From Alphaproteobacteria bacterium (GTDB lineage Bacteria; Pseudomonadota; Alphaproteobacteria; UBA6615): a stretch of DNA of 64,000 bases. A program made the position numbers and the translations under genes. Shown here one piece after another: positions 1 to 64,000 of this stretch. The notes under the pieces were generated by a model. That model was not told the DNA's origin. It made no database searches and saw nothing but the letters and a program-made list of their open reading frames with translations. Each line of letters opens with the position of its first letter. The first letter of the stretch is position 1. The stretch covers positions 1 through 64,000 of the forward strand of contig JAJFIX010000038.1 in assembly GCA_021774575.1 (NCBI GenBank), written 5' to 3'.

Positions 1-221
1 GTGGCGATATCCGCTCTAAAATAGACAATCATGGCCGCCAGGGTTCCAAGATGTACGGCCGCGTCGAAGGCTAATTCCTGACTGAGAGTTAATGTCGGTT
101 GCCCGAGTCCAGTTTCGGTCATGGCAAGCCGGGCCAAGATCAGGTGGCCGCTTGAACTGATTGGTAAAAATTCGGTAATGCCCTGGACAAGTGCCAGAAT
201 CGCAAGAGGAAGAAAGGCCAA
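1..221 (-). CDS. uppP: Undecaprenyl-diphosphatase UppP (BacA family), N-terminal part only
   Basis: Partial gene, reading leftward and cut by the window edge after about 73 codons. The family dephosphorylates undecaprenyl pyrophosphate in the inner membrane, recycling the lipid carrier for peptidoglycan and surface glycans. The reading frame shows the family signature: a hydrophobic first segment followed by [15 protein letters not shown] near residues 13-27, then a second helix ending in a segment like [18 protein letters not shown] chose the TTG at 221-219 because an in-frame TAA lies directly before it and a GGAG sits 8 bases upstream. A nearby ATG opens a different frame with no family match. 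The catalytic C-terminal half is outside the window. Confidence 0.9.
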
Positions 222-553
222 TTAATCGTCTCCGCATCGCGATGTGGGTTCGTCATGTATATGGCATCGCCGCCGGATGCCTGCCAACCGCAAAATTTCT
301 GAGCCTCAGAGACCAAGCGTCAATACATTATAGTGCCGAAATGAGACAAAAAATATCAAATATCGCACTTTGCCGCTGCCATTTCAGAGTGCACAGTATT
401 TTTGAGAGAAAATAGGTCAAATATATTGACTGTTCTGCTGTATTTTGCTCGCACAGCCTGCTTAAATCGACTAATAGAGGGCGCATGCGGCCTCGTGAGC
501 GCTGACATTCATTTGAAATCCATACCTGCTTTAATGACAAATGGGCTGACCCA
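222..553. other. Divergent intergenic region between uppP and gltD
   Basis: This 332-base gap separates the divergent uppP and gltD starts and must hold both promoters. It is more AT-rich than the flanking genes. I found no convincing small gene, tRNA, riboswitch fold or sigma-54 element. Short open frames here lack ribosome-binding sites and recognisable products. Confidence 0.5.
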
Positions 554-1990
554 ATGGCAGAAAAAATGCTGCGTTTTGTCGATATTGACCGTCGGATGCC
601 TGAAAAGGCGGATGCCCAGGCGCGGCGTGAAAATTGGCACGAAATATACGAAAAAATAGCCGCCCAACAGGCCAGCGAGCAGGCATCGCGTTGTTCTCAA
701 TGCGGTGTACCGTTTTGCCAAGTTCACTGCCCACTTCATAACAATATTCCAGATTGGCTGCTACTAACGGCACAAGGACGGCTTGAGGAGGCCTATGAAA
801 TCTCGTCGGCGACCAATAATTTTCCTGAAATTTGTGGGCGCATTTGCCCCCAGGATCGATTGTGCGAAGGCAGTTGCGTGATCGAGCAGTCCGATCATGG
901 CACTGTCACCATCGGGTCGATCGAGACCTATATCACCGATGCCGCCTTTGAGAACGGTTGGGTGCGCCCTGCCACTCCCGCGCTCGAGCGCGATCAATCT
1001 ATCGCCATTATCGGGTCAGGCCCCGGCGGTTTGGCCGCCGCCGACATGCTTCGTCGCCAAGGATATGAGGTTGATGTCTATGATCGCCACGACCGGGTCG
1101 GCGGCTTGCTGATTTATGGCATTCCGAATTTCAAGCTGGAAAAAGAACTCGTCGCCCGCCGCGCGGACTTACTCGCAGAAAGTGGCGTGAAGTTTCACCT
1201 CAACACCAATATCGGCGTAGATGTCACCTTTGATGAGCTACGTGACCGGCATGACGCGGTGCTTGTCGCAACGGGCGTCTATGCGCCACGGGAAATGAAC
1301 TGTCCCGGCGATGAGTTGGACGGCATCGTTCAGGCGATGGCGTATTTGATTGCCGCCAACCGGGTTGGCCTTAACGACACGGTGGCTGAGTTTGACAACG
1401 GTACTCTCGACGCGAAGGACAAAAACGTAATTGTCATTGGCGGCGGTGACACGGCGATGGATTGCGTGCGCACTGCCGTGCGTCAGGGGGCGAGTTCGGT
1501 GACATGTCTCTACCGTCGAAATCGAGAAAATATGCCCGGGTCGGTTCGCGAAGTGGAAAATGCCGAGGAAGAGGGGGTCGACTTTGCCTGGCTCAGCGGT
1601 CCCGAAACCTTTTTGGGCGACAGGCGGGTCGACGCGGTGCGGGTTCAAAAAATGCGCCTTGGGTTGCCAGATGCGACTGGGCGCCAGTGGCCCGAGCCGG
1701 TTCCGGGTTCAAGCCATGATCTCAAAGCCGATTTAGTCATTAAAGCCTTGGGCTTTGATCCGGAGAACTTGCCTACTTTGTTTGGTCAACCGGACCTGCC
1801 GGTTAGTGAATGGGGCACGGTTTTGGTCGAACCGGAAACCGGTATGACGGCGCTCGATGGGGTTTTTGCCGCCGGTGATATTGTGCGGGGGGCCAGCCTG
1901 GTTGTTTGGGCGATCCACGACGGCAGAGCTGCTGCGGCGGCAATCCATAAATATATTCAAGACAGGCCGAAGGCGGAGGCGGACCTATGA
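554..1990 (+). CDS. gltD: Glutamate synthase (NADPH) small subunit
   Basis: The beta subunit passes electrons from NADPH through FAD and iron-sulfur clusters to the large subunit, which makes glutamate from glutamine and 2-oxoglutarate. The 478-residue length is typical. The N-terminus carries two cysteine groups for 4Fe-4S clusters: C47, C50, C55, C59 and C94, C98, C104, C108. The FAD-binding GSGPGG is at residues 154-159, and the NADPH site contains VIGGGDTAMDC near residue 295. The stop overlaps the gltB start (ATGA), so the two are translationally coupled. The start at ATG 554 is supported by family alignment rather than by a strong Shine-Dalgarno; ATG 566 is an alternative. The small-subunit gene lies first here. 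Confidence 0.95.
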   Translation: MAEKMLRFVDIDRRMPEKADAQARRENWHEIYEKIAAQQASEQASRCSQCGVPFCQVHCPLHNNIPDWLLLTAQGRLEEAYEISSATNNFPEICGRICPQDRLCEGSCVIEQSDHGTVTIGSIETYITDAAFENGWVRPATPALERDQSIAIIGSGPGGLAAADMLRRQGYEVDVYDRHDRVGGLLIYGIPNFKLEKELVARRADLLAESGVKFHLNTNIGVDVTFDELRDRHDAVLVATGVYAPREMNCPGDELDGIVQAMAYLIAANRVGLNDTVAEFDNGTLDAKDKNVIVIGGGDTAMDCVRTAVRQGASSVTCLYRRNRENMPGSVREVENAEEEGVDFAWLSGPETFLGDRRVDAVRVQKMRLGLPDATGRQWPEPVPGSSHDLKADLVIKALGFDPENLPTLFGQPDLPVSEWGTVLVEPETGMTALDGVFAAGDIVRGASLVVWAIHDGRAAAAAIHKYIQDRPKAEADL

Positions 1991-4900
1991 AAAGCACTAA
2001 TTCCGGAACCCAATTTGTCGCCGATTGGCAGGAGAATGCCGCAAAATTAATTGCAGAGCATGCCTACGATCCCGCCGATGAACACGACGCGTGCGGCGTC
2101 GGTCTGGTCGCGGCAATTGATGGAAAGGCCAGTCGCAAAGTGGTGGAGGCGGGGATTTCCGCCCTATCCGCCCTGTGGCACCGCGGCGCCGTCGATGCTG
2201 ATGGCAAAACCGGCGACGGGGCGGGGATCCATCTGCAAATTCCACAGGAATTTTTTAAAGAACATATTCGTGATACCGGCCATGAACCGTCATCGGGGCG
2301 ACTTGCCGTGGGCATGGTTTTTCTGCCGCGCACCGACTATGTCCAACAGGAGCGATGCCGGGTGATCGTTGAATCCGAAGTCATTGCTTCGGGCCATACG
2401 CTTTATGGGTGGCGCCAGGTACCGGTCAATACCGACATTATTGGTGAAAAGGCGAACGCAACCCGTCCCGAGATAGAACAGGTGATGATCGCCAATAATC
2501 GTGGTGTCTCTAATCCGCGCTTCGAGCTCGATCTCTATTTGATCCGACGGAAAGTCGAAAAGCGTGTCGCCGATGAGGCGATCAAGGATTTCTATATCTG
2601 CTCGCTAAGCTGCCGGTCGATTATCTATAAAGGGCTTTTTCTGGCAGAGCAGCTGGCCGACTTTTACCCCGATTTGCTCGACCAAAGCTTTGAGTCAAAT
2701 TTTGCCGTCTACCATCAACGGTATTCGACCAACACCTTTCCAACTTGGTCTCTGGTTCAACCATTTCGCATTATCGCCCACAATGGCGAAATCAATACGG
2801 TGACGGGCAATGTAAATTGGATGCGGGTGCATGAGTCGCGCATGGCCTCGGACGTCCTGGGTGACGGTATCAAAGACGTTTTGCCGGTGATTTCATCGGG
2901 CACGTCCGATAGCGCCGCTCTTGATGCTGTCTTTGAATTAATGATCCGCGGTAGTGACCGGGATCTGCCGATGACCAAGTCGCTGCTGATCCCCGGTGCT
3001 TGGGAAAAAAATGAGTCGATACCCAAACCCCATCGGGACCTATTTGCCTATTGTCATTCGGTGATGGAACCCTGGGACGGCCCGGCGGCGATCTGCGGAT
3101 TTGGCGGTCGTTGGGCGATTGCCGGCATGGACCGTAACGGTTTGCGGCCTCTGCGTTACTCGGTGACCGCCGACGGATTACTGATCGTCGGGTCGGAAAC
3201 CGGGATGGTTCGGGTCGAAGAAAATAACATTCTTGAAAAAGGCCGTGTCGGGCCTGGCGAAATGATTGCCGTGGATTTGTGGGAAGGGAAATTCTTTCAC
3301 AATGGCGAGCTCCGCGATGTGATGGCGGCAAAGCAGCCATTTGGCGATTGGGCGCGCAATGTCCGTCGCCTGGATCTATCCCAGACGCCGCTGCGCGATG
3401 TCGCGCCCAAGTTTGGTGCTAGCGAACTGCGGCGCCGCCAGACCCTGTATGGTTGGTCGATGGAGGAGCTTGAACTCATCCTGCATCCGATGGCGGCCGA
3501 GGGCAAAGAAACTACCGGCTCGATGGGCGACGACACGCCAATCGCCGTCCTTTCCGAGAAATATCGCGGCCTGCATCATTTCTTCCGGCAAAATTTCGCC
3601 CAAGTTACAAATCCGCCGATCGATAGTTTGCGGGAGGCGGCGGTGATGACGTTGAGCACCCGGCTCGGCAAGCTGGAAAATATCCTGGTCGAAAATCCGG
3701 CCCAGATGGACATGCTTCAACTTGATGCACCGGTATTATCGAATGCCGAATTTGCACGTGTGACTGCCGCAATGGGCGATAATGTCAGCGAAATTGACGC
3801 GACGTTTGCTGTTGGTGACGGTGAAAGCGCCCTTGCCGATGCTTTAATGCGCATTCGTGTTGAGGCCGAGGAGGCGGTGCGCGAAGGGGCCGCGCATCTT
3901 ATTTTATCTGATATCGGGGTTGATCCGTCGCGGGCACCGGTGCCGATGATATTGGCCTGTGCGTGCGTCCATACCCATCTGGTCAACCAGTCCCTGCGGT
4001 CCTATGCCTCGATCGATATTCGGTCGGGGGAGTGCCTAGATACCCATTATGCGGCCGTTCTGATCGGCGTCGGTGCGACAACGGTAAACCCTTATTTAGC
4101 CGAACTAACCATCGCCGACCGTCATGCGCGCGATCTTTTTGCCGGGACTGAAGACAATTTTGGGGTCGACGAATGGGTTGGTCGATATAAAACAGCGATC
4201 AATGCGGGCTTGCTGAAAATCATGTCGAAGATGGGAATTTCGGTGCTCGCCTCCTATCGCGGCGGATATAATTTCGAAGCCATCGGATTATCCCGCTCGC
4301 TTGTCGATGAATTTTTCCCCGGCATGAAGAGTCGAATTTCAGGTATTGGCCTTGGGGGTATTCAGCGCAAAGTTCTCGAAATCCACGGACGCGCCTTTGA
4401 CCAGTCGGTTACCGCATTGCCGGTGACCGGCCTCTATCGTTACCGCCATGACGGCGAGGCCCACGGGTTTACAGGGGAACCGATCCATGCACTCCAGCAT
4501 GCGGTTGCCACGGAAAATTACGCCACCTATAAAAAATATTTGGCCATGATCGCGGCTCAACCACCGATAAATATTCGCGATCTGATGGATTTTCGGGATC
4601 CGGGTCGAAATCTCGATATCGATGAAGTGGAATCTATTACCGAAATCAGGAAGCGTCTGGTGGCGCCGGGCATATCCCTTGGCGCATTGAGCGTTGAAGC
4701 CCATGAGACCCTATCGATTGCGATGAACCGCATCGGCGCTAAATCCGATTCCGGTGAAGGTGGTGAAGATCCCAGTCGCTATAAGCCGAAACCAAATGGC
4801 GATAATGCGTCAAGCGCCATCAAGCAAGTGGCATCCGGGCGGTTCGGCGTGACGGCTGAATATCTAAATAACTGTCGCGAAATTGAGATTAAGATCGCCC

Positions 4901-6567
4901 AAGGCGCCAAGCCTGGCGAGGGCGGTCAGCTGCCGGGCTTTAAGGTGACCGAGATGATTGCGCGGTTACGCCACTCGACCAAGGGCGTCACCTTGATAAG
5001 CCCGCCGCCCCATCACGATATTTATTCTATCGAGGATTTGGCGCAGCTCATCTACGACCTCAAACAGATAAATCCCGACGCCAAGGTCTGCGTCAAATTG
5101 GTGGCGCGCAGCGGTATTGGCACGGTGGCTGCCGGGGTCGCCAAGGCCCATGCCGACGTTATTTTGATTTCGGGAAATTCCGGCGGTACCGGGGCCAGCC
5201 CGCAAAGCTCGATTAAATATGCCGGCCTACCCTGGGAAATGGGACTGGCCGAGGTACATCAGGTGCTGACCCTAAACCGGCTCCGTCACCGGGTTCGCCT
5301 GCGGGTCGATGGCGGCATTCGCAGCGGTCGCGATGTGGTCATTGCCGCCATGCTGGGGGCCGATGAATATGGGATCGGCACGACCAGCCTTGTCGCCATG
5401 GGCTGTATTATGGTGCGCCAATGCCATTCCAATACCTGCCCTGTCGGGGTTTGCACCCAAGACGAGGCGTTGCGCAAAAAATTCTCCGGTACGCCGGAAA
5501 AAGTCATTAATCTTTTTACATTTGTTGCCGAGGAGGTGCGCGAGACTCTCGCCCGTCTGGGTTTTGCCGACATGAATTCGATTACCGGTCGATCCGACCT
5601 ATTGCATCAGGTCAGCCGGGGGAACCCCTATCTCGATGATCTGGATCTCAATCCCATATTGGTGCGGGCCGATGTTGGTGACTATGACCCGGCCAATAAG
5701 GTGCGTCGCAACGCGGTACCCGAGACCCTGGACGCACAAATGATTATCGATGCCGAGCCACTGTTTCGGGATGGCGAAAAAATGCAGCTCGCCTACTCTA
5801 TTCGAAATACCCAGCGGGCGATCGGTGCTAAAATGAGTTCCAAAATTACCCGCAAATTTGGCATGAAGACATTGCAGCCGGGCCATGCATCAGTGCGATT
5901 GCGCGGGTCGGCAGGCCAATCTCTTGGGGCGTTTTTGGTGCAAGGGCTTAAATTAGAAGTGCTCGGCGATGCCAATGATTATTGCGGCAAGGGTTTGTCC
6001 GGGGGCACCATTGTCGTCAAGTTGCCGTCGTCTTCTCGTTTGCAAACCAATGTAAATTCCATATTGGGCAATGTTGCGCTTTATGGTGCGACCGCCGGTA
6101 AACTATTTGCCGCCGGTCTGGTTGGGGACCGGTTCGCTGTCCGAAATTCCGGCGCCGAGACGGTTGTCGAAGGTTGCGGCTCGAATGGGTGTGAATATAT
6201 GACTGGTGGAACCGTGGTCATATTGGGCCCGGTCGGTAGCAATTTCGGCGCCGGTATGACCGGTGGTATGGCTTTTCTCTATGATCCCGAAGCTGTATTG
6301 GAAAAAAGCGCAAATGCCGACACGATTCTCTGGGATCGGATACGCTCTACCCATTGGCAGGACGTAGCGTACCGGTTATTGGAAGAGCATGTCGCCGAGA
6401 CCGGATCGATCCATGCCGCACGTATCCTCGACAATTGGGATCTTGAATGCGATAGCTTCATGCAGGTCGTGCCAAAAGACATGGCGGATAGGCTCGACTA
6501 TCCGCTTATAGAGGCCGGGTTTTCCGGTAATGAGGCGCTTGAGCAATCGCAGGGCGCCGCAGAATAG
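1987..6567 (+). CDS. gltB: Glutamate synthase (NADPH) large subunit
   Basis: At 1526 residues this is the full-length alpha subunit. It has a class II glutamine amidotransferase domain at the N-terminus, a central domain, an FMN-binding 2-oxoglutarate synthase domain and a C-terminal beta-helix GXGXG domain. The predicted nucleophile is Cys36 in the motif DACGVG; the family removes the preceding propeptide so that Cys becomes the N-terminus. The 3Fe-4S ligands are C1140, C1146 and C1151 within a CxxxxxCxxxxC motif. The FMN domain shows GAKPGEGGQLPG and GNSGGTGASP. It forms an operon with gltD (4-base overlap), and fzlA follows after 9 bases. Confidence 0.97.
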   Translation: MKSTNSGTQFVADWQENAAKLIAEHAYDPADEHDACGVGLVAAIDGKASRKVVEAGISALSALWHRGAVDADGKTGDGAGIHLQIPQEFFKEHIRDTGHEPSSGRLAVGMVFLPRTDYVQQERCRVIVESEVIASGHTLYGWRQVPVNTDIIGEKANATRPEIEQVMIANNRGVSNPRFELDLYLIRRKVEKRVADEAIKDFYICSLSCRSIIYKGLFLAEQLADFYPDLLDQSFESNFAVYHQRYSTNTFPTWSLVQPFRIIAHNGEINTVTGNVNWMRVHESRMASDVLGDGIKDVLPVISSGTSDSAALDAVFELMIRGSDRDLPMTKSLLIPGAWEKNESIPKPHRDLFAYCHSVMEPWDGPAAICGFGGRWAIAGMDRNGLRPLRYSVTADGLLIVGSETGMVRVEENNILEKGRVGPGEMIAVDLWEGKFFHNGELRDVMAAKQPFGDWARNVRRLDLSQTPLRDVAPKFGASELRRRQTLYGWSMEELELILHPMAAEGKETTGSMGDDTPIAVLSEKYRGLHHFFRQNFAQVTNPPIDSLREAAVMTLSTRLGKLENILVENPAQMDMLQLDAPVLSNAEFARVTAAMGDNVSEIDATFAVGDGESALADALMRIRVEAEEAVREGAAHLILSDIGVDPSRAPVPMILACACVHTHLVNQSLRSYASIDIRSGECLDTHYAAVLIGVGATTVNPYLAELTIADRHARDLFAGTEDNFGVDEWVGRYKTAINAGLLKIMSKMGISVLASYRGGYNFEAIGLSRSLVDEFFPGMKSRISGIGLGGIQRKVLEIHGRAFDQSVTALPVTGLYRYRHDGEAHGFTGEPIHALQHAVATENYATYKKYLAMIAAQPPINIRDLMDFRDPGRNLDIDEVESITEIRKRLVAPGISLGALSVEAHETLSIAMNRIGAKSDSGEGGEDPSRYKPKPNGDNASSAIKQVASGRFGVTAEYLNNCREIEIKIAQGAKPGEGGQLPGFKVTEMIARLRHSTKGVTLISPPPHHDIYSIEDLAQLIYDLKQINPDAKVCVKLVARSGIGTVAAGVAKAHADVILISGNSGGTGASPQSSIKYAGLPWEMGLAEVHQVLTLNRLRHRVRLRVDGGIRSGRDVVIAAMLGADEYGIGTTSLVAMGCIMVRQCHSNTCPVGVCTQDEALRKKFSGTPEKVINLFTFVAEEVRETLARLGFADMNSITGRSDLLHQVSRGNPYLDDLDLNPILVRADVGDYDPANKVRRNAVPETLDAQMIIDAEPLFRDGEKMQLAYSIRNTQRAIGAKMSSKITRKFGMKTLQPGHASVRLRGSAGQSLGAFLVQGLKLEVLGDANDYCGKGLSGGTIVVKLPSSSRLQTNVNSILGNVALYGATAGKLFAAGLVGDRFAVRNSGAETVVEGCGSNGCEYMTGGTVVILGPVGSNFGAGMTGGMAFLYDPEAVLEKSANADTILWDRIRSTHWQDVAYRLLEEHVAETGSIHAARILDNWDLECDSFMQVVPKDMADRLDYPLIEAGFSGNEALEQSQGAAE

Positions 6568-6576
6568 ACGGGGCCC

Positions 6577-7245
6577 ATGCGCACACTCTATCATCAACCG
6601 CTCAATCCTTTTTGCCGCAAAGTGCGGATCCTATTGGCGGAGAAAAACCTCGGTTTCACGATTGTCGAGGAACCAATAGAGGCGCGCCGGGAAGACTTCC
6701 TGCGGCTTAATCCGGCTGGTGAAGTGCCGGTGCTGATTGATGAGAATGGCGCCGTCATCCCCGATTCCGTTGCAATTTGCGAATATCTGGAAGAGTGCTA
6801 TGCCGGTGTCGCACTCCTCGGTGCGACGCCAGTGGCACGGGCCGAAACGCGGCGGCTTGCCCAGTGGTTTGACGACAAGTTTGCTCGCGAGGTAACCCGC
6901 AATCTTGTCGACGAGAAAATTGGCAAGCGGCTTTCGGGCGCTGGCGGTCCCAATTCCCAGGCCATTCGCGCCGGTCTGGCCAATATCGACATTCATCTAT
7001 CGTATATTTGTTATCTGGTTGAACGGCGCAATTGGTTGGCCGGTGACGAGATTAGCTTGGCCGATATCGCGGCCGCCGCGCATTTATCCTGCGTTGACTA
7101 TCTTGGCGATGTCCCGTGGGAAAATTATCAGGATGCGAAAAACTGGTATGCGCGGATTAAATCGCGACCCAGCATGCGCGCCCTACTTGCTGACCATATT
7201 GCCGGCACACCGCCGCCACGCCATTACGCGAATTTAGATTTTTGA
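6577..7245 (+). CDS. fzlA: FzlA-like glutathione S-transferase fold protein
   Basis: A 222-residue protein with an N-terminal thioredoxin-like domain (roughly 1-80, with LNPAGEVPVLID) and an all-helical C-terminal domain. In Caulobacter, FzlA has this fold but no known GST catalysis; it binds FtsZ filaments, bends them and sets constriction rate. The strongest clue is the C-terminal tail PPPRHYANLDF, which matches the conserved functional tail of FzlA proteins and is absent from ordinary GSTs. The gene follows gltB closely and may be cotranscribed with it. A plain GST remains possible; the tail makes FzlA the better call. Confidence 0.78.
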   Translation: MRTLYHQPLNPFCRKVRILLAEKNLGFTIVEEPIEARREDFLRLNPAGEVPVLIDENGAVIPDSVAICEYLEECYAGVALLGATPVARAETRRLAQWFDDKFAREVTRNLVDEKIGKRLSGAGGPNSQAIRAGLANIDIHLSYICYLVERRNWLAGDEISLADIAAAAHLSCVDYLGDVPWENYQDAKNWYARIKSRPSMRALLADHIAGTPPPRHYANLDF

Positions 7246-7270
7246 CCCTTGGGTTTCCGTATTCGAGTGG

Positions 7271-8050
7271 TCATTGTGTTCGGGCTGCCGCTAATTCGGC
7301 CAGGTTGGTGCGGGCCAGCTCGGCTACCGGGCTGGCCGGTCGTTCGGCGATAACGGCATTCCAATCGAGCGCGGCTCCCATATCGTTGCCGTCTAATGCA
7401 TGCAAAAAACCTCGTTCCAGCAATGCGGTCGGATGGTTGGGGTCTTGGTTGATGGCCCTGGTGATATCGTCCCAAGCAAGGTCGACTGTGTCGAGTTTTC
7501 GATAGACACGGGCGCGAAGAATTAGCGCCTCGGTATGAGTTGGGTCCCGGTCGAGGACATGATTGAGGTCGTCCAGAGCACTGAATAAGTCGCCGGTCGC
7601 AACCCGAACTTTGCTCCGGTCGATACGGTAGGTTGCGACATTCGGGGCGATTTCGGTGGCCCAGTCGAGCAATGGCGCGGCGCGTTCGGCTTGGGCCGCT
7701 GCCAACCAGGCGATGGCCCCTTGATGGGCGATTTGGGCGCGCTGCCAGAGGGCAAGGTCGGTTGCCTCTTCGACCAGTGTCTCCAGGGCGATGGCGGCCA
7801 TGCTATAGTCGCCGATAGAAAATTGGGCCGAGGCGTAGCAATGGGCGGCACTATTGCCGCCGCCTTGTTCCAGCCAGTTCGCCGCCATGTCTATTGCGCG
7901 ATCTGGGAAAGTCCCGGCCAGTGTCAGACATCTATCGTAGCTGGGGGCAATCCCATCGCTACTTTGCGCCGTGGCGCTGCTTGCATAAACTATGGCGAGG
8001 CAGATCAAACTCGCTGCCATGGCCTTTGTCCAAACCGAAATTTGCGTCAT
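7271..8050 (-). CDS. Secreted TPR-repeat protein
   Basis: A 259-residue protein with a likely signal peptide (hydrophobic residues about 11-28, possible cleavage after the SSATA stretch) followed by tetratricopeptide repeats. Clear TPR units near residues 148-240 contain motifs such as SALDDLNHVLDRDPTHTEA and DPNHPTALLERGFLHA. TPR proteins are scaffolds, so this is probably a periplasmic protein-interaction factor; no enzymatic motif is visible. It is transcribed away from the epimerase-like gene at 8100 and runs convergently towards fzlA. The specific partner cannot be told from sequence. Confidence 0.75.
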   Translation of the reverse strand: MTQISVWTKAMAASLICLAIVYASSATAQSSDGIAPSYDRCLTLAGTFPDRAIDMAANWLEQGGGNSAAHCYASAQFSIGDYSMAAIALETLVEEATDLALWQRAQIAHQGAIAWLAAAQAERAAPLLDWATEIAPNVATYRIDRSKVRVATGDLFSALDDLNHVLDRDPTHTEALILRARVYRKLDTVDLAWDDITRAINQDPNHPTALLERGFLHALDGNDMGAALDWNAVIAERPASPVAELARTNLAELAAARTQ

Positions 8051-8099
8051 GTTAAACGAACCTCTATCGAAAATTCGAGAACAGCTTAGGTAATGCCTT

Positions 8100-9005
8100 A
8101 TGAGTCTTCCTATCGGTTCTGCCTCTAAGCTGGGGACAAAACCATACCGGCCGGGAACGCTATTCTGCTTTGGCCTCGGCTATACCGGTGTTGCGCTGGC
8201 CCGAGCATTGATCGGCGAGGGGTGGGACGTGCGGGCAAGTGAGCGCGAGGAGGCACCCCATGCCGCCTTTGCCACCGAGGGCGTTCAGGCCTACCCATTC
8301 GAAGCTGTCGGTGATGGGCTCAAGGACGTGACCCATTTGCTGGTCACCGCGCCGCCGATGGCGGGACGGGGCGACCCGGTGTTGGCGCGGTATCGGAACG
8401 ATATTGTTTCTCTTGCCCCCAATTTGACCTGGGTCGGATATCTTTCGACTACGGGGGTTTATGGAAACCGGGATGGTGGATGGGTGGACGAGACCTCATC
8501 TTTGCGACCGACGAGCGAACGCGCGACCTTGCGCGTCGCCGCCGAGGCCGCCTGGCGTGATATCCATGAAACTGTCGGGCTACCTTTGAACATCTTTCGT
8601 CTGGCCGGTATTTATGGGCCGCTCCGCAATGCACTGGAGACGGTAAAGGCTGGACGGGCCCGGCGCATTATCAAGCCGGGTCAGCTGTTCAGCCGTATCC
8701 ACCTCGACGACCTCGTCGCAGTGCTCAAGGCGTCAATGGCGGCCCCGCGACCGAGTGCCATATATAATATTTGCGACAACCAAGCCGCTCCGCCGCAAGA
8801 CGTGATCGAATATGCGTGCAATTTGCTTGGTGTTGCCCTGCCACCCGAGGAAGATTTCGCTGCTGCCGATTTGTCACCCATGGCGCGCAGTTTTTATGCC
8901 GACAATAAACGGGTTGCCAATAGGCGGATCCGCGAAGAACTCGGCATAAAGCTGGCCTATCCCAATTACCGGGTGGGGCTTAACGAGCTGGCGCAGCTTT
9001 ACTGA
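8100..9005 (+). CDS. NAD(P)-binding SDR-family protein, YeeZ-like
   Basis: A 301-residue extended short-chain dehydrogenase/epimerase-like protein. The Rossmann glycine motif FGLGYTG is at residues 24-30, later than usual because of a roughly 18-residue leader. The core motif LSTTGVYG is followed by WVDE, as in the YeeZ-like subgroup of nucleoside-diphosphate-sugar epimerase homologues. The classic YxxxK pair is not evident, so catalysis by the usual mechanism is uncertain. Substrate unknown. Its stop overlaps the convergent hydrolase stop by 7 bases. Confidence 0.8.
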   Translation: MSLPIGSASKLGTKPYRPGTLFCFGLGYTGVALARALIGEGWDVRASEREEAPHAAFATEGVQAYPFEAVGDGLKDVTHLLVTAPPMAGRGDPVLARYRNDIVSLAPNLTWVGYLSTTGVYGNRDGGWVDETSSLRPTSERATLRVAAEAAWRDIHETVGLPLNIFRLAGIYGPLRNALETVKAGRARRIIKPGQLFSRIHLDDLVAVLKASMAAPRPSAIYNICDNQAAPPQDVIEYACNLLGVALPPEEDFAAADLSPMARSFYADNKRVANRRIREELGIKLAYPNYRVGLNELAQLY

Positions 9006-9817
9006 GAGGCGGCCTGTAATTCGTCGCATAGACGGCGCACCGAACGGCTGATCAACGCCAAATCCTGCGGTCGCGACAGGCGGTGGTCGCCGGATTTAAC
9101 CAGGGTGACGGTGACATTGTCGCCGGTAATATGCTCGGCCAGGCGGGTTGAAAATGACCAGGGTACGTCCGGGTCGGCCATTCCATGAATGAGGTGGACC
9201 GGCATGGTGAGGTCAATCGGACCGGTCAATAGCAGGTGATTGCGACCGTCTTCGATCAAGGCGCGGGTGATGCGCGTGGGCTCATCTCCATAGTCGGTCG
9301 GTAGGTCTATATGGCCTACGGTTTTTATTGCATCGCGCTGGATATCGTTAAGGGACGGCCAAATCAGGTCTTGGGTGAAATCCGGGGCTGCTGCTAGTCC
9401 GACAAGTCCGGCGATGCGGTTTGACCGTGCCAGGGCGATCAACAGCATGATCCAGCCGCCCATCGAAGATCCAACCAGTATCAGCGGTCCTTCGGTTGTT
9501 TTGTCGATCACAGCCAGCGCGTCTTCGGTCCAACTGCCAATGGTGCCGTCGGCAAATGCACCGTCGGAACACCCATGACCGGCATAATCCAGACGTAGCA
9601 TGGCCTGCCCATGCGCCCGGGCCCACTGATCGAGGAAAACCGCCTTATCGCCCTCCATGTCGGACTTGAAGCCGGGTAAAAAAACCACCGTTGGAGATCG
9701 GCCGGAACGTGCTTTATAAGCGAGCCGTGAACCGTCCTGATCGATCCAGCGACAGTCGAGATCACGATGTGTTTGTGTCGATTGGCGGACGGGTGATGGA
9801 ATTGGCGTGTCGATCAT
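8999..9817 (-). CDS. Alpha/beta hydrolase, serine esterase/thioesterase type
   Basis: A 272-residue alpha/beta-hydrolase-fold protein. The nucleophile elbow is GSSMGG (GxSxG); the likely acid is in HGMADPDVP and the likely catalytic histidine in KSGDHRLS. The oxyanion-hole region is FLPGFKSDMEGDKA. The pattern resembles the ABHD10/palmitoyl-thioesterase-like group, but the substrate cannot be read from sequence. It is divergent from the glycosyltransferase at 9860 with only about 40 bases between start codons, so the two probably share a promoter region. Confidence 0.82.
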   Translation of the reverse strand: MIDTPIPSPVRQSTQTHRDLDCRWIDQDGSRLAYKARSGRSPTVVFLPGFKSDMEGDKAVFLDQWARAHGQAMLRLDYAGHGCSDGAFADGTIGSWTEDALAVIDKTTEGPLILVGSSMGGWIMLLIALARSNRIAGLVGLAAAPDFTQDLIWPSLNDIQRDAIKTVGHIDLPTDYGDEPTRITRALIEDGRNHLLLTGPIDLTMPVHLIHGMADPDVPWSFSTRLAEHITGDNVTVTLVKSGDHRLSRPQDLALISRSVRRLCDELQAASQ

Positions 9818-9859
9818 AATTATTGAACTCTGACTTTTGTAGGGCTGAGCAGGACTAAA

Positions 9860-11065
9860 TTGAGCGATATTTCAGATAATATGGATGATCCCGTGGCTAC
9901 CGAAACCGTTGATTTGCCAAATGGCGGACGCAAACTTTGCGTGTTACAGGTTTTGCCCTCCCTCGAATTGGGCGGCGGCGGGGTCGAGCGTGGAACGATC
10001 GATATAGCCGCAGCCCTGCAACAAGCTGGCCACCGGGCGATTGTTGCGTCGTCGGGCGGCGCTCAGGTGCCCGATATATTGCGCGCCGGAGCCCATCATA
10101 TCGAACTCAATCTAGCCAGCAAAAACCCCTTGGTCATAAAGGCCAATGGTCGACGTTTGGCGAAAATTATTGCCCGGGAAAATGTCGACATCATCCATGC
10201 ACGCTCGCGCGCCCCGGCTTGGAGCGCAATGGCTGCGGCGCGACGCACCGGCATTCCCTACGTCACAACCTTTCATGGGACCTATAATTTTTCGAGCCGA
10301 CTCAAACACAAATATAATTCAATTATGGCACGGGGCGATCGTGTCATCGCCAATTCAAATTTCATCCGCGAGCATATTCTCGCCAATTACCAAACCGACC
10401 CGGCTTGTATCCGGACCATTGCCCGCGGCATTGATATGGCTCGCTTCGACCCGGCGGCCCTGCGCTCTGAACGGGTGCTTGATGTTGCCCAGGGTTGGCA
10501 TATTGATAACGCAATTGCGACAATTATGCTGGCGGGCCGCCTGACCCGCTGGAAAGGTCAAGACACTCTGATTGAAGCTTTGGCGAAGGTTGCCGTCCGA
10601 CCCCTAACATGCTTATTGGTTGGTGGAGATCAAGGCCGGACGGCCTACCGCAAGGAATTGGAAGCAAAAATTGAGGCGCGCGGCTTGAAAGATGTGGTGC
10701 GAATTGTCGGCCATACCAGCGACATGCCGGCCGCCTATATGCTGGCCGATATTGTCGTTTCGGCCTCGACTGACCCCGAGGCCTTTGGCCGGGTGGTCAC
10801 CGAGGCGCAAGCAATGGGCCGTCCGGTGGTCGTTTCCAATCATGGGGGGGCTGCTGAGCAGGTTGTCGATGGGGAAACCGGATGGGTCTTCGAGCCCGGC
10901 AATGCCGATGATCTCGCCGTCAAGCTCACCCAGGCTCTTGAGCTTGTTGGCACGGCCCGGGAAATAATGGCGGCCAAGGCAATTGCCCATGTTCGGGGAA
11001 AATATAGTAAGGAGAAAATGTGTGCGGCGACGTTAGCCGTATATAATGAGTTTTTGAGTATTTAA
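9860..11065 (+). CDS. Glycosyltransferase family 4 (GT-B fold)
   Basis: A 401-residue glycosyltransferase. The N-terminal half has LGGGGVERGTID, typical of group 1 transferases acting on surface glycans. The C-terminal nucleotide-sugar half has AGRLTRWKGQDTLIEAL and the EX7E region PEAFGRVVTEAQAMG. It likely adds a hexose to a lipopolysaccharide core or exopolysaccharide at the cytoplasmic face. The start is TTG at 9860 with AGGA 5 bases upstream. The GT9 gene follows after 14 bases, so the two form a small glycan operon. Donor and acceptor are unknown. Confidence 0.88.
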   Translation: MSDISDNMDDPVATETVDLPNGGRKLCVLQVLPSLELGGGGVERGTIDIAAALQQAGHRAIVASSGGAQVPDILRAGAHHIELNLASKNPLVIKANGRRLAKIIARENVDIIHARSRAPAWSAMAAARRTGIPYVTTFHGTYNFSSRLKHKYNSIMARGDRVIANSNFIREHILANYQTDPACIRTIARGIDMARFDPAALRSERVLDVAQGWHIDNAIATIMLAGRLTRWKGQDTLIEALAKVAVRPLTCLLVGGDQGRTAYRKELEAKIEARGLKDVVRIVGHTSDMPAAYMLADIVVSASTDPEAFGRVVTEAQAMGRPVVVSNHGGAAEQVVDGETGWVFEPGNADDLAVKLTQALELVGTAREIMAAKAIAHVRGKYSKEKMCAATLAVYNEFLSI

Positions 11066-11079
11066 CTAATGAGTCTTTA

Positions 11080-12075
11080 ATGTCGAAAAATATCCAGACT
11101 TTAACACGAGTTATCGATCCCGAACCCAATATGGAAGATCATGGAACCGACCGCCCAATTCTGGTGATCAAGCTCGGCGCCTTGGGGGATATTGCCCAGG
11201 CGGGCGGGCCATTCGCCGCAATCAGACATTACCACCCAAATTCCCATATCGTACTTTTAACCACTAAACCCTTCGTCGGTTTGGTTGAGCAAAGTGGGTG
11301 GTTTGATGAAGTTTGGGTCGATGACCAGCCAAAAATTTGGCACCTGCGGCGCTGGCAATCGTTGAAGGCGCGAATTGCCTCGGCCGATTTCGCTAGGGTC
11401 TATGATCTGCAGACCTCCGACCGGTCAGGTTTTTATTTTAATTTGCTGCCCATGGGAACCGAGTGGTCGGGCATCGTTCGCGGCGCGTCCCATCGCCACG
11501 ACCATCCCGACCGAAAAATCATGCATACAATCGAGCGCCAAATCGACCAACTCGCCGTGGCTGGCATCAAAAATGTGCCGTTTGCCGATTTTAACTGGCT
11601 GCGGGCCGATATTTCGAAGTTTGGTCTCAAGGGTGATTTCGCGTTGATCGTTCCCGGTGGCTCTGCTCACCGGCCGGAGAAACGTTGGCCGCTGGAAAAT
11701 TATATCGCCCTGGCATGGAAACTGATCCGCGTTGGGGTGACGCCGGTGGTCATTGGTGGGCCTGACGAAAGTGGGATGGGTGCCGCGATGGCGAAATCTT
11801 GCCATGGCGTCGTCGATCTCGTTGGCCAGACGAGCCTGGCCGAAATATATGGATTGGGTCGTCAATGTCGCTGCGCCGTAGGCAACGATACCGGCCCGAT
11901 ACATCTGATAGCCGCCGCCGGTGCGAATGTAACCGTTCTGTTTTCCGAGGCGTCGGATCCGGCCCTTTGTGCGCCGCGCGGGCCGAAGCGCGGCGGCCAA
12001 ATCACCGTCTTGCGCCGCGAGCCCTTGTCCGGCCTTTCGGTAAGCGAGGTTGAAGCGAAACTGCCCTTGGGGTAA
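11080..12075 (+). CDS. Glycosyltransferase family 9 (heptosyltransferase-like)
   Basis: A 331-residue ADP-heptose:LPS heptosyltransferase-family protein. Visible landmarks are VIKLGALGDIAQA near residues 28-40, the mid-protein VPGGSAHRPEKRWP, and the donor-site motif GNDTGPIHLIAAAG. Members transfer heptose to the inner core of lipopolysaccharide, though some use other sugars. It lies directly after the GT4 gene and before thrS. About 22 N-terminal residues precede the first strand, so a start at the internal Met near residue 18 is possible. Confidence 0.86.
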   Translation: MSKNIQTLTRVIDPEPNMEDHGTDRPILVIKLGALGDIAQAGGPFAAIRHYHPNSHIVLLTTKPFVGLVEQSGWFDEVWVDDQPKIWHLRRWQSLKARIASADFARVYDLQTSDRSGFYFNLLPMGTEWSGIVRGASHRHDHPDRKIMHTIERQIDQLAVAGIKNVPFADFNWLRADISKFGLKGDFALIVPGGSAHRPEKRWPLENYIALAWKLIRVGVTPVVIGGPDESGMGAAMAKSCHGVVDLVGQTSLAEIYGLGRQCRCAVGNDTGPIHLIAAAGANVTVLFSEASDPALCAPRGPKRGGQITVLRREPLSGLSVSEVEAKLPLG

Positions 12076-12096
12076 ATGCAAGGCCCCGGACTAGGG

Positions 12097-12118
12097 AACC
12101 GCGAATTTCGCGTTAACA
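12097..12118 (+). promoter_or_regulatory. Inverted repeat in the thrS leader
   Basis: The 64-base gap before thrS contains the perfect palindrome CGCGAATTTCGCG at 12100-12112, extended by AAC/GTT flanks with one unpaired base. There is no T-run, so it is not an intrinsic terminator. It could be an mRNA hairpin controlling thrS or a DNA operator. Function is unproven. Confidence 0.3.
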
Positions 12119-12139
12119 GTTAAGCTTTCGGAGCCGAGA

Positions 12140-14113
12140 ATGGGCCAGGTTACGCAATCCTTTTCGATCACCCTACCCGACGGGTCGTGCCGTGAGTTTG
12201 ACGGACCCGTGACTGGTGCGGCGATTGCTGCCGATATCGGCCCCGGTCTTGCCAAGGCGGCACTGGCGGTACGTGTCGACGGCCAATTATGGGATATCGG
12301 TCGCGTCATAGATCACGACGCGCTGGTGGCGATTGTCACGGCAAAAGACGATGATGGGGTTGAAATTCTGCGCCACGATGCGGCCCATGTGATGGCCGAG
12401 GCCGTGCAGGAATTATTCAAAGACACCCAAGTGACCTTCGGCCCGTCCATCGAAAACGGTTTTTATTACGATTTCGCCCGTGAAGTTCCGTTCACCCCCG
12501 AAGACATGGAAAAAATTGAAACCCGGATGCACGAAATTGTCGACCGGGACGAGGCGATAATACGCGAAGTCTGGAACCGGGAAGAGGCGGTCGCTCATTT
12601 TGAGGAAAAAGGCGAGAAATATAAAGCCGAGCATATTTTGACCCTCGATCAAGACGCCGAAATCACCATTTATCGACAGGGAAGCTGGCTTGATCTGTGC
12701 GTTGGTCCACATCTGGCATCGACGGGCAAGCTCGGTCATGCCTTCAAGCTGACCAAATTGTCCGGTGCCTATTGGCGCGGTGACGCCGCCAACGACCAGT
12801 TGCAACGCATTTACGGCACCGCCTGGCCGAACGAAAAGGCGCTCAAAGCCTATCTCCATATGATCGAGGAGGCGGAAAAGCGCGATCACCGCCGACTTGG
12901 CCGCGAATTGGATCTTTTCCATATTCAGCAAGAGGCCGTCGGCAGTGTCTTTTGGCATCCCAAGGGATGGACCCTTTACCGGCAGGTCGAAACCTATATG
13001 CGCGAACGGTTGGACGCCGCCGATTACGTTGAGGTAAAGACCCCCCAATTAATTGATCGGGCTTTGTGGGAGGCGTCGGGCCATTGGGAAAAATTCCGCG
13101 ACCTGATGTTTATCGCCGAAAGCGAAGACCGGGTGCTGGCGGTCAAACCGATGAATTGCCCCGGTCATGTGCAAATCTTTAAGCAGGGCATCACGAGCTA
13201 TAAGGATCTACCCCTGCGGATGGCCGAATTTGGATCGTGTCACCGCAATGAGCCGTCCGGCGCCTTGCATGGGATGATGCGGGTGCGTGCCTTCACCCAG
13301 GACGATGCCCATATTTTTTGCGCGCCCGAGCAAATTACCCAGGAAACCGTCGCCTTCTGCGAACTGCTATTGAGTATCTACAAAGATCTCGGTTTCGAAG
13401 ACGTTGCCGTCATGTTTGCCGACCGACCAGAGACACGGGCTGGTGAGGATGCGGTGTGGGATCGCGCCGAGGGCGCGTTACTCGACGGATTGAAAGAAAC
13501 TGGGCTCGACCATACGGTCAATCCAGGAGAGGGCGCATTTTATGGGCCAAAACTTGAGTTTCACCTGCGCGACGCCCTGGGGCGGAGCTGGCAGTGCGGA
13601 ACCCTGCAGCTTGATTTCGTCATGCCCGAGCGTCTCGACGCGTCCTATGTCGGCGAAGATGGTGAAAAACATCGCCCCGTGATGCTGCACCGGGCGATCC
13701 TCGGCTCCTTCGAGCGTTTCCTGGCGATCCTGATCGAGCATTATGCCGGTCGGTTCCCACTCTGGTTGTCTCCGGTGCAACTCGTTGTGGCGACGATAAC
13801 CGGCGATGCCGACGCCTATGCCAACCAAGTTGTCGAGCAAGCTCGGGCAGCCGGATTGCGGGTCGAGGTTGATTTGCGTAACGAAAAAATTGGCTACAAG
13901 GTGCGGGAACATAGTCACGCCGCCGTGCCGGTCATGTTTGTTGTCGGCAAGCGCGAAGCCGAAGACGGGAGCGTCGCCGTCCGTCGGCTGGGCACAAAGG
14001 ATCAACCGGTCATTGGTCTCGATGACGCCCTTGGACAATTGGCGGATGAAATCGCCAACAGAGCCATGCCGGCGCATCTGGCGACAGAGAATGGGGATAA
14101 AAAGGGTAATTGA
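12140..14113 (+). CDS. thrS: Threonine-tRNA ligase
   Basis: A 657-residue class II aminoacyl-tRNA synthetase that charges tRNA-Thr. The N-terminal TGS domain covers about residues 1-65, followed by the editing domain ([11 protein letters not shown], and later the DLCVGPH motif). In the catalytic core, MNCPGH carries the zinc ligand Cys340 and class II motif 3 appears as [11 protein letters not shown]. The anticodon-binding domain occupies the last 110 residues. The neighbours thrS-infC-rpmI-rplT-pheS-pheT match the order known in Escherichia coli. The start has a GGAG-like site upstream (CGGAGCCGAGAATG). Confidence 0.98.
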
Positions 14114-14209
14114 ACGATTTGGGACTCGCGACCGGATAAGGCAATATGCATCAGATATACAATAGGTAGCGCGAAGCGGTGCTTTGGGTTAGTTGTTCGG
14201 TAATTCACG

Positions 14210-14253
14210 ATAGGTTATCGTTTCACTCAATATAGGTTATCGTTTCACTCAAT
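14210..14253 (+). repeat. Perfect 22-bp tandem duplication in the infC leader
   Basis: The 22-base unit beginning ATAGGTTATC and ending CACTCAAT occurs twice without interruption or mismatch, at 14210-14231 and 14232-14253. It lies 20 bases before the infC Shine-Dalgarno. It may duplicate a promoter or leader element; the perfect identity suggests a recent slippage event. Confidence 0.95.
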
Positions 14254-14285
14254 AATTTTCATTGTGCAGAACGGAGGCACTTAAG

Positions 14286-14825
14286 ATCGCTAGACGTCCA
14301 TATGATACGACCCCGCCGAAAAAGAGCGGCCCGCGGGTCAACGAAGATATTGCCGTTCCCGAAATACGGCTGATCGATGAAGAGGGAGAGCAGGTCGGTG
14401 TTGTAACGACCAAAGACGCAATCGAGCGAGCCTATCAGGCTGGGCTTGATCTTGTCGAAATTGCCCCTAATTCCGCTCCCCCCGTTTGCAAAATTCTTGA
14501 TGTTGGCAAACTCAAATATCAGGAACAGAAAAAACGCAACGAGGCGCGCAAGAAACAAAAAACTATCGAAATCAAGGAAATCAAGCTGCGCCCCAATATC
14601 GATGCCCATGATTATGACGTTAAGATGCGCAATGCCCGACGGTTCATCGACGATGGGGACAAAGTCAAAGTGACCCTGCGTTTCCGTGGTCGAGAGATGG
14701 CTCACCAAGAGCTTGGCGCTCGTGTTTTGCAGCGGGTGCGCGACGAGCTTGATGAAATTGCCAAGGTCGAGCAAATGCCGAAAATGGAAGGCCGGCAAAT
14801 GGTGATGGTGGTTGCACCGCGCTGA
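14286..14825 (+). CDS. infC: Translation initiation factor IF-3, with ATC start
   Basis: IF-3 binds the 30S subunit, prevents premature 50S joining and rejects non-standard start codons. The reading frame matches alphaproteobacterial IF-3 from IARRPYD onward, with the conserved linker and C-domain ([17 protein letters not shown], then [12 protein letters not shown]). I place the start at ATC 14286 because GGAGG at 14273-14277 is 8 bases upstream. In other bacteria infC uses AUU or another rare start so that IF-3 limits its own translation. An in-frame TTG at 14262 would add eight residues but lacks a good ribosome-binding site. Length is 179 residues from ATC. Confidence 0.93.
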
Positions 14826-14971
14826 GCGACTTTTGGCTATGCTCTAGCCCTTGCCAAGGGCTATTTCGGTCGCTATAAACCGCGCCCTAAGACCGATTTG
14901 GAGACAGTGAGGCCGGGACCTTTAACTCCCGGGGCATGCCCAGCTGTCCGAGATAAAGAAAAGGATGGAAA
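14826..14971 (+). promoter_or_regulatory. Structured leader of rpmI-rplT
   Basis: The gap between infC and rpmI contains two potential RNA hairpins. AGCCCTT/AAGGGCT with a three-base loop lies at 14846-14862, and CCGGGA/TCCCGG with an eight-base loop at 14913-14932. Ribosomal protein L20 represses this operon by binding leader RNA in other bacteria, so an analogous site is plausible. I could not recognise a known L20 leader fold. Confidence 0.4.
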
Positions 14972-15178
14972 ATGCCCAAGATGAAGACCAAAAGCTCGGC
15001 CAAGAAGCGGTTTCGCTTCACCGGCACGGGCAAGATTAAGATGAAGCCCTCAGGTATGCGCCACGGTATGCGCAAGCGCTCCCAAAGCATGAAACGCAAG
15101 GCTCGCCATGTGACGACACTGGCGGATGTCGATGCGCGCATCATCAATCAGATGATGCCATACAGAAAGAAGGGATAG
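14972..15178 (+). CDS. rpmI: 50S ribosomal protein L35
   Basis: A 68-residue, very basic protein beginning [14 protein letters not shown], the hallmark of bL35, a component of the large ribosomal subunit. The Shine-Dalgarno AAGGATG lies just ahead of the start. rplT begins 4 bases after its stop, so the two are cotranscribed and probably translationally coupled. Length is normal. Confidence 0.97.
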
Positions 15179-15182
15179 CGCC

Positions 15183-15548
15183 ATGTCACGACCTCACGCA
15201 TCTGTGCAGCGCCGGGCAAAGCACAAAAAGATCCTCAAACAAGCCAAAGGCTATCGCGGCCGCGGCAGTACCAATTACCGGGTCGCGCTTGAGCGGGTCG
15301 AAAAGGCACTGCAATACGCCTATCGTGATCGGCGGGTGCGCAAACGTAATTTTCGCGCTTTGTGGATCCAACGGATCAACGCCGCGTCGCGCCTGCATGG
15401 CCTGACTTATTCTCAGTTTATCAATGGCCTCAATCTGGCCGGTATCGAGCTTGACCGTAAGGTCCTTGCCGATCTGGCGGTGCGTGAGCCCGAGGCGTTC
15501 GGCGCCATCGCGGCTCAGGCTCAGGAGGCCCTGAAAAAGGCTGCCTAG
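15183..15548 (+). CDS. rplT: 50S ribosomal protein L20
   Basis: A 121-residue bL20 protein that binds 23S rRNA early in large-subunit assembly and, in other bacteria, represses the infC-rpmI-rplT operon. The basic N-terminal arm contains [15 protein letters not shown], and the globular part includes [19 protein letters not shown]. Both are diagnostic. It is the last gene before a terminator-like hairpin that separates it from pheS. Confidence 0.97.
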
Positions 15549-15577
15549 GGGACGCTCTCTGGCTAAAACGAGATGAT

Positions 15578-15617
15578 AAAAAGGGGCCGTCCGAATTGGG
15601 GCGCGCTCCTTTTTTAT
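15578..15617 (+). terminator. Intrinsic terminator or attenuator between rplT and pheS
   Basis: AAAAAGGGGC at 15578-15587 can pair with GCTCCTTTTT at 15605-15614 (ten pairs including one G-U) around a 17-base loop. A run of T follows. This has the form of a Rho-independent terminator and could partly or conditionally stop transcription before pheST. Confidence 0.6.
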
Positions 15618-15663
15618 TTCCATTTTGCTTCCATATTTCGATGTGCGCTAGAAAGACTGACAA

Positions 15664-16743
15664 ATGGACATGAAGGAAATCGATGGGCTGCGTGATGATC
15701 TGGTCGCCCAAATCGCCGACGCGGATCTTGCCGTCCTTGAAGAGTTAAGGGTTCGCGCCCTGGGCAAAAAAGGGGCGATCACCCAGGCAATGAAAGGGCT
15801 CGGTGGCGCCGATCCCGAGGCGCGCAAGTCGCTCGGCCAGGCTCTTAACCAGGCCAAAGGCGATATTTCCGATGCCATTGATTTGCGCCGCACGGTGCTC
15901 GAAGATGCGGGGCTTGAAGAACAACTGGCCGAGGAAAAGATCGATGTCACCCTGCCGGCGCGCGGAGCCTCCCAGGGCCGATTGCACCCGATCACTCAAA
16001 CCCTGGATGAATGCATAGCGATCTTCGGTGAAATGGGCTTCACCGTTGCCGAGGGCCCCGATATCGAGGACGATTTCCATAATTTCACAGCGCTCAATAT
16101 TCCCGCTGAGCATCCCGCCCGTCAGATGCACGACACCTTTTATTTGCCGGCGAATGAAAATGGCGAGCGACCGGTCCTGCGCACCCATACGTCGCCGGTA
16201 CAAATCCGGACGATGGAAAATTCCCAACCGCCCATCCGCGTCATTGCGCCGGGACGCACTTATCGCTGCGATTCCGATGCGACCCATACGCCGATGTTTC
16301 ACCAGATCGAAGCACTGGTGGTCGATGAGACAACTCATCTTGGGCACCTCAAAGGCTGCATTATTGATTTCGTGCGGGCATTTTTCGATATTCCGGATCT
16401 GGGCGTTCGGTTTCGGCCGAGCTATTTCCCCTTCACCGAGCCGTCGATGGAGGTCGATATTGCCTGCGACCGGTCCGGTGGCGCGATGGTCATCGGCCAG
16501 GGAAATGACTGGCTGGAAATCATGGGCAGCGGCATGGTTCATCGAAATGTGCTGAGTGCTGGCGGCATCGATCCCGACCGGTATCAGGGTTTTGCCTTCG
16601 GCATGGGGATAGATCGCATTGCCATGCTGAAATATGGCATTCCCGATCTGCGAACATTTTTCGAGGCCGATCTGCGATGGCTTCGCCATTATGGGTTCGT
16701 GCCCCTAGATGTACCCAGTATGGTCAGGGGGTTGTCGTCATGA
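15664..16743 (+). CDS. pheS: Phenylalanine-tRNA ligase alpha subunit
   Basis: The 359-residue catalytic subunit of the alpha2-beta2 enzyme that charges tRNA-Phe. An N-terminal coiled coil spans about residues 1-90. It is followed by the class II core: motif 2 around [19 protein letters not shown], and motif 3 with [17 protein letters not shown]. The stop overlaps the pheT start by 4 bases (ATGA), indicating coupled translation. Start at ATG 15664; a second ATG two codons later is an alternative. Confidence 0.97.
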
Positions 16744-19163
16744 AATTTACCCTTGGCTGGCTAAAGGATCATTTGCAGACCGACGCCCCGCTCGATGAAA
16801 TCGTGACCAAGCTCACTGCTATCGGTCTGGAAGTTGATAGTGTTGAGGATCGGGGCGCGGCCTTGGTGGCGTTTACCGTTGCTGAGGTTTTGACCGCCGA
16901 ACAGCACCCTGACGCCGATCGGTTGCGGGTATGCAAGGTAAAATCCGCCGATGGCGAGCATCAGGTGGTGTGTGGCGCACCCAATGCCCGGGCCGGAATG
17001 AAAGGTGTCTTCGCGCCGGTCGGGGCCTATGTGCCCGGCATCGATGTTAAACTGAAAAAAGCGAAAATTCGCGGCGTCGAGTCCCACGGCATGCTCTGTT
17101 CGGAACGCGAAATGGGTATGAGCGATGAGCATGATGGCATTATTGAGCTTCCCAGTGAGGCTGAAATAGGCATGCCGTTTGCCGAGTTTGCCGGGTTGAA
17201 CGATCCGGTAATCGATATCGAACTGACGCCGAACCGCCCCGATTGCACCGGTGTGCGCGGCATTGCCCGGGATCTGGCCGCAGCGGGTCTGGGTACATTG
17301 AAGCGCTTCGCGGCTGGCGAACCGGTTGCCGGTACTTACGATAGTCCGGTGACTTGGGACATTGCCGCCGATGGCAATGCCAGCAGCTTTGTTGTCGGCC
17401 GCCATTTTAAGGACATCACCAACGGTCCGAGCCCAAAATGGCTGGCTGATCGTTTGACGGCAATTGGCTTGCGTCCGATATCGGCCCTGGTCGATATCAC
17501 CAACTATGTCACGATGGATCTGGGTCGACCGCTGCATGTGTTTGACGCGGGAAAACTTGAAGGCGGAACATTGACCATGCGCCGGGCTGTGGCCGGTGAA
17601 ACTCTCGCCGCCCTAGACGGGCGCGACTATAAGCTTGATGAGACGATGAGCGTAATCGGTGACGCCGGGCAAGCACTGGCCATTGGCGGAATTATGGGTG
17701 GCGAGGATACCGGCTGTCAGCCGGAAACCACTGACGTTTTTCTTGAGGTGGCCTTGTTCGGTCCGGTCGCAGTTGCAACCACCGGTCGAAAACTCAATTT
17801 GATTAGTGATGCCCGCTATCGGTTTGAGCGGGGCATTGATCCGCAATCGGCACTTTGGGGCGCCGAGGTTGCGGCCCGTCTGATCACCGAAATTTGCGGT
17901 GGTGAGGTAAGTTCGACTGTCTGCGCAGGCGCCTTACCGCCGGCTCGCGAGCCGATCAGATTGCGCGGAAGCCGTGTGGCAAGCCTCGGCGGAATTGAAG
18001 TCGAGCTTGAGCAACAAAAAGATATTCTGACAAATCTTGGTTTTGAAGTGACGTCAGATGCGGGTGATATTACGGCGGTGCCGCCGGGATGGCGCATGGA
18101 TATCGAAGGCGAAGCCGACTTGGTTGAGGAAGTGGTGCGCATTCATGGCCTGGAAAAAGTTGCGCCGGTTTCGTTACCGCGAACGACCTCTTTATCGCAG
18201 ACAGCGATTACCCTGGGCCAAAAGCGGGCCGGACTGGTCAAGCGGGCCCTCGCCGTAAATGGGTTGAATGAGGCGGTAACTTGGTCCTTTGGCTCAGCAG
18301 TACTTGCCGATCTTTTCGGCGGTGTGACCAAGGATCTGCGTCTGGAAAACCCGATCAGTGCCGATCTGGATGTGATGCGGCCCTCTATTCTGCCGGGTCT
18401 GTTAACTGCCGCCGCCCGCAATATTGATCGCGGCCAAACCGATCCGGCTATTTTCGAACTCGGCCCGCAATATCGCGATGCAACGAATGGTGGGCAGCAG
18501 CTGGTTGCGGCAGGTGTGCGCCTTGGCCGAATGGAGCTGCCTCATTGGTCTCAAGGGCCGCGCAATGTCGACGCAATTGACGCCAAGGGTGATGCGATGG
18601 TCGCACTGGCGGCAGCGGGGGCGCCCATTGATAATCTGCAAACCACAGCCGATGCACCGAGCTGGTATCATCCTGGCCGGTCCGGCACCTTGCGCCTCGG
18701 GTCAAACATACTCGCCTCGTTTGGCGAGCTACATCCAAAAATTTTACGCCAGCTCGATATTCGTCCGCCAGCTGTGGCGTTCGAGGTCTTTATCGAAAAT
18801 GTGCCTCAGCCTCGGGCAAAAAAAGGCAAGGGAGGCGGGGCGACGCGTCGAATGTTGCATTTGGCCGCCCTGCAGCCGGTAAATAGGGATTTTGCCTTCG
18901 TGGTCAAACGCGATGTCGCGGCAGCAACCGTGTTGCGAGCCGCGGCAAGTAGCCTGAAGGGCGGCGGAAAGGCTGAAATATCCGACGTTCGGCTATTTGA
19001 CATCTATGAGGGCAAGGGGATCGGCGAGGATCAGAAGTCGCTGGCCATTTCGGTGGTTCTCCAACCGGGAAAAGAGACCCTTACAGACAAAGATCTAGAG
19101 GCTCTTTCAGCGCAAATTGTCGACGCGGTAACCAAGGCAACCGGCGGTACGCTGAGGGCTTAG
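16740..19163 (+). CDS. pheT: Phenylalanine-tRNA ligase beta subunit
   Basis: An 807-residue subunit with an N-terminal tRNA-binding domain ([15 protein letters not shown], near residues 55-70), B3/B4 editing domains, B5 domain and a C-terminal anticodon-binding ferredoxin-like domain ([16 protein letters not shown]). I set the start at ATG 16740, giving [12 protein letters not shown] and the ATGA overlap with pheS; an upstream in-frame extension is not family-like. A low-complexity basic stretch [13 protein letters not shown] precedes the C-terminal domain. The gene converges on the TadE gene at 19165. Confidence 0.97.
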
Positions 19164-19164
19164 G

Positions 19165-19596
19165 TTAGGAGACGACCATCGTTGAATCGCTGGCCAGACG
19201 GAGCGGGCCCAACGACATAAAACCGGTGATCATGAAATTAAAGTCATAGGTGACGCTGATCGTGACCGTGCTGCCCGATGCGTTATTGGGCGACCAGGCG
19301 ACGTTGATTGCGAGATCTTGGTCGGTAATGCCAATGGTCCGTTCGCGGACATAGGCAATGATGGCGTTCTCTGTTGCCGGGAAGGGATTGCTGGCGCCAC
19401 GCACAGCGGCATAGCGGGTGCCCTCGCGCACAATATGTTCCAGGGTTGTCCGGTACCACATCATTCGGCCCATATCGATCAACCCAATGGTTACCAGCAT
19501 TAATGCCGGCAGGACCAAGGCAAATTCGACCAATCCAGCGCCGCCTTCATCGCGGCGGAGGCGCGATAACAAGGATCGTTTGCGATCTGTTGGCAT
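19165..19596 (-). CDS. TadE-like pilus assembly protein
   Basis: A 143-residue member of the TadE family of pseudopilin-like proteins for Flp/Tad pili. Near the N-terminus it has GGAGLVEFALVLPALMLVTIGLIDMGRMM: the glycine/glutamate prepilin-like junction followed by one transmembrane helix, with a periplasmic C-terminal domain. I prefer ATG 19596 because AGGAG lies 7 bases upstream; an ATG at 19614 has poorer support. It is the last gene of a leftward run, directly after another TadE-like gene. In Tad systems these minor pilins help assemble the fibre, but no Tad motor genes are in this window. Confidence 0.82.
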   Translation of the reverse strand: MPTDRKRSLLSRLRRDEGGAGLVEFALVLPALMLVTIGLIDMGRMMWYRTTLEHIVREGTRYAAVRGASNPFPATENAIIAYVRERTIGITDQDLAINVAWSPNNASGSTVTISVTYDFNFMITGFMSLGPLRLASDSTMVVS

Positions 19597-19614
19597 GGCA
19601 TTTCTCCTGGTCAT

Positions 19615-20115
19615 TCAACGCACGCGCATTTCACTGCGCGTCGTAACCGGTAAGGACGGGTTGAAACCGGGATAGTGGAAAAAAAGATCAAGACTGTCTT
19701 CGACGGTGACGCGGACGAAAATCGGCACATAGCCGCCGTCGCTGCAGGTTCCGCCAATGGCAACTTCGACCGATGAGTCCGGGCACATGCCATATCTTTC
19801 TGCCGCAACATTGAGGGCATTGCCGGTGTCGTTGGCGTCGGTGCGCGCGGCCTGAATCATCCCGTCAATATCTGCTGCGGTGCCCTGGTTTTGGATGCCG
19901 AACTGGGTGCCGGCGCGTGCCGCGCTATGGGCGCGGGTGTGCAGCAGACCGTAGCGGCCAAAGTCGTACATACCGACGCCAAGGAAGACGAGTACCGAGA
20001 GGATAAGGGCAAATTCCAAAGACGCACTGCCGCGATGCTCGGCGCGCAGATCGTGGGCACAAAGTTGGGCCCGTCGCCCAAATTTCGCCATTATATCTCG
20101 GGTGCGCACAAACAT
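19615..20115 (-). CDS. TadE-like pilus assembly protein
   Basis: A 166-residue TadE-family protein. It has the motif HRGSASLEFALILSVLVFLG, with the conserved Glu in the first turn of the transmembrane helix, and an external domain with two cysteines (MCPDSS and GGTCSDGG). ATG 20115 is preceded by GGAG at 7 bases; a further ATG at 20139 would overlap the gene before it. It sits 4 bases after the TadG-like gene and directly before the next TadE-like gene, so the three are an operon. Confidence 0.82.
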   Translation of the reverse strand: MFVRTRDIMAKFGRRAQLCAHDLRAEHRGSASLEFALILSVLVFLGVGMYDFGRYGLLHTRAHSAARAGTQFGIQNQGTAADIDGMIQAARTDANDTGNALNVAAERYGMCPDSSVEVAIGGTCSDGGYVPIFVRVTVEDSLDLFFHYPGFNPSLPVTTRSEMRVR

Positions 20116-20119
20116 CGTC

Positions 20120-21424
20120 CTACTCCACCAAACTGACATGGTCCAAATTATTCAACCCGGTCAGCACATCTGAAAATCCGCCCAGAACTGAATTACCGAC
20201 AAAATCAATATGATCGGCGACAAGCATGGCATTGTCCGTGCCGCTGAGGTCTGAGCCACCGGCAAATTTAACCCCCTGGCTCGGCGCATATATAATGCCG
20301 TCCAGCGACATGTTTGATCCGCCAGCCAACTGGTGAGTGATGTCGTCGTCACCCTGGCGATCATGGTAGAATAGAATGCCTTCGTAGGGACCGCTGGTCG
20401 GAGCGCTTAGGTCAACCGTGGCGCCACCGGCAATTTTGAAATTATCGTTGGTCGCGTTTTCCTCGGTCATAAAAATGAAGACTTCGCTACCGGTAACTGT
20501 GCTCTGTCCTCCGATATCGAGACCAGTTCCATCGAAAATATATTCACCCGGTGCAAAATTAATTCGGCCGGTTCCGGTTGTTTTGATGAAATTTCCACAA
20601 TAGACACCCGGTGTAAGATTGATCGTCTCGCCGTTATTTGCATTTATGTTATGGGTTTCATCGCAACCTGCGACCGTGGGTTCAGGCAGTCCGGCCAATG
20701 GGTCGGGCATTACAGGCATGGACTCGGCCGGCACGTGATCGATGCAATCGCTGTCGTCGCCGTTGAATCCGCCAACGATCGCCGAGCCCGTCGCCGATAG
20801 GCAACTGTCGCCCGATTTCGTCATCGCTTCGGGGTCGTTCGAATTAACATAGAGACCACAATTTATGTCGACACTCGCTGTGCCGGAAATTTTAATGGCG
20901 CTTCGCATGGAGGGGTTTAGGGCATAAATGCAAGCGTCGCCGCCCCGAATACCGGCGACCGCGCGAGACCCAACTAAGACGGCATTGGGATGAAAAATTT
21001 GCCCGAGCCAAGATTGGGTTGTCTTGGTGTCGATTGCCTCGACATAACTGCGATTGTTGCGATAATTGCCCGAAACCGGGGGCCAATTTATGGTAATGGC
21101 ATGGCCGGAGCCGGTGTCGTAGCCGTTGCGATCTGCGTTGACCATCGCCGCGGCCCTCACCAGCTCTTGGGTCAGACCGCCCGCACTGCGTTGAACTTCG
21201 AGGGCGCCGCCGGTGGCCGCTGCGTCGACAATATTTTGGGACTGGCGTTTAAATGCGTACCAGGCGCTAACATCGATCGATAGGCCGGCAAAGCCGAGCA
21301 ACACGGGCATCAAAATGCCAGCATATATTAATACACCACCTTGCTCTCCCAGGCGCAAACGGCTGAGAATTTTTGCCGTCTGACGACGCAGATCGGCAAC
21401 CGTCCTGGTACCATATATATTCAT
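20120..21424 (-). CDS. TadG-like protein with cysteine-rich beta-helix-like C-terminal region
   Basis: A 434-residue protein with one N-terminal transmembrane segment (about residues 31-50, after LGEQGG) typical of TadG-like proteins, then a small extracellular domain. From about residue 163 a long Gly/Asn-rich region follows. Six cysteines (165, 189, 208, 227, 254, 276) are at positions shared with two paralogues in this window. Repeated short strands such as TGTGRINFAPGEYIFDG and LDGIIYAPSQGVKFAGG suggest a right-handed beta-helix. Its location is probably periplasmic or cell-surface with pili. The role of the C-terminal half is not established. Confidence 0.8.
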   Translation of the reverse strand: MNIYGTRTVADLRRQTAKILSRLRLGEQGGVLIYAGILMPVLLGFAGLSIDVSAWYAFKRQSQNIVDAAATGGALEVQRSAGGLTQELVRAAAMVNADRNGYDTGSGHAITINWPPVSGNYRNNRSYVEAIDTKTTQSWLGQIFHPNAVLVGSRAVAGIRGGDACIYALNPSMRSAIKISGTASVDINCGLYVNSNDPEAMTKSGDSCLSATGSAIVGGFNGDDSDCIDHVPAESMPVMPDPLAGLPEPTVAGCDETHNINANNGETINLTPGVYCGNFIKTTGTGRINFAPGEYIFDGTGLDIGGQSTVTGSEVFIFMTEENATNDNFKIAGGATVDLSAPTSGPYEGILFYHDRQGDDDITHQLAGGSNMSLDGIIYAPSQGVKFAGGSDLSGTDNAMLVADHIDFVGNSVLGGFSDVLTGLNNLDHVSLVE

Positions 21425-21451
21425 GAGAGTAAGTAAGCGCCCAAACCGGCT

Positions 21452-21481
21452 AAAAATCGGTTAAAACCGCCGATTTTTTTT
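21452..21481 (-). terminator. Hairpin between two TadG-like transcription units
   Basis: AAAAATCGG at 21452-21460 pairs with CCGATTTTT at 21470-21478 (nine pairs, nine-base loop). Read leftward it ends in a T-run and lies in the 103-base gap after the TadG-like gene at 21528-22955. The palindrome would also work on the plus strand. It probably separates two TadE/TadG transcripts. Confidence 0.55.
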
Positions 21482-21527
21482 CGCGACCGAACTGAGAGGG
21501 TATGAGGAGAGCGGTCGCAATCCGGTT

Positions 21528-22955
21528 TTACTGAACCAACCTAGCCGAAGATATGGGGCGAAGGTGGGGGTTATTGCCTGCACTGCCTGAAAGTGCGGTA
21601 TCTAGAATACCGGTATTGCCGATAAAGTCTACTGTGCCCGATATTATCATCAACCCATGGTCATTATCGGGACCCAAGACCGTTTCACCGAGAGCCACAT
21701 CCGACCCTCCGTTAAAACGAATTCCGGCGGATGGTGTGTAGATAATTCCGCTGAGATCCATCGTCGATCCCCCATTGAATTTATGTACCGATTGTGGACT
21801 GGCGCCGCGCGTTTGAAAGAAAAGCATGCCGATTAGGTCGTTGCTGATATCGGGATTGTCGGCAGCCTCCTGTTCTGTCGGCGCCCTTAACGTTACGTCG
21901 GAATGGCCGTTAATTTCAAAAATATCGTTTTTGTGGGTGCTCTCGAGAAAGAAAGTGACGCCGGCCCCGGTAACATCTGCTCCCGAATTGATATGGAATT
22001 TTCCGTCCTTGATATGATGTAGGCCGGGCTCGAATATCGCGGTTCCCTGAATCTGGACGTCGCCGCAATATACGCTGTTACCAGTGAAAACTGCTGTTTC
22101 GCCAGGGCGTACGTCGACATTTCTCTGACAAGCGGCCGTCGTCGCCGGTTCTTGTAGGCAGGTGTCCGGGTTGTTTTCGTCTTCGCATAATGGATCGGCG
22201 ACTTCGTGAGGTAGGTAGGTCAACTCAACCGGAGCTTCCCCAAGAGGATTGAGCAGGCAATTTCCTTCGATTGAGTCGATGGCTGAAACGCCGGTCGCCC
22301 ATAAGCATGAATTTCCACCTTGGTCCACCGGTGAGTTTGAAACGATGCTGCAGCCTAGGTGTACGTCTGCCGTGCCGCTGATTTTGATGCCCACTCTTTC
22401 TTCGGTATTCAGCGCGATGACGCAGCCGTCACCATTGCCGGTCTCGCCTAGGGCAGCAATTGCCTGCGCTGAGACGCCGATATTGGTCCGACCCAAAATG
22501 CCGGGAAACAGCAGTGCTAACGAATTCCCGTTTTCGTTTGAACGCCGGGTGCTGACCTGGACCGCATTATAGGTCGCGCCGCCAGGTAGTGAGCCGGCCA
22601 AATAAAAGGTACGGCGCGCGCCATAGGTGCCCGCGCCATCCCAGTGACCGATGAGAATGTCCTTGTTTTCCAACACGGTCCCGTTATCCATCGTGCCCAT
22701 ATTGGTCGTCGAGAAGGTTTGAGCCGCAGCCACTATCGCCGCAGTTTCGGCGCCTCTTAGTGCCGTGGCACCTTCGGGCATTTCAAGAAGTCCGGCCAAG
22801 GCCGCCGCGTCTGCGGTTGCCTGAAGGCGCGACCTCATGACAAACCCGTTACCGAGATCTACGGCAAGGGCGGCTATGGAAATGGACACGCCAAGGGTTA
22901 GGGCCGCGAGGATCGACATGCCGCCCCGATCGCAATGTATGAGCCTGCGATCCAA
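21528..22955 (-). CDS. TadG-like protein with cysteine-rich beta-helix-like C-terminal region
   Basis: A 475-residue TadG-like protein with a short N-terminus. The transmembrane segment begins at about residue 13 (GGMSILAALTLGVSISIAALAVDLG, split by family consensus near GG). The external region has the paralogue cysteine pattern (178, 202, 217, 233, 276, 297) plus an extra pair at 257 and 266. Strand-turn repeats include GTAIFEPGLHHIKDGKFHINSG and LSGIIYTPSAGIRFNGGSD. It starts 3 bases after the TadE-like gene at 22959-23387, so the pair is coupled. It ends in ISSARLVQ, similar to the other two paralogues. Confidence 0.8.
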   Translation of the reverse strand: MDRRLIHCDRGGMSILAALTLGVSISIAALAVDLGNGFVMRSRLQATADAAALAGLLEMPEGATALRGAETAAIVAAAQTFSTTNMGTMDNGTVLENKDILIGHWDGAGTYGARRTFYLAGSLPGGATYNAVQVSTRRSNENGNSLALLFPGILGRTNIGVSAQAIAALGETGNGDGCVIALNTEERVGIKISGTADVHLGCSIVSNSPVDQGGNSCLWATGVSAIDSIEGNCLLNPLGEAPVELTYLPHEVADPLCEDENNPDTCLQEPATTAACQRNVDVRPGETAVFTGNSVYCGDVQIQGTAIFEPGLHHIKDGKFHINSGADVTGAGVTFFLESTHKNDIFEINGHSDVTLRAPTEQEAADNPDISNDLIGMLFFQTRGASPQSVHKFNGGSTMDLSGIIYTPSAGIRFNGGSDVALGETVLGPDNDHGLMIISGTVDFIGNTGILDTALSGSAGNNPHLRPISSARLVQ

Positions 22956-22958
22956 CTT

Positions 22959-23387
22959 CTATTCCTGACGCATGATGACTTGGGCGGCCAATCTGCGCCC
23001 CTCCATCAATCCTAGAAAATCAATGATTGTCGCCTGATCCAACGGCGCAGATATCGATGCCACAACATTTTGACCGGCCCCGCTAGCTCCGTTGGGAACG
23101 ACCACATCAATGTCATAGGCAATGCCCCAATTAACCAGCGCATTTTCGGCAAACGCTTCGGCCTGGGCCTCGGTGAGTTCGCCAGTGGCGGCCCGCCGCG
23201 ACGCGTCACGGGCGACATTCACCATATTATTCTGGATGAACAAGGCGGCGCCCAGTTCCATGATCCCGGTCAAAATGAGGATAAAAATCGGCGCGACAAG
23301 AGCAAACTCGATCGCGATAGCGCCATCCTCGAATCGCGACCTGTTGTTTTGGAATAACTTCGGCACTGTAAAAATTCTTAATGCCAT
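22959..23387 (-). CDS. TadE-like pilus assembly protein
   Basis: A 142-residue TadE-family protein. The sequence GAIAIEFALVAPIFILILTGIMELG marks the pseudopilin-like N-terminal helix with the conserved Glu. The rest is a small periplasmic domain. A strong Shine-Dalgarno (GGGAGG, 6 bases before ATG) supports the start. It is the first gene after a 440-base AT-rich gap and is followed by a TadG-like gene at a 3-base interval. Expected role: minor component of a Flp/Tad-type pilus. Confidence 0.84.
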   Translation of the reverse strand: MALRIFTVPKLFQNNRSRFEDGAIAIEFALVAPIFILILTGIMELGAALFIQNNMVNVARDASRRAATGELTEAQAEAFAENALVNWGIAYDIDVVVPNGASGAGQNVVASISAPLDQATIIDFLGLMEGRRLAAQVIMRQE

Positions 23388-23827
23388 TTTTTGCCTCCCG
23401 GATTGGCTGACTGTTTTTTGCCAATATCAGCGTCTCGTATCAGTGTCTTGTTTCTCGACGATTTCATCGTCGTTGCCGTCGGTAACGCAAGAACCGGAAT
23501 TCAAAATACGGAGCTGTGAAAAAAACCAATTTCCGCCATATGCTCAATGCGGGCATAATTTCAACCCAAAAGAGCTACCAAAATTATATAGCTCGCTTAG
23601 CGGGATGGGTCAATCAGAAATTAAGACTTTGGTAATTAAATATTTGCCATTTGGTAATATTCGTTAATTTTTTACTAAAACTGTTAATAAATATTAACAA
23701 AAACTATGATCTAAAGGTGTATTTAGTTAAATTGTCTAATTGTTGTATTGTCTAGGGCTCGTGTGTTTCTGGAGATGAAAATATTTATTGTCATGTATTA
23801 GGTGGTGCGATTTGAATTACAAAACCT
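23388..23827 (-). promoter_or_regulatory. AT-rich promoter region of the TadE/TadG genes
   Basis: This 440-base gap is much more AT-rich than its surroundings, especially 23640-23760, and must drive the TadE/TadG genes to its left. It contains the inverted repeat GTTAATAAATATTAAC at 23683-23698. No gene, tRNA or other structured RNA is evident. The transition from coding GC to very low GC could also mark DNA-bending or silencing, but that is inference. Confidence 0.45.
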
Positions 23828-25174
23828 TCATTCAATAAGGCGTGCCGTTGAAATCAGCGCTGGGTTGGCGGCGGCCGGTGTGTTGTTAATTATTTCCACT
23901 TCGGTATTGCCGCCGAAATCAACGGTATCGGCGATGATCACCACGTGGTTGGCGAGGGCGGTGGATCCGCCGTTAAATTGTACCTGAGCGCCGGCGACAT
24001 AAATGATGCCGTCCAGTGCCGCCGTCGCGCCGCCGTTGAAAATATGCGTGTAATTGCCGACAAGGTCTCTGTCTTGGTAGATCAAGACACCGGCGAACAG
24101 GTCAGATTGATCCGCCGGTGCGGCCAATTGCACGTCGGCCTGACCATTGATATGGAACGTGTCGTTGGTGTGGCTGGTTTCATCAAAAAAGAAAATGACA
24201 TCGGTGCCGGTAACGGTGGCGTCGGCGTTTATGTGAGCGGCGCCACCATGCATAAAATAGAGGCCGGGCGCGAAATGAACCGTGCCACGTATCGTAATAT
24301 CATTGCAGAATGTGCCACTCGACAGGGTTCGACTTTCACCGGGCCCAATGCTGGTTTTGCCGGTTGTCGTGCAGCCGATAAATGACGGTTCGGGCAGGCC
24401 CGCTAACGGATCTTGAAATGGCGTGGCGTGGGTGATCGGGGTCGGATTGAGGCAGCCGCCATTATCCTCGCCAACCGTCTGTATTTTTGTTGCATTGAGG
24501 CAGCCGCTGCCGCTTTCAACAACCGATAATCGATTGTTTGAGTTCGAATAGACGCCGCAATTGAGGTTTACCTGAGCCGTTCCGTGAACCTTGACGGCGC
24601 TGGCTGCCGTTGGATTGAGGGCGTAGACGCAAGCGCTGCCCGACCCAACAGATGCCACCGCTCGTGCTGAAATATCGAACCCGGCATTCATGAAAATAGA
24701 GGAAAAGAACATTGGCGCCGACCGATAGACGATGATCTCGACAGCTTCCGGGTTACCGATACTGTCGCCTGATGTCGGCGGCCAGCGAATATCCATCACG
24801 TCACCGGCGCTACGATCAAACCCGTTTGCTGCCGCCCCTTGGTCCGCAGCTTCATCGATTTTTACCGAGAGGTTGGTGCGCCGAATTTCCGATGCAGCCG
24901 CGACTGCTGCCGCATCGGCGGCGTTCTGGGTCAGGCGCTTATTTGAATACCAATTGCCGACATCGACAGCGATCCCGGCAGAACCAAGCAGGATCGGCAT
25001 TAGAACGGCCGTGTAAACGAGGACGCCGCCTCGTTCATCTTGCCGCAGTTTCTTGATGAGATGGGTCAGCAGTCTAGGCGCAAGTGCCCAATTGCCACGT
25101 GATGCGCTGTACGTCCTGAACATACGCTTGAACTCACTGGTAAGAACTGTATCCAGCCCAAACCTTTGGGCCAT
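23828..25174 (-). CDS. TadG-like protein with cysteine-rich beta-helix-like C-terminal region
   Basis: A 448-residue TadG-like protein. Its transmembrane segment is at about 51-70 following QDERGG. The six paralogue cysteines are at 182, 206, 225, 241, 268 and 290. The C-terminal half has glycine/asparagine turns and short strands, for example GTVHFAPGLYFMHGG and LDGIIYVAGAQVQFNGGS. It is about as long as its neighbours and ends in ISTARLIE. The start is uncertain: ATG 25174 or ATG 25123, with no strong ribosome site at either. It lies in its own transcript, separated from the next gene by the AT-rich gap. Confidence 0.8.
   Translation of the reverse strand: MAQRFGLDTVLTSEFKRMFRTYSASRGNWALAPRLLTHLIKKLRQDERGGVLVYTAVLMPILLGSAGIAVDVGNWYSNKRLTQNAADAAAVAAASEIRRTNLSVKIDEAADQGAAANGFDRSAGDVMDIRWPPTSGDSIGNPEAVEIIVYRSAPMFFSSIFMNAGFDISARAVASVGSGSACVYALNPTAASAVKVHGTAQVNLNCGVYSNSNNRLSVVESGSGCLNATKIQTVGEDNGGCLNPTPITHATPFQDPLAGLPEPSFIGCTTTGKTSIGPGESRTLSSGTFCNDITIRGTVHFAPGLYFMHGGAAHINADATVTGTDVIFFFDETSHTNDTFHINGQADVQLAAPADQSDLFAGVLIYQDRDLVGNYTHIFNGGATAALDGIIYVAGAQVQFNGGSTALANHVVIIADTVDFGGNTEVEIINNTPAAANPALISTARLIE
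25157..25170. promoter_or_regulatory. Small palindrome at the TadG start region
   Basis: CCCAAACCTTTGGG has perfect six-base arms. It lies inside the first codons if the TadG-like gene starts at 25174, or in its leader if it starts at 25123. It may be an operator, or simply coding sequence. Confidence 0.2.
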
Positions 25175-25310
25175 TGATGCGCAGTATCGGCCGAATGGGG
25201 TTAATCATTAATGAAGATATTAAGTGGTGATCATGAAATAGGCATGGATTTGGCGCCCCGGACATCGGATATAGGAAGGACAACCCCGTCGACTAGACCA
25301 GGACCGTTCG

Positions 25311-25979
25311 ATGTTTGGCAGTATTCGCCGCACCCTAGACCAAATGAACGACAAGCCGTTTTTAAAAGTGCTGCTGATGTCGGTTGGGGCGACTATCGCC
25401 TTGATGGCAATATTGCTCGGCCTGGCTTTTTGGGCGGCGGGAAATATTCCCGAATTTGAATGGAATGCGCTCAACAGCATTATTGACTGGGTCTTGGGGC
25501 TCGGCTTGGTGTTTGGCTCGATATTTCTAATATTGCCCGTTTCGGCGCTGTTTATCGGCTTGATGCTTGACCCGATTGCCCAGGCCGTCGAGGAAAAATA
25601 TTACCCAAATGGCCCGGCCGGTCGGCCTCAACCCTTTTGGGCAGGCGTTTGGACGGGGGTTAGGTTTGCCGTCATCATGGTGCTGATCAACCTAGCCGCT
25701 TTGGTCATATATTTGCTGTTGAATGTGGTTGGCCCGTTCTTATTTATAGCCGTCAATGGATATCTGTTGAGCCGGGAATATTTCGAGTTGGCCGGGCATC
25801 GGCTCTTATCGCCGGCCGAGGTTACGGCGCTGCGCCGGCGTCATCGTGGCAAGGTGATGCTGGCGGGGATGGTGATTGCCGCCCTGGCGATGGTGCCAAT
25901 TGTAAATTTCCTGGCGCCGCTTTTTGGCACCGCCTTGATGGTGCATGAGTTCCGGCGACTTTACGCCGCCGGAAAATAA
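25311..25979 (+). CDS. EI24-domain inner membrane protein (CysZ-like fold)
   Basis: A 222-residue integral membrane protein with at least four hydrophobic segments: about 23-45, 60-85, 120-150 and 180-205. The arrangement and the short motif around DPIAQAVEEKYYP match EI24/CysZ-type proteins. CysZ in enterobacteria imports sulfate; alphaproteobacterial EI24 proteins are mostly unstudied, so sulfate transport here is only a possibility. It is divergent from the TadG-like gene and converges on gloA. Confidence 0.72.
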   Translation: MFGSIRRTLDQMNDKPFLKVLLMSVGATIALMAILLGLAFWAAGNIPEFEWNALNSIIDWVLGLGLVFGSIFLILPVSALFIGLMLDPIAQAVEEKYYPNGPAGRPQPFWAGVWTGVRFAVIMVLINLAALVIYLLLNVVGPFLFIAVNGYLLSREYFELAGHRLLSPAEVTALRRRHRGKVMLAGMVIAALAMVPIVNFLAPLFGTALMVHEFRRLYAAGK

Positions 25980-25983
25980 GGTC

Positions 25984-26403
25984 CTACCAGCTGCCGGTGT
26001 TTTCCATTGAGAGCCACGGTTCTGCCGGAGCCAGGTCGTCGCCGTTCTGTATTATTTCAATCGATATATTATCCGGTGATCTGATGAAGGCCATGTGGCC
26101 GTCGCGCGGCGGCCGGTTGATGGTGACACCGTCATCCATCAGTTTCTGGCACGTCTCATAAATATTATCGACGCCATAGGCGAGGTGACCAAAATTGCGG
26201 CCGCCATCATAGGGTTCTGGGTCCCAATTATAGGTAAGTTCCACTTGACTGGTTTCGTCGCCCTCGGGGGCGAGGAAAATCAAGGAAAATCGCCCCTTTT
26301 CATTTTCTATGCGGCGAACTTCTTTCAAGCCAAGCTTGTTGCAGTAGAAGTCCAGCGATGCATCAAGATCGGTCACACGGACCATAGTGTGGAGATATTT
26401 CAT
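25984..26403 (-). CDS. gloA: Lactoylglutathione lyase (glyoxalase I)
   Basis: Converts the hemithioacetal of methylglyoxal and glutathione to S-lactoylglutathione in the cytoplasm. The 139-residue length fits the metal-dependent bacterial enzyme. The four expected metal ligands are visible: His5 in KYLHTM, Glu in QVELTYNW, His in FGHLAYGV and Glu in ISIEIIQ. I prefer the start at 26403 (MKYLHTMVRV), which agrees with the family; ATG 26439 would add 12 residues with no strong ribosome site. Confidence 0.93.
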   Translation of the reverse strand: MKYLHTMVRVTDLDASLDFYCNKLGLKEVRRIENEKGRFSLIFLAPEGDETSQVELTYNWDPEPYDGGRNFGHLAYGVDNIYETCQKLMDDGVTINRPPRDGHMAFIRSPDNISIEIIQNGDDLAPAEPWLSMENTGSW

Positions 26404-26525
26404 TTTGCGGTGTCCAATGTTTTGGGAGAAATTGATCATTCATATGACGGTTTGCCCATATCCATGGCAATAGCTATTTGTTAGGGTGCGCGCCGCTTCC
26501 TCTTATTTTTTTGGCAAAAAAAGTT

Positions 26526-28004
26526 ATGAATTCACTCCTCGATCATCCCTTGTGGCAGGCTGAAGATCTCGGCAAACCGATCCCGGCATCTCCCCACGCG
26601 GTGTCTGTTGCGATGCCCCTATGGGCGCACGCGGTCGGCTACGAAACCGGTGACCCGGCGGTCATTGATCGGCTTGCCTGCGGCTATCCACGTTTTGTTT
26701 ATCACCCACGGGTCGAGGCGCTAGCGACAGCTTGCGAAGCAAAATTTGCGCGCCCTGGTGAGTTTTGCTTGCCGCTGCCGTCGCAGCGCGCGGCCGAGGA
26801 GGCTTGTGCCTATATCGGGGAGGGCGCGCGGGTGGAGGCGTTCGGGTTGCATGGCATTCATGTGCTGGTGGCGCCGGAAAATACGCGGGATCGGGCAATG
26901 ACCTATTGGCAACATGTGGGGCGTATCGTTTCCTCACGCCTCGCGGTTGCTGCCCTGGAGACTGGTCCAGAAGACAAAATTTCGGGTGCCGAGGCAAAGG
27001 CTAATTTGCGGTCGAGGTTGGCCGAGATCTATGGGGTCGGCGCCGAGAATGTCTACCTCTTCCCAACCGGCATGGCTGCGGTGGCCTTTGCCCAAGATCT
27101 TGCCTCGGCGCGGTCACCGGCGCGAGCCAGTGTCCAATTTGGTTTTCCCTATGTCGATGTATTGAAGGTTCAGGAGGTGTTCGGGCCGGGCGCCAAATTC
27201 TATCCGACCCAAGATGCCGTCTCGATGGATCGGTTGACCGACCATCTTCAATTGACCCCGGTCTCGGCGATTGTTACCGAGGTGCCGGGAAACCCGTTGC
27301 TCGAAACGCCCGATATTTCCGCCTTGGCAGAGTTGGCTCATGGCAACGATGCCCTGCTGATTATTGACGACACGGTGGCGACGGCGGTCAATATCGACGT
27401 CACGCCATGGGCGGATCTGATCGCCACCAGTTTGACCAAGAATTTTTCCGGCCAGGGTGATGTTATGGGCGGCGCCTTGATTATTAGTCCGAAACTTGGT
27501 TGCGCGGAGGATCTTGCAGCGCGAGCTGATACGGCGTTCGAGGATTTGCTCTGGTGGGAAGACGCGCTCGTATTGGACCGGCGGTCGGTCGATTTTCCCC
27601 AGCGCATGGCTAGGATTAATCGTAATGGGGCAGAAATAGCCCGGTTTTTGGCAGCGCACCCCGCTGTTGAGACCGTATATTACCCTGGCCTTGAGCCCGA
27701 CCCCAATTACGATGCGATCGCGCGATCCGGGAGCGGCTATGGTGGATTACTGTCGTTTCTGCCCGTTGATTGTGCGACCAGGTCGGCGGAAATTTATGAT
27801 GTACTGCGGGTCAATAAGGGGCCGAGCCTGGGCACCGATTATACGCTGTGCTGCCCCTATACGATCCTCGCTCATTATGGCGAGCTGGAATGGGCTGAAT
27901 CTTGCGGTGTTTCACGCTGGCTGATCCGTCTCTCGGTCGGCCTGGAAGATGTGGATGACCTAAAGCAACGGTTTGCCGATGCGCTCGAACCGCGTGTGTC
28001 CTGA
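26526..28004 (+). CDS. PLP-dependent Cys/Met-metabolism-type enzyme with N-terminal extension
   Basis: A 492-residue fold-type I PLP enzyme of the cystathionine gamma-synthase family. The likely Schiff-base lysine is K305 in SLTKNFSGQGD, and the PLP aspartate lies in ALLIIDDTVA. The catalytic part resembles MetB, but the lysine sits about 105 residues later than in typical ~390-residue bacterial enzymes, so there is a distinct N-terminal region. That architecture recalls fungal STR2-type cystathionine gamma-synthases. Transsulfuration or sulfhydrylation is likely; the exact substrate is not. Start at ATG 26526 lacks a strong Shine-Dalgarno. Confidence 0.75.
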   Translation: MNSLLDHPLWQAEDLGKPIPASPHAVSVAMPLWAHAVGYETGDPAVIDRLACGYPRFVYHPRVEALATACEAKFARPGEFCLPLPSQRAAEEACAYIGEGARVEAFGLHGIHVLVAPENTRDRAMTYWQHVGRIVSSRLAVAALETGPEDKISGAEAKANLRSRLAEIYGVGAENVYLFPTGMAAVAFAQDLASARSPARASVQFGFPYVDVLKVQEVFGPGAKFYPTQDAVSMDRLTDHLQLTPVSAIVTEVPGNPLLETPDISALAELAHGNDALLIIDDTVATAVNIDVTPWADLIATSLTKNFSGQGDVMGGALIISPKLGCAEDLAARADTAFEDLLWWEDALVLDRRSVDFPQRMARINRNGAEIARFLAAHPAVETVYYPGLEPDPNYDAIARSGSGYGGLLSFLPVDCATRSAEIYDVLRVNKGPSLGTDYTLCCPYTILAHYGELEWAESCGVSRWLIRLSVGLEDVDDLKQRFADALEPRVS

Positions 28005-28111
28005 CCGGGACCCGCCAATGAGATCACACGCGCAAATATGTTCATACCAATGTGTACATATGTGAGGTTTCCGCTCTTGACCCCAAGCCCTTCAGCGTCT
28101 CTTTTATATAA

Positions 28112-29464
28112 GTGATGGAAGAACCGGCGCCCGCGCAAAACAACTCCCTATCGATCTGGACACTAGCCGCTTATGCAAGCTGCTCTTGGCCTATGGGCGC
28201 GATGGCGGTGGGCGTGTTTGTCTTTCTACCGACTGTTTATGCGGAGATCACCTCGATTTCGATGAGCATGCTGGCGCTGGTCTTTGTGCTGGCGCGTAGC
28301 TGGGACATGGTGTCGGACCCGTTAATCGGCTGGCTCAGCGACCGGTCGCGATCACGGTTCGGTCGTCGCCGCCCTTTTGTCTTTGTGGCTTGGATTCCGA
28401 TGTCGGCGGCTCTGTTGTTTCTTTGCACGCCCGATCCCGATACATCGCCGGTTTTTTTGTTGGTCTGGAGTTTGGTGTTTTTTACCGCCGGAACCGCGCT
28501 ATTCATGCCCTATACGGCCTGGGGGGCGGAACTCAGCCCGTCCTATCACGAACGAAGTCGGGTTTTTGCCTGGCGGCATGTATTTGCCGCTGCGGGTACA
28601 TTGTCGGCCGCCGCATTGCTTTTTGTTTACGATCCGACGTCCACGGCGTCGCGCCAGGCGCAGGCCCTGGAAACAGTGACAAATTTCGGCGTCGTTCTGT
28701 TGCCGTTGACCCTGCTTTTCTTGTTTTTTAAAGTTCCCGACCCGCTGCCTCCGGCGCGGGTGCGGGTGTCGTTAAGTTGGGCAAGCGGCTTAGCGATGAT
28801 CCGAGCCAACCGGGCGTTTCGCATCTTACTCACCGGGTATTTCTTGAACGGGTTGGCAAATGCCCTGCCGGCAACGCTCTTTTTCCTTTACGTCGATCAT
28901 ATTCTAAAGGCTGATGCCACGGCGTCGGGTCTGGTCCTCTATTTCGGGGTGGCGATCCTCGGCACCCCGATCTGGCTCGCCGCCAGCCGAAAATGGGGAA
29001 AGCATCTGACATGGTGCGGAGGGATGTTGGTCGCCAGTGCCGCTTTCATGACTGCCTTGAGCGTTGGTGAGGGCGATGTGCTTCTTTTCCATGGCGCGGT
29101 GATTGCGTTGGGGTTTTCCTTGGGCGCCGATCTGATTTTGCCGGGAGCAATGCTGGCTGATGTGGTGGATATAGAACGCGTCGAAACGGGTTTGCAGCGG
29201 ACCGGCGTTTATTTTGCAATTTGGGCGATGGTGGCGAAATTGGCCCTGGCTCTCGCCGTCGGCATTTCGTTCCCGTTGCTTGAAATTTCCGGTTTTGAAG
29301 TGAGCGGGTTCAATGAAACCAGGGGCCGGACGGCGCTAATCGCCTTGTTCGTCCTGTTGCCGTTGGTCTTAAAGTTGCTGGCGGCATCGGTCATCTGGCG
29401 TTACCCGCTGACCGCAGCGCGGCATTTGGCTTTGCGCGAGCGTATCGAAGAGACGGCGCGTTAA
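28112..29464 (+). CDS. MFS transporter, GPH/MFS_2 (sugar:cation symporter) type
   Basis: A 450-residue polytopic protein with about 12 hydrophobic segments. The loop between helices 2 and 3 has DPLIGWLSDRSRSRFGRRRPF, a hallmark of the glycoside-pentoside-hexuronide group of the major facilitator superfamily. The substrate cannot be predicted. The start at 28112 is ATG followed by a second ATG. Its stop overlaps that of the convergent HIT gene by 4 bases. Confidence 0.87.
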   Translation: MMEEPAPAQNNSLSIWTLAAYASCSWPMGAMAVGVFVFLPTVYAEITSISMSMLALVFVLARSWDMVSDPLIGWLSDRSRSRFGRRRPFVFVAWIPMSAALLFLCTPDPDTSPVFLLVWSLVFFTAGTALFMPYTAWGAELSPSYHERSRVFAWRHVFAAAGTLSAAALLFVYDPTSTASRQAQALETVTNFGVVLLPLTLLFLFFKVPDPLPPARVRVSLSWASGLAMIRANRAFRILLTGYFLNGLANALPATLFFLYVDHILKADATASGLVLYFGVAILGTPIWLAASRKWGKHLTWCGGMLVASAAFMTALSVGEGDVLLFHGAVIALGFSLGADLILPGAMLADVVDIERVETGLQRTGVYFAIWAMVAKLALALAVGISFPLLEISGFEVSGFNETRGRTALIALFVLLPLVLKLLAASVIWRYPLTAARHLALRERIEETAR

Positions 29465-29832
29465 TCTGTCAAGAGCATGGGGCCCAAAGGACCACCACCG
29501 AAAATATGTATGTGGAAATGCGGTACCTCTTGGCCCGCATCGGTGCCGTGATTGGCCAAAATGCGAAAGCCGGGGTCGGCCAGTCCGAGTTCACGCGCGA
29601 CATGACCGACGGCGCGGATAAGACCGGCGATTTCGGCATCCGATGCGGCGGCGCTAAAATCTTGCGCCGAAATATATTGTCCTTTGGGGATGACCAGCGC
29701 ATGGGTTGGCGCCTGCGGATTAACGTCATGAAACGCCAGGGCGTATTCGTCTTCGTATATTTTATCGCACGGGATGTCGCCACGCAGGATCCTGGCAAAG
29801 ATATTCTCCGGGTCATATGAATCCTGGGTCAT
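29461..29832 (-). CDS. hinT: HIT-family hydrolase (HinT-like)
   Basis: A 123-residue histidine-triad protein; HinT-type enzymes hydrolyse adenosine phosphoramidates in the cytoplasm. The triad appears as VPHFHIHIFGG, and the N-terminus contains IFARILRGDIPCDKIYEDE. I take ATG 29832 as start (MTQDSYDPEN); a longer frame upstream is not family-like. The start overlaps the hisE stop by 4 bases, so it is cotranscribed with the histidine operon. Confidence 0.92.
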   Translation of the reverse strand: MTQDSYDPENIFARILRGDIPCDKIYEDEYALAFHDVNPQAPTHALVIPKGQYISAQDFSAAASDAEIAGLIRAVGHVARELGLADPGFRILANHGTDAGQEVPHFHIHIFGGGPLGPMLLTD

Positions 29833-30167
29833 GATCGCGATGCCTTTTCGTCTAACCCTGAAACCCCCTCTCGGGCGGCAAGGGTTTGCCATACATCGGA
29901 CGGGTGCACGCCCTTTGCCACCCAAAGCACCATCAGGTGATAAAGCAGGTCGGCACTTTCCTCGATTACAGCTTGCGCATCCTCGGTAGCGCCGGCAACC
30001 AATGTTTCGATTGCCTCCTCACCGAATTTACGCAAAATCTTGGCGTCACCGGCGGCCAGAAGTTGCGCCGTGTAGGAGCTTTCCGGGTTGGCGGATTTGC
30101 GGCTTTCAACCGTCGTGAAAAGTCGCTCCAGCACCGATGCGTCTGCCTTCATTCTGTCGTTGTTCAT
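29829..30167 (-). CDS. hisE: Phosphoribosyl-ATP pyrophosphatase
   Basis: Second step of histidine biosynthesis: hydrolyses phosphoribosyl-ATP to phosphoribosyl-AMP. The 112-residue single-domain form contains the MazG-like motif EEAIETLVAG with EESADLLYHLMVLW, which binds the metal. It is the last his gene in the leftward run and overlaps the HIT gene by 4 bases. Confidence 0.95.
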   Translation of the reverse strand: MNNDRMKADASVLERLFTTVESRKSANPESSYTAQLLAAGDAKILRKFGEEAIETLVAGATEDAQAVIEESADLLYHLMVLWVAKGVHPSDVWQTLAAREGVSGLDEKASRS

Positions 30168-30193
30168 ATTTCCGTTCCCAAAATTTTATGTGA

Positions 30194-30961
30194 CTAGGGG
30201 ACGAGCGGGCGTACCGGCACGCCGGCGGCCGCCATATAGGCCTTGGTTTCGGCGATCGAGAATTCGCCAAAATGAAAAATTGATGCCGCCAGCACCGCTG
30301 AAGCATGGCCGTCGCGCACACCTTCCACCATATGATCAAGGGTGCCGACGCCGCCCGATGCAACAACGGGTATGGTAATGGCGTCGGAAATTGATCGGGT
30401 GAGGTCTATGTCAAAGCCCGATTTGGTTCCATCTCGATCCATCGAGGTGAGGAGAATTTCGCCCGCACCAAAGGCGGCCATTTGTTTGGCCCAGGCGATG
30501 GCATCCAATCCTGCCGATTTACGCCCGCCATGGGTATAAATACCCCATTTCCCCGGTCCCTCGTTCTTGGCGTCAACGGCGACGACAATGCATTGGCTGC
30601 CGAATTTATTAGCGGCCTCGCGAACGAAGCTCGGGTTATCGACAGCCGCTGTGTTAATCGACACTTTGTCGGCACCGGCGAGCAGCAGCTTTCGGATGTC
30701 GTCCAGGGTCCGGACCCCGCCGCCAACGGTGAGCGGCATGAAGCATTCTTCTGCAGTTCGGTTGACCACGTCGAAAATTATATCTCGGTCTTCGTGACTT
30801 GCGGTGATGTCGAGAAAACAGAGTTCGTCGGCACCCTGACTGTCATAGAGGCGCGCCTGTTCAACCGGATCGCCGGCGTCGCGCAGGGCAACAAAATTTA
30901 CCCCCTTCACCACCCGGCCGTTTTTCACATCGAGACAGGGAATAATGCGCGCTTTAAGCAT
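30194..30961 (-). CDS. hisF: Imidazole glycerol phosphate synthase, cyclase subunit
   Basis: A 255-residue TIM barrel that, with HisH, makes imidazole glycerol phosphate and AICAR from PRFAR and ammonia. The N-terminus [21 protein letters not shown] has catalytic Asp11 (in CLDVK). The phosphate-binding loops and [12 protein letters not shown] are present. I chose ATG 30961; a longer frame upstream runs into hisA. The start overlaps the hisA stop by 8 bases, so the two are coupled. Confidence 0.97.
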
Positions 30962-31706
30962 TGGCCAAACCTGCTGGGCTGGGGGCACCCATGATGGCGA
31001 GGGCGGCGACAAGATCGATGCTGCCGTCATAAATGGCCCTTCCGGAAATGACCCCTGCTATGCCGGTGTCTTCCTGCGCCTTTAGGGCGATGAGGTCATC
31101 GGTTGAACTGACTCCGCCCGAGGCAATGACGGGTGTTGAGATGGCTGCGGCGAGGGCTGATGTCGCGTTGATATTGGGCCCCTCCATGGCGCCGTCGCGG
31201 GCGATATCGGTATGGATGATGGCGGCGACACCCGCATTTTCAAATTCTTGAGCAAGGTCGATTGCCCGAGTTTGAGATGTTTTGGCCCAACCCTCGATCG
31301 CCACCATGCCGTCTGCGGCGTCGATGCCGACGGCGATTTGTCCGGGAAACTGTCGACAGGCTTGGCGAACCAAATCCGGGTCACGAATTGCGGCGGTGCC
31401 TAAAATAACCCGCGCGACACCGGCATTCAGCCATGTTTCGATCTGCGCCATGCTGCGAATGCCGCCGCCGAGCTGGATTTTCATCTCCACGGCCGAGAGT
31501 ATATTCTCCACCGCCGCCCCATTGACCGGGCGGCCTTCAAAGGCGCCGTTCAGGTCGACGACGTGGAGCCAGGGACAGCCGGCTTGGGCAAACTGGCGGG
31601 CCTGATCGGTCGGATCGTCGTTGAACACGGTTGCCTGGTCCATGGCGCCGCGCACCAGTCGCACGCAGGCACCGTCCTTCACATCGATGGCGGGATAGAA
31701 AATCAA
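30954..31706 (-). CDS. hisA: 1-(5-phosphoribosyl)-5-[(5-phosphoribosylamino)methylideneamino]imidazole-4-carboxamide isomerase
   Basis: A 250-residue TIM barrel that isomerises ProFAR to PRFAR, the HisF substrate. It starts with [18 protein letters not shown], carrying the catalytic Asp8, and has the second acidic region [14 protein letters not shown]. Adjacent genes are the GNAT gene (1 base before) and hisF (8-base overlap). Normal length. Confidence 0.97.
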
Positions 31707-32258
31707 TTAAAGATCCTTCTGATAAAAATACCCGGCGACATATTTGCCGCTGACCCGGGCGTAACGCTCATCCTTACCCCAGCTTCGATAGCCGTGTGAT
31801 TCAAAAATCTGTATAGCGCGGGTTTGGGTCTCGCGCACATCCAGGTTGAGCACGGCAAAACCTTCCTTGCGGGCCAAATCCTCGCAGGCCTCAAGCAGGC
31901 TCGGGGCGAGCCCATGCCCCCGCGCCCAAGGGGCGACAAAGAAAGTCGTTACTTTGGCCGCGTGAGCCTGTGATTCGGCTGACCTGGGCGGTTGCGAGAG
32001 CTGCGCTGAGCTGGCGATCACCCCATCGAGCCGTCCGACAAACAAGTGTCGCTCCGGGACCATTAATACGCCCTGCCAATAGGTATCCATGACGTCGCGT
32101 GATGGCGGCGCCAGCCAACCAAACCCACCACCAGCCTCAATAGCGGCCTCGGCCGCGTCGGATAATTCCGCCAAATCATTGTCGACAAATTCCGTCGGCC
32201 GTTCAATCGATGTGTCGGCTTTCTTTTTTGCCTGTGCCGCCTTTACTTGTGCCATCAT
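31707..32258 (-). CDS. GNAT-family acetyltransferase inside the his operon
   Basis: A 183-residue protein with a C-terminal GNAT fold. The acetyl-CoA-binding region is FFVAPWARGHGLAPSLLEACEDLA, matching the R/Q-x-x-G-x-G/A pattern loosely, and is followed by the NLDVRETQTRAIQIFESHGYR motif. The first 50 residues are Lys/Ala rich. It lies between hisH and hisA and abuts hisA, so it is cotranscribed. Other alphaproteobacteria often have an unrelated small gene at this place. Acceptor unknown. Confidence 0.83.
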   Translation of the reverse strand: MMAQVKAAQAKKKADTSIERPTEFVDNDLAELSDAAEAAIEAGGGFGWLAPPSRDVMDTYWQGVLMVPERHLFVGRLDGVIASSAQLSQPPRSAESQAHAAKVTTFFVAPWARGHGLAPSLLEACEDLARKEGFAVLNLDVRETQTRAIQIFESHGYRSWGKDERYARVSGKYVAGYFYQKDL

Positions 32259-32326
32259 GTATCAAATATTCCTAACTTGCATATGCGTATAACGTTCACT
32301 TGTTTCGCAATCAGGCGCGAAGAAAT

Positions 32327-32977
32327 TTAGGGACGCCAGGCCAAAAAGTTTTCAATAAACTTCAACCCCACCGCTTGGCTTTTTTCCGGGTGGAACTGGG
32401 TTCCGATCAAATTGTCGCGTCCGATGATTGCCACAATATCTCCGCCATAATCAGCCTTTGCCAGGAGGTGGGCGCCGTCATCGGGTTGGAAATGAAAGCT
32501 ATGTACAAAATAGGCGTGCGGTGCGACCGATTTATTTAGATCCTGCAGGACGTCATGTCCATTGGCGAAGGCCGGGCTATCAACGAATGAGAGCTCATTC
32601 CAGCCCATATGGGGTACCTTTAGCGCTGTGTCACTGGGCGCAATGGCCCTGACCTCGCCGTCTATCCACCCGAGGCCTTGGGTCCGGCCATGTTCGAGCC
32701 CAAAGGTCGCCATGAGCTGCATGCCGACGCAAATTCCAAGAAACGGCTTGCCGTCCTCGATCACCGAACGGGTCAGTGCCTCGACCATGCCCGGCAAGGC
32801 AGCCAAGCCGTCCCGACAATCGGCGAAAGCGCCAACACCGGGCAGCACGATCCGATCAGCCGCACTTGCTTCACCGGGGTCGGCGGTGACGACGACGTTC
32901 GCCCCACAGCGTTCAAAGGCTTTCGCCGCCGAGCGCAGATTGCCCGACCCATAATCGATGATGGCGACACGAGACAC
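32327..32977 (-). CDS. hisH: Imidazole glycerol phosphate synthase, glutaminase subunit
   Basis: A 216-residue class I glutamine amidotransferase that supplies ammonia to HisF. The nucleophile Cys is in [11 protein letters not shown]; the His-Glu pair is in [10 protein letters not shown]; the N-terminal [16 protein letters not shown] is typical. It lies 36 bases after hisB and 68 bases before the GNAT gene. Confidence 0.97.
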
Positions 32978-33013
32978 GTCGCTGGTCTCCCCAAGTAGAT
33001 AGTTAGTCGCCGG

Positions 33014-33643
33014 TTATTGACCCAGCATGCCTTTTGTCGAGGGAATCGCACCGGCTTGGCGCGGATCGATGGTACAGGCGTCGCGGAGCGCCCGGGCCAG
33101 TCCCTTGAAGGCGGATTCGACGATATGGTGGTTATTATCGCCATAGAGATTGTGCACATGCAGCGTCAGTCCGGCGGTTTGTGCCAGGGCTTGAAACCAT
33201 TCCTTAAAGAGCTCGGTATCCATTTCGCCAAGTTTTGGCTTGGTAAAATCGACCTGCCAAACGAGGTAAGGGCGTTTGGAAGCGTCCAGCGCGACCTGGG
33301 TGCAAGTCTCATCCATCGGGATCGTGGCTTCGCCATAGCGGCGGATACCCCGCCGATCGCCGAGGGCCTTGTCGATTGCTTCACCGATCGCGTAGCCGGT
33401 ATCTTCCGTCGTGTGGTGAAAATCGATATGCAGATCCCCCGTCGCCTCGACCTCGAGATCGATCAAGCTGTGGCGCGAGAGCTGCTCGAGCATATGGTCT
33501 AGAAACCCGATGCCGGTGGAGACATTATAGGCCCCGGTCCCGTCAAGATCGACGGATACCTTGATCTGGGTTTCTTTTGTCTTGCGTTCGACGGTGGCGG
33601 TACGCCCGGTCGTCGCAATTGGGTTTTTTTCCTGCACGGCCAT
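33014..33643 (-). CDS. hisB: Imidazoleglycerol-phosphate dehydratase
   Basis: A 209-residue monofunctional HisB that removes water from imidazole glycerol phosphate. Manganese-binding motifs are seen as [16 protein letters not shown] and [12 protein letters not shown]. It is the first gene of the leftward his operon and is divergent from hslV across a 211-base gap. An N-terminal extension of about 20 residues precedes the conserved [16 protein letters not shown]. Confidence 0.97.
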
Positions 33644-33741
33644 AAGGTGATGATCCTTTTTGCACGTTCAAGTGCGCATTTGTCGCGTCTTTTAGCAGGT
33701 TGAGCTTCGCTTCGGCTATAATTTAGCCGTAAAAATAGTCC

Positions 33742-33770
33742 CTTGATCAAATTTGGTGAATACCCACATT
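33742..33770 (+). promoter_or_regulatory. Candidate heat-shock (sigma-32-type) promoter of hslVU
   Basis: CTTGATC at 33742-33748 and CCCACATT at 33763-33770 are separated by 14 bases. This resembles the sigma-32 consensus CTTGAAA-N13/14-CCCCATnT, and the CTTG-to-C spacing of 17 also suits the alphaproteobacterial form. It ends 84 bases before hslV, a heat-shock gene in many bacteria. Confidence 0.6.
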
Positions 33771-33854
33771 GACAATTCCGGCGCGCCTTATAGTTTTGCC
33801 GCCTAATACCACCTATCGCATCCCATCTATCGCATATATGAAAAAGGGGCCACC

Positions 33855-34412
33855 ATGGACCAGCAAAATGACAATCTGTGGCACGGCACGACGATTTTAT
33901 CCATCCGCAAGGGGAATACCGTCGTGATCGTCGGCGATGGACAGGTGAGCCTCGGACAGACGGTAATTAAGGGCTCGGCCCGCAAGGTTCGGCGCTTGGC
34001 CGACGGCAGTGTCGTCGCCGGTTTTGCTGGGGCGACGGCGGATGCATTGGCGCTGTTTGAACGGTTGGAGGGAAAACTCGGCGAGCATCCCGGTCAGTTG
34101 GCGCGGGCTTGCGTTGAGCTGGCCAAGGAATGGCGGACCGACCGATATCTGCGTCGTCTCGAAGCGATGATGGCGGTTTCTGATGCGACGACGTCTCTGG
34201 TGCTGACCGGAACCGGCGATGTGCTGGAGCCTGATGACGGAATAATTGCCATTGGTTCGGGCGGAAATTATGCCCTGGCCGCCGCCCGGGCACTGGTCGA
34301 CAGAGACGATCTTGACGCTGAGGCGATTGCCCGCAAAGCGATGGATATTGCCGCCGATATCTGCGTCTATACAAACAAAAACATCACCCTAGAAAAGATT
34401 GAAGTAGCCTAA
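33855..34412 (+). CDS. hslV: ATP-dependent protease subunit HslV
   Basis: The proteolytic subunit of the HslVU (ClpYQ) complex, a threonine protease. The mature N-terminus should begin at Thr12, after processing in [13 protein letters not shown] is the catalytic pair. The body includes [14 protein letters not shown] and the substrate-pore region. Length (185 residues) is normal once the short propeptide is allowed for. It is preceded by AAGGGG and followed by hslU 2 bases later. A heat-shock-like promoter lies upstream. Confidence 0.97.
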
Positions 34413-34414
34413 TC

Positions 34415-35728
34415 ATGACCAATTTTTCGCCCCGGGAAATCGTTTCCGAACTCGATCGTTTTATTGTCGGCCAGGATGCGGCAAAACGCGCCGTTGCGAT
34501 TGCGTTGCGCAATCGCTGGCGGCGCAAGCAGCTTTCCGACGAGTTGCGCGAAGAGGTGCAGCCGAAAAATATATTGATGATTGGCCCAACCGGGGTTGGC
34601 AAGACCGAGATTGCCCGACGCCTAGCGCGCCTGGCCAACGCGCCGTTCATCAAGATCGAAGCGACGAAATTTACCGAGGTCGGTTATGTCGGACGCGATG
34701 TGGAATCAATCGTTCGTGACTTGATTGAGACGGCGATCCTCTCGACCCGCGAGACAATGCGCGCCCAGGTGAAGGCGACCGCCGAAATGAATGCCGAAGA
34801 GCGGGTTGTCGATGCGCTGGTCGGCTCGGATGCAAGCGACGCCACCCGCGAGGCCTTTCGGCGCAAGCTGCGGGCCGGCGAACTCGATGACAAAGAGATC
34901 GAAGTTGAAGTTTCGGATCAGGGCGGTATGACCCTGCCGTCGATGGATATTCCAGGCATGCCCGGCGCCCAAATGGGCATGGTCAATCTAAACGACATGT
35001 TGGGTAAAGCCTTTGGCGGGCAGACCAAGACCAAGCAGATGACCGTCGCCCAAAGCTATGATGTTCTATTTGCCGATGAGGGCGATAAATTGCTCGATGA
35101 AGATTTGGTCGTGCAAACCGCGATTGAGGCGGTTGAGCAGGATGGCATCGTGTTCCTTGATGAGATTGACAAGATTTGCGCCCGGTCCGATCAACGCGCC
35201 GGTGGTGATATCAGTCGCGAAGGGGTCCAGCGTGATCTGTTGCCGCTGATTGAAGGCACGACAGTGGTGACCAAGCATGGCGCGGTCAAAACCGATCATA
35301 TTCTCTTTATTGCGTCCGGCGCCTTCCATTTGTCAAAACCCGCCGATCTGCTGCCCGAGTTACAGGGGCGTTTGCCGATCCGGGTTGAACTCAATGCACT
35401 GACCCGTGACGATTTCGCCCGAATTTTGCGCGAGCCGGAAAACAGTTTGCTCCGCCAATACGAGGCGTTGCTTGAAACCGAAGGCGTGATTTTGAATTTT
35501 GGCGACGACGCGGTCGAGGCCCTCGCCGATCTTTCGGCAGAGATTAACGCGAATGTCGAAAATATCGGTGCCCGGCGGCTGGCGACGGTTCTTGAACGAT
35601 TGCTCGACGAAATCAGTTTTACCGCGACCGACAGAGGCGGAGAGACAATCGACATTGATGCCGCGCTGGTCCGCGAACGGGTCGAAGCGCTGGCCAAGAA
35701 CGCCGATCTATCGCGGTTTATTCTCTAA
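34415..35728 (+). CDS. hslU: ATP-dependent protease ATPase subunit HslU
   Basis: A 437-residue AAA+ unfoldase that feeds proteins into HslV. Walker A is GPTGVGKT at residues 57-64; Walker B is in [12 protein letters not shown]; the intermediate domain lies between, and the pore loop contains GYVGRD. The C-terminus ends in SRFIL, the tail that inserts into HslV. Immediately downstream of hslV, likely cotranscribed. Confidence 0.98.
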
Positions 35729-35750
35729 AGGAATTCACCCAAATCGGTTT

Positions 35751-35954
35751 TTAAAAATCCACACACCGGCCGTCACGCTCCCAATCCCCATATCGCGTCG
35801 GCTCGGGACCGCTTGGACCGCCCGTTTCCGACGAGGTGCCGGTTGCTTCTGCTTTTTTCGGCGGAGCAGGGGCCTCAACGACTTCGCCAGTGCCCCTAGG
35901 GTACCGTTTGGACGCGCTACTCGTGTGTAGGGTGATCGTTTTTCTGTCGGTCAT
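35751..35954 (-). CDS. SdhAF4-like / DUF1674 protein
   Basis: A 67-residue protein ending in GPEPTRYGDWERDGRCVDF, the signature of the DUF1674/SDHAF4 family. The mitochondrial members help insert FAD-bearing Sdh1 into succinate dehydrogenase. The N-terminal part is low-complexity Pro/Ala/Lys. The gene is alone on this strand between hslU and gcrA. Family assignment is secure from the tail; the role in this organism is inferred. Confidence 0.85.
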   Translation of the reverse strand: MTDRKTITLHTSSASKRYPRGTGEVVEAPAPPKKAEATGTSSETGGPSGPEPTRYGDWERDGRCVDF

Positions 35955-36343
35955 AATCTTGGCTCAAATCATCTGTACCACCCCTGATATGCCCTGAAAT
36001 ACCGGCCTTGCCAAGGGGTGGAGTCGCGCAAAAATCAAATAATCTATACATTTCCTGGAAAACAAATTAATAACATGCCATTATGGCACTTATCCACAGA
36101 TAGACTATGGATAACATGTGAATAACTATTACATAAATTTGGTAAAAATACCGCAATATGTAGTAGTCATAAAACGTCCGCTCTCTACATTTATTTAACA
36201 AAACTTGATATTGTAGGCTTGCGGTGCACATACACATGATCTAGCATTCCGCTTCGTAATCTAAAGGCAGGGGAGCCATCAGGTCGCTGAATGCTCAGGG
36301 GAATGAGCTGCGTTCAGTGGCACCTGCGAACAGGAGGCAGGGA
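35955..36343 (+). promoter_or_regulatory. AT-rich gcrA upstream region
   Basis: A 389-base non-coding region between divergent sdhAF4-like and gcrA genes. It contains the DnaA-box cluster annotated separately, a GANTC site (GAGTC) at 36021-36025 of the kind methylated by CcrM, and a long AT-rich stretch from 36030 to 36210. It must carry the gcrA promoter. It could also be a replication origin, which cannot be decided from this window. Confidence 0.55.
36090..36125. promoter_or_regulatory. Cluster of three DnaA boxes
   Basis: TTATCCACA at 36090-36098 is a perfect DnaA box on the plus strand. On the minus strand are TTATCCATA (plus TATGGATAA, 36106-36114), one base off, and TTATTCACA (plus TGTGAATAA, 36117-36125), a consensus match. 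Three boxes in 36 bases within AT-rich DNA imply DnaA binding. Confidence 0.75.
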
Positions 36344-36856
36344 ATGTCGTGGACTGAAGAACGTATGCAATCACTGAGCGAGCTCTGGTCTCAAGGCTTG
36401 AGTGCCAGTCAGATCGCTTCGAAACTCGGCGGTGTGACCAGAAACGCCGTCATCGGCAAGGCCCATCGCATGGGGCTACAGTGCCGCCCGTCACCCATTC
36501 GAACCGGAGGTAGCTCGTCGCGATCAAGACGGCGTGCCGCTGATCGTCGGGCGGCGAGCAAGGTCTTGGCGACCACGGTTGTCGGGCAGGGTGTCTTTCA
36601 AGACATGCCTTATGACAATCCCGACGAAATTGAAGTTCTCACCCCAAGGATTGCCGAGCCATCGGCTTTCAGGACAAGGTTGACCGGCGCCCATGTGCCG
36701 GGTAGCTCTGCCTGCGCTTGGCCGATTGGCGATCCAGGTGATGAGGGATTTCATTTTTGCACTGAGGACCCGGAGCCGGGCCGACCCTATTGTGACGCCC
36801 ATTGCGATCAGGCCTATATTAGTCGAGAAAAAACGGCCACGCGGACCGCAGCGTAA
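36344..36856 (+). CDS. gcrA: GcrA cell-cycle regulator
   Basis: A 170-residue GcrA-family protein. In Caulobacter, GcrA binds sigma-70 and CcrM-methylated promoters to activate S-phase genes. The N-terminal helix-turn-helix starts SWTEERMQSLSELWSQG and contains VTRNAVIGKAHRMGL. The C-terminal sigma-binding part has CAWPIGDPGDEGFHFC and later PYCDAHCDQAY. ATG 36344 is chosen because GGAGG lies about 7 bases upstream; an earlier in-frame start is weaker. The upstream DnaA boxes suggest DnaA control, as is known for Caulobacter gcrA. Confidence 0.93.
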   Translation: MSWTEERMQSLSELWSQGLSASQIASKLGGVTRNAVIGKAHRMGLQCRPSPIRTGGSSSRSRRRAADRRAASKVLATTVVGQGVFQDMPYDNPDEIEVLTPRIAEPSAFRTRLTGAHVPGSSACAWPIGDPGDEGFHFCTEDPEPGRPYCDAHCDQAYISREKTATRTAA

Positions 36857-36978
36857 GGTTTTACTTATCCTTTCGCTGTCGTCCCGCTTGGGCGAGGTCG
36901 TTTCATTATATCGGATCGACCTCTCATAGGCTGACGTTGGTGATTACTGTTGTCGGTGGGATAGGTTTTTAGGCGGGA

Positions 36979-38292
36979 ATGCGAGATTATCCGAATACCC
37001 CTCGGGGCCACGGTTTGGCTCTGCTGGACGCTGTGCTGACCCGACGCCAATCCCTAGATGAAGCATTGGGCGCGGTGTCTGGGCGCGCCGAGTTGGCGCG
37101 CCGCGATCGGGCGATGGCGCGTTTGCTGGTGACGACAGTGCTGCGTCGCCTTGGGCAGATTGATCTGGCCATTGACGCCAAGCTCGCCAAATCTCCGCCA
37201 AAAAAGCGTCACACCAGGAATATTTTGCGCCAGGCCTTGGCCGAGCTTTTATTTCTCGGCACGCCGGCCTACGCCGCTGTGAATGGGGCGGTCGAACTCG
37301 CTAAGGCACTGGGTGAGGATCGATATTCTGGATTGATCAATGGAATTTTACGCTCAGTTGATCGCGAGGGACGCCAGGTCCCCGGGGCGGAAGACGCGGC
37401 GCGGCTGAATACTCCAGATTGGCTTTGGGAGGGTTGGGCGTCGATATACGGCGAAGCAACGGCGCTCGATATAGCCACCGCACATTTGACCGAGCCGCCT
37501 CTTGATCTCACCCTGTTTGACCACAGTTCGGGTGACGAGCCGGATAGCTGGGCCACCAAGCTTAGCGCAACGCTTGTGCCCACCGGCAGTCTTCGTTTGA
37601 CCCGGCCTGGTCTGGTGCCCGAGTTGCCTGGGTATAAGGAAGGTGCGTGGTGGGTGCAGGATGCGGCGGCCGCGCTGCCGGTGCAATTGCTGGGCAATGT
37701 TGCCGAGCACCGGGTGCTCGACCTCTGCGCCGCGCCAGGTGGCAAGACGGCGCAACTTGCGGCAAGGGGCGCCAAGGTAACCGCCGTCGACCGGTCGGCT
37801 CAACGGCTGAATAGGCTGCGCGACAATCTCACTCGCCTTGAACTGACGGCCGAAATTATTGAAAGTGATGTCGCCTCCTTTCGGGCAAGCCAGCCGTTTG
37901 ACGCTATTTTACTTGATGCCCCCTGTTCGGCGACCGGAACCATTCGTCGTCATCCCGATATTGCCCGGCTCAAATCACCCCGCGATATTGAAAAGGCGGT
38001 TCAGGTCCAGCAGGAAATGCTGCCAATCGCCATCGAGCAACTCGCCCCTGGCGGCATTTTGGTCTATGCCGTCTGTTCCCTCGAAAAACGCGAAGGCCCG
38101 GACCAAATCGATGCGCTGATTGCCGCCGGCGCCCCTGTTGTTATCGACCCGCTCGGTCCATATGAGATCCCAGGGCTTGCTGATTTCGTTACCGCCGAAG
38201 GGGCCATCCGGACGCTGCCGTGTCACTTTGCGGAATTGGGTGGAATGGATGGCTTTTACGCTGTCAGATTACGAAAAAATGAGAAATCTTGA
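36979..38292 (+). CDS. rsmB: RsmB-family 16S rRNA (cytosine-C5) methyltransferase
   Basis: A 437-residue protein with an N-terminal NusB-like helical domain (about 1-140, RRDRAMARLLVTTVLRRLG) and a C-terminal Rossmann methyltransferase domain. The SAM-binding motif is DLCAAPGGKTAQLA. The two catalytic cysteine motifs are DAPCSATGTIRRHPD and YAVCSLEKREG. It methylates C967-type cytosine of 16S rRNA. It lies upstream of rpe and the polysaccharide region; linkage to a heparinase-like gene recurs in alphaproteobacteria. Confidence 0.92.
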   Translation: MRDYPNTPRGHGLALLDAVLTRRQSLDEALGAVSGRAELARRDRAMARLLVTTVLRRLGQIDLAIDAKLAKSPPKKRHTRNILRQALAELLFLGTPAYAAVNGAVELAKALGEDRYSGLINGILRSVDREGRQVPGAEDAARLNTPDWLWEGWASIYGEATALDIATAHLTEPPLDLTLFDHSSGDEPDSWATKLSATLVPTGSLRLTRPGLVPELPGYKEGAWWVQDAAAALPVQLLGNVAEHRVLDLCAAPGGKTAQLAARGAKVTAVDRSAQRLNRLRDNLTRLELTAEIIESDVASFRASQPFDAILLDAPCSATGTIRRHPDIARLKSPRDIEKAVQVQQEMLPIAIEQLAPGGILVYAVCSLEKREGPDQIDALIAAGAPVVIDPLGPYEIPGLADFVTAEGAIRTLPCHFAELGGMDGFYAVRLRKNEKS

Positions 38293-38372
38293 CCTAAATG
38301 CGACTCGACTCTTGCTCCGACGCGGCGCGGCTTGATATCCGGATTCGGGGGTTGTGAAAAAGGGTCGACCGG

Positions 38373-39044
38373 TTGTCTGATATCCGTATAGCACCATCAA
38401 TTTTGGCCGCCGATTTTGCGCGTTTGGGCGAAGAGGTGCGCGCCGTTGATGCCGCTGGGGCGGCCTATATTCATATTGATGTCATGGATGGGCATTTTGT
38501 TCCGAATTTAACCATCGGGCCGGGTGTAGTGCGGGCGCTGCGCCCTCACACTAAGAAAAAGCTTGATGTTCACCTCATGGTTAGTCCTGTCGAACCGCTG
38601 ATCGATGCGTTTGCTGATGCTGGCGCCGATATTTTGACGATACATGCCGAGGCCGGTGCACATACGCATCGCGTATTGCAGCAGATAAAGGCTCATGGAT
38701 TGCTGGCCGGGTTGGCACTTAATCCGGCAACGCCGGTTGGGCAAATTGATGAGGTGATGGATTTAGTCGACCTGATCTTGGTGATGACCGTTAATCCAGG
38801 ATTTGGCGGGCAAGCGTTTATCCCGTCGCAAATTAAAAAGATTGCTGCCGTGCGCAGCCTTATAGACGCCCATATGGCAGCGGGCGGACAAAAGATCGAG
38901 TTGGAAATTGATGGTGGCGTCAATATTGAAACAGCGCCGCTCGGCGCCCAAGCGGGCGCAGAAATTTTAGTTGCGGGCACGGCTGTTTTTACCGGCGGAC
39001 CTGGTAAATACGCAGAAAATATTTTGAACTTGATGGGACGTTAG
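38373..39044 (+). CDS. rpe: Ribulose-phosphate 3-epimerase
   Basis: A 223-residue TIM-barrel enzyme that interconverts ribulose 5-phosphate and xylulose 5-phosphate. Motifs: IAPSILAADFARLG at the N-terminus, HIDVMDGHFVPNLTIGP with metal ligands, NPGFGGQAF and EIDGGVN. The start codon is TTG at 38373, with AAGGG upstream. It sits between rsmB and the heparinase-like gene. Confidence 0.96.
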   Translation: MSDIRIAPSILAADFARLGEEVRAVDAAGAAYIHIDVMDGHFVPNLTIGPGVVRALRPHTKKKLDVHLMVSPVEPLIDAFADAGADILTIHAEAGAHTHRVLQQIKAHGLLAGLALNPATPVGQIDEVMDLVDLILVMTVNPGFGGQAFIPSQIKKIAAVRSLIDAHMAAGGQKIELEIDGGVNIETAPLGAQAGAEILVAGTAVFTGGPGKYAENILNLMGR

Positions 39045-39106
39045 GGCAGGCAGACGGGCTGACCGAAGGGACTCGGACTCCGTCAATATCTGGAGCCAAG
39101 AAGGCG

Positions 39107-40840
39107 ATGATTGCAGCACCATCACGGTTTCAAGAATGGCGCTATATGGCGGCCTCACTCGCCTATGCATTACCCATTTATAAATACACGCTCGGCTCGA
39201 CCAAGCCGGGGCGACGCACAAACGCCGATATCATCGGCGCTATTCCTCCAGACCCCTGGCCGGGCCAGGCGGCACGCGGTGCCGCCATTCTGAAAGGCGA
39301 GTTCGCATTCTATGGCGAACTCGCCGCCGGTGCGAGGCTTAGCTGGCGAGCTGCCGGCATGAGCGAGCGCTGGTTAGGCGAGTTACATAGTTTTTCCTGG
39401 TTGCGAGACTTGCGTGCCCTTGGCGGTGATCCGGCACGGCGCCGGGCGCGCGAATTGACGGCCGATTGGCTTGACCGTAACAGCACTTGGAACCGAATTT
39501 CATGGCGGCCCGATGTTTTGGGGCGGCGGCTTTTTGCGTGGCTCGGGAGTTATGATTTCTACTGTGCCAGTGCGACCGATGAATTTAGAGATCAATATTT
39601 TTCCGCAATTGTACGCCAAGGCCGCCATTTGGCTCGAGCGTTGCCCGGTGGGATTACCGGCGAGCCGTTGCTCGCCGGAATTAAAGGGCTGATCACCGTC
39701 GGTCTAGCTATCCGCGGTCACGAGAAATGGGCTGATCAGGGTTTGGCAATGCTCGAGCGCGCTCTCGAGACGCAAATCCTAGCCGACGGCGGACATGTTT
39801 CACGCAATCCCAAGGTACAGTTGCAGGTTTTGCAGCACATTGTCGATCTGCGAAACGTGCTATCGGTTGCAGGTCGAGAATCGCCTCCCGAGCTTTTGAG
39901 CGCAATCGATAGAGCTGCGCCTTTTGTTCGAATGCTGCGTCATGGTGACGGTAAAATGGCGCAATTTAACGGCAGCGATGAGGGCCAGTCCTGGCTTATC
40001 GATATGGTCTTGTCTCAGGCCGATGCCCGTGGGCGGGCCCCCGGCGCCGCCCCGCACACCGGGTTTCAGCGATTGGTTGCGGGCAGGTCGGTCCTACTCT
40101 TTGATGTTGGCCCGTCGGTCGGAAATAAATTCGAGGCCAGCGCTCACGCCGGTACTCTTGGGTTCGAGTTGTCGATTGGCAAAGATCGGGTGATCGTTAA
40201 TTGTGGCGCCATGCAAGGTGGCGATGACGAATGGGGTCGGGTCCAGCGATCGACTGCCGCCCATTCAACGTTGATCGTTGAGGACACAAATTCCTCACAA
40301 AGTGCCGAGAATGATCATAGCCGAACAGAAAACGCTGGCAATATCTGGCTCAATGGGCGGCATGAGGGGTATGCGGACCGGTATGGTTTGACCCATTGTC
40401 GTCGCGTTTATTTGGCCTCTGCCGGTGACGATATTCGGGGTGAGGACAGTTTGATATTGGCCGCTGACTCCAAGCGAAAGGGTTGCATGGCCTATTCTTA
40501 TAAGGTCAGGTTTCACCTGCATCCCGATATTCGTGCCCATAAGGACGCCGACGGCAATATTATTGTTTTACGCTTGCCGACAGGCGGAACCTGGCGGTTT
40601 AGAGTTGATGGCGGTTCGGTTCATATCGCCGAGGGAATTTATTTGGGTGTTGAGGGAAAACCAGTGGTGGCGAGCCGCCAAATTGTTGTGTCCGGCGTAA
40701 CTGGCGCAGCCGACGGTAATAATGTCGTCGCTAATATTCGTTGGGGCATTGAACGTATTGCGATAGCCCAGCCAGTGGAAATTATACAGCGTGACCGAGC
40801 GATTGAAGATGCGGCGGTGAACGCCGATCTGATGTCTTAA
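39107..40840 (+). CDS. Heparinase II/III-like polysaccharide protein
   Basis: A 577-residue protein of the heparinase II/III family. The N-terminal helical toroid spans about residues 60-290 (NRISWRPDVLGRRLFAWLG). The C-terminal beta-sandwich begins near residue 320 (SAHAGTLGFELSIGKDRVIVNCG, then STAAHSTLIVEDTNSS). Known members cleave uronic-acid-containing polysaccharides by beta-elimination, but many bacterial members near rsmB are uncharacterised. There is no obvious signal peptide, so a cytoplasmic or atypically exported enzyme is possible. It overlaps the convergent sugar dehydrogenase gene by 4 bases. Confidence 0.85.
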   Translation: MIAAPSRFQEWRYMAASLAYALPIYKYTLGSTKPGRRTNADIIGAIPPDPWPGQAARGAAILKGEFAFYGELAAGARLSWRAAGMSERWLGELHSFSWLRDLRALGGDPARRRARELTADWLDRNSTWNRISWRPDVLGRRLFAWLGSYDFYCASATDEFRDQYFSAIVRQGRHLARALPGGITGEPLLAGIKGLITVGLAIRGHEKWADQGLAMLERALETQILADGGHVSRNPKVQLQVLQHIVDLRNVLSVAGRESPPELLSAIDRAAPFVRMLRHGDGKMAQFNGSDEGQSWLIDMVLSQADARGRAPGAAPHTGFQRLVAGRSVLLFDVGPSVGNKFEASAHAGTLGFELSIGKDRVIVNCGAMQGGDDEWGRVQRSTAAHSTLIVEDTNSSQSAENDHSRTENAGNIWLNGRHEGYADRYGLTHCRRVYLASAGDDIRGEDSLILAADSKRKGCMAYSYKVRFHLHPDIRAHKDADGNIIVLRLPTGGTWRFRVDGGSVHIAEGIYLGVEGKPVVASRQIVVSGVTGAADGNNVVANIRWGIERIAIAQPVEIIQRDRAIEDAAVNADLMS

Positions 40841-42123
40841 AGCTGCCAGGTTTTGAGTTTTTCCGCGAGGTTGAGGTGTCGCCACATTCCTTTAATGTCG
40901 CAGACAAGACCTTCACCACCAACCAAAGCTGATATGTCGGAAACCTCCAGGGCGCGGTAGAAATCGTGCTGGACGGCGCCAATGACTGCGTCATAGGGCG
41001 CGCCCGATTCGAGCTCTGTCGTCAGGTCAAATCCAAGCATATCGCGCGCAATATCTTGGTCGGCTAGGGGATCATGAACAGACACCTCGGCGCCCCGATC
41101 GCGTAAGGACGTGACGATATCGACGATCCTTGAGTTGCGCAAATCAGGCACGTTTTCTTTAAATGTCAGCCCGAGCAACAGGATGCGCGGTGCCGGCATT
41201 TCGAGGAGGTCCCAAATCCGGCCGGCGATATGGTCGCCCATTGCATCATTAATCTTGCGCCCGGCGAGGACGATTTCGGGGTGGAGCCCGACCGACTCTG
41301 CCGCATGGGCGAGATAATAAGGGTCGACGCCGATACAATGACCGCCGACCAAACCCGGCCGAAAGGGTAAGAAATTCCATTTTGTTTCTGCGGCCTCCAT
41401 CACCTCCAAGGCGCTGAGGCCGAGACGACCCAGGATCATCGAAATCTCGTTGATGAAGGCGATATTGATGTCGCGTTGCGCATTTTCGATTGCTTTGGCC
41501 GCTTCGGCGGTTTTGATGTTTGGGGCCAAATGGATGCCACCGCTCGTTACCCGCCCGTAAACCGCGCTGAGCGTTTTCGCGATTTCTGGCGTCTGTCCGG
41601 CAACAATTTTGGTGATCCGATCAATCGTATGTTCTCGGTCGCCTGGATTAATACGCTCGGGCGAGTAGCCGAGAAAGAAATCCACGCCGCACCTTAACCC
41701 CGAAGCCTGCTCCAATATGGGGGCGCAGTGATCCTCGGTGACCCCCGGATAAACTGTTGATTCGTAAACGACGATGGCGCCGGTACCAAGTGCGGCGCCA
41801 ACTAATTCCGATGCCGATGTGAGCGCCGAAAGATCAGGCGCTGATTGCTCGTCGACCGGTGTCGGAACGGTCACGATATAAATATCCCGCCCGGTAAGGT
41901 CTTCGGCGCGATCGATATATTTTAGCGCGGTGCGGGCCAGGGTCGTTTTGTCAATTTCGTTTGTACGGTCGTGATGGTCGCGCAATTGCGCTACCCGGCC
42001 CTGATCAATATCATAACCGGTGGTGTCAAAATATTTGGCCAGAGCTATAGCAAGCGGTAGCCCGACATATCCAAGGCCAATGACGGAAATCGTTGGTTCG
42101 GCAATCGTTGGTTCGGCAATCAT
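40837..42123 (-). CDS. UDP-sugar 6-dehydrogenase (TviB/WbpO-like)
   Basis: A 428-residue nucleotide-sugar dehydrogenase that oxidises the C6 of a UDP-hexose or UDP-N-acetylhexosamine to a uronic acid with NAD. The Rossmann motif is GLGYVGLPLAIALA; the catalytic cysteine is in GGHCIGVDPYYL; the SPERINPGD motif and the residues after it resemble the TviB/WbpO subgroup. I chose ATG 42123; the longer frame to 42258 starts with GTG and lacks support. The second to eleventh codons contain a 15-base tandem duplication (AEPTI twice). It likely makes uronate for the surface polysaccharide. Confidence 0.9.
   Translation of the reverse strand: MIAEPTIAEPTISVIGLGYVGLPLAIALAKYFDTTGYDIDQGRVAQLRDHHDRTNEIDKTTLARTALKYIDRAEDLTGRDIYIVTVPTPVDEQSAPDLSALTSASELVGAALGTGAIVVYESTVYPGVTEDHCAPILEQASGLRCGVDFFLGYSPERINPGDREHTIDRITKIVAGQTPEIAKTLSAVYGRVTSGGIHLAPNIKTAEAAKAIENAQRDINIAFINEISMILGRLGLSALEVMEAAETKWNFLPFRPGLVGGHCIGVDPYYLAHAAESVGLHPEIVLAGRKINDAMGDHIAGRIWDLLEMPAPRILLLGLTFKENVPDLRNSRIVDIVTSLRDRGAEVSVHDPLADQDIARDMLGFDLTTELESGAPYDAVIGAVQHDFYRALEVSDISALVGGEGLVCDIKGMWRHLNLAEKLKTWQL
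42088..42117. repeat. 15-bp in-frame tandem duplication at the dehydrogenase start
   Basis: AATCGTTGGTTCGGC occurs twice in a row at 42088-42102 and 42103-42117, and four bases of a third copy follow. In the dehydrogenase it encodes a repeated AEPTI, so it lengthens the N-terminus without shifting the frame. Confidence 0.95.
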
Positions 42124-42257
42124 GGGATCATCTCTTAGCCATCCAGCAATAAGGCCGCTTTTACAGTGCGCGATAGCGCGGTTGCAAGACAGGCTTTTTC
42201 GCGCGCAGCACGCTTCCACCGAGATCGGGCGCAACTTGGCCGAAAATTGATCAGTCA

Positions 42258-42282
42258 CTATCGTTCATGCCATGAACGATAG
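42258..42282. promoter_or_regulatory. 25-bp perfect palindrome, candidate operator
   Basis: CTATCGTTCATG at 42258-42269 and CATGAACGATAG at 42271-42282 are exact reverse complements around a single C. The palindrome lies 14 bases before the start of the MarR-type regulator remnant and 135 bases before the divergent dehydrogenase start. Its form fits a homodimeric winged-helix operator, likely autoregulatory. Confidence 0.7.
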
Positions 42283-42296
42283 ATGTGGCGACCCCA

Positions 42297-42602
42297 ATGA
42301 ATGAAAAAATGGATCGCGCGGTCCTGCTTGACCTATTGGGCGAAGTCGAGGTGGACGGCAACCACACGCAGCGGTCCTTGGCGGCACGTCTTGGGATCGC
42401 ATTGGGATCGCATTGGGATTGCATTGGGATTGACCAACGCTTATCTCAAACGGGGCGCTCTTAAAGAGTGGAGCAAGGCTCAAGAAGCGCCCCGGCGGCG
42501 ATATGTCTATTGTTTGACGCCGACGGGTTTTGTCGAAAAAAGCCGTTGGCAGCGCAATACCTGGCGGATTCGATTTCTTTTTACAGGGTAGCGCGCGTTT
42601 CA
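42297..42602 (+). pseudogene. Frameshifted EPS-associated MarR-type transcription regulator
   Basis: Three adjacent stretches in two frames together resemble EPS-associated winged-helix regulators. Frame one from ATG 42297 gives the N-terminal helix (DLLGEVEVDGNHTQRSLAAR). The recognition region and wing are in the next frame (LTNAYLKR, then RRRYVYCLTPTGFVEKSR). The tail LAAQYLADSISFYRVARVS returns to frame one. As written, translation from 42297 stops at TAA 42462-42464 after 55 residues. The first shift is caused by two extra 11-base repeat units (22 bases); the second looks like a one-base loss near 42544. It may be dead, or conditional if repeats contract. Confidence 0.75.
42391..42434 (+). 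repeat. 11-bp tandem array (four units) inside the regulator
   Basis: Four contiguous units: TTGGGATCGCA, TTGGGATCGCA, TTGGGATTGCA and TTGGGATTGAC, each 11 bases. Eleven is not a multiple of three, so unit gain or loss changes the reading frame. Two units would read RLGIALGLTNAYLK in frame with the start. Confidence 0.97.
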
Positions 42603-42736
42603 ATTTGGTTCATTCGAGCGTTTAACAGCGGATCAACGTGTCGTATTGTTGATGAAGGTGCTTGGGCGGGATGTTCGGGTAACCATGCCTCTTGCTGCGG
42701 TGGGCGCGGCTTGACCTTCTCGCGGAGCTTCATAAA

Positions 42737-43864
42737 TTGAAAATTTGCCAGCTCTGTACCGTCGATTTTACCATGTACCATTTCCTTCTGCCGCTGATGG
42801 AAGGCATGGCGGCGGCGGGGCATGAGGTGGTGGGGATTTGCGCCGATGGGCCGCTGGTTGGAAAAATCCGGGCCCGAGGGTTTCGTGTTGAGGTCGTTCC
42901 ACTAGCCCGCAGCCTAAATCCGATCAAACATTTAACTGTTCTGGGGCCCCTGGCGCGTCTTTTTCGGCGCGAAGGTTTTGACCTCATTCATTTCCATACG
43001 CCAATTGGCGCGATGACCGGTCGCGTGGCGGCTGTACTGTCCGGTGCGCCGAGAATTGTCTATACCGCTCACGGGTTTTATTTTCATGAACGCACGCCCC
43101 CGCTAAAACGCGCCGCTTTCGTGTCCCTAGAGTGGGTTTTGGGACGGTTCACCGACACGCTTTTTACCCAAGCAGAGGAGGATGCCGCGACGGCCAGGCG
43201 GCTCAAACTGTGCGGTGATGTGATGGCAATTGGCAATGGAAGTGATCCGGATAAATTCCACCCTGACCAAAATAATGTGATCCGCGACCGGGTTAGAACC
43301 GAGCTCGGATGCGAGCCGGAAAAAGTGACCATGCTGATGGTTGGTCGCTTGGTGGCAGAAAAGGGCTATCGGGAATTACTGTTGGCGATGGCCGATATTG
43401 ATGCCGAATTGTGGGTCGTTGGCGACCGGCTGGCTAGCGATCATGCGGGCGGGATTGATCAAGATATTGAAGCCGTCCGAGCCGATCCGAAACGAAATGC
43501 CCGGGTCAGATTTCTTGGATACCGTTCAGATGTTGACGATCTGATGCGGGCGGCGGATATTTTTATTCTCCCGTCACATCGCGAAGGCATGCCTCGGTCC
43601 ATTATCGAAGCCATGCTGACCGGCCTGCCCGTTGTGGCGACCAATATCAGGGGATCTCGGGAAGAAGTTATTGATGGCGAAACCGGCCTGCTGATCCCGG
43701 TTAACGACCAGGGAGCAATTTCTCACGCCCTCAACGTGCTCGTCAATGATGGCGATGTGCGGGCGCGATTGGGGGCGGCGGGTTTTTCGCGAGCACGCGC
43801 GCTCTACGATGAGCGGAAAGTTGTCCAGTGCCAAATCGACCATCTTGGTTTGAACGAAAATTAG
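42737..43864 (+). CDS. Glycosyltransferase family 4 (EPS type)
   Basis: A 375-residue GT-B glycosyltransferase. The N-terminal acceptor half contains HFHTPIGAMTGR and VYTAHGFYFHE, found in transferases that build exopolysaccharide repeat units. The donor half has VGRLVAEKGYRELLLAM and the catalytic loop HREGMPRSIIEAMLTGLPVV. I set the start at TTG 42737, with GGAG 9 bases upstream and a family-like opening KICQLCTVDF. It follows the broken regulator and precedes the polymerase-like gene. Confidence 0.88.
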   Translation: MKICQLCTVDFTMYHFLLPLMEGMAAAGHEVVGICADGPLVGKIRARGFRVEVVPLARSLNPIKHLTVLGPLARLFRREGFDLIHFHTPIGAMTGRVAAVLSGAPRIVYTAHGFYFHERTPPLKRAAFVSLEWVLGRFTDTLFTQAEEDAATARRLKLCGDVMAIGNGSDPDKFHPDQNNVIRDRVRTELGCEPEKVTMLMVGRLVAEKGYRELLLAMADIDAELWVVGDRLASDHAGGIDQDIEAVRADPKRNARVRFLGYRSDVDDLMRAADIFILPSHREGMPRSIIEAMLTGLPVVATNIRGSREEVIDGETGLLIPVNDQGAISHALNVLVNDGDVRARLGAAGFSRARALYDERKVVQCQIDHLGLNEN

Positions 43865-43965
43865 CTATCGGCAGCAAGACGGCGACCGGCATTTACGGTA
43901 TATAGGCTACGCTCCGACGGGATTAATTGTGTCGAGGGCAACAGGACTCTGGCGTGAGACGATAG

Positions 43966-45207
43966 ATGATAGAAAATAATACCGTTTCATCTCGGACGGA
44001 AACCCGAATATTTGTCTGCGTTGCGCTGATAATTGGCCCGCTATCGGTTTATGCGTCGAACTGGATTCCAGCCGTTGGTGCCGTTGCTGCATTGGCCGTC
44101 ATGGTTCGATGGGCCTTAGCCCGGTCGTGCCGGGGAGCGCCGCTCGGCCGATTGCCGTGGCTGCTCGCAGCTCTGCTGCTGTGGGGAGCGCTTAGTGCCG
44201 TGTGGGCCGTCGCACCATCGGATAGTATTGAAACGGTGGCGAAAATGTCGGCAGTGTCGATTGCTGCACTCGTTCTTTTGTCGGCCGCCCTCAGTCTGCC
44301 CAGTGGCGCTACGACCAAAATAGGCCTCGCCCTGGCCCTAGGTATCATGATTTCGGATATCCTAATTTCGATCGAATTTACGACCCACGGACATTTCTTA
44401 AGCTTGATAACGGGAGAAAGCTTGCCAGGACTTGGCTGGACGAACCTTTATAACCGTTCCGTCTCGTTGCTCGCATTACTCATTTGGCCTGCTTGTTATA
44501 CGATTTTTCGCCGATTTGGTCCCATTGCGGCGCTCACTCTATTCGGTGTCACGGCAGCCGTCGCAAGTCAAACGACGAGTGCTGCGGTCCTTGTGGCTTT
44601 AGCGTTTGGTGCATTGGTTGGTGGTGCTGCCATGGCTTCACCGCAAATTACGCGATGGGTTTTTATGGCGGCACTGGTCGCCCTTCTCGTAGCATTGCCA
44701 ACATTGCCGACGGTCGCTCCCTTGGCCAAAGACTATATGCTGCGGTCCGACTCTTCGAGTGGATCGACATTACATCGTCTTGTCATTTGGGAATATGTCG
44801 CGGCGAGAGCCAATGAGAGGCCGGTGCGCGGCTGGGGAATGGACGCCACGCGCCATTTGCCGGGGGCCGGACAGGAGGTCGTCGTTGCGACGACCTCGGA
44901 TGGCGGGGTCATCCGTGGCGCCTTGGTTAGCCTTCATCCGCATAATGGATTGCTCCAGGTATGGCTGGAGCTAGGGGTGCCGGGCGTGGCTGCGGTCTTT
45001 GCATTGTTGTTTCTCGCAATAGCCTGGATTGGGAGGCAACTCGACGGACGGAAACGGCAGGCGACGGCATTGGCTGTTTTTGCCGCTGGAGCGGTATTGC
45101 TGGAGCTAAGTTTTGGGGTCTGGCAGGGCTGGTGGCAGGCAAGTTTGTGGGTTTCGGCGGCGCTCACTGTGGCGGTATTGAAGCCGCATTCGGCGGCACC
45201 GGCATGA
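43966..45207 (+). CDS. O-antigen ligase / Wzy-like polymerase
   Basis: A 413-residue membrane protein with about ten hydrophobic segments and a large periplasmic loop near residues 255-325. The loop ends in SLHPHNGLLQVWLELGVPG, the H-x-N-x-x-L motif of the Wzy/WaaL family. It joins polysaccharide units or transfers them to lipid A core at the periplasmic face. Which one cannot be told from sequence alone. Its stop overlaps the next gene's start by 4 bases (ATGA). Confidence 0.85.
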   Translation: MIENNTVSSRTETRIFVCVALIIGPLSVYASNWIPAVGAVAALAVMVRWALARSCRGAPLGRLPWLLAALLLWGALSAVWAVAPSDSIETVAKMSAVSIAALVLLSAALSLPSGATTKIGLALALGIMISDILISIEFTTHGHFLSLITGESLPGLGWTNLYNRSVSLLALLIWPACYTIFRRFGPIAALTLFGVTAAVASQTTSAAVLVALAFGALVGGAAMASPQITRWVFMAALVALLVALPTLPTVAPLAKDYMLRSDSSSGSTLHRLVIWEYVAARANERPVRGWGMDATRHLPGAGQEVVVATTSDGGVIRGALVSLHPHNGLLQVWLELGVPGVAAVFALLFLAIAWIGRQLDGRKRQATALAVFAAGAVLLELSFGVWQGWWQASLWVSAALTVAVLKPHSAAPA

Positions 45208-46196
45208 CCGATGTTTCGCCATATATTTCGGCTTTTCTCATATTTGCTGGAACCGTCGCTGCTGTTGGGATGACCCGCCATATACTGGTGCGCTACCGCA
45301 TATTTGATGTTCCAAATGAGCGCAGCAGCCATTCTAGGCCGACGCCACGCGGCGGTGGTATTGGTGCGCTGGCCATCTTATTGCCCGCTTGGGCTTATTG
45401 GGGGTTTTCTGCCGACGGTGGCGCGACGTCGATTGTAATTGTCGCTGGTGCCTGTTTTTTGGGTTTGGTGTCTTGGCTCGACGATCTCAAAGGTCTGGGC
45501 CCGGTTCCGCGTTTGCTGGCGCATTTTGCCGTTGCCGGTTTGGCCGTTTGGGCTGGTGGTGGTGCGGTCTTTGGCGGGTTGCTGCCCGGCATTCTCGATG
45601 GCATGGCCGCGACCTTTATGCTCGTCTGGTTCATAAATCTATTTAATTTCATGGACGGAATTGACGGCATCACCGGTGTCGAGACCTTGGTCATCGGTTT
45701 TGGTGTGTTCACGGTGGCGGCGCTGGCCGGTCGGCTCGACGCCAGCGCGTATCAAGGGTTAATGATGGCGATGGCGGCTCTTGGGTTTTTGGTCTGGAAC
45801 TGGCCACCGGCGCGTATTTTTGTTGGCGATGTCGGCAGCACGGTTTTTGGGTTTTTATTGGGCTGGCTGCTTTTGCAAATGGCCGCTGACGGTAATTGGC
45901 TCGGCGCGCTGATTTTACCGCTATATTACCTTGCCGATTCCGGTTGGACTCTCACCCGTCGCCTATTGCGTGGTGAAAACATCACCCAGGCCCACAAAAC
46001 GCATTTCTATCAGAGAGCTGTGCAAAACGGACATAGTCACGCAAAAGTCTCACTTGCCGTTCTAGGCATTGGGATCCTTTTGATCGCCCACGCTGGCGTA
46101 ACCGCACTGTTTGCGTCCTCAGTTGCTTGGCCAGCGCTGCTATCGGCAACGGCATGCGTCGGATTGTTGCTAGTCTGGATGAAGGGCAAAAAATAA
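45204..46196 (+). CDS. WecA/WbpL-like undecaprenyl-phosphate sugar-1-phosphate transferase
   Basis: A 330-residue polytopic membrane enzyme of the MraY/WecA family. It transfers a sugar-1-phosphate from a UDP-sugar to undecaprenyl phosphate, starting glycan assembly. Conserved motifs are SSHSRPTPRGGG, WLDDLKGLG, NFMDGIDGITGVE and the late HKTHFYQRAVQNGHSHAKV. I use ATG 45204, which overlaps the upstream gene's stop; longer frames run inside that gene. With the two preceding genes it forms a likely polysaccharide operon. Confidence 0.9.
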   Translation: MTDVSPYISAFLIFAGTVAAVGMTRHILVRYRIFDVPNERSSHSRPTPRGGGIGALAILLPAWAYWGFSADGGATSIVIVAGACFLGLVSWLDDLKGLGPVPRLLAHFAVAGLAVWAGGGAVFGGLLPGILDGMAATFMLVWFINLFNFMDGIDGITGVETLVIGFGVFTVAALAGRLDASAYQGLMMAMAALGFLVWNWPPARIFVGDVGSTVFGFLLGWLLLQMAADGNWLGALILPLYYLADSGWTLTRRLLRGENITQAHKTHFYQRAVQNGHSHAKVSLAVLGIGILLIAHAGVTALFASSVAWPALLSATACVGLLLVWMKGKK

Positions 46197-46226
46197 ACGG
46201 CGCCCGAATGAAATTCGAACGCCGTT
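46188..46226 (-). terminator. Intrinsic terminator of the fdxA operon
   Basis: AACGGCG (46196-46202) pairs with CGCCGTT (46220-46226), with an inner CGAAT/ATTCG stem. On the minus strand it is followed by TATTTTTT. It lies between the convergent WecA-like gene and fdxA. Confidence 0.8.
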
Positions 46227-46262
46227 AGAAAAATGAAGCCTATTCGATAGCTGAGCTCTGGC

Positions 46263-46598
46263 TCAGCCGCCGCCTGGGTTGGGGCTGAAGAATTTTTCCT
46301 TTTTGCCTTCAACGGTTTTGAACTCGTCCGCGTCGGCCGGGCTGTCGCCTTTGGTCGTAATATTCGGCCATTTTTCCGAATATTCGCGATTTAGCTCAAG
46401 CCATTGCTCGGCACCGGATTCCGTGTCGGGCACAATGGCCTCGGCCGGGCATTCGGGCTCGCAAACGCCGCAATCAATACACTCGTCAGGGTGAATGACC
46501 AGCATGTTTTCGCCTTCATAGAAGCAGTCCACCGGACAAACTTCCACGCAATCTTGGTATTTGCATTTGATACATAGCTCGTTAACGACGTAGGTCAT
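46263..46598 (-). CDS. fdxA: 7Fe-8S ferredoxin FdxA
   Basis: A 111-residue FdxA-type ferredoxin with one 3Fe-4S and one 4Fe-4S cluster. The first half has [18 protein letters not shown] and the second [12 protein letters not shown]. The C-terminal extension of about 50 residues, ending in SPNPGGG, is normal for this type. It is an electron carrier; the partner is unknown. It lies downstream of the helicase, S4 and TerB-like genes, as often in alphaproteobacteria, and is followed by a terminator. Confidence 0.95.
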
Positions 46599-46628
46599 CT
46601 TTTACCCCTTTAGAGTGCCGGTCGGCGC

Positions 46629-47093
46629 CTATTGTTCGGCCAGACTTATTTCGGCCAAAACCTTTTTGCGGGCGGTGCCGCTATCGCGGTCACTAACGTA
46701 AATCAGTCCAGCCATTCTACGCAACAGATTGGCCTCATAATCATGGACCATTCCATCCGCATAAACGACTCGCCACAACATCTCAATCATCTTTACGCGC
46801 TCATTCATATCGAATTTGTCTTTAACGGCGCGGGCAAATCGATAAACTTCGACCGATCCCTCGACTTCCTCATCGGCAGCGGCAATGAGCGCCTCGGCTT
46901 CGACCTCGCTGAGCGCAAAATGCTCCTTGACCAACATTTTTACGGCCTGCCATTCGGCATCGTCGAAATTTCCATCGATACGCCCGACTTCGACCAAAAG
47001 TGCCGCCGCCGCCAGTTGAGTCTCGTCGACAGTTTTTGGCGTCTCGGAGGTATCGCTTGATCGGTCGAGAAAGGCTTTAATTCGATTTATCAT
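46629..47093 (-). CDS. TerB-family (tellurite-resistance-like) protein
   Basis: A 154-residue helical protein with a TerB-like domain. Signature stretches are AALLVEVGRIDGNFDDAEW near the N-terminus and VVYADGMVHDYEANLLRRMAGL later; the acidic metal-binding positions are preserved. Such proteins are widespread and rarely confer tellurite resistance. ATG 47093 (MINRIKAFLD) fits the family; a longer frame starts inside the region upstream. It lies between the S4 gene and fdxA. Confidence 0.85.
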   Translation of the reverse strand: MINRIKAFLDRSSDTSETPKTVDETQLAAAALLVEVGRIDGNFDDAEWQAVKMLVKEHFALSEVEAEALIAAADEEVEGSVEVYRFARAVKDKFDMNERVKMIEMLWRVVYADGMVHDYEANLLRRMAGLIYVSDRDSGTARKKVLAEISLAEQ

Positions 47094-47170
47094 GGGGTTT
47101 GCTAACACGGTGCCCTTAGCGCGGGCAACCAAAAGAAAATACAGTTTTCCAGCGTCAATTCCGGCGAGAT

Positions 47171-47566
47171 TTAGGTGTCGCGCCAGCGGTCGAGAATGCG
47201 TCGCTCGCGCTTGGTCGGGCGCCCGGCGCCAGCGTCGCGGGGGGCGACACGCTCGGCCCACCGGGTCGCCGCATTCGGGGCGATGGCAATCGGGGTCAAA
47301 TCGTCATAGAGCGCCTGGGCCTCTGGCGCTGGCCCGCGGCGCGCACCGAGGGCGCAAATACGGATCGTTTTTACCTCCGGGCCATCGGAGGTTTTGGATG
47401 TCAGAGTAAGAATGTCACCAATGACAATTTGCTGGCTGGGTTTCTTTGTTAGGATATCGTTGATCCGAATATGGCCGCTGCGGCAAGCGCCGGTCGCCAG
47501 GCTGCGCGATTTAAAGAAACGCGCAAACCAGAGCCATTTGTCGAGCCTGAGACCTTCTTCCGTCAT
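47171..47566 (-). CDS. S4-domain RNA-binding protein, Hsp15-like
   Basis: A 131-residue protein with an N-terminal S4 RNA-binding domain: LRLDKWLWFARFFKSRSLA and SGHIRINDI. In Escherichia coli, Hsp15 rescues 50S subunits carrying nascent chains. The basic C-terminal tail ends GRPTKRERRILDRWRDT. It starts 3 bases after the helicase gene, so cotranscription is near certain. Confidence 0.93.
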   Translation of the reverse strand: MTEEGLRLDKWLWFARFFKSRSLATGACRSGHIRINDILTKKPSQQIVIGDILTLTSKTSDGPEVKTIRICALGARRGPAPEAQALYDDLTPIAIAPNAATRWAERVAPRDAGAGRPTKRERRILDRWRDT

Positions 47567-47569
47567 CGC

Positions 47570-50101
47570 TTACTTTGCCACTTGGAACTGACTGAGTTTG
47601 GCGAATGGAGCATCTGGGTCGAGTTTTGAGGGAGACGCTGATTTGCGTTTGGCTGGTTTCGCCCGCTTTGCCCCGCCCAGCTGTTTGGCGACACGCCGAG
47701 ATACGGTCAGTCCGTTGGCGCCAACTTTGACCCCGTAGCCGCAAGCCCGAATGACCGCCGCTAGGTTTTCTCCGGTCAACGGCAACAGGGTTTCATTTTC
47801 GCGCGGTAGGAGGCCGGGTTTATGCCTTGCTGTTCGCTTTACGGCGGAAATTAGCCGCTCAAGAATATCGGCGCGCACAGCGCGCGGACCGGCGCGGACA
47901 TAGCCCAACGCTGCGTAATCATCCTGCCCAAGTTCTGGCGCCAGCGGTAAGGTCGGCGCTTGATCTGGCAAGAAATGATCGGACCCGGCATAGACCCGAC
48001 AGAGCAGGGCGCGCAGCCGCATTGAAGGGCGGGACATGAGTGCGCCGAGGGAAACGCTCATTGATCCAAATTGGACGCCCAGTGACGTCAGTTGAGCACG
48101 GTCAGTCGGGGTTAGTGCTCCCAGCTGGTCCTTCGCGTCATGGGCCAGAATAGTCCCCAGGCCCTGGGCGAGTTGATAGCAAACTCCCCGTGCAGACCCG
48201 GTTAACGGGGCGGCCTCAAGGCGCGATAGAGCCTTCATGCGGCGATCCAGGTGGCGGCGCAGCCATCCGGACAAAAATTGGCCAATCGGGTCGCTCATTG
48301 GTTTGGTAACGAGGTCCGAGGGCAAAAACACGGCCTGGGGTCGAAAGCGATCCGGGCCCTTGGCTAATTGTGCGATGGGCGCGTCGCGCCAGGTTATCAA
48401 TCCTTCATTCGTTAAAGAAAATTCTTTATCTTGGGAGGATAGAAGAGCGGTAATTCTGCCGGTAATTTCTGGCCTCAAGGCCCGCTTTGCCGCCGCCAGG
48501 ATTTGGCCCTCGGCGCCGTCGCCCGCCCAGATATCCGGGCTCTGAACAGCTCGGGTGTCAACGAAACGAAATCCCTCTATCCGGCCGATAGCGGCTCCTT
48601 CGACGACGACTTCGTCGGATTTGGTTACGGCGGCAAGCAGGTCGCCACCATCGTCCAGGCGCCGCAGCAAAGTAGTGGTGCGGGCATCGACAAAACGTTG
48701 CGTGAGACGGTCGTGCAAGGCGTCGGAGAGTGCATCCTCCAATACACGTGCGCGCTCCTGCCAATGGCTCGCATCGGCCAGCCAATTTGACCGGTGGGAG
48801 ATATAGGTCCAGGTCCGGACATGGGCGATGCGGGCTATCAGTGTATCAAGATCGCCCTCGGTGCGATCCAATCGTTCGATGGCCCGGGCGATCCAATCGG
48901 TTGGAATGACCCTCTTTCCATGGGTTAAAAAACGGAATATCTGGCCGATTAACCGCTGATGGCCGTCGGTAATATCGTTGCGAAAATTGGGGATCTGGCA
49001 AGTCGTCCAGAGTAGGCGAACGGCGCCGGGGGTCGTCGCGATGGCAGCGATATCGGGATCTTCGATCAATCCGACGAGAGCCGCATAATCATCGGCAACA
49101 CGCACGCGCGTGAGTTCGCGATGGGGCGGGGCGGCATCGAGGCTCAGTTTCAATTTTGTCGGGCTGGCGAAATCCAGGTCACGGTTACGCCAAAATAGTC
49201 GCGTCAGTGGCTTGAAACTATGGGCCTCCAGGGCGGTGACCATTTCCTTCTCGAAGGCCGGTTCGTCGGCGGTCGTGCCGAAGGTGCCGTCCTTGGTATG
49301 CCGACCGGCGCGCCCTGCGATTTGGCCAATTTCCGACGCATTCAGAAACCTGGGGGCGTGACCGTCGAATTTCTTGGTCGCTGAAAAAGCGACATGATCG
49401 ATTGCCATATTTAACCCCATGCCGATCGCGTCGGTGGCGACGATATAATCGACCTCCCCGGCCTCATAGAGGGCAACCTGGGCATTTCGCGTGCGAGGGC
49501 TGAGGGCCCCTAGAACCACTGCCGCGCCACCACGCTGGCGGCGAATATTTTCCGCCAGGCGGTAAACATTTGCCGTGGAAAAGGCGATAACGGCGCTGCG
49601 AGGGGGCAGGCGGGTGACTTTTTTATGCCCGGCATAGGTCAGCTTTGAAAAGCGCGGCCGACTTTCGAAGGTGACCCCGGGCACCAATTGGCGGATTAAC
49701 TTGGCAATCGTTTCGGCGCCGAGGAACATTGTTTCCTCCGTGCCACGGGCGTGCAACAGACGATCAGTGAAGATGTGCCCGCGTTCGGAATCGGCACAGA
49801 GCTGTACTTCGTCGATGGCAAGAAAATCAACTTGGCGTTCGGTTGGCATCGCTTCAACGGTGCAGAAAAAATATCTTGGATTGGGCGGTACGATCCGTTC
49901 TTCGCCGGTAATCAAGGCAACTGTACTTGCCCCGCGCAATCGGCGAACGCGGTCGTAATTTTCCCGTGCCAATAGGCGCAGGGGAAAGCCGATCATGCCG
50001 CTTGCATGGCCCAGCATCCGCTCGATTGCGAGATGGGTCTTACCGGTGTTGGTGGGGCCCAGAACTGCGGTCAAACGCCGCTGATCGTAGGTTTCGTACA
50101 T
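47570..50101 (-). CDS. Suv3-like superfamily II RNA/DNA helicase
   Basis: An 843-residue helicase like mitochondrial SUV3. Walker A is GPTNTGKT at residues 15-22; Walker B is AIDEVQL; motif VI is QIAGRAGRH. The N-terminal 360 residues form the two RecA-like lobes. The C-terminal half has an extended helical and basic region ending KRAKPAKRKSASPSK. In mitochondria Suv3 partners an exoribonuclease; the bacterial role is less clear. It heads the operon helicase-S4-TerB-fdxA. Confidence 0.92.
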   Translation of the reverse strand: MYETYDQRRLTAVLGPTNTGKTHLAIERMLGHASGMIGFPLRLLARENYDRVRRLRGASTVALITGEERIVPPNPRYFFCTVEAMPTERQVDFLAIDEVQLCADSERGHIFTDRLLHARGTEETMFLGAETIAKLIRQLVPGVTFESRPRFSKLTYAGHKKVTRLPPRSAVIAFSTANVYRLAENIRRQRGGAAVVLGALSPRTRNAQVALYEAGEVDYIVATDAIGMGLNMAIDHVAFSATKKFDGHAPRFLNASEIGQIAGRAGRHTKDGTFGTTADEPAFEKEMVTALEAHSFKPLTRLFWRNRDLDFASPTKLKLSLDAAPPHRELTRVRVADDYAALVGLIEDPDIAAIATTPGAVRLLWTTCQIPNFRNDITDGHQRLIGQIFRFLTHGKRVIPTDWIARAIERLDRTEGDLDTLIARIAHVRTWTYISHRSNWLADASHWQERARVLEDALSDALHDRLTQRFVDARTTTLLRRLDDGGDLLAAVTKSDEVVVEGAAIGRIEGFRFVDTRAVQSPDIWAGDGAEGQILAAAKRALRPEITGRITALLSSQDKEFSLTNEGLITWRDAPIAQLAKGPDRFRPQAVFLPSDLVTKPMSDPIGQFLSGWLRRHLDRRMKALSRLEAAPLTGSARGVCYQLAQGLGTILAHDAKDQLGALTPTDRAQLTSLGVQFGSMSVSLGALMSRPSMRLRALLCRVYAGSDHFLPDQAPTLPLAPELGQDDYAALGYVRAGPRAVRADILERLISAVKRTARHKPGLLPRENETLLPLTGENLAAVIRACGYGVKVGANGLTVSRRVAKQLGGAKRAKPAKRKSASPSKLDPDAPFAKLSQFQVAK

Positions 50102-50240
50102 CGTTCGGGACCCGCGTTTTCAAGCTTTTCCAACATAAATATGCTCGTCGGCAAAACCTGGGTCTTGCAGACGAGCTCAGAATGGCACATATCTCGGCAT
50201 AATCCAGCAATTCTCCATTTCCAAGAGGATCAAAAAACCA

Positions 50241-52244
50241 ATGTCGAGCAAGAGTGACGAAAAATCGAAGGCGGAAAAACCAGCGAAAAAATCTACGGAC
50301 AAGGCGGCAAGCAAGGCTGGCAAGCCCGAAAGCCATGGTTTTCAGGCCGAAGTTTCCCGGTTGCTCGATATTGTTGCCCATTCCCTCTATTCAAATAAGG
50401 AAATATTCCTGCGCGAGCTGATTTCCAACGCCTCCGACGCCTGCGACAAGCTGCGTTATGAGGCGCTGACCGAGGCGAATTTGCTCGATGGCGACACGGA
50501 TCTAAAAATCAACCTATCCGCTGATCCCAAGGCAAAGACCCTGACGGTCACCGATAATGGCATCGGCATGTCTCACGACGAGTTGGTGCGCGATCTGGGC
50601 ACGATCGCCCGATCGGGAACGGCAGCGTTTCTCGACGAAATGTCGGGGGACGGAAACAAGGATATGAACCTGATCGGCCAATTTGGCGTCGGCTTCTACT
50701 CGGTTTTTATGATTGCCGACAAAGTTGAAGTGACATCGGTAAAAGCCGGCACCCAAGAGGGCTGGGTCTGGAAAAGCGACGGAAAAGGCAGTTTTACTGT
50801 GGAAGAGGCCACCGGCGGCGTAGACGGAGACGCTGCGGACCGCGGGACGACGATCAAGATCTTCCTGAACAAAGAGGCGCTCGAATACGCCGAGACAGCG
50901 CGCATTTCCCATATCGTGAAGACCTATTCCGATCACGTCGCCTTGCCGATCATCTTGGACGGCGAGCAGCTCAACGTGGCGTCGGCTTTGTGGGCGCGGC
51001 AGAAATCGGAAATCGACGAAACCCAATATAAAGAATTTTACCACCATGTGAGCCATGGCGGCGACGAACCGTGGATGACACTGCACAATCAGGTCGAGGG
51101 TGTTGTCAGCTATTCCAGCCTGATCTTTATCCCAACAATGCGCCCCTTTGACCTCTTCCAGCCGGAGCGCAACAGCCGCTTAAAGCTTTATGTGCGCCGG
51201 GTCTTTATCTCCGACGATTGCGCCGATCTCCTTCCGTCCTGGCTGCGGTTTTTACGCGGGGTCATCGATAGCGAAGATCTGCCGCTCAATGTCAGCCGCG
51301 AGATGCTGCAGGATAATCCGGTGGTGGCCAAAATTCGGGCGGCGACGATCAAACGGGTCCTTGCTGAATTGAAGAAAAAGGCGGAAAAAGCCCCCGAGGA
51401 ATATGAGGTGTTTTGGGATAATTTCGGTTTGGTGATGAAAGAGGGCCTCTATGAGGACCAGGATCATCAAGAGCAGCTTTTGGCTCTTGCCCGGTTCCAT
51501 TCCACAACCCACTCGACCACAGGGTCACAAGACGGGGTCAGCGCGCCCTGGGTCAGCCTCGCCGACTATGTCGGCCGGATGAAGGAGGGCCAAGAGCACA
51601 TCTATTATATTTCCGGAGAGTCGGGGGAGACGGTCGCTGCATCGCCCCAGTTGGAGGAATTCAAGGCGCGGGGCATCGAGGTCTTGCTGATGACCGATCC
51701 GATCGACGAATTTTGGATCGCGACGGCGGGCGCATTCGACGGCAAACCCTTCCAGTCGGCGACCCGGGGCGCAGTCGATTTCGATAAAATCTCAACCGAC
51801 GATACCAATGATAAAAAAGACGAGACCGCACCCGACGAAAAAAAGGCGGATACCGGCGATATTGCCGCCCTGTCGGCGATGATCAAGCTGGCGCTCGGCG
51901 ATGCGGTTAAAGATGTGCGGGCGAGCAATCGCTTGACCGACAGCCCGGTATGTCTGGTCGCTGATGAGGGTGACATGGACATTCATCTGGAACGCATGAT
52001 GCGCCAGCATCAACGTGTGGATGCTGCTAGCGCCCGTATTTTAGAGCTTAATCCCGGCCATGATCTGATCAAAAAAATGGCCGATACCGTGCGTGAAAAA
52101 GGCGCGTCGAGCGGCGAAAAAATGGATGATTATGCTTTTCTTTTGCTCGATCAGGCCCGCATCATCGAAGGCGAATCGATACCCGACCCGGTTGCCTTTT
52201 CGCGTCGCCTTGCTGGTGTTATGGCGGGAGGAATGGCCGACTAG
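50241..52244 (+). CDS. htpG: Chaperone HtpG (Hsp90)
   Basis: A 667-residue Hsp90 chaperone. ATP-binding motifs in the GHKL domain are LRELISNASDACDKLR, DNGIGM and GQFGVGFYS; the middle domain contains NVSREMLQDN and the dimerisation domain ends the protein. It has a Lys/Ala-rich N-terminal extension of about 33 residues and an acidic-basic insert near 515-535, making it longer than the roughly 624-residue Escherichia coli protein. The promoter is uncertain. Confidence 0.97.
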   Translation: MSSKSDEKSKAEKPAKKSTDKAASKAGKPESHGFQAEVSRLLDIVAHSLYSNKEIFLRELISNASDACDKLRYEALTEANLLDGDTDLKINLSADPKAKTLTVTDNGIGMSHDELVRDLGTIARSGTAAFLDEMSGDGNKDMNLIGQFGVGFYSVFMIADKVEVTSVKAGTQEGWVWKSDGKGSFTVEEATGGVDGDAADRGTTIKIFLNKEALEYAETARISHIVKTYSDHVALPIILDGEQLNVASALWARQKSEIDETQYKEFYHHVSHGGDEPWMTLHNQVEGVVSYSSLIFIPTMRPFDLFQPERNSRLKLYVRRVFISDDCADLLPSWLRFLRGVIDSEDLPLNVSREMLQDNPVVAKIRAATIKRVLAELKKKAEKAPEEYEVFWDNFGLVMKEGLYEDQDHQEQLLALARFHSTTHSTTGSQDGVSAPWVSLADYVGRMKEGQEHIYYISGESGETVAASPQLEEFKARGIEVLLMTDPIDEFWIATAGAFDGKPFQSATRGAVDFDKISTDDTNDKKDETAPDEKKADTGDIAALSAMIKLALGDAVKDVRASNRLTDSPVCLVADEGDMDIHLERMMRQHQRVDAASARILELNPGHDLIKKMADTVREKGASSGEKMDDYAFLLLDQARIIEGESIPDPVAFSRRLAGVMAGGMAD

Positions 52245-52253
52245 ATTGTTAAA

Positions 52254-53018
52254 CTAGGCGTCTTCGCGCAAATCTATGTAGCTGGCGCCGAGCACTGGCC
52301 CCTGGCCGGGCTCTTGCACGATGACCGCATAATATTGCAAATCGTCGCCGTCGAGCCTTTCCAGTGGCACATCAAAACTAATTGGGTCACCTTTCCACAA
52401 GGAATGGACGATGACCTGGCGCACCACATTGACGTTGGTCAGGAGCCTGCCTTCATTGTCGCCGCCGGTGACATGGGTTGTATGGGTAACGTCATAGCGG
52501 ACGAGAATAACCTCCGCCTGGCCGCCATATTCCATACTGGGAAGTGTAATATTGACCTCCCGTTCAGCGATCCGCGCGAGCCGCACTTCAACACTGTTCA
52601 ATCGCTCATCGGCGGCACTTTTAATCAGGGCTTCTAATTTGGGCTTATCATTGCCGACGCCCTCGAATTTGCCGTCGACGAACACTTGGGGGGTCAGCAT
52701 ATAGTTGATGCCGAACCGTTCGAGATAGCGTTCCTGCCGATCGGTAAAAGCGACATCCCCGTAAGGGTCGGCGTAACCGGCATAGTCCCAATAATCGACA
52801 TGGAAACTCAATGCCAATACGTCGTCACGGCCAGCAAATTCACTGAGCACATCATCGGCTGGGGGGCAAGTCGAGCAAGCCAGCGATGTATAAAGTTCGA
52901 CAACCGTTAATTGCTGTCGCAAACCTTGAGCATGGCCAGTACTGCCGGCCAGCGCGGCAAGCGCGACAACGCCTGCTGCCAATACCTTTGAAGGCGCGAA
53001 GAATAATTTAGAAACCAT
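52254..53018 (-). CDS. DUF1223 secreted thioredoxin-fold-like protein
   Basis: A 254-residue DUF1223 protein with a signal peptide (hydrophobic residues about 11-28, likely cleavage after GHA). The mature protein begins with a thioredoxin-like strand and a CxxC at C48 and C51 (YTSLACSTCPPADD). The rest fits the family's beta-rich end. The function is unknown; a periplasmic redox role is inferred only from the CxxC. ATG 53018 is chosen for the signal peptide. It lies 76 bases downstream of acnA on the same strand. Confidence 0.88.
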   Translation of the reverse strand: MVSKLFFAPSKVLAAGVVALAALAGSTGHAQGLRQQLTVVELYTSLACSTCPPADDVLSEFAGRDDVLALSFHVDYWDYAGYADPYGDVAFTDRQERYLERFGINYMLTPQVFVDGKFEGVGNDKPKLEALIKSAADERLNSVEVRLARIAEREVNITLPSMEYGGQAEVILVRYDVTHTTHVTGGDNEGRLLTNVNVVRQVIVHSLWKGDPISFDVPLERLDGDDLQYYAVIVQEPGQGPVLGASYIDLREDA

Positions 53019-53094
53019 AGACCTAATATGCCCGTCCTGACCAGGATTGCCACTCAATTTCCCGTGCAATCGCGGTGAGGATGGGCGTTTTTCC

Positions 53095-55785
53095 CTATGC
53101 CGCCAATCTGCGGAGCACGTATTGGAGGATACCGCCGTGACGGTAATATTCCAACTCATCACCGGTATCGATGCGACAAAGCAGCTCCAAATCGCGGACT
53201 GAACCGTCGGCAGCGGTAACGCGACAAGCGATCTGACTGCGCGGTGTCAACCCGCCATCGGCAAGGCCGGTGATGTCGAACCGTTCACTGCCGTCAAAGC
53301 CCAGGGATTCCGCCGTATCGCCATTGGTAAATTGCAGCGGCAGAACGCCCATGCCGATCAGGTTGGACCGGTGAATGCGCTCGAAACTTTCGACGACCAC
53401 CGCCTTTGCCCCAAGTAGCCTCGTTCCTTTTGCCGCCCAATCCCTGGACGATCCCGTGCCATATTCTTTACCACCCAATACAACCAAGGGGACGTCTTCC
53501 TCGGCATACCGCATTGCGGCCTCATAAATGCTCATTTGTTGGCCACTTGGCTGATGGCGGGTAAATCCACCTTCTGTGCCGGGGGCCATCATGTTGCGAA
53601 TACGGATATTGGCGAAGGTTCCACGCATCATCACTTCGTGGTTACCGCGTCGCGACCCATAGGAATTAAAGTCCTTGGGTCGGATTTGGCCTTCGATGAG
53701 ATACTCTCCGGCCGGTGTTTCCCGGCCGATGGCGCCGGCGGGCGAGATATGATCCGTTGTCACACTGTCGGCAAGAATCAGCAGCGGGCGAGCACCGGTG
53801 ATATCTTCGATCAAGCCGGGCTCGCTTTCCATCCCTTCAAAAAATGTCGGATGGCGAACATAGGTCGAGCCGTCATCCCAGTCATAGGTTTGGCCGGTGG
53901 CTGTTTTGATCTGCTGCCATTGCTCCGGTCCTTCAAAGACATTGCCGTAGCGTCGGCGAAACATTTCAGGTGTCAAAGAGGCGCCCAGCGCATCCTCGAT
54001 TTCCTGGTTCGTCGGCCAAATATCTTTCAGATAAACTGGATTACCGTTGCCGTCGGTGCCTAGCGGATCGCTTGTCAGGTTGATCTTCAGCGTTCCAGCC
54101 AGCGCGTAGGCAACGACCAGCGGCGGCGAGGCAAGATAGTTCGCCTTGACCAAGGCATGCACCCGCCCTTCAAAATTACGATTGCCACTGAGCACCGATC
54201 CTACAACCAGGTCGCCTTGAGTGATGGCCTCGGAAACCGGTTCGGGGAGCGGGCCGGAATTGCCAATACAAGTCGTACAGCCATACCCAACCGTATTAAA
54301 TCCGAGATCATCCAGCGATTTCTGCAAATCAGCTGCCTCCAAATAGTCGCTGACGACCTGACTGCCGGGCGCCAGGGAGGTCTTCACCCAGGGTTTGACC
54401 GATAGGCCTTTTTCGAGGGCTTTGCGGGCGACCAGTCCGGCAGCAAGCAACACATTGGGGTTTGAGGTGTTCGTACAGCTGGTGATCGCCGCAATAACGA
54501 CATGGCCGTCTTCAACGTTATAGTCTTCGTCTTGGGCTTTTTGGGTGCGGGAGCTATCAGACGGCTTGCCGATGAAGTCGGTTTCCGACGCCAGGTACGA
54601 GGTCTGCATGTCCGACAAAAGAACCCTGTCCTGGGGACGTTTGGGCCCGGCTAGTGACGGCAAGATCGTGCCGAGGTCGAGCTCCAAAAGGTCGGTGAAA
54701 TGCGGGTCCGGATCGCCAGCATTGCGCCACATGCCTTGCGCCTTTGCATAGGCTTCGACCAGCGCCACAGTTTCGTCGTCACGTCCGGTAAAACGGAGAT
54801 AGCGCAGGGTTTCCTCGTCGATCGGGCAAAACCCACACGTCGCCCCATATTCAGGCGCCATGTTGGAAAGGGTGGCCCGGTTTGAAAGAGACAATCCGTC
54901 GAGCCCTGGGCCGCAATATTCGACGAACTTGCCGACGACGCCATGGGCCCGTAGACGCTCGGTGACCGTCAATACCATATCGGTCGCCGTGGCCCCTTCG
55001 GGCAGTTCACCGGTCAAGCGCATGCCGATCACTTCCGGGATCAGCATGGAAACCGGTTGCCCGAGCATTGCGGCCTCGGCTTCGATGCCGCCGACGCCCC
55101 AACCCAGAACCGACAGCCCGTTAACCATTGTCGTGTGGCTGTCAGTGCCAACCAACGTGTCGGGATAGGCGATGGATTTGCCGTCTTGATCGGTATCGGT
55201 CCAGACGGTTTTTGCCAAATATTCCAGATTAACCTGATGGCAAATGCCGGTGCCCGGCGGAACGACGCGGAAATTATTGAAGGCTTTCTGACCCCAGCGC
55301 AGAAATTCATACCGTTCTTTATTGCGCTCGAATTCGAGCGCAACATTTTTCTCCAGAGCCTCTTTGGAACCGAAAACATCGATCATCACCGAATGATCGA
55401 TGACAAGGTCGACTGCGCTTAAAGGGTTGATTTTCTGCGGGTCACCGCCGAGCTTGACCATGGCGGCCCGCATCGCCGCAAGATCGACCACAGCCGGCAC
55501 ACCGGTGAAATCCTGCATCAGCACTCGGGCCGGGCGATAGGCGATCTCATGGCTGGATTTACGATCCTTCAGCCAGTCGACAACCGCCTGGGCGTCGCCT
55601 TGTTTGACCGTGCTACCGTCTTCATAACGCAGCATGTTTTCCAATAAGATCTTCAACGAGAAAGGTAGAGACGAAATATCTCCGAGAGTTTCGGCCGCGC
55701 GCGGCAAGCTGAAATAGTCATAAGTCTTGCCGTCGACGTTTAAGGTGGAGCGTACGCCTAAGCTATCATGGCCGGTAACGGTCAT
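53095..55785 (-). CDS. acnA: Aconitate hydratase A
   Basis: An 896-residue aconitase that interconverts citrate and isocitrate in the TCA cycle through a 4Fe-4S cluster. The cluster cysteines are in [10 protein letters not shown] and [12 protein letters not shown]; the swivel domain has [16 protein letters not shown] 55785 ([11 protein letters not shown]) is the family-like start; a longer open frame upstream is not conserved. DUF1223 follows it and is probably cotranscribed. Confidence 0.97.
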
Positions 55786-56114
55786 CCTCGGATCCCTTTC
55801 GAATATTCTGGCGAAAAACCTCAATTGCGGGACAGCGGCAGTCTGCTGGGCAAATCGCCGGAAATTCGCCCCGGCCCCACCTAAATATCCCACAAAACTT
55901 AATATCTCGCGCGGGTTATAAGGCCATTGGCTGCTAAGGTCAAAACACCGAATTCAAATTTCTCCATCGCCATTCGGCACGCGGCTAAAAATCAGTAATA
56001 ATGGCGGGTTTTATATATTTTCACGGTTATATATATTGGCCGTCAGCAGGGCGACGTTTTCGAATTCGGCTATTCAGCCAAAAAGGCCCGTTCATACTTG
56101 AAGTCTCGGAACGC
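55786..56114. other. Divergent gap between acnA and the TPR genes
   Basis: A 329-base non-coding region that must hold the acnA and TPR promoters. It becomes AT-rich near 55990-56050. I saw no tRNA, riboswitch or small gene with support. Confidence 0.5.
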
Positions 56115-57815
56115 ATGGATCAATTGCGCCAATTTTTAAATGTAGAGTCGCTGACTGGTCCCATCTTGATGTTGGCGCTGGTGTTTGCCGCCCTGCTTGG
56201 GGGCGCAGCATTGACGCGCAAAATATGGCGGGCGGGAGATGCCTCCTCCGTTTCCAAAAACCCTGATTTGGGTGAGAAGAAGGCGGTTCCACAGCGCCAC
56301 ATCTTGGAAACTCAGCCCGACACCGATCCGGAGTTGCTGCCGGAAACTACGACCCAAATTGATCAGCCGCTATCGACCCAAGACGTTTTGAACCAAATCG
56401 CACAACGGGCAGCGGAGGTGAGAGCCGAAAGCAGTCGCGGTAAAAGAGCGCTACACAAGTCGGTTCAGGCAGATATCGCCTCGCCGCCGATCCCACAACA
56501 GCCGAGAGACGATATTTTACTTTTGGATAAGGCGCCGGTGGATAAGGCGCCGGTGGATAAGGCGCCTGGGCCTGGGCCGGTTCAAGCGTCCCAATCCCAA
56601 TTGCCGCGACCGACCCCGGTGCCGCCGACCCGGGTGGATACCCAGTCGATGGCGGAGAAATTGGCGCGAAACTTGGCGCAACGCAGCGTCCGCCGTCATT
56701 CGGCACGGCGACAAGCAACGGAGATCGGGCTGGCCGGGTTTAGCGATGAACTAACCCGGGCGGTCAAGGCGATCTACGACCATCGCTACGGTGCGGCGCC
56801 GTTGGGCGGCATAGAAAGCGTATTGCTGGAACTTGAAGCTGGCAATGGTTTGGCGGCCGAAGGCGTGTTCCGGACCTTGCTGGAACAAAAAAGAAAAGGC
56901 GGCTCTGCGATGATGCATGAAGCTGCTCAGGCGGCACGCTCATTGGGAGCATTGGCACGGCTTCGCGATGAGCAAGCGTCGCGTTTGGCCTACGAAGAAT
57001 CTGTGACCCTGGACGATCGCGATCCGGTAGCCTGGAACGAGCTTGGCCATCTGCGTCGGCGGGCCGGGCAACATGAGCTTGCCGTCCAAGCTTATGAGCG
57101 TGTGCTGGCAATCGGCAATCAGACCGGTGACCGCGCGGCAACAGCGGCAGCGACAGGAAATTTGGGCGTAATTGCTGCGGCTGAGGGTCGCCACCGAAGC
57201 GCATTGGTTCGCTTTGGCGAGGCGCTAACCCTCGCCCAAGAGCTGGGAGATCGGGCTGGTGAAGCGGCGGCATTCAGCAATCTCGGCCTGACGTACCATG
57301 CGGAAGGAAATGTGTCCCAAGCCGAACAGAGCTTTCTCGCCTCACTCGCCTTGCATGGGGAATTGGGAATGGATGAGCGGGTTGCCCGCGATCATGCCAG
57401 CCTCGGACTTGTCTACGATGCCAGCGATATGATCGAGAAGGCGGAGCAGCATTTGTCCGACGCGGTGGCATTATCCGGCCGGATTGGCGATCGCGATGGT
57501 CAAGCCCTGCATGCCGGTAGCCTTGGCATCATTCAGCAGAAACGTAATGATTTATCCGGCGCGCAAACCTCCTATAAGCTCGCTCTTGCGTTGGCGACGG
57601 AACTGGGAAGAGACGAGAGCGTCGCCGATCAGCAAGGAAATCTTGGCTCGCTGGCCCACAGTCAAGGCGATATTCCGGCGGCCTGCGCCCATTGGACGGC
57701 TGCGCTGGAGGGATATGTATCGCTGGACCGGCGGGAAGAGGCGGCCCGCATCAGAGAATGGTTGGTTTATGCCAAATGTTCGGATGTCCAGACGGGAGTT
57801 AATCGGCTGGAATAA
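56115..57815 (+). CDS. Membrane-anchored TPR protein
   Basis: A 566-residue protein with an N-terminal transmembrane segment (about 13-33), a long Pro/Ala-rich linker and then at least five TPR units from about residue 290. The TPRs are of the LGxxAxxxGxxxxA type, for example GNLGVIAAAEGRHRSALVRFGEAL. It ends with ACAHWTAALEGYV, a motif shared with the next two genes. The linker has a 15-bp sequence repeated three times (DKAPV units). I chose ATG 56115; a longer frame from 56001 has no support. Probable role: membrane-tethered scaffold. Confidence 0.75.
   Translation: MDQLRQFLNVESLTGPILMLALVFAALLGGAALTRKIWRAGDASSVSKNPDLGEKKAVPQRHILETQPDTDPELLPETTTQIDQPLSTQDVLNQIAQRAAEVRAESSRGKRALHKSVQADIASPPIPQQPRDDILLLDKAPVDKAPVDKAPGPGPVQASQSQLPRPTPVPPTRVDTQSMAEKLARNLAQRSVRRHSARRQATEIGLAGFSDELTRAVKAIYDHRYGAAPLGGIESVLLELEAGNGLAAEGVFRTLLEQKRKGGSAMMHEAAQAARSLGALARLRDEQASRLAYEESVTLDDRDPVAWNELGHLRRRAGQHELAVQAYERVLAIGNQTGDRAATAAATGNLGVIAAAEGRHRSALVRFGEALTLAQELGDRAGEAAAFSNLGLTYHAEGNVSQAEQSFLASLALHGELGMDERVARDHASLGLVYDASDMIEKAEQHLSDAVALSGRIGDRDGQALHAGSLGIIQQKRNDLSGAQTSYKLALALATELGRDESVADQQGNLGSLAHSQGDIPAACAHWTAALEGYVSLDRREEAARIREWLVYAKCSDVQTGVNRLE
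56526..56570 (+). repeat. 15-bp in-frame tandem repeat in the TPR linker
   Basis: GATAAGGCGCCGGTG occurs twice exactly (56526-56540, 56541-56555) and a third time with changes at the end (56556-56570). It encodes DKAPV units in a Pro-rich linker. Confidence 0.95.
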
Positions 57816-57853
57816 ATGTCGGTCGAATTTAGTATTTTTAAACGAGGTATTTT

Positions 57854-59182
57854 ATGAACGACCCTAAGAATAGTCGGCCGGGAGCCGGATCCTCTAATCG
57901 CAAAGTCACATTAATCATCGCTGTATTATTCCTGGCCGTCGCCGGTGGCGGGATTTGGCAGGTCTTTCGGGGCGGTAACGGGGTCGCACCCATTTGTTCG
58001 CCCGCGACCGTGTCGGGGCGGACCTTGGAAATTGTTGAACTGTACCGGAAAGCGCGCAAAGAGAATGCGCCGACGGAGGCTCTGGGTGTCGTTTTTGACG
58101 GGCAATTTGGCGCCTTCCGCAGTGAAATCGGCGGCATTACCTGCGCAATTGATTTTCTGAATGAGTCTGCCGCCGGATCCGCTGCACCCGAAAGCTACAA
58201 GGCCGCGCTAACGGCCATAAGCGAAGGCGACGTCACGCTGGCGGCGGTTGTTATCTCCGAAATTCGCGATGGTCTCTTGGCGGAAGGCGAGGGATCAAAT
58301 CCAGCTGCTGCAGTGGTTGTCTCGCATCTTGGCGCTCTCTGGTTCTATGACGATCTGCCCAAAACCCTGGAGATTTATAAGGAGGCGTCGGCACTTGACC
58401 CCGAAAACGTCGAAGTTTGGATTTGGGTCGCCAACATCCTGCGCTGGAACGATCAATTCGAAACTGCGGTCTCGATATATGAATTGGGTTTAAGCCTATC
58501 GGAAGAAACCCAAGACCGAGCTCTTTCGGCGCGACTCTACGCGAATTTGGGCCGGCTTTATGTTCAAAAAGGCGAGCTGAATAATGGCATTGAGAATTTT
58601 ATTTTCGCCGGCGAGATTTTGGAGACGTTGCAGGACAAGGCGGGTTTGGCTGAGATTTATGGCTATTTAGGCGAGACTTTCGCCCGTACTGTCGCCAGCG
58701 GCGCCGACAGCGATCAGGCTATCCAGTATTTGGATAAGGCAAATGAGCTCAATGTTGAACTTGGGCGTTTGGATTATGCGGCCACCGGTTTCAGCCAACT
58801 TGGCCAGCTCTATATGGCCGACGGTAACCCCGAACAGGCTGCCGAAGCCCTATTTAAGGCGTTGGAGTTCGCCTCAACCATAGAAGATTTGCCGATGATT
58901 GCCGATCGAAGTAGCGATTTGGGCATGACCTATTGGATACTCGATGAGTTGGACAAGGCGGGGGAATATCTGGCTCGTTCCCTGGCCGCAAACCAAGAAT
59001 TGGGGAACATTTCCGGACTTGCTCAGCAGCACGAGAACCTCGGTTACTTGAGTGACGAGCTCGGTGACACGCAAGCGACCTGCACGCATTGGACGGCGGC
59101 CTTGGCGCTCTATCGTGAGCTTGAGGCCGAAGAGCCGGTGGAACATTATGGGCAGCTTGTCGAAGAGCTTGGTTGCGGTTAA
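57854..59182 (+). CDS. Membrane-anchored TPR protein
   Basis: A 442-residue protein with a transmembrane segment at about 16-36 (KVTLIIAVLFLAVAGGGIW) and a periplasmic-side TPR region from residue 150 to the end. It has a short cysteine region after the anchor (VAPICSPATV). The last repeat ends ATCTHWTAALALYREL, close to its neighbours. It starts 38 bases after the previous TPR gene and is likely in the same operon. No enzymatic motif. Confidence 0.75.
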   Translation: MNDPKNSRPGAGSSNRKVTLIIAVLFLAVAGGGIWQVFRGGNGVAPICSPATVSGRTLEIVELYRKARKENAPTEALGVVFDGQFGAFRSEIGGITCAIDFLNESAAGSAAPESYKAALTAISEGDVTLAAVVISEIRDGLLAEGEGSNPAAAVVVSHLGALWFYDDLPKTLEIYKEASALDPENVEVWIWVANILRWNDQFETAVSIYELGLSLSEETQDRALSARLYANLGRLYVQKGELNNGIENFIFAGEILETLQDKAGLAEIYGYLGETFARTVASGADSDQAIQYLDKANELNVELGRLDYAATGFSQLGQLYMADGNPEQAAEALFKALEFASTIEDLPMIADRSSDLGMTYWILDELDKAGEYLARSLAANQELGNISGLAQQHENLGYLSDELGDTQATCTHWTAALALYRELEAEEPVEHYGQLVEELGCG

Positions 59183-59222
59183 GGCGCCGCTTTATTTTCT
59201 GCATGACCATTTTCTGCGCGAT

Positions 59223-60287
59223 ATGAACTTTAGCCGTCGTTTGACGAAAATGGTCGGTCTTGCCGCTATTTGCGGCGCCGTGTCCTTGGCGGTTATTTTC
59301 CATGTGCCAGCATCGGTATTTTTGGGGTACGGCAAATATTTGATCCCTGCTGATCCGGCTGCATCCCAGATATTGACACGTGATTTATTGGTCCGCGCTG
59401 ACAGCCAAGGGGTTGAGTTTGGCGTTCATGCCGGTCTGCAGCGTTTGAGTGGACCTCATCGAGACCTGGAAAATCAATTGGCCAGCGCGTTCATGCGCCT
59501 TGCACTGGCCGATAGAGAGAGCCCTAGGCCGGTACGGTTGGCATTTGCCGCCCTCGCCAAGGGCGATACCCAACGTGCCGAAAATTGGTTTGCCGACCGG
59601 GCGGCCGAGCTTTCCAATGATCTCGATGCTTTTGACCCGGTTTACGACCCGGATCTTGAAGAGCAAAACGGCCGTCGGGCGGCTTTTCAAGCCGCAGCTG
59701 ATGCGTCGACGGACTTGGCCGCTATGTTGCGCCTGGGTGGGAAGCGAGACCGGGCGCTGCAGGCCTATCGAGCGGCGGCGGTGATAAGCCCAGATCGGCT
59801 GCTGGGATGGTTGACCTATGGCCATGGGGCACTTTTGCTTGGTGAGCCCGACGAGGCGTTTGGCGCTTATGAACGGGTACTTGATCAGGCCGATATATAT
59901 GCTGATCGGTCAATGACCGCCCTCGTCATGGGGGCGATGGCGCTGGTTTCCATTGACCAGGATAATTTAATTGACGCCAGCGCCTTTCAGCATGAAGAAA
60001 TTCGCCTCGACGAAGAGGTTGGTGACCTGGACCGGGTCGCCATCGGCCTGCTGCATCTGGGTAAAATACATGAACTCGCCGGTGATATCGGTATCGCCCG
60101 GACATCTTATCGATCGGCCCTCGAATTGCAGATCGAGCTGGGAAACGCCTTGGAAACGACGCGGGCCCATATGTGGCTTGGCTTGCTGTATCTGACCCAG
60201 GGCGACAGCGATAACGGCTGCACGCATTTAAAGGCGATGGAGATCGCATATTTTCCCGAGTGGCAGCAACCGGCGGCATGCGACTGA
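59223..60287 (+). CDS. Membrane-anchored TPR protein
   Basis: A 354-residue protein with a transmembrane segment near residues 11-31 (GLAAICGAVSLAVIFHV), a charged middle part and TPR units near the C-terminus. It ends with GDSDNGCTHLKAMEIAYF, the same Cys-x-His position as the two upstream genes. ATG 59223 (MNFSRRLTK) is preferred; longer frames overlap the previous gene. It lies 40 bases after that gene. Confidence 0.72.
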   Translation: MNFSRRLTKMVGLAAICGAVSLAVIFHVPASVFLGYGKYLIPADPAASQILTRDLLVRADSQGVEFGVHAGLQRLSGPHRDLENQLASAFMRLALADRESPRPVRLAFAALAKGDTQRAENWFADRAAELSNDLDAFDPVYDPDLEEQNGRRAAFQAAADASTDLAAMLRLGGKRDRALQAYRAAAVISPDRLLGWLTYGHGALLLGEPDEAFGAYERVLDQADIYADRSMTALVMGAMALVSIDQDNLIDASAFQHEEIRLDEEVGDLDRVAIGLLHLGKIHELAGDIGIARTSYRSALELQIELGNALETTRAHMWLGLLYLTQGDSDNGCTHLKAMEIAYFPEWQQPAACD

Positions 60288-60445
60288 AACATTCGAAACA
60301 ATAGTTGCTTTTGCCGTTGCGGGGGCATGGTGTAGGATCCCGCCCTGATCAGGGGCATGTGTATTTTCTTGTTGAATTTCCGAGTGTTATCGTAAATTGA
60401 ATGCCCGTTCTATTCTTGGGTCTGAAGGGGGCGAGAGCTTTTTTT

Positions 60446-61285
60446 ATGAGTACTAATACGAATTTGTTGTCCGGTAAGCGCGGGCTTGTCATGGGTGTGG
60501 CGAACGAACGGTCGATCGCTTGGGGCGTTGCTCAGGTTGCGGCTGATAACGGCGCCGAGCTGGCTTTCACCTATCAAGGCGAGGCGCTTGAGAAGCGCGT
60601 TAAACCGTTGGCCGAAGGCGTTGGCGCCAAACTTGTCCTGCCTTGCGATGTAACCGACGACGCGTCGATGGACGCTATGTTCGCGACTCTAAAAGAGGAG
60701 TGGGGGCAGATCGATTTCGTTGTTCATGCGGTCGCCTTCTCCGATCGCGAGCAATTGAAGGGTAAATATGCGGCGACGACCCGCGAAAATTTCGCCAATA
60801 CGATGAATATATCGGTCTTTTCGTTGACCGATGTGACCCGGCGCGCGTCCGAAATGATGCCCAATGGTGGCTCGATCATCACCATGTCTTATTTTGGCGC
60901 CGAGCGGGTGATGCCCCATTATAATGTGATGGGCGTTGCCAAGGCAGCGCTGGAGTCGAGCGTGCGTTATCTTGCCATGGACCTCGGGGGCCAAGGCATT
61001 CGCGTTAACGCGATATCTTCGGGGCCGATCAAAACACTCGCGGCCAGCGGTATTGGCGACTTCAGGGCGATTTTGCGCTGGAACGAACTCAATGCACCGA
61101 TTAAGCGCAATGTGACCAATGAGGATGTGGGCAATGCCGCGCTATATCTGTTGAGCGATCTTTCTCCCGCCGTTACCGGTGAGACAATGCATGTCGATGG
61201 CGGGTATAATATTGTTGGTATGGTCAACCCTGAATCGGCAACGGGTGTTTCCGAAATGCTGGCAAAACTTGGCAATCACGATTAG
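60446..61285 (+). CDS. fabI: Enoyl-[acyl-carrier-protein] reductase (NADH)
   Basis: Last reduction in the fatty-acid elongation cycle. A 279-residue SDR-fold FabI with [14 protein letters not shown] for the dinucleotide, and the active-site Tyr and Lys in [15 protein letters not shown] 60446 gives a family-like N-terminus; ATG 60401 would add 15 residues. aroC follows after 20 bases. Confidence 0.95.
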
Positions 61286-61305
61286 CCCACGAAACGAGGT
61301 ACGTC

Positions 61306-62412
61306 ATGGCCGATAATAGTTTCGGCCGTCTGTTTCGAATGACGAGCTGGGGCGAAAGCCACGGCCCGGCAATTGGCTGTGTCGTCGATGGCGTACCGCC
61401 ACGGGTAGCGTTGACGCAAAGTGATATCCAGGTTTGGCTGGACCGACGTCGCCCCGGCCAATCGCGCTTCACTACCCAGCGCAAAGAGCCTGACATGGTC
61501 AAAATTCTTTCCGGAGTTTATCAGGGACTGACGACCGGCACGCCGATTAGCCTGATGATCGAGAATGTCGATCAGCGCTCGAAGGATTATGGCGAGATCG
61601 AGCAGACCTATCGACCGGGTCATGCGGATTTCACCTATGATGTTAAATACGGTATTCGCGATCCGCGCGGCGGCGGCCGTTCGTCGGCGCGCGAAACCGC
61701 GTCGAGGGTGGCCGCCGGTGGGGTGGCACGCCGGGTGCTGGCCGAAATCGATGGAAATATTTTGATCCGCGGTGCCCTTATTCAAATCGGCGATCAAAAA
61801 ATTGACCGGGCAAAATGGGATTGGGCGGCGGTCGAGGACAACCCCTTTTGGTGCCCGGATGCCGATATGGTGGCAGTTTGGGAAGACCTGCTTGATGCGA
61901 CCCGTAAGGCGGGCTCATCCCTTGGTGCCGTGGTTGAAATCGTTGCTTCGGGTGTTCCGGCAGGACTTGGCGCGCCGGTCTATGGCAAACTCGATGCCGA
62001 CCTTGCGTCCGCGATGATGGGAATTAATGCGGTAAAGGGTGTCGAGATTGGGGCTGGTTTTGGTGCCGCCGCGCTGAATGGCGAAGAAAATGCTGATGAA
62101 ATGCGCATGTCGGGCGATGAGGTTTCGTTTTTGTCCAATCAAGCCGGTGGGGTTCTGGGAGGTATTTCGACTGGCCAAGACATCGTCTTGCGTTTTGCCG
62201 TTAAACCGACCAGCTCAATTCTGACCCCGCGCCAGACGGTGACCCGGGCCGGCGAAGACGCCGAAGTTTCCACCAAGGGACGGCATGATCCTTGTGTCGG
62301 TATTCGTGCCGTTCCGGTGGGTGAAGCGATGATGGCGATCACCCTCGTTGACCATTTGTTGCGGCATCGCGGGCAGGTTGGCGCGCCGGGTCGGTTTCCA
62401 CCACCGGCATAG
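61306..62412 (+). CDS. aroC: Chorismate synthase
   Basis: A 368-residue FMN-dependent enzyme that makes chorismate from EPSP, the last step of the shikimate pathway. Conserved segments are [19 protein letters not shown] at the start, [19 protein letters not shown] in the middle and [14 protein letters not shown] near the end. A likely operon partner of fabI, although their pathways differ. Confidence 0.97.
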
Positions 62413-62496
62413 TCTTCTTGAATAAGCGCCGGTTGACGCGTATTAAGCGCCCGCGCCTAATTTATCTAAAGCCCGCACTAAAGATTGAATTTTTTG

Positions 62497-64000
62497 ATGA
62501 CGGACCCGACACTTATCCGCAATTTCGCCATTGTCGCCCATATCGATCATGGCAAATCGACCCTCGCCGACAGACTGATTGAAGTCTGCGGAGGGCTGAG
62601 TGAGCGCGAAATGAAGTCGCAGGTGCTCGATTCGATGGAACTGGAGCGCGAGCGCGGGATTACGATTAAGGCCCAAACCGTACGTCTGGCCTATAAAGCG
62701 CGCGACGGACTGACTTATCAGCTGAACCTCATGGATACGCCGGGGCATGTTGATTTCACCTATGAGGTGAGCCGCTCTTTAAGTGCGTGCGAGGGCTCCA
62801 TTTTGCTGGTCGATGCGAGCCAAGGGGTCGAGGCGCAAACCCTCGCCAATGCTTATCTCGCCATTGAAGCCGGCCACGAAGTCGTGCCGGTGCTGAATAA
62901 AATCGATCTGCCCGCCGCAGAACCTCAGCGTATCAAAGCACAAATTGAGGAAGTGGTTGGCATCGCGGCCGAGGATGCCTTGGAAATTTCGGCAAAAACC
63001 GGTGAAGGAGTCGCCGAAGTTCTCGAAACTCTGGTCGAAAAACTGCCGGCACCGGTAGGTGATCGCACCAAGCCGCTGCAGGCTCTGCTGGTCGATAGCT
63101 GGTACGATTCTTATCTCGGCGTCGTTACCCTGGTACGGGTGCGCGAAGGGGTGCTTCGGCCAGGGCAGAAAATTCTAATGATGGCTGCCGGACGCTCCTA
63201 CAAGGTGGATCAAGTTGGCGTGTTTACTCCCGCCCGCGAAAATGTCGATGAGCTTGGCCCCGGCGAAGTCGGGTTTCTAACCGCGTCTATCAAGACTGTT
63301 GCCGATTGTCAGGTCGGTGATACGGTCACCGATGACGGCAACCCAACCCAATCGGCGCTGGACGGTTTTAAGCCGTCGGTCCCGGTTGTTTTTTGCTCAT
63401 TATTTCCGGCCGATGCGGCAGACTATGAAGATCTGCGTGAGAGCCTGGCCAAGTTGCGCCTGAACGATTCAAGTTTCGTCTTCGAGCCGGAAAATAGTCA
63501 GGCTCTCGGCGTCGGGTTTCGCTGCGGTTTTCTTGGGCTGCTGCATATGGAGATCGTTCAAGAGCGGCTTGACCGCGAATTTGATCTCAATCTTATCGCG
63601 ACGGCACCGTCGGTTGTCTATCGGCTGCACATGCGCAACGGCTCACTTCTTGAGCTGCACAACCCATCCGACTATCCCGATGTGATGAAAATAGCGTCGA
63701 TCGAAGAGCCTTGGATCAAGGCGTCGATTATGGTGCCCGACCAATATCTGGGGGCGATACTCTCGCTGTGCACCGAGCGCCGCGGTGAGCAGGTTGAGCT
63801 TACCTATGTCGGTAATCGTGCCATGGTCATTTATCGATTGCCATTAAACGAAGTGGTGTTCGATTTTTACGACCGGCTAAAATCGGTATCGAGCGGTTAT
63901 GCCAGTCTCGATTACGAATTGGATGGGTTTCGTGAAAGCGATTTGGTGAAAGTAACAATATTGGTCAATGCCGAGCCAATTGACGCGCTTTCGTTGATTG
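62497..64000 (+). CDS. lepA: Elongation factor 4 (LepA), 3' end cut by the window
   Basis: Partial gene of about 501 codons in the window; full proteins have about 600. LepA is a ribosome-associated GTPase. It opens with [21 protein letters not shown], where AHIDHGKST is the GTPase P-loop. DTPGHVDF and NKIDLP follow, and the LepA C-terminal elements begin ([14 protein letters not shown]). The start ATG 62497 fits the family. Confidence 0.97.

Follow-up and report, generated by a model that had tools for sequence, protein, structure and literature searches.

The locus considered here lies within a window of 64,000 nucleotides, a term that denotes the whole stretch of DNA analysed, and comprises minus-strand genes that encode, in this order, TadG3, TadE, TadG2, TadG1, a TadF-like protein and a further TadE. 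The genes running from the first TadE to the second overlap or are separated by no more than about 100 bases, and TadG3 is placed 440 bases upstream. The apparent start codon of TadG2 is a TTG at window position 22955, four bases from the end of the preceding TadE gene. A promoter and terminator scan returned counts within about one standard deviation of those of shuffled sequences. The features are the following:

23828..25174, minus strand: TadG3, 448 aa, with a leader, an N-terminal pilin helix (residues 50-99), a pilin-like sheet (126-176) and a predicted beta-helix (about 180-430)
23885..24637, minus strand: predicted beta-helix domain of TadG3, residues 180-430; nearest structures FfIBP 4nu2 and ComZ 6qvi
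24305..24631, minus strand: six-cysteine segment of TadG3, Cys182-Cys290; proposed pairs 182-206, 225-241 and 268-290
22959..23387, minus strand: TadE-like minor pilin, 142 aa; lies immediately upstream of TadG2 and has Glu at +5
21528..22955, minus strand: TadG2, 475 aa, TTG start; stalk of another TadG class (Tad_C, PF09977), predicted beta-helix that of its neighbours
21594..22433, minus strand: predicted beta-helix domain of TadG2, residues 175-454; cysteines 178-297 and an extra pair 257/266
20120..21424, minus strand: TadG1, 434 aa; a TadG with the matching six cysteines and DUF7305 over its C-terminal part
20165..20938, minus strand: predicted beta-helix domain of TadG1, placed by alignment with the other copies; ends approximate
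19615..20139, minus strand: TadE/TadF-like minor pilin, 174 aa, Glu at +5; overlaps the end of TadG1
19165..19614, minus strand: TadE, 149 aa, Glu at +5; adjoins the TadF-like gene

The nature of the three larger proteins was derived from their domain make-up. The Tad domain (PF13400) scored above the Pfam cut-off in TadG1, TadG2 and TadG3, as well as in 56 of 57 homologues, and TadG2 additionally matched Tad_C (PF09977). The likeness to DUF7305 (PF23981) consists in TadG1 reaching the cut-off (27.6 bits against 27, over residues 253-406), and the difference in TadG2 falling below it (16.6 bits) and TadG3 giving no match; the family was matched by 16 of the 57 homologues. The Pfam search detected no vWA domain in the TadGs at E ≤ 1, and PF11999 (DUF3494) was likewise absent from them at E ≤ 1, from the 57 homologues at 0.01 and from the genome of origin at E ≤ 0.001. 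NCBIfam identities were considered and set aside, the search having yielded just weak TadE-like matches and a sub-cut-off match to 'rhombotarget A'. All three TadE/F-like neighbours in the window carry a Glu at position +5 after the Gly of the cleavage site, whereas the TadGs, like most of their homologues, present a hydrophobic residue instead. The pseudopilin GspK, which sits at the very tip, also lacks the Glu at +5 and offers an analogy for TadG. Judging from sequence, all three genes encode TadG-type minor pilins.

The genome of origin contains a single CpaF-type ATPase (one strong T2SSE match), and its Tad machine is encoded on contig C25, where TadD, TadC, TadB, CpaF, CpaE, CpaD, CpaC, CpaB and CpaA were named on the basis of sequence resemblance and gene order. 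TadE, TadF and TadG are absent from this locus within the stretch that was read. In two relatives, one of the same family (G007) and one of the same class (G026), the corresponding TadG adjoins TadE and TadF and is divergent from the Tad machine, and TadG1 groups with the TadG that lies next to the machine in G007 and G013. Given the lack of TadE, TadF and TadG at C25 and their linkage in relatives, the window would represent a detached set of tip genes serving one machine. A comparable unlinked minor-pilin cluster exists in Bradyrhizobium, where it is required for adhesion to roots, mutants attaching poorly (PMC12918737). Elsewhere in the genome of origin, at G000:C16:170961-172181, there is a fourth TadG, which has the matching six cysteines. 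Genes for Flp pilins are spread across five contigs (C25, C34 with two, C17, C31 and C8), with six matches, one of them below the cut-off. The two on C34 (L054, 6173-6457 and 8117-8383; G000:C34) are found near ORFs (L054:1-6105) that by eye resemble phage portal, terminase and primase genes, which may place these Flp genes within or next to a prophage.

The association with Tad machinery extends beyond this genome. Homologues at E ≤ 1e-20 were found in 48 of 385 alphaproteobacterial genomes, and CpaF was present in 46 of these 48 as opposed to 112 of the 337 genomes without a homologue (Fisher p ~1e-17, uncorrected for relatedness). Named homologues reach as far as Limnohabitans, Acidobacteria and Planctomycetota. 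TadE/F-like neighbours were detected at 26 of 65 named loci, and machine genes at 10 within the stretch covered; at the remaining 39 loci, some of them at contig ends, TadG had no detected TadE/F neighbours. Another expanded tip cluster (L114; G189:C7:27200-32900) carries three tandem TadG homologues with 10-12 exported cysteines.

The first-pass annotation, made on sequence alone, had proposed a beta-helix on a pilin-like anchor, and this proposal was supported by AlphaFold2 models of TadG3 (mean pLDDT 88.6, pTM 0.75) and TadG2 (mean pLDDT 81.5, pTM 0.78), which were compared with solved structures by means of VIA-align and Foldseek. Both models show a long N-terminal helix and a small sheet, followed by short regular strands, and the predicted fold beyond the stalk is indeed a beta-helix. 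As to the long alpha-helix that packs along the beta-helix in DUF3494 ice-binding proteins, the TadG3 model contains no helix between residues ~234 and 273. The closest solved structures were DUF3494 ice-binding proteins (Z 13.5-14.9), matched over nearly the whole beta-helix: 4nu2 aligned in VIA-align with TadG3 at Z 14.9 (188 residues, 3.2 Å) and with TadG2 at Z 13.5 (186 residues, 3.1 Å). They were followed by ComZ (6qvi), the sole solved pilin with this fold among the structural matches, with Z 12.7 for TadG3 (289 residues, 6.3 Å) and Z 12.5 for TadG2 (226 residues, 3.6 Å), and other beta-helices scored below both, at Z ~10 and less. The polysaccharide-binding adhesins SRRP and tapirin matched a portion of the helix (Z 9.3-10.3), but the best matches were the ice-binding proteins and the DNA-binding tip pilin ComZ; the surface adhesin or polymer-binding tip suggested by the first-pass annotation is a plausible candidate function. 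Foldseek E-values were weak (best 0.013).

A profile-profile comparison with DUF3494, in which the comparison sequences came from the phylum sample because the class sample gave no match above the cut-off, yielded a probability of 23.5 and a P of 0.0009, against a P of 0.19-0.23 in reversed controls, and matched the PG-Y region together with the subsequent strands, their order being preserved. This is suggestive of remote homology, short of proof. A search of PDB sequences with the single protein gave no match, the viral structure library contained nothing convincing, and the PDB profile search produced just EtpA, a large repetitive protein (E 0.011), along with chance matches. Towards the C-terminus, L446 is conserved in 61 of 66 homologues; the conserved C-terminal residues form a last short strand that may rejoin the pilin sheet, in the manner of an inserted domain.

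The cysteines reported by the first-pass annotation proved to be exactly placed, at residues 182/206/225/241/268/290 of TadG3, 165/189/208/227/254/276 of TadG1 and 178/202/217/233/276/297 of TadG2, and they do align between the three proteins. TadG2 has, beyond these six, Cys257/266 and a Cys8 in its leader, and thus exports eight cysteines. The repeated short strands described for the C-terminal halves fared less uniformly: GGS-like motifs recur 3-4 times, while LDGIIY and APG occur once per protein and are therefore common to the copies and not internal repeats.

Conservation in orthologues, whose lack the first-pass annotation had named as a refutation, was examined in 66 alphaproteobacterial homologues and in a wider set of 132, and the cysteines turned out to be conserved as pairs. 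Cysteines 1 and 2 are present in all 66 alphaproteobacterial proteins; in the wider set both occur in 122 and neither in 10, and no protein has the first or the second alone. For cysteines 5 and 6 the corresponding figures are 110 with both, 7 with the first alone, 1 with the second alone and 14 with neither, and for a C-terminal pair that is missing from the window copies they are 61, 5, 1 and 65. The 3-4 pair occupies alternative positions, 225/241 in 6-7 of the 132 and 232/250 in 40; among the aligned homologues, the 225/241 pair is special to this small clade, and pairs 1-2 and 5-6 are general. An even number of cysteines follows the membrane helix in 126 of the 132 proteins, and the pattern seen in the alignment is beyond chance. 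On a tree built without the cysteine columns, the two members of a proposed pair changed in the same direction, which control pairs did not, but the number of independent changes per pair stayed below six, too low for significance in this tree-corrected test. Since the spacing of 16-25 residues is about one coil of the beta-helix, the cysteines are most naturally read as forming disulfides from one coil to the next, and the paired gain and loss of cysteines fits such predicted bonds.

How a head of this kind might work can be appreciated from pilins already described. ComZ of Thermus thermophilus (6QVI) also combines a pilin-like stalk with a large beta-solenoid whose nearest solved relative is FfIBP 4NU2, as for the window TadGs, and the tip has been argued to be the one place in a pilus that can accommodate such a pilin (PMC6561018). 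It differs in being a competence-associated type IV pilin with PilA2 as partner and with shown DNA binding, whereas the window TadGs are Tad proteins (PF13400) encoded beside TadE/F and bear paired cysteines; the ComZ paper makes no mention of disulfides (PMC6561018). The KilN/TadG tips (PMC12075869) share with the window proteins a TadG that forms the backbone of a TadE-TadF-TadG tip, a modular C-terminal domain and predicted disulfides. In the Kil pilus the TadG head is outermost and several alternative tips occur in one cell (PMC12075869), although that head is made of two long alpha-helices and a large beta-scaffold, and not of a DUF3494-like beta-helix. Caulobacter crescentus CpaL (PMC12607857), likewise TadG-like, is a minor pilin whose exported head is large and which is predicted to lie at the tip. 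As for the DUF3494 ice-binding proteins (PF11999, FfIBP 4NU2), the fold is alike over 180-190 residues at ~3 Å, but the window TadGs lack a PF11999 match and are mounted on a pilin stalk, and ice binding is not implied. No description of a beta-helix head of this kind was found for Tad pili in open-access literature text.

The reading favoured here, to which we assign a probability of roughly 0.68, is that TadG, TadF and TadE form a pilus-tip complex, comparable to ComZ or the tips of Kil pili, that displays a disulfide-stapled beta-helix. It draws on sequence, domain make-up, the distribution of paired cysteines, the Tad association and the modelled fold of two copies. The points that tell against it are the 39 named loci at which TadG had no detected TadE/F neighbours, the weak Foldseek E-values and the small number of independent cysteine losses. 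In this model, the TadG-type minor pilins would sit at the end of the Tad (type IVc) pilus, with the pilin-like helix and sheet docked into the fibre and the beta-helix distal. The cysteines of successive coils would pair 1-2, 3-4 and 5-6, and this stapling would hold the helix in its fold outside the cell, also when force pulls on it. The single Tad machine would then have alternative tips, one made of TadG1 and the adjoining TadF- and TadE-like proteins, the other of TadG2 and the adjoining TadE. The beta-helix would act as the contact surface, and a role in adhesion or surface recognition is the likely one.

The notion that the copies bind different targets had been drawn from their divergence, and it found no support, because identity between the genome's copies is at least as high in the helix (~34-51% by segment) as in the stalk (23-48%), which leaves no excess divergence at the tip. 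Compared with TadG3 and the C16 copy, TadG2 shows 41-43% identity in the helix and just 25-29% in the stalk. In the helix tree TadG2 falls inside the window-family clade (100, quick tree), and in the stalk tree it goes with another TadG class (95/86). Forcing its stalk into the window family was disfavoured (AU p 0.012), a test weaker than it looks because the group was chosen after the first tree had been seen, and forcing its helix together with two stalk-mates in the helix tree gave p 0.06, not rejected at 0.05. TadG2 thus looks, from these alignments, like a stalk swap, with its neighbours' helix on a different pilin class. A TadE and TadG pair also exists on C16 (L038:9064-10972; G000:C16), in which the TadG has the TadG2 stalk class and no such beta-helix.

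Elsewhere, a TadG of genome G241 and the protein of the adjacent gene are 45% identical in the helix and 18% in the stalk, and two TadGs of a Brevundimonas MAG (L172:7941-9221 and L175:230-1474) have helices that are 82-100% identical in comparison windows and stalks mostly at 30-62%. The DNA of the latter helices is just 84% identical, and strong selection on the head therefore contributes besides any exchange. An alternative to exchange is that stalk and head evolve at unequal rates. It is accordingly proposed only tentatively, as something close to an even prospect, that Tad pili have exchangeable beta-helix heads, a cassette recombining between pilin stalks, often within clusters of tip genes. 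If so, TadG2, the G241 protein and the Brevundimonas pair would be three cases of exchange.

The Brevundimonas pair, in which the helix is kept while the stalks differ, indicates a tip under strong constraint, and this, together with the fact that minor pilins in general prime assembly, lends some weight to the idea that the beta-helix has no ligand of its own and is a structural cap priming pilus assembly or, as proposed for CpaL, a device for signalling surface contact. We regard this as rather unlikely, given that CpaL has as its head a metal-binding vWA domain, for which the TadGs gave no match, and that a pure cap would hardly call for four copies whose helices differ. Less probable still is that the beta-helix is a DNA receptor and the pilus a device for DNA uptake and not for adhesion, for which the precedent is ComZ, a DNA-binding protein (PMC6561018) and the one pilin of this fold among the solved structures matched. 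The DNA-binding lysines of ComZ, however, lie between its domains (PMC6561018), and the window cluster is one of Tad minor pilins with TadE/TadF-like neighbours, alongside which neither competence genes nor a ComZ-type locus with a PilA2-like partner were recognised. A polysaccharide-processing lyase or hydrolase mounted on the pilus is highly improbable, since the pectate lyases and tailspikes that match the helix (Z 7.4-9.2) do so partially, from about residue 265 and near the beta-helix background, and the non-enzymatic ComZ and ice-binding proteins match far better and over the whole domain.

Under the preferred reading, that of a pilus-tip complex with a stapled beta-helix, the head common to ComZ and the ice-binding proteins supplies a concrete structural class for TadG tips that previously carried only domains of unknown function. 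Should the head in addition be a cassette, a single machine could present either the same head on varied stalks or a range of heads. Tad pili occur widely, and only recently have their tips come to be understood as parts that can be exchanged; assignment to a beta-helix class opens to direct test the ligand of the tip, what the disulfides do under retraction force and the exchange between head and stalk.
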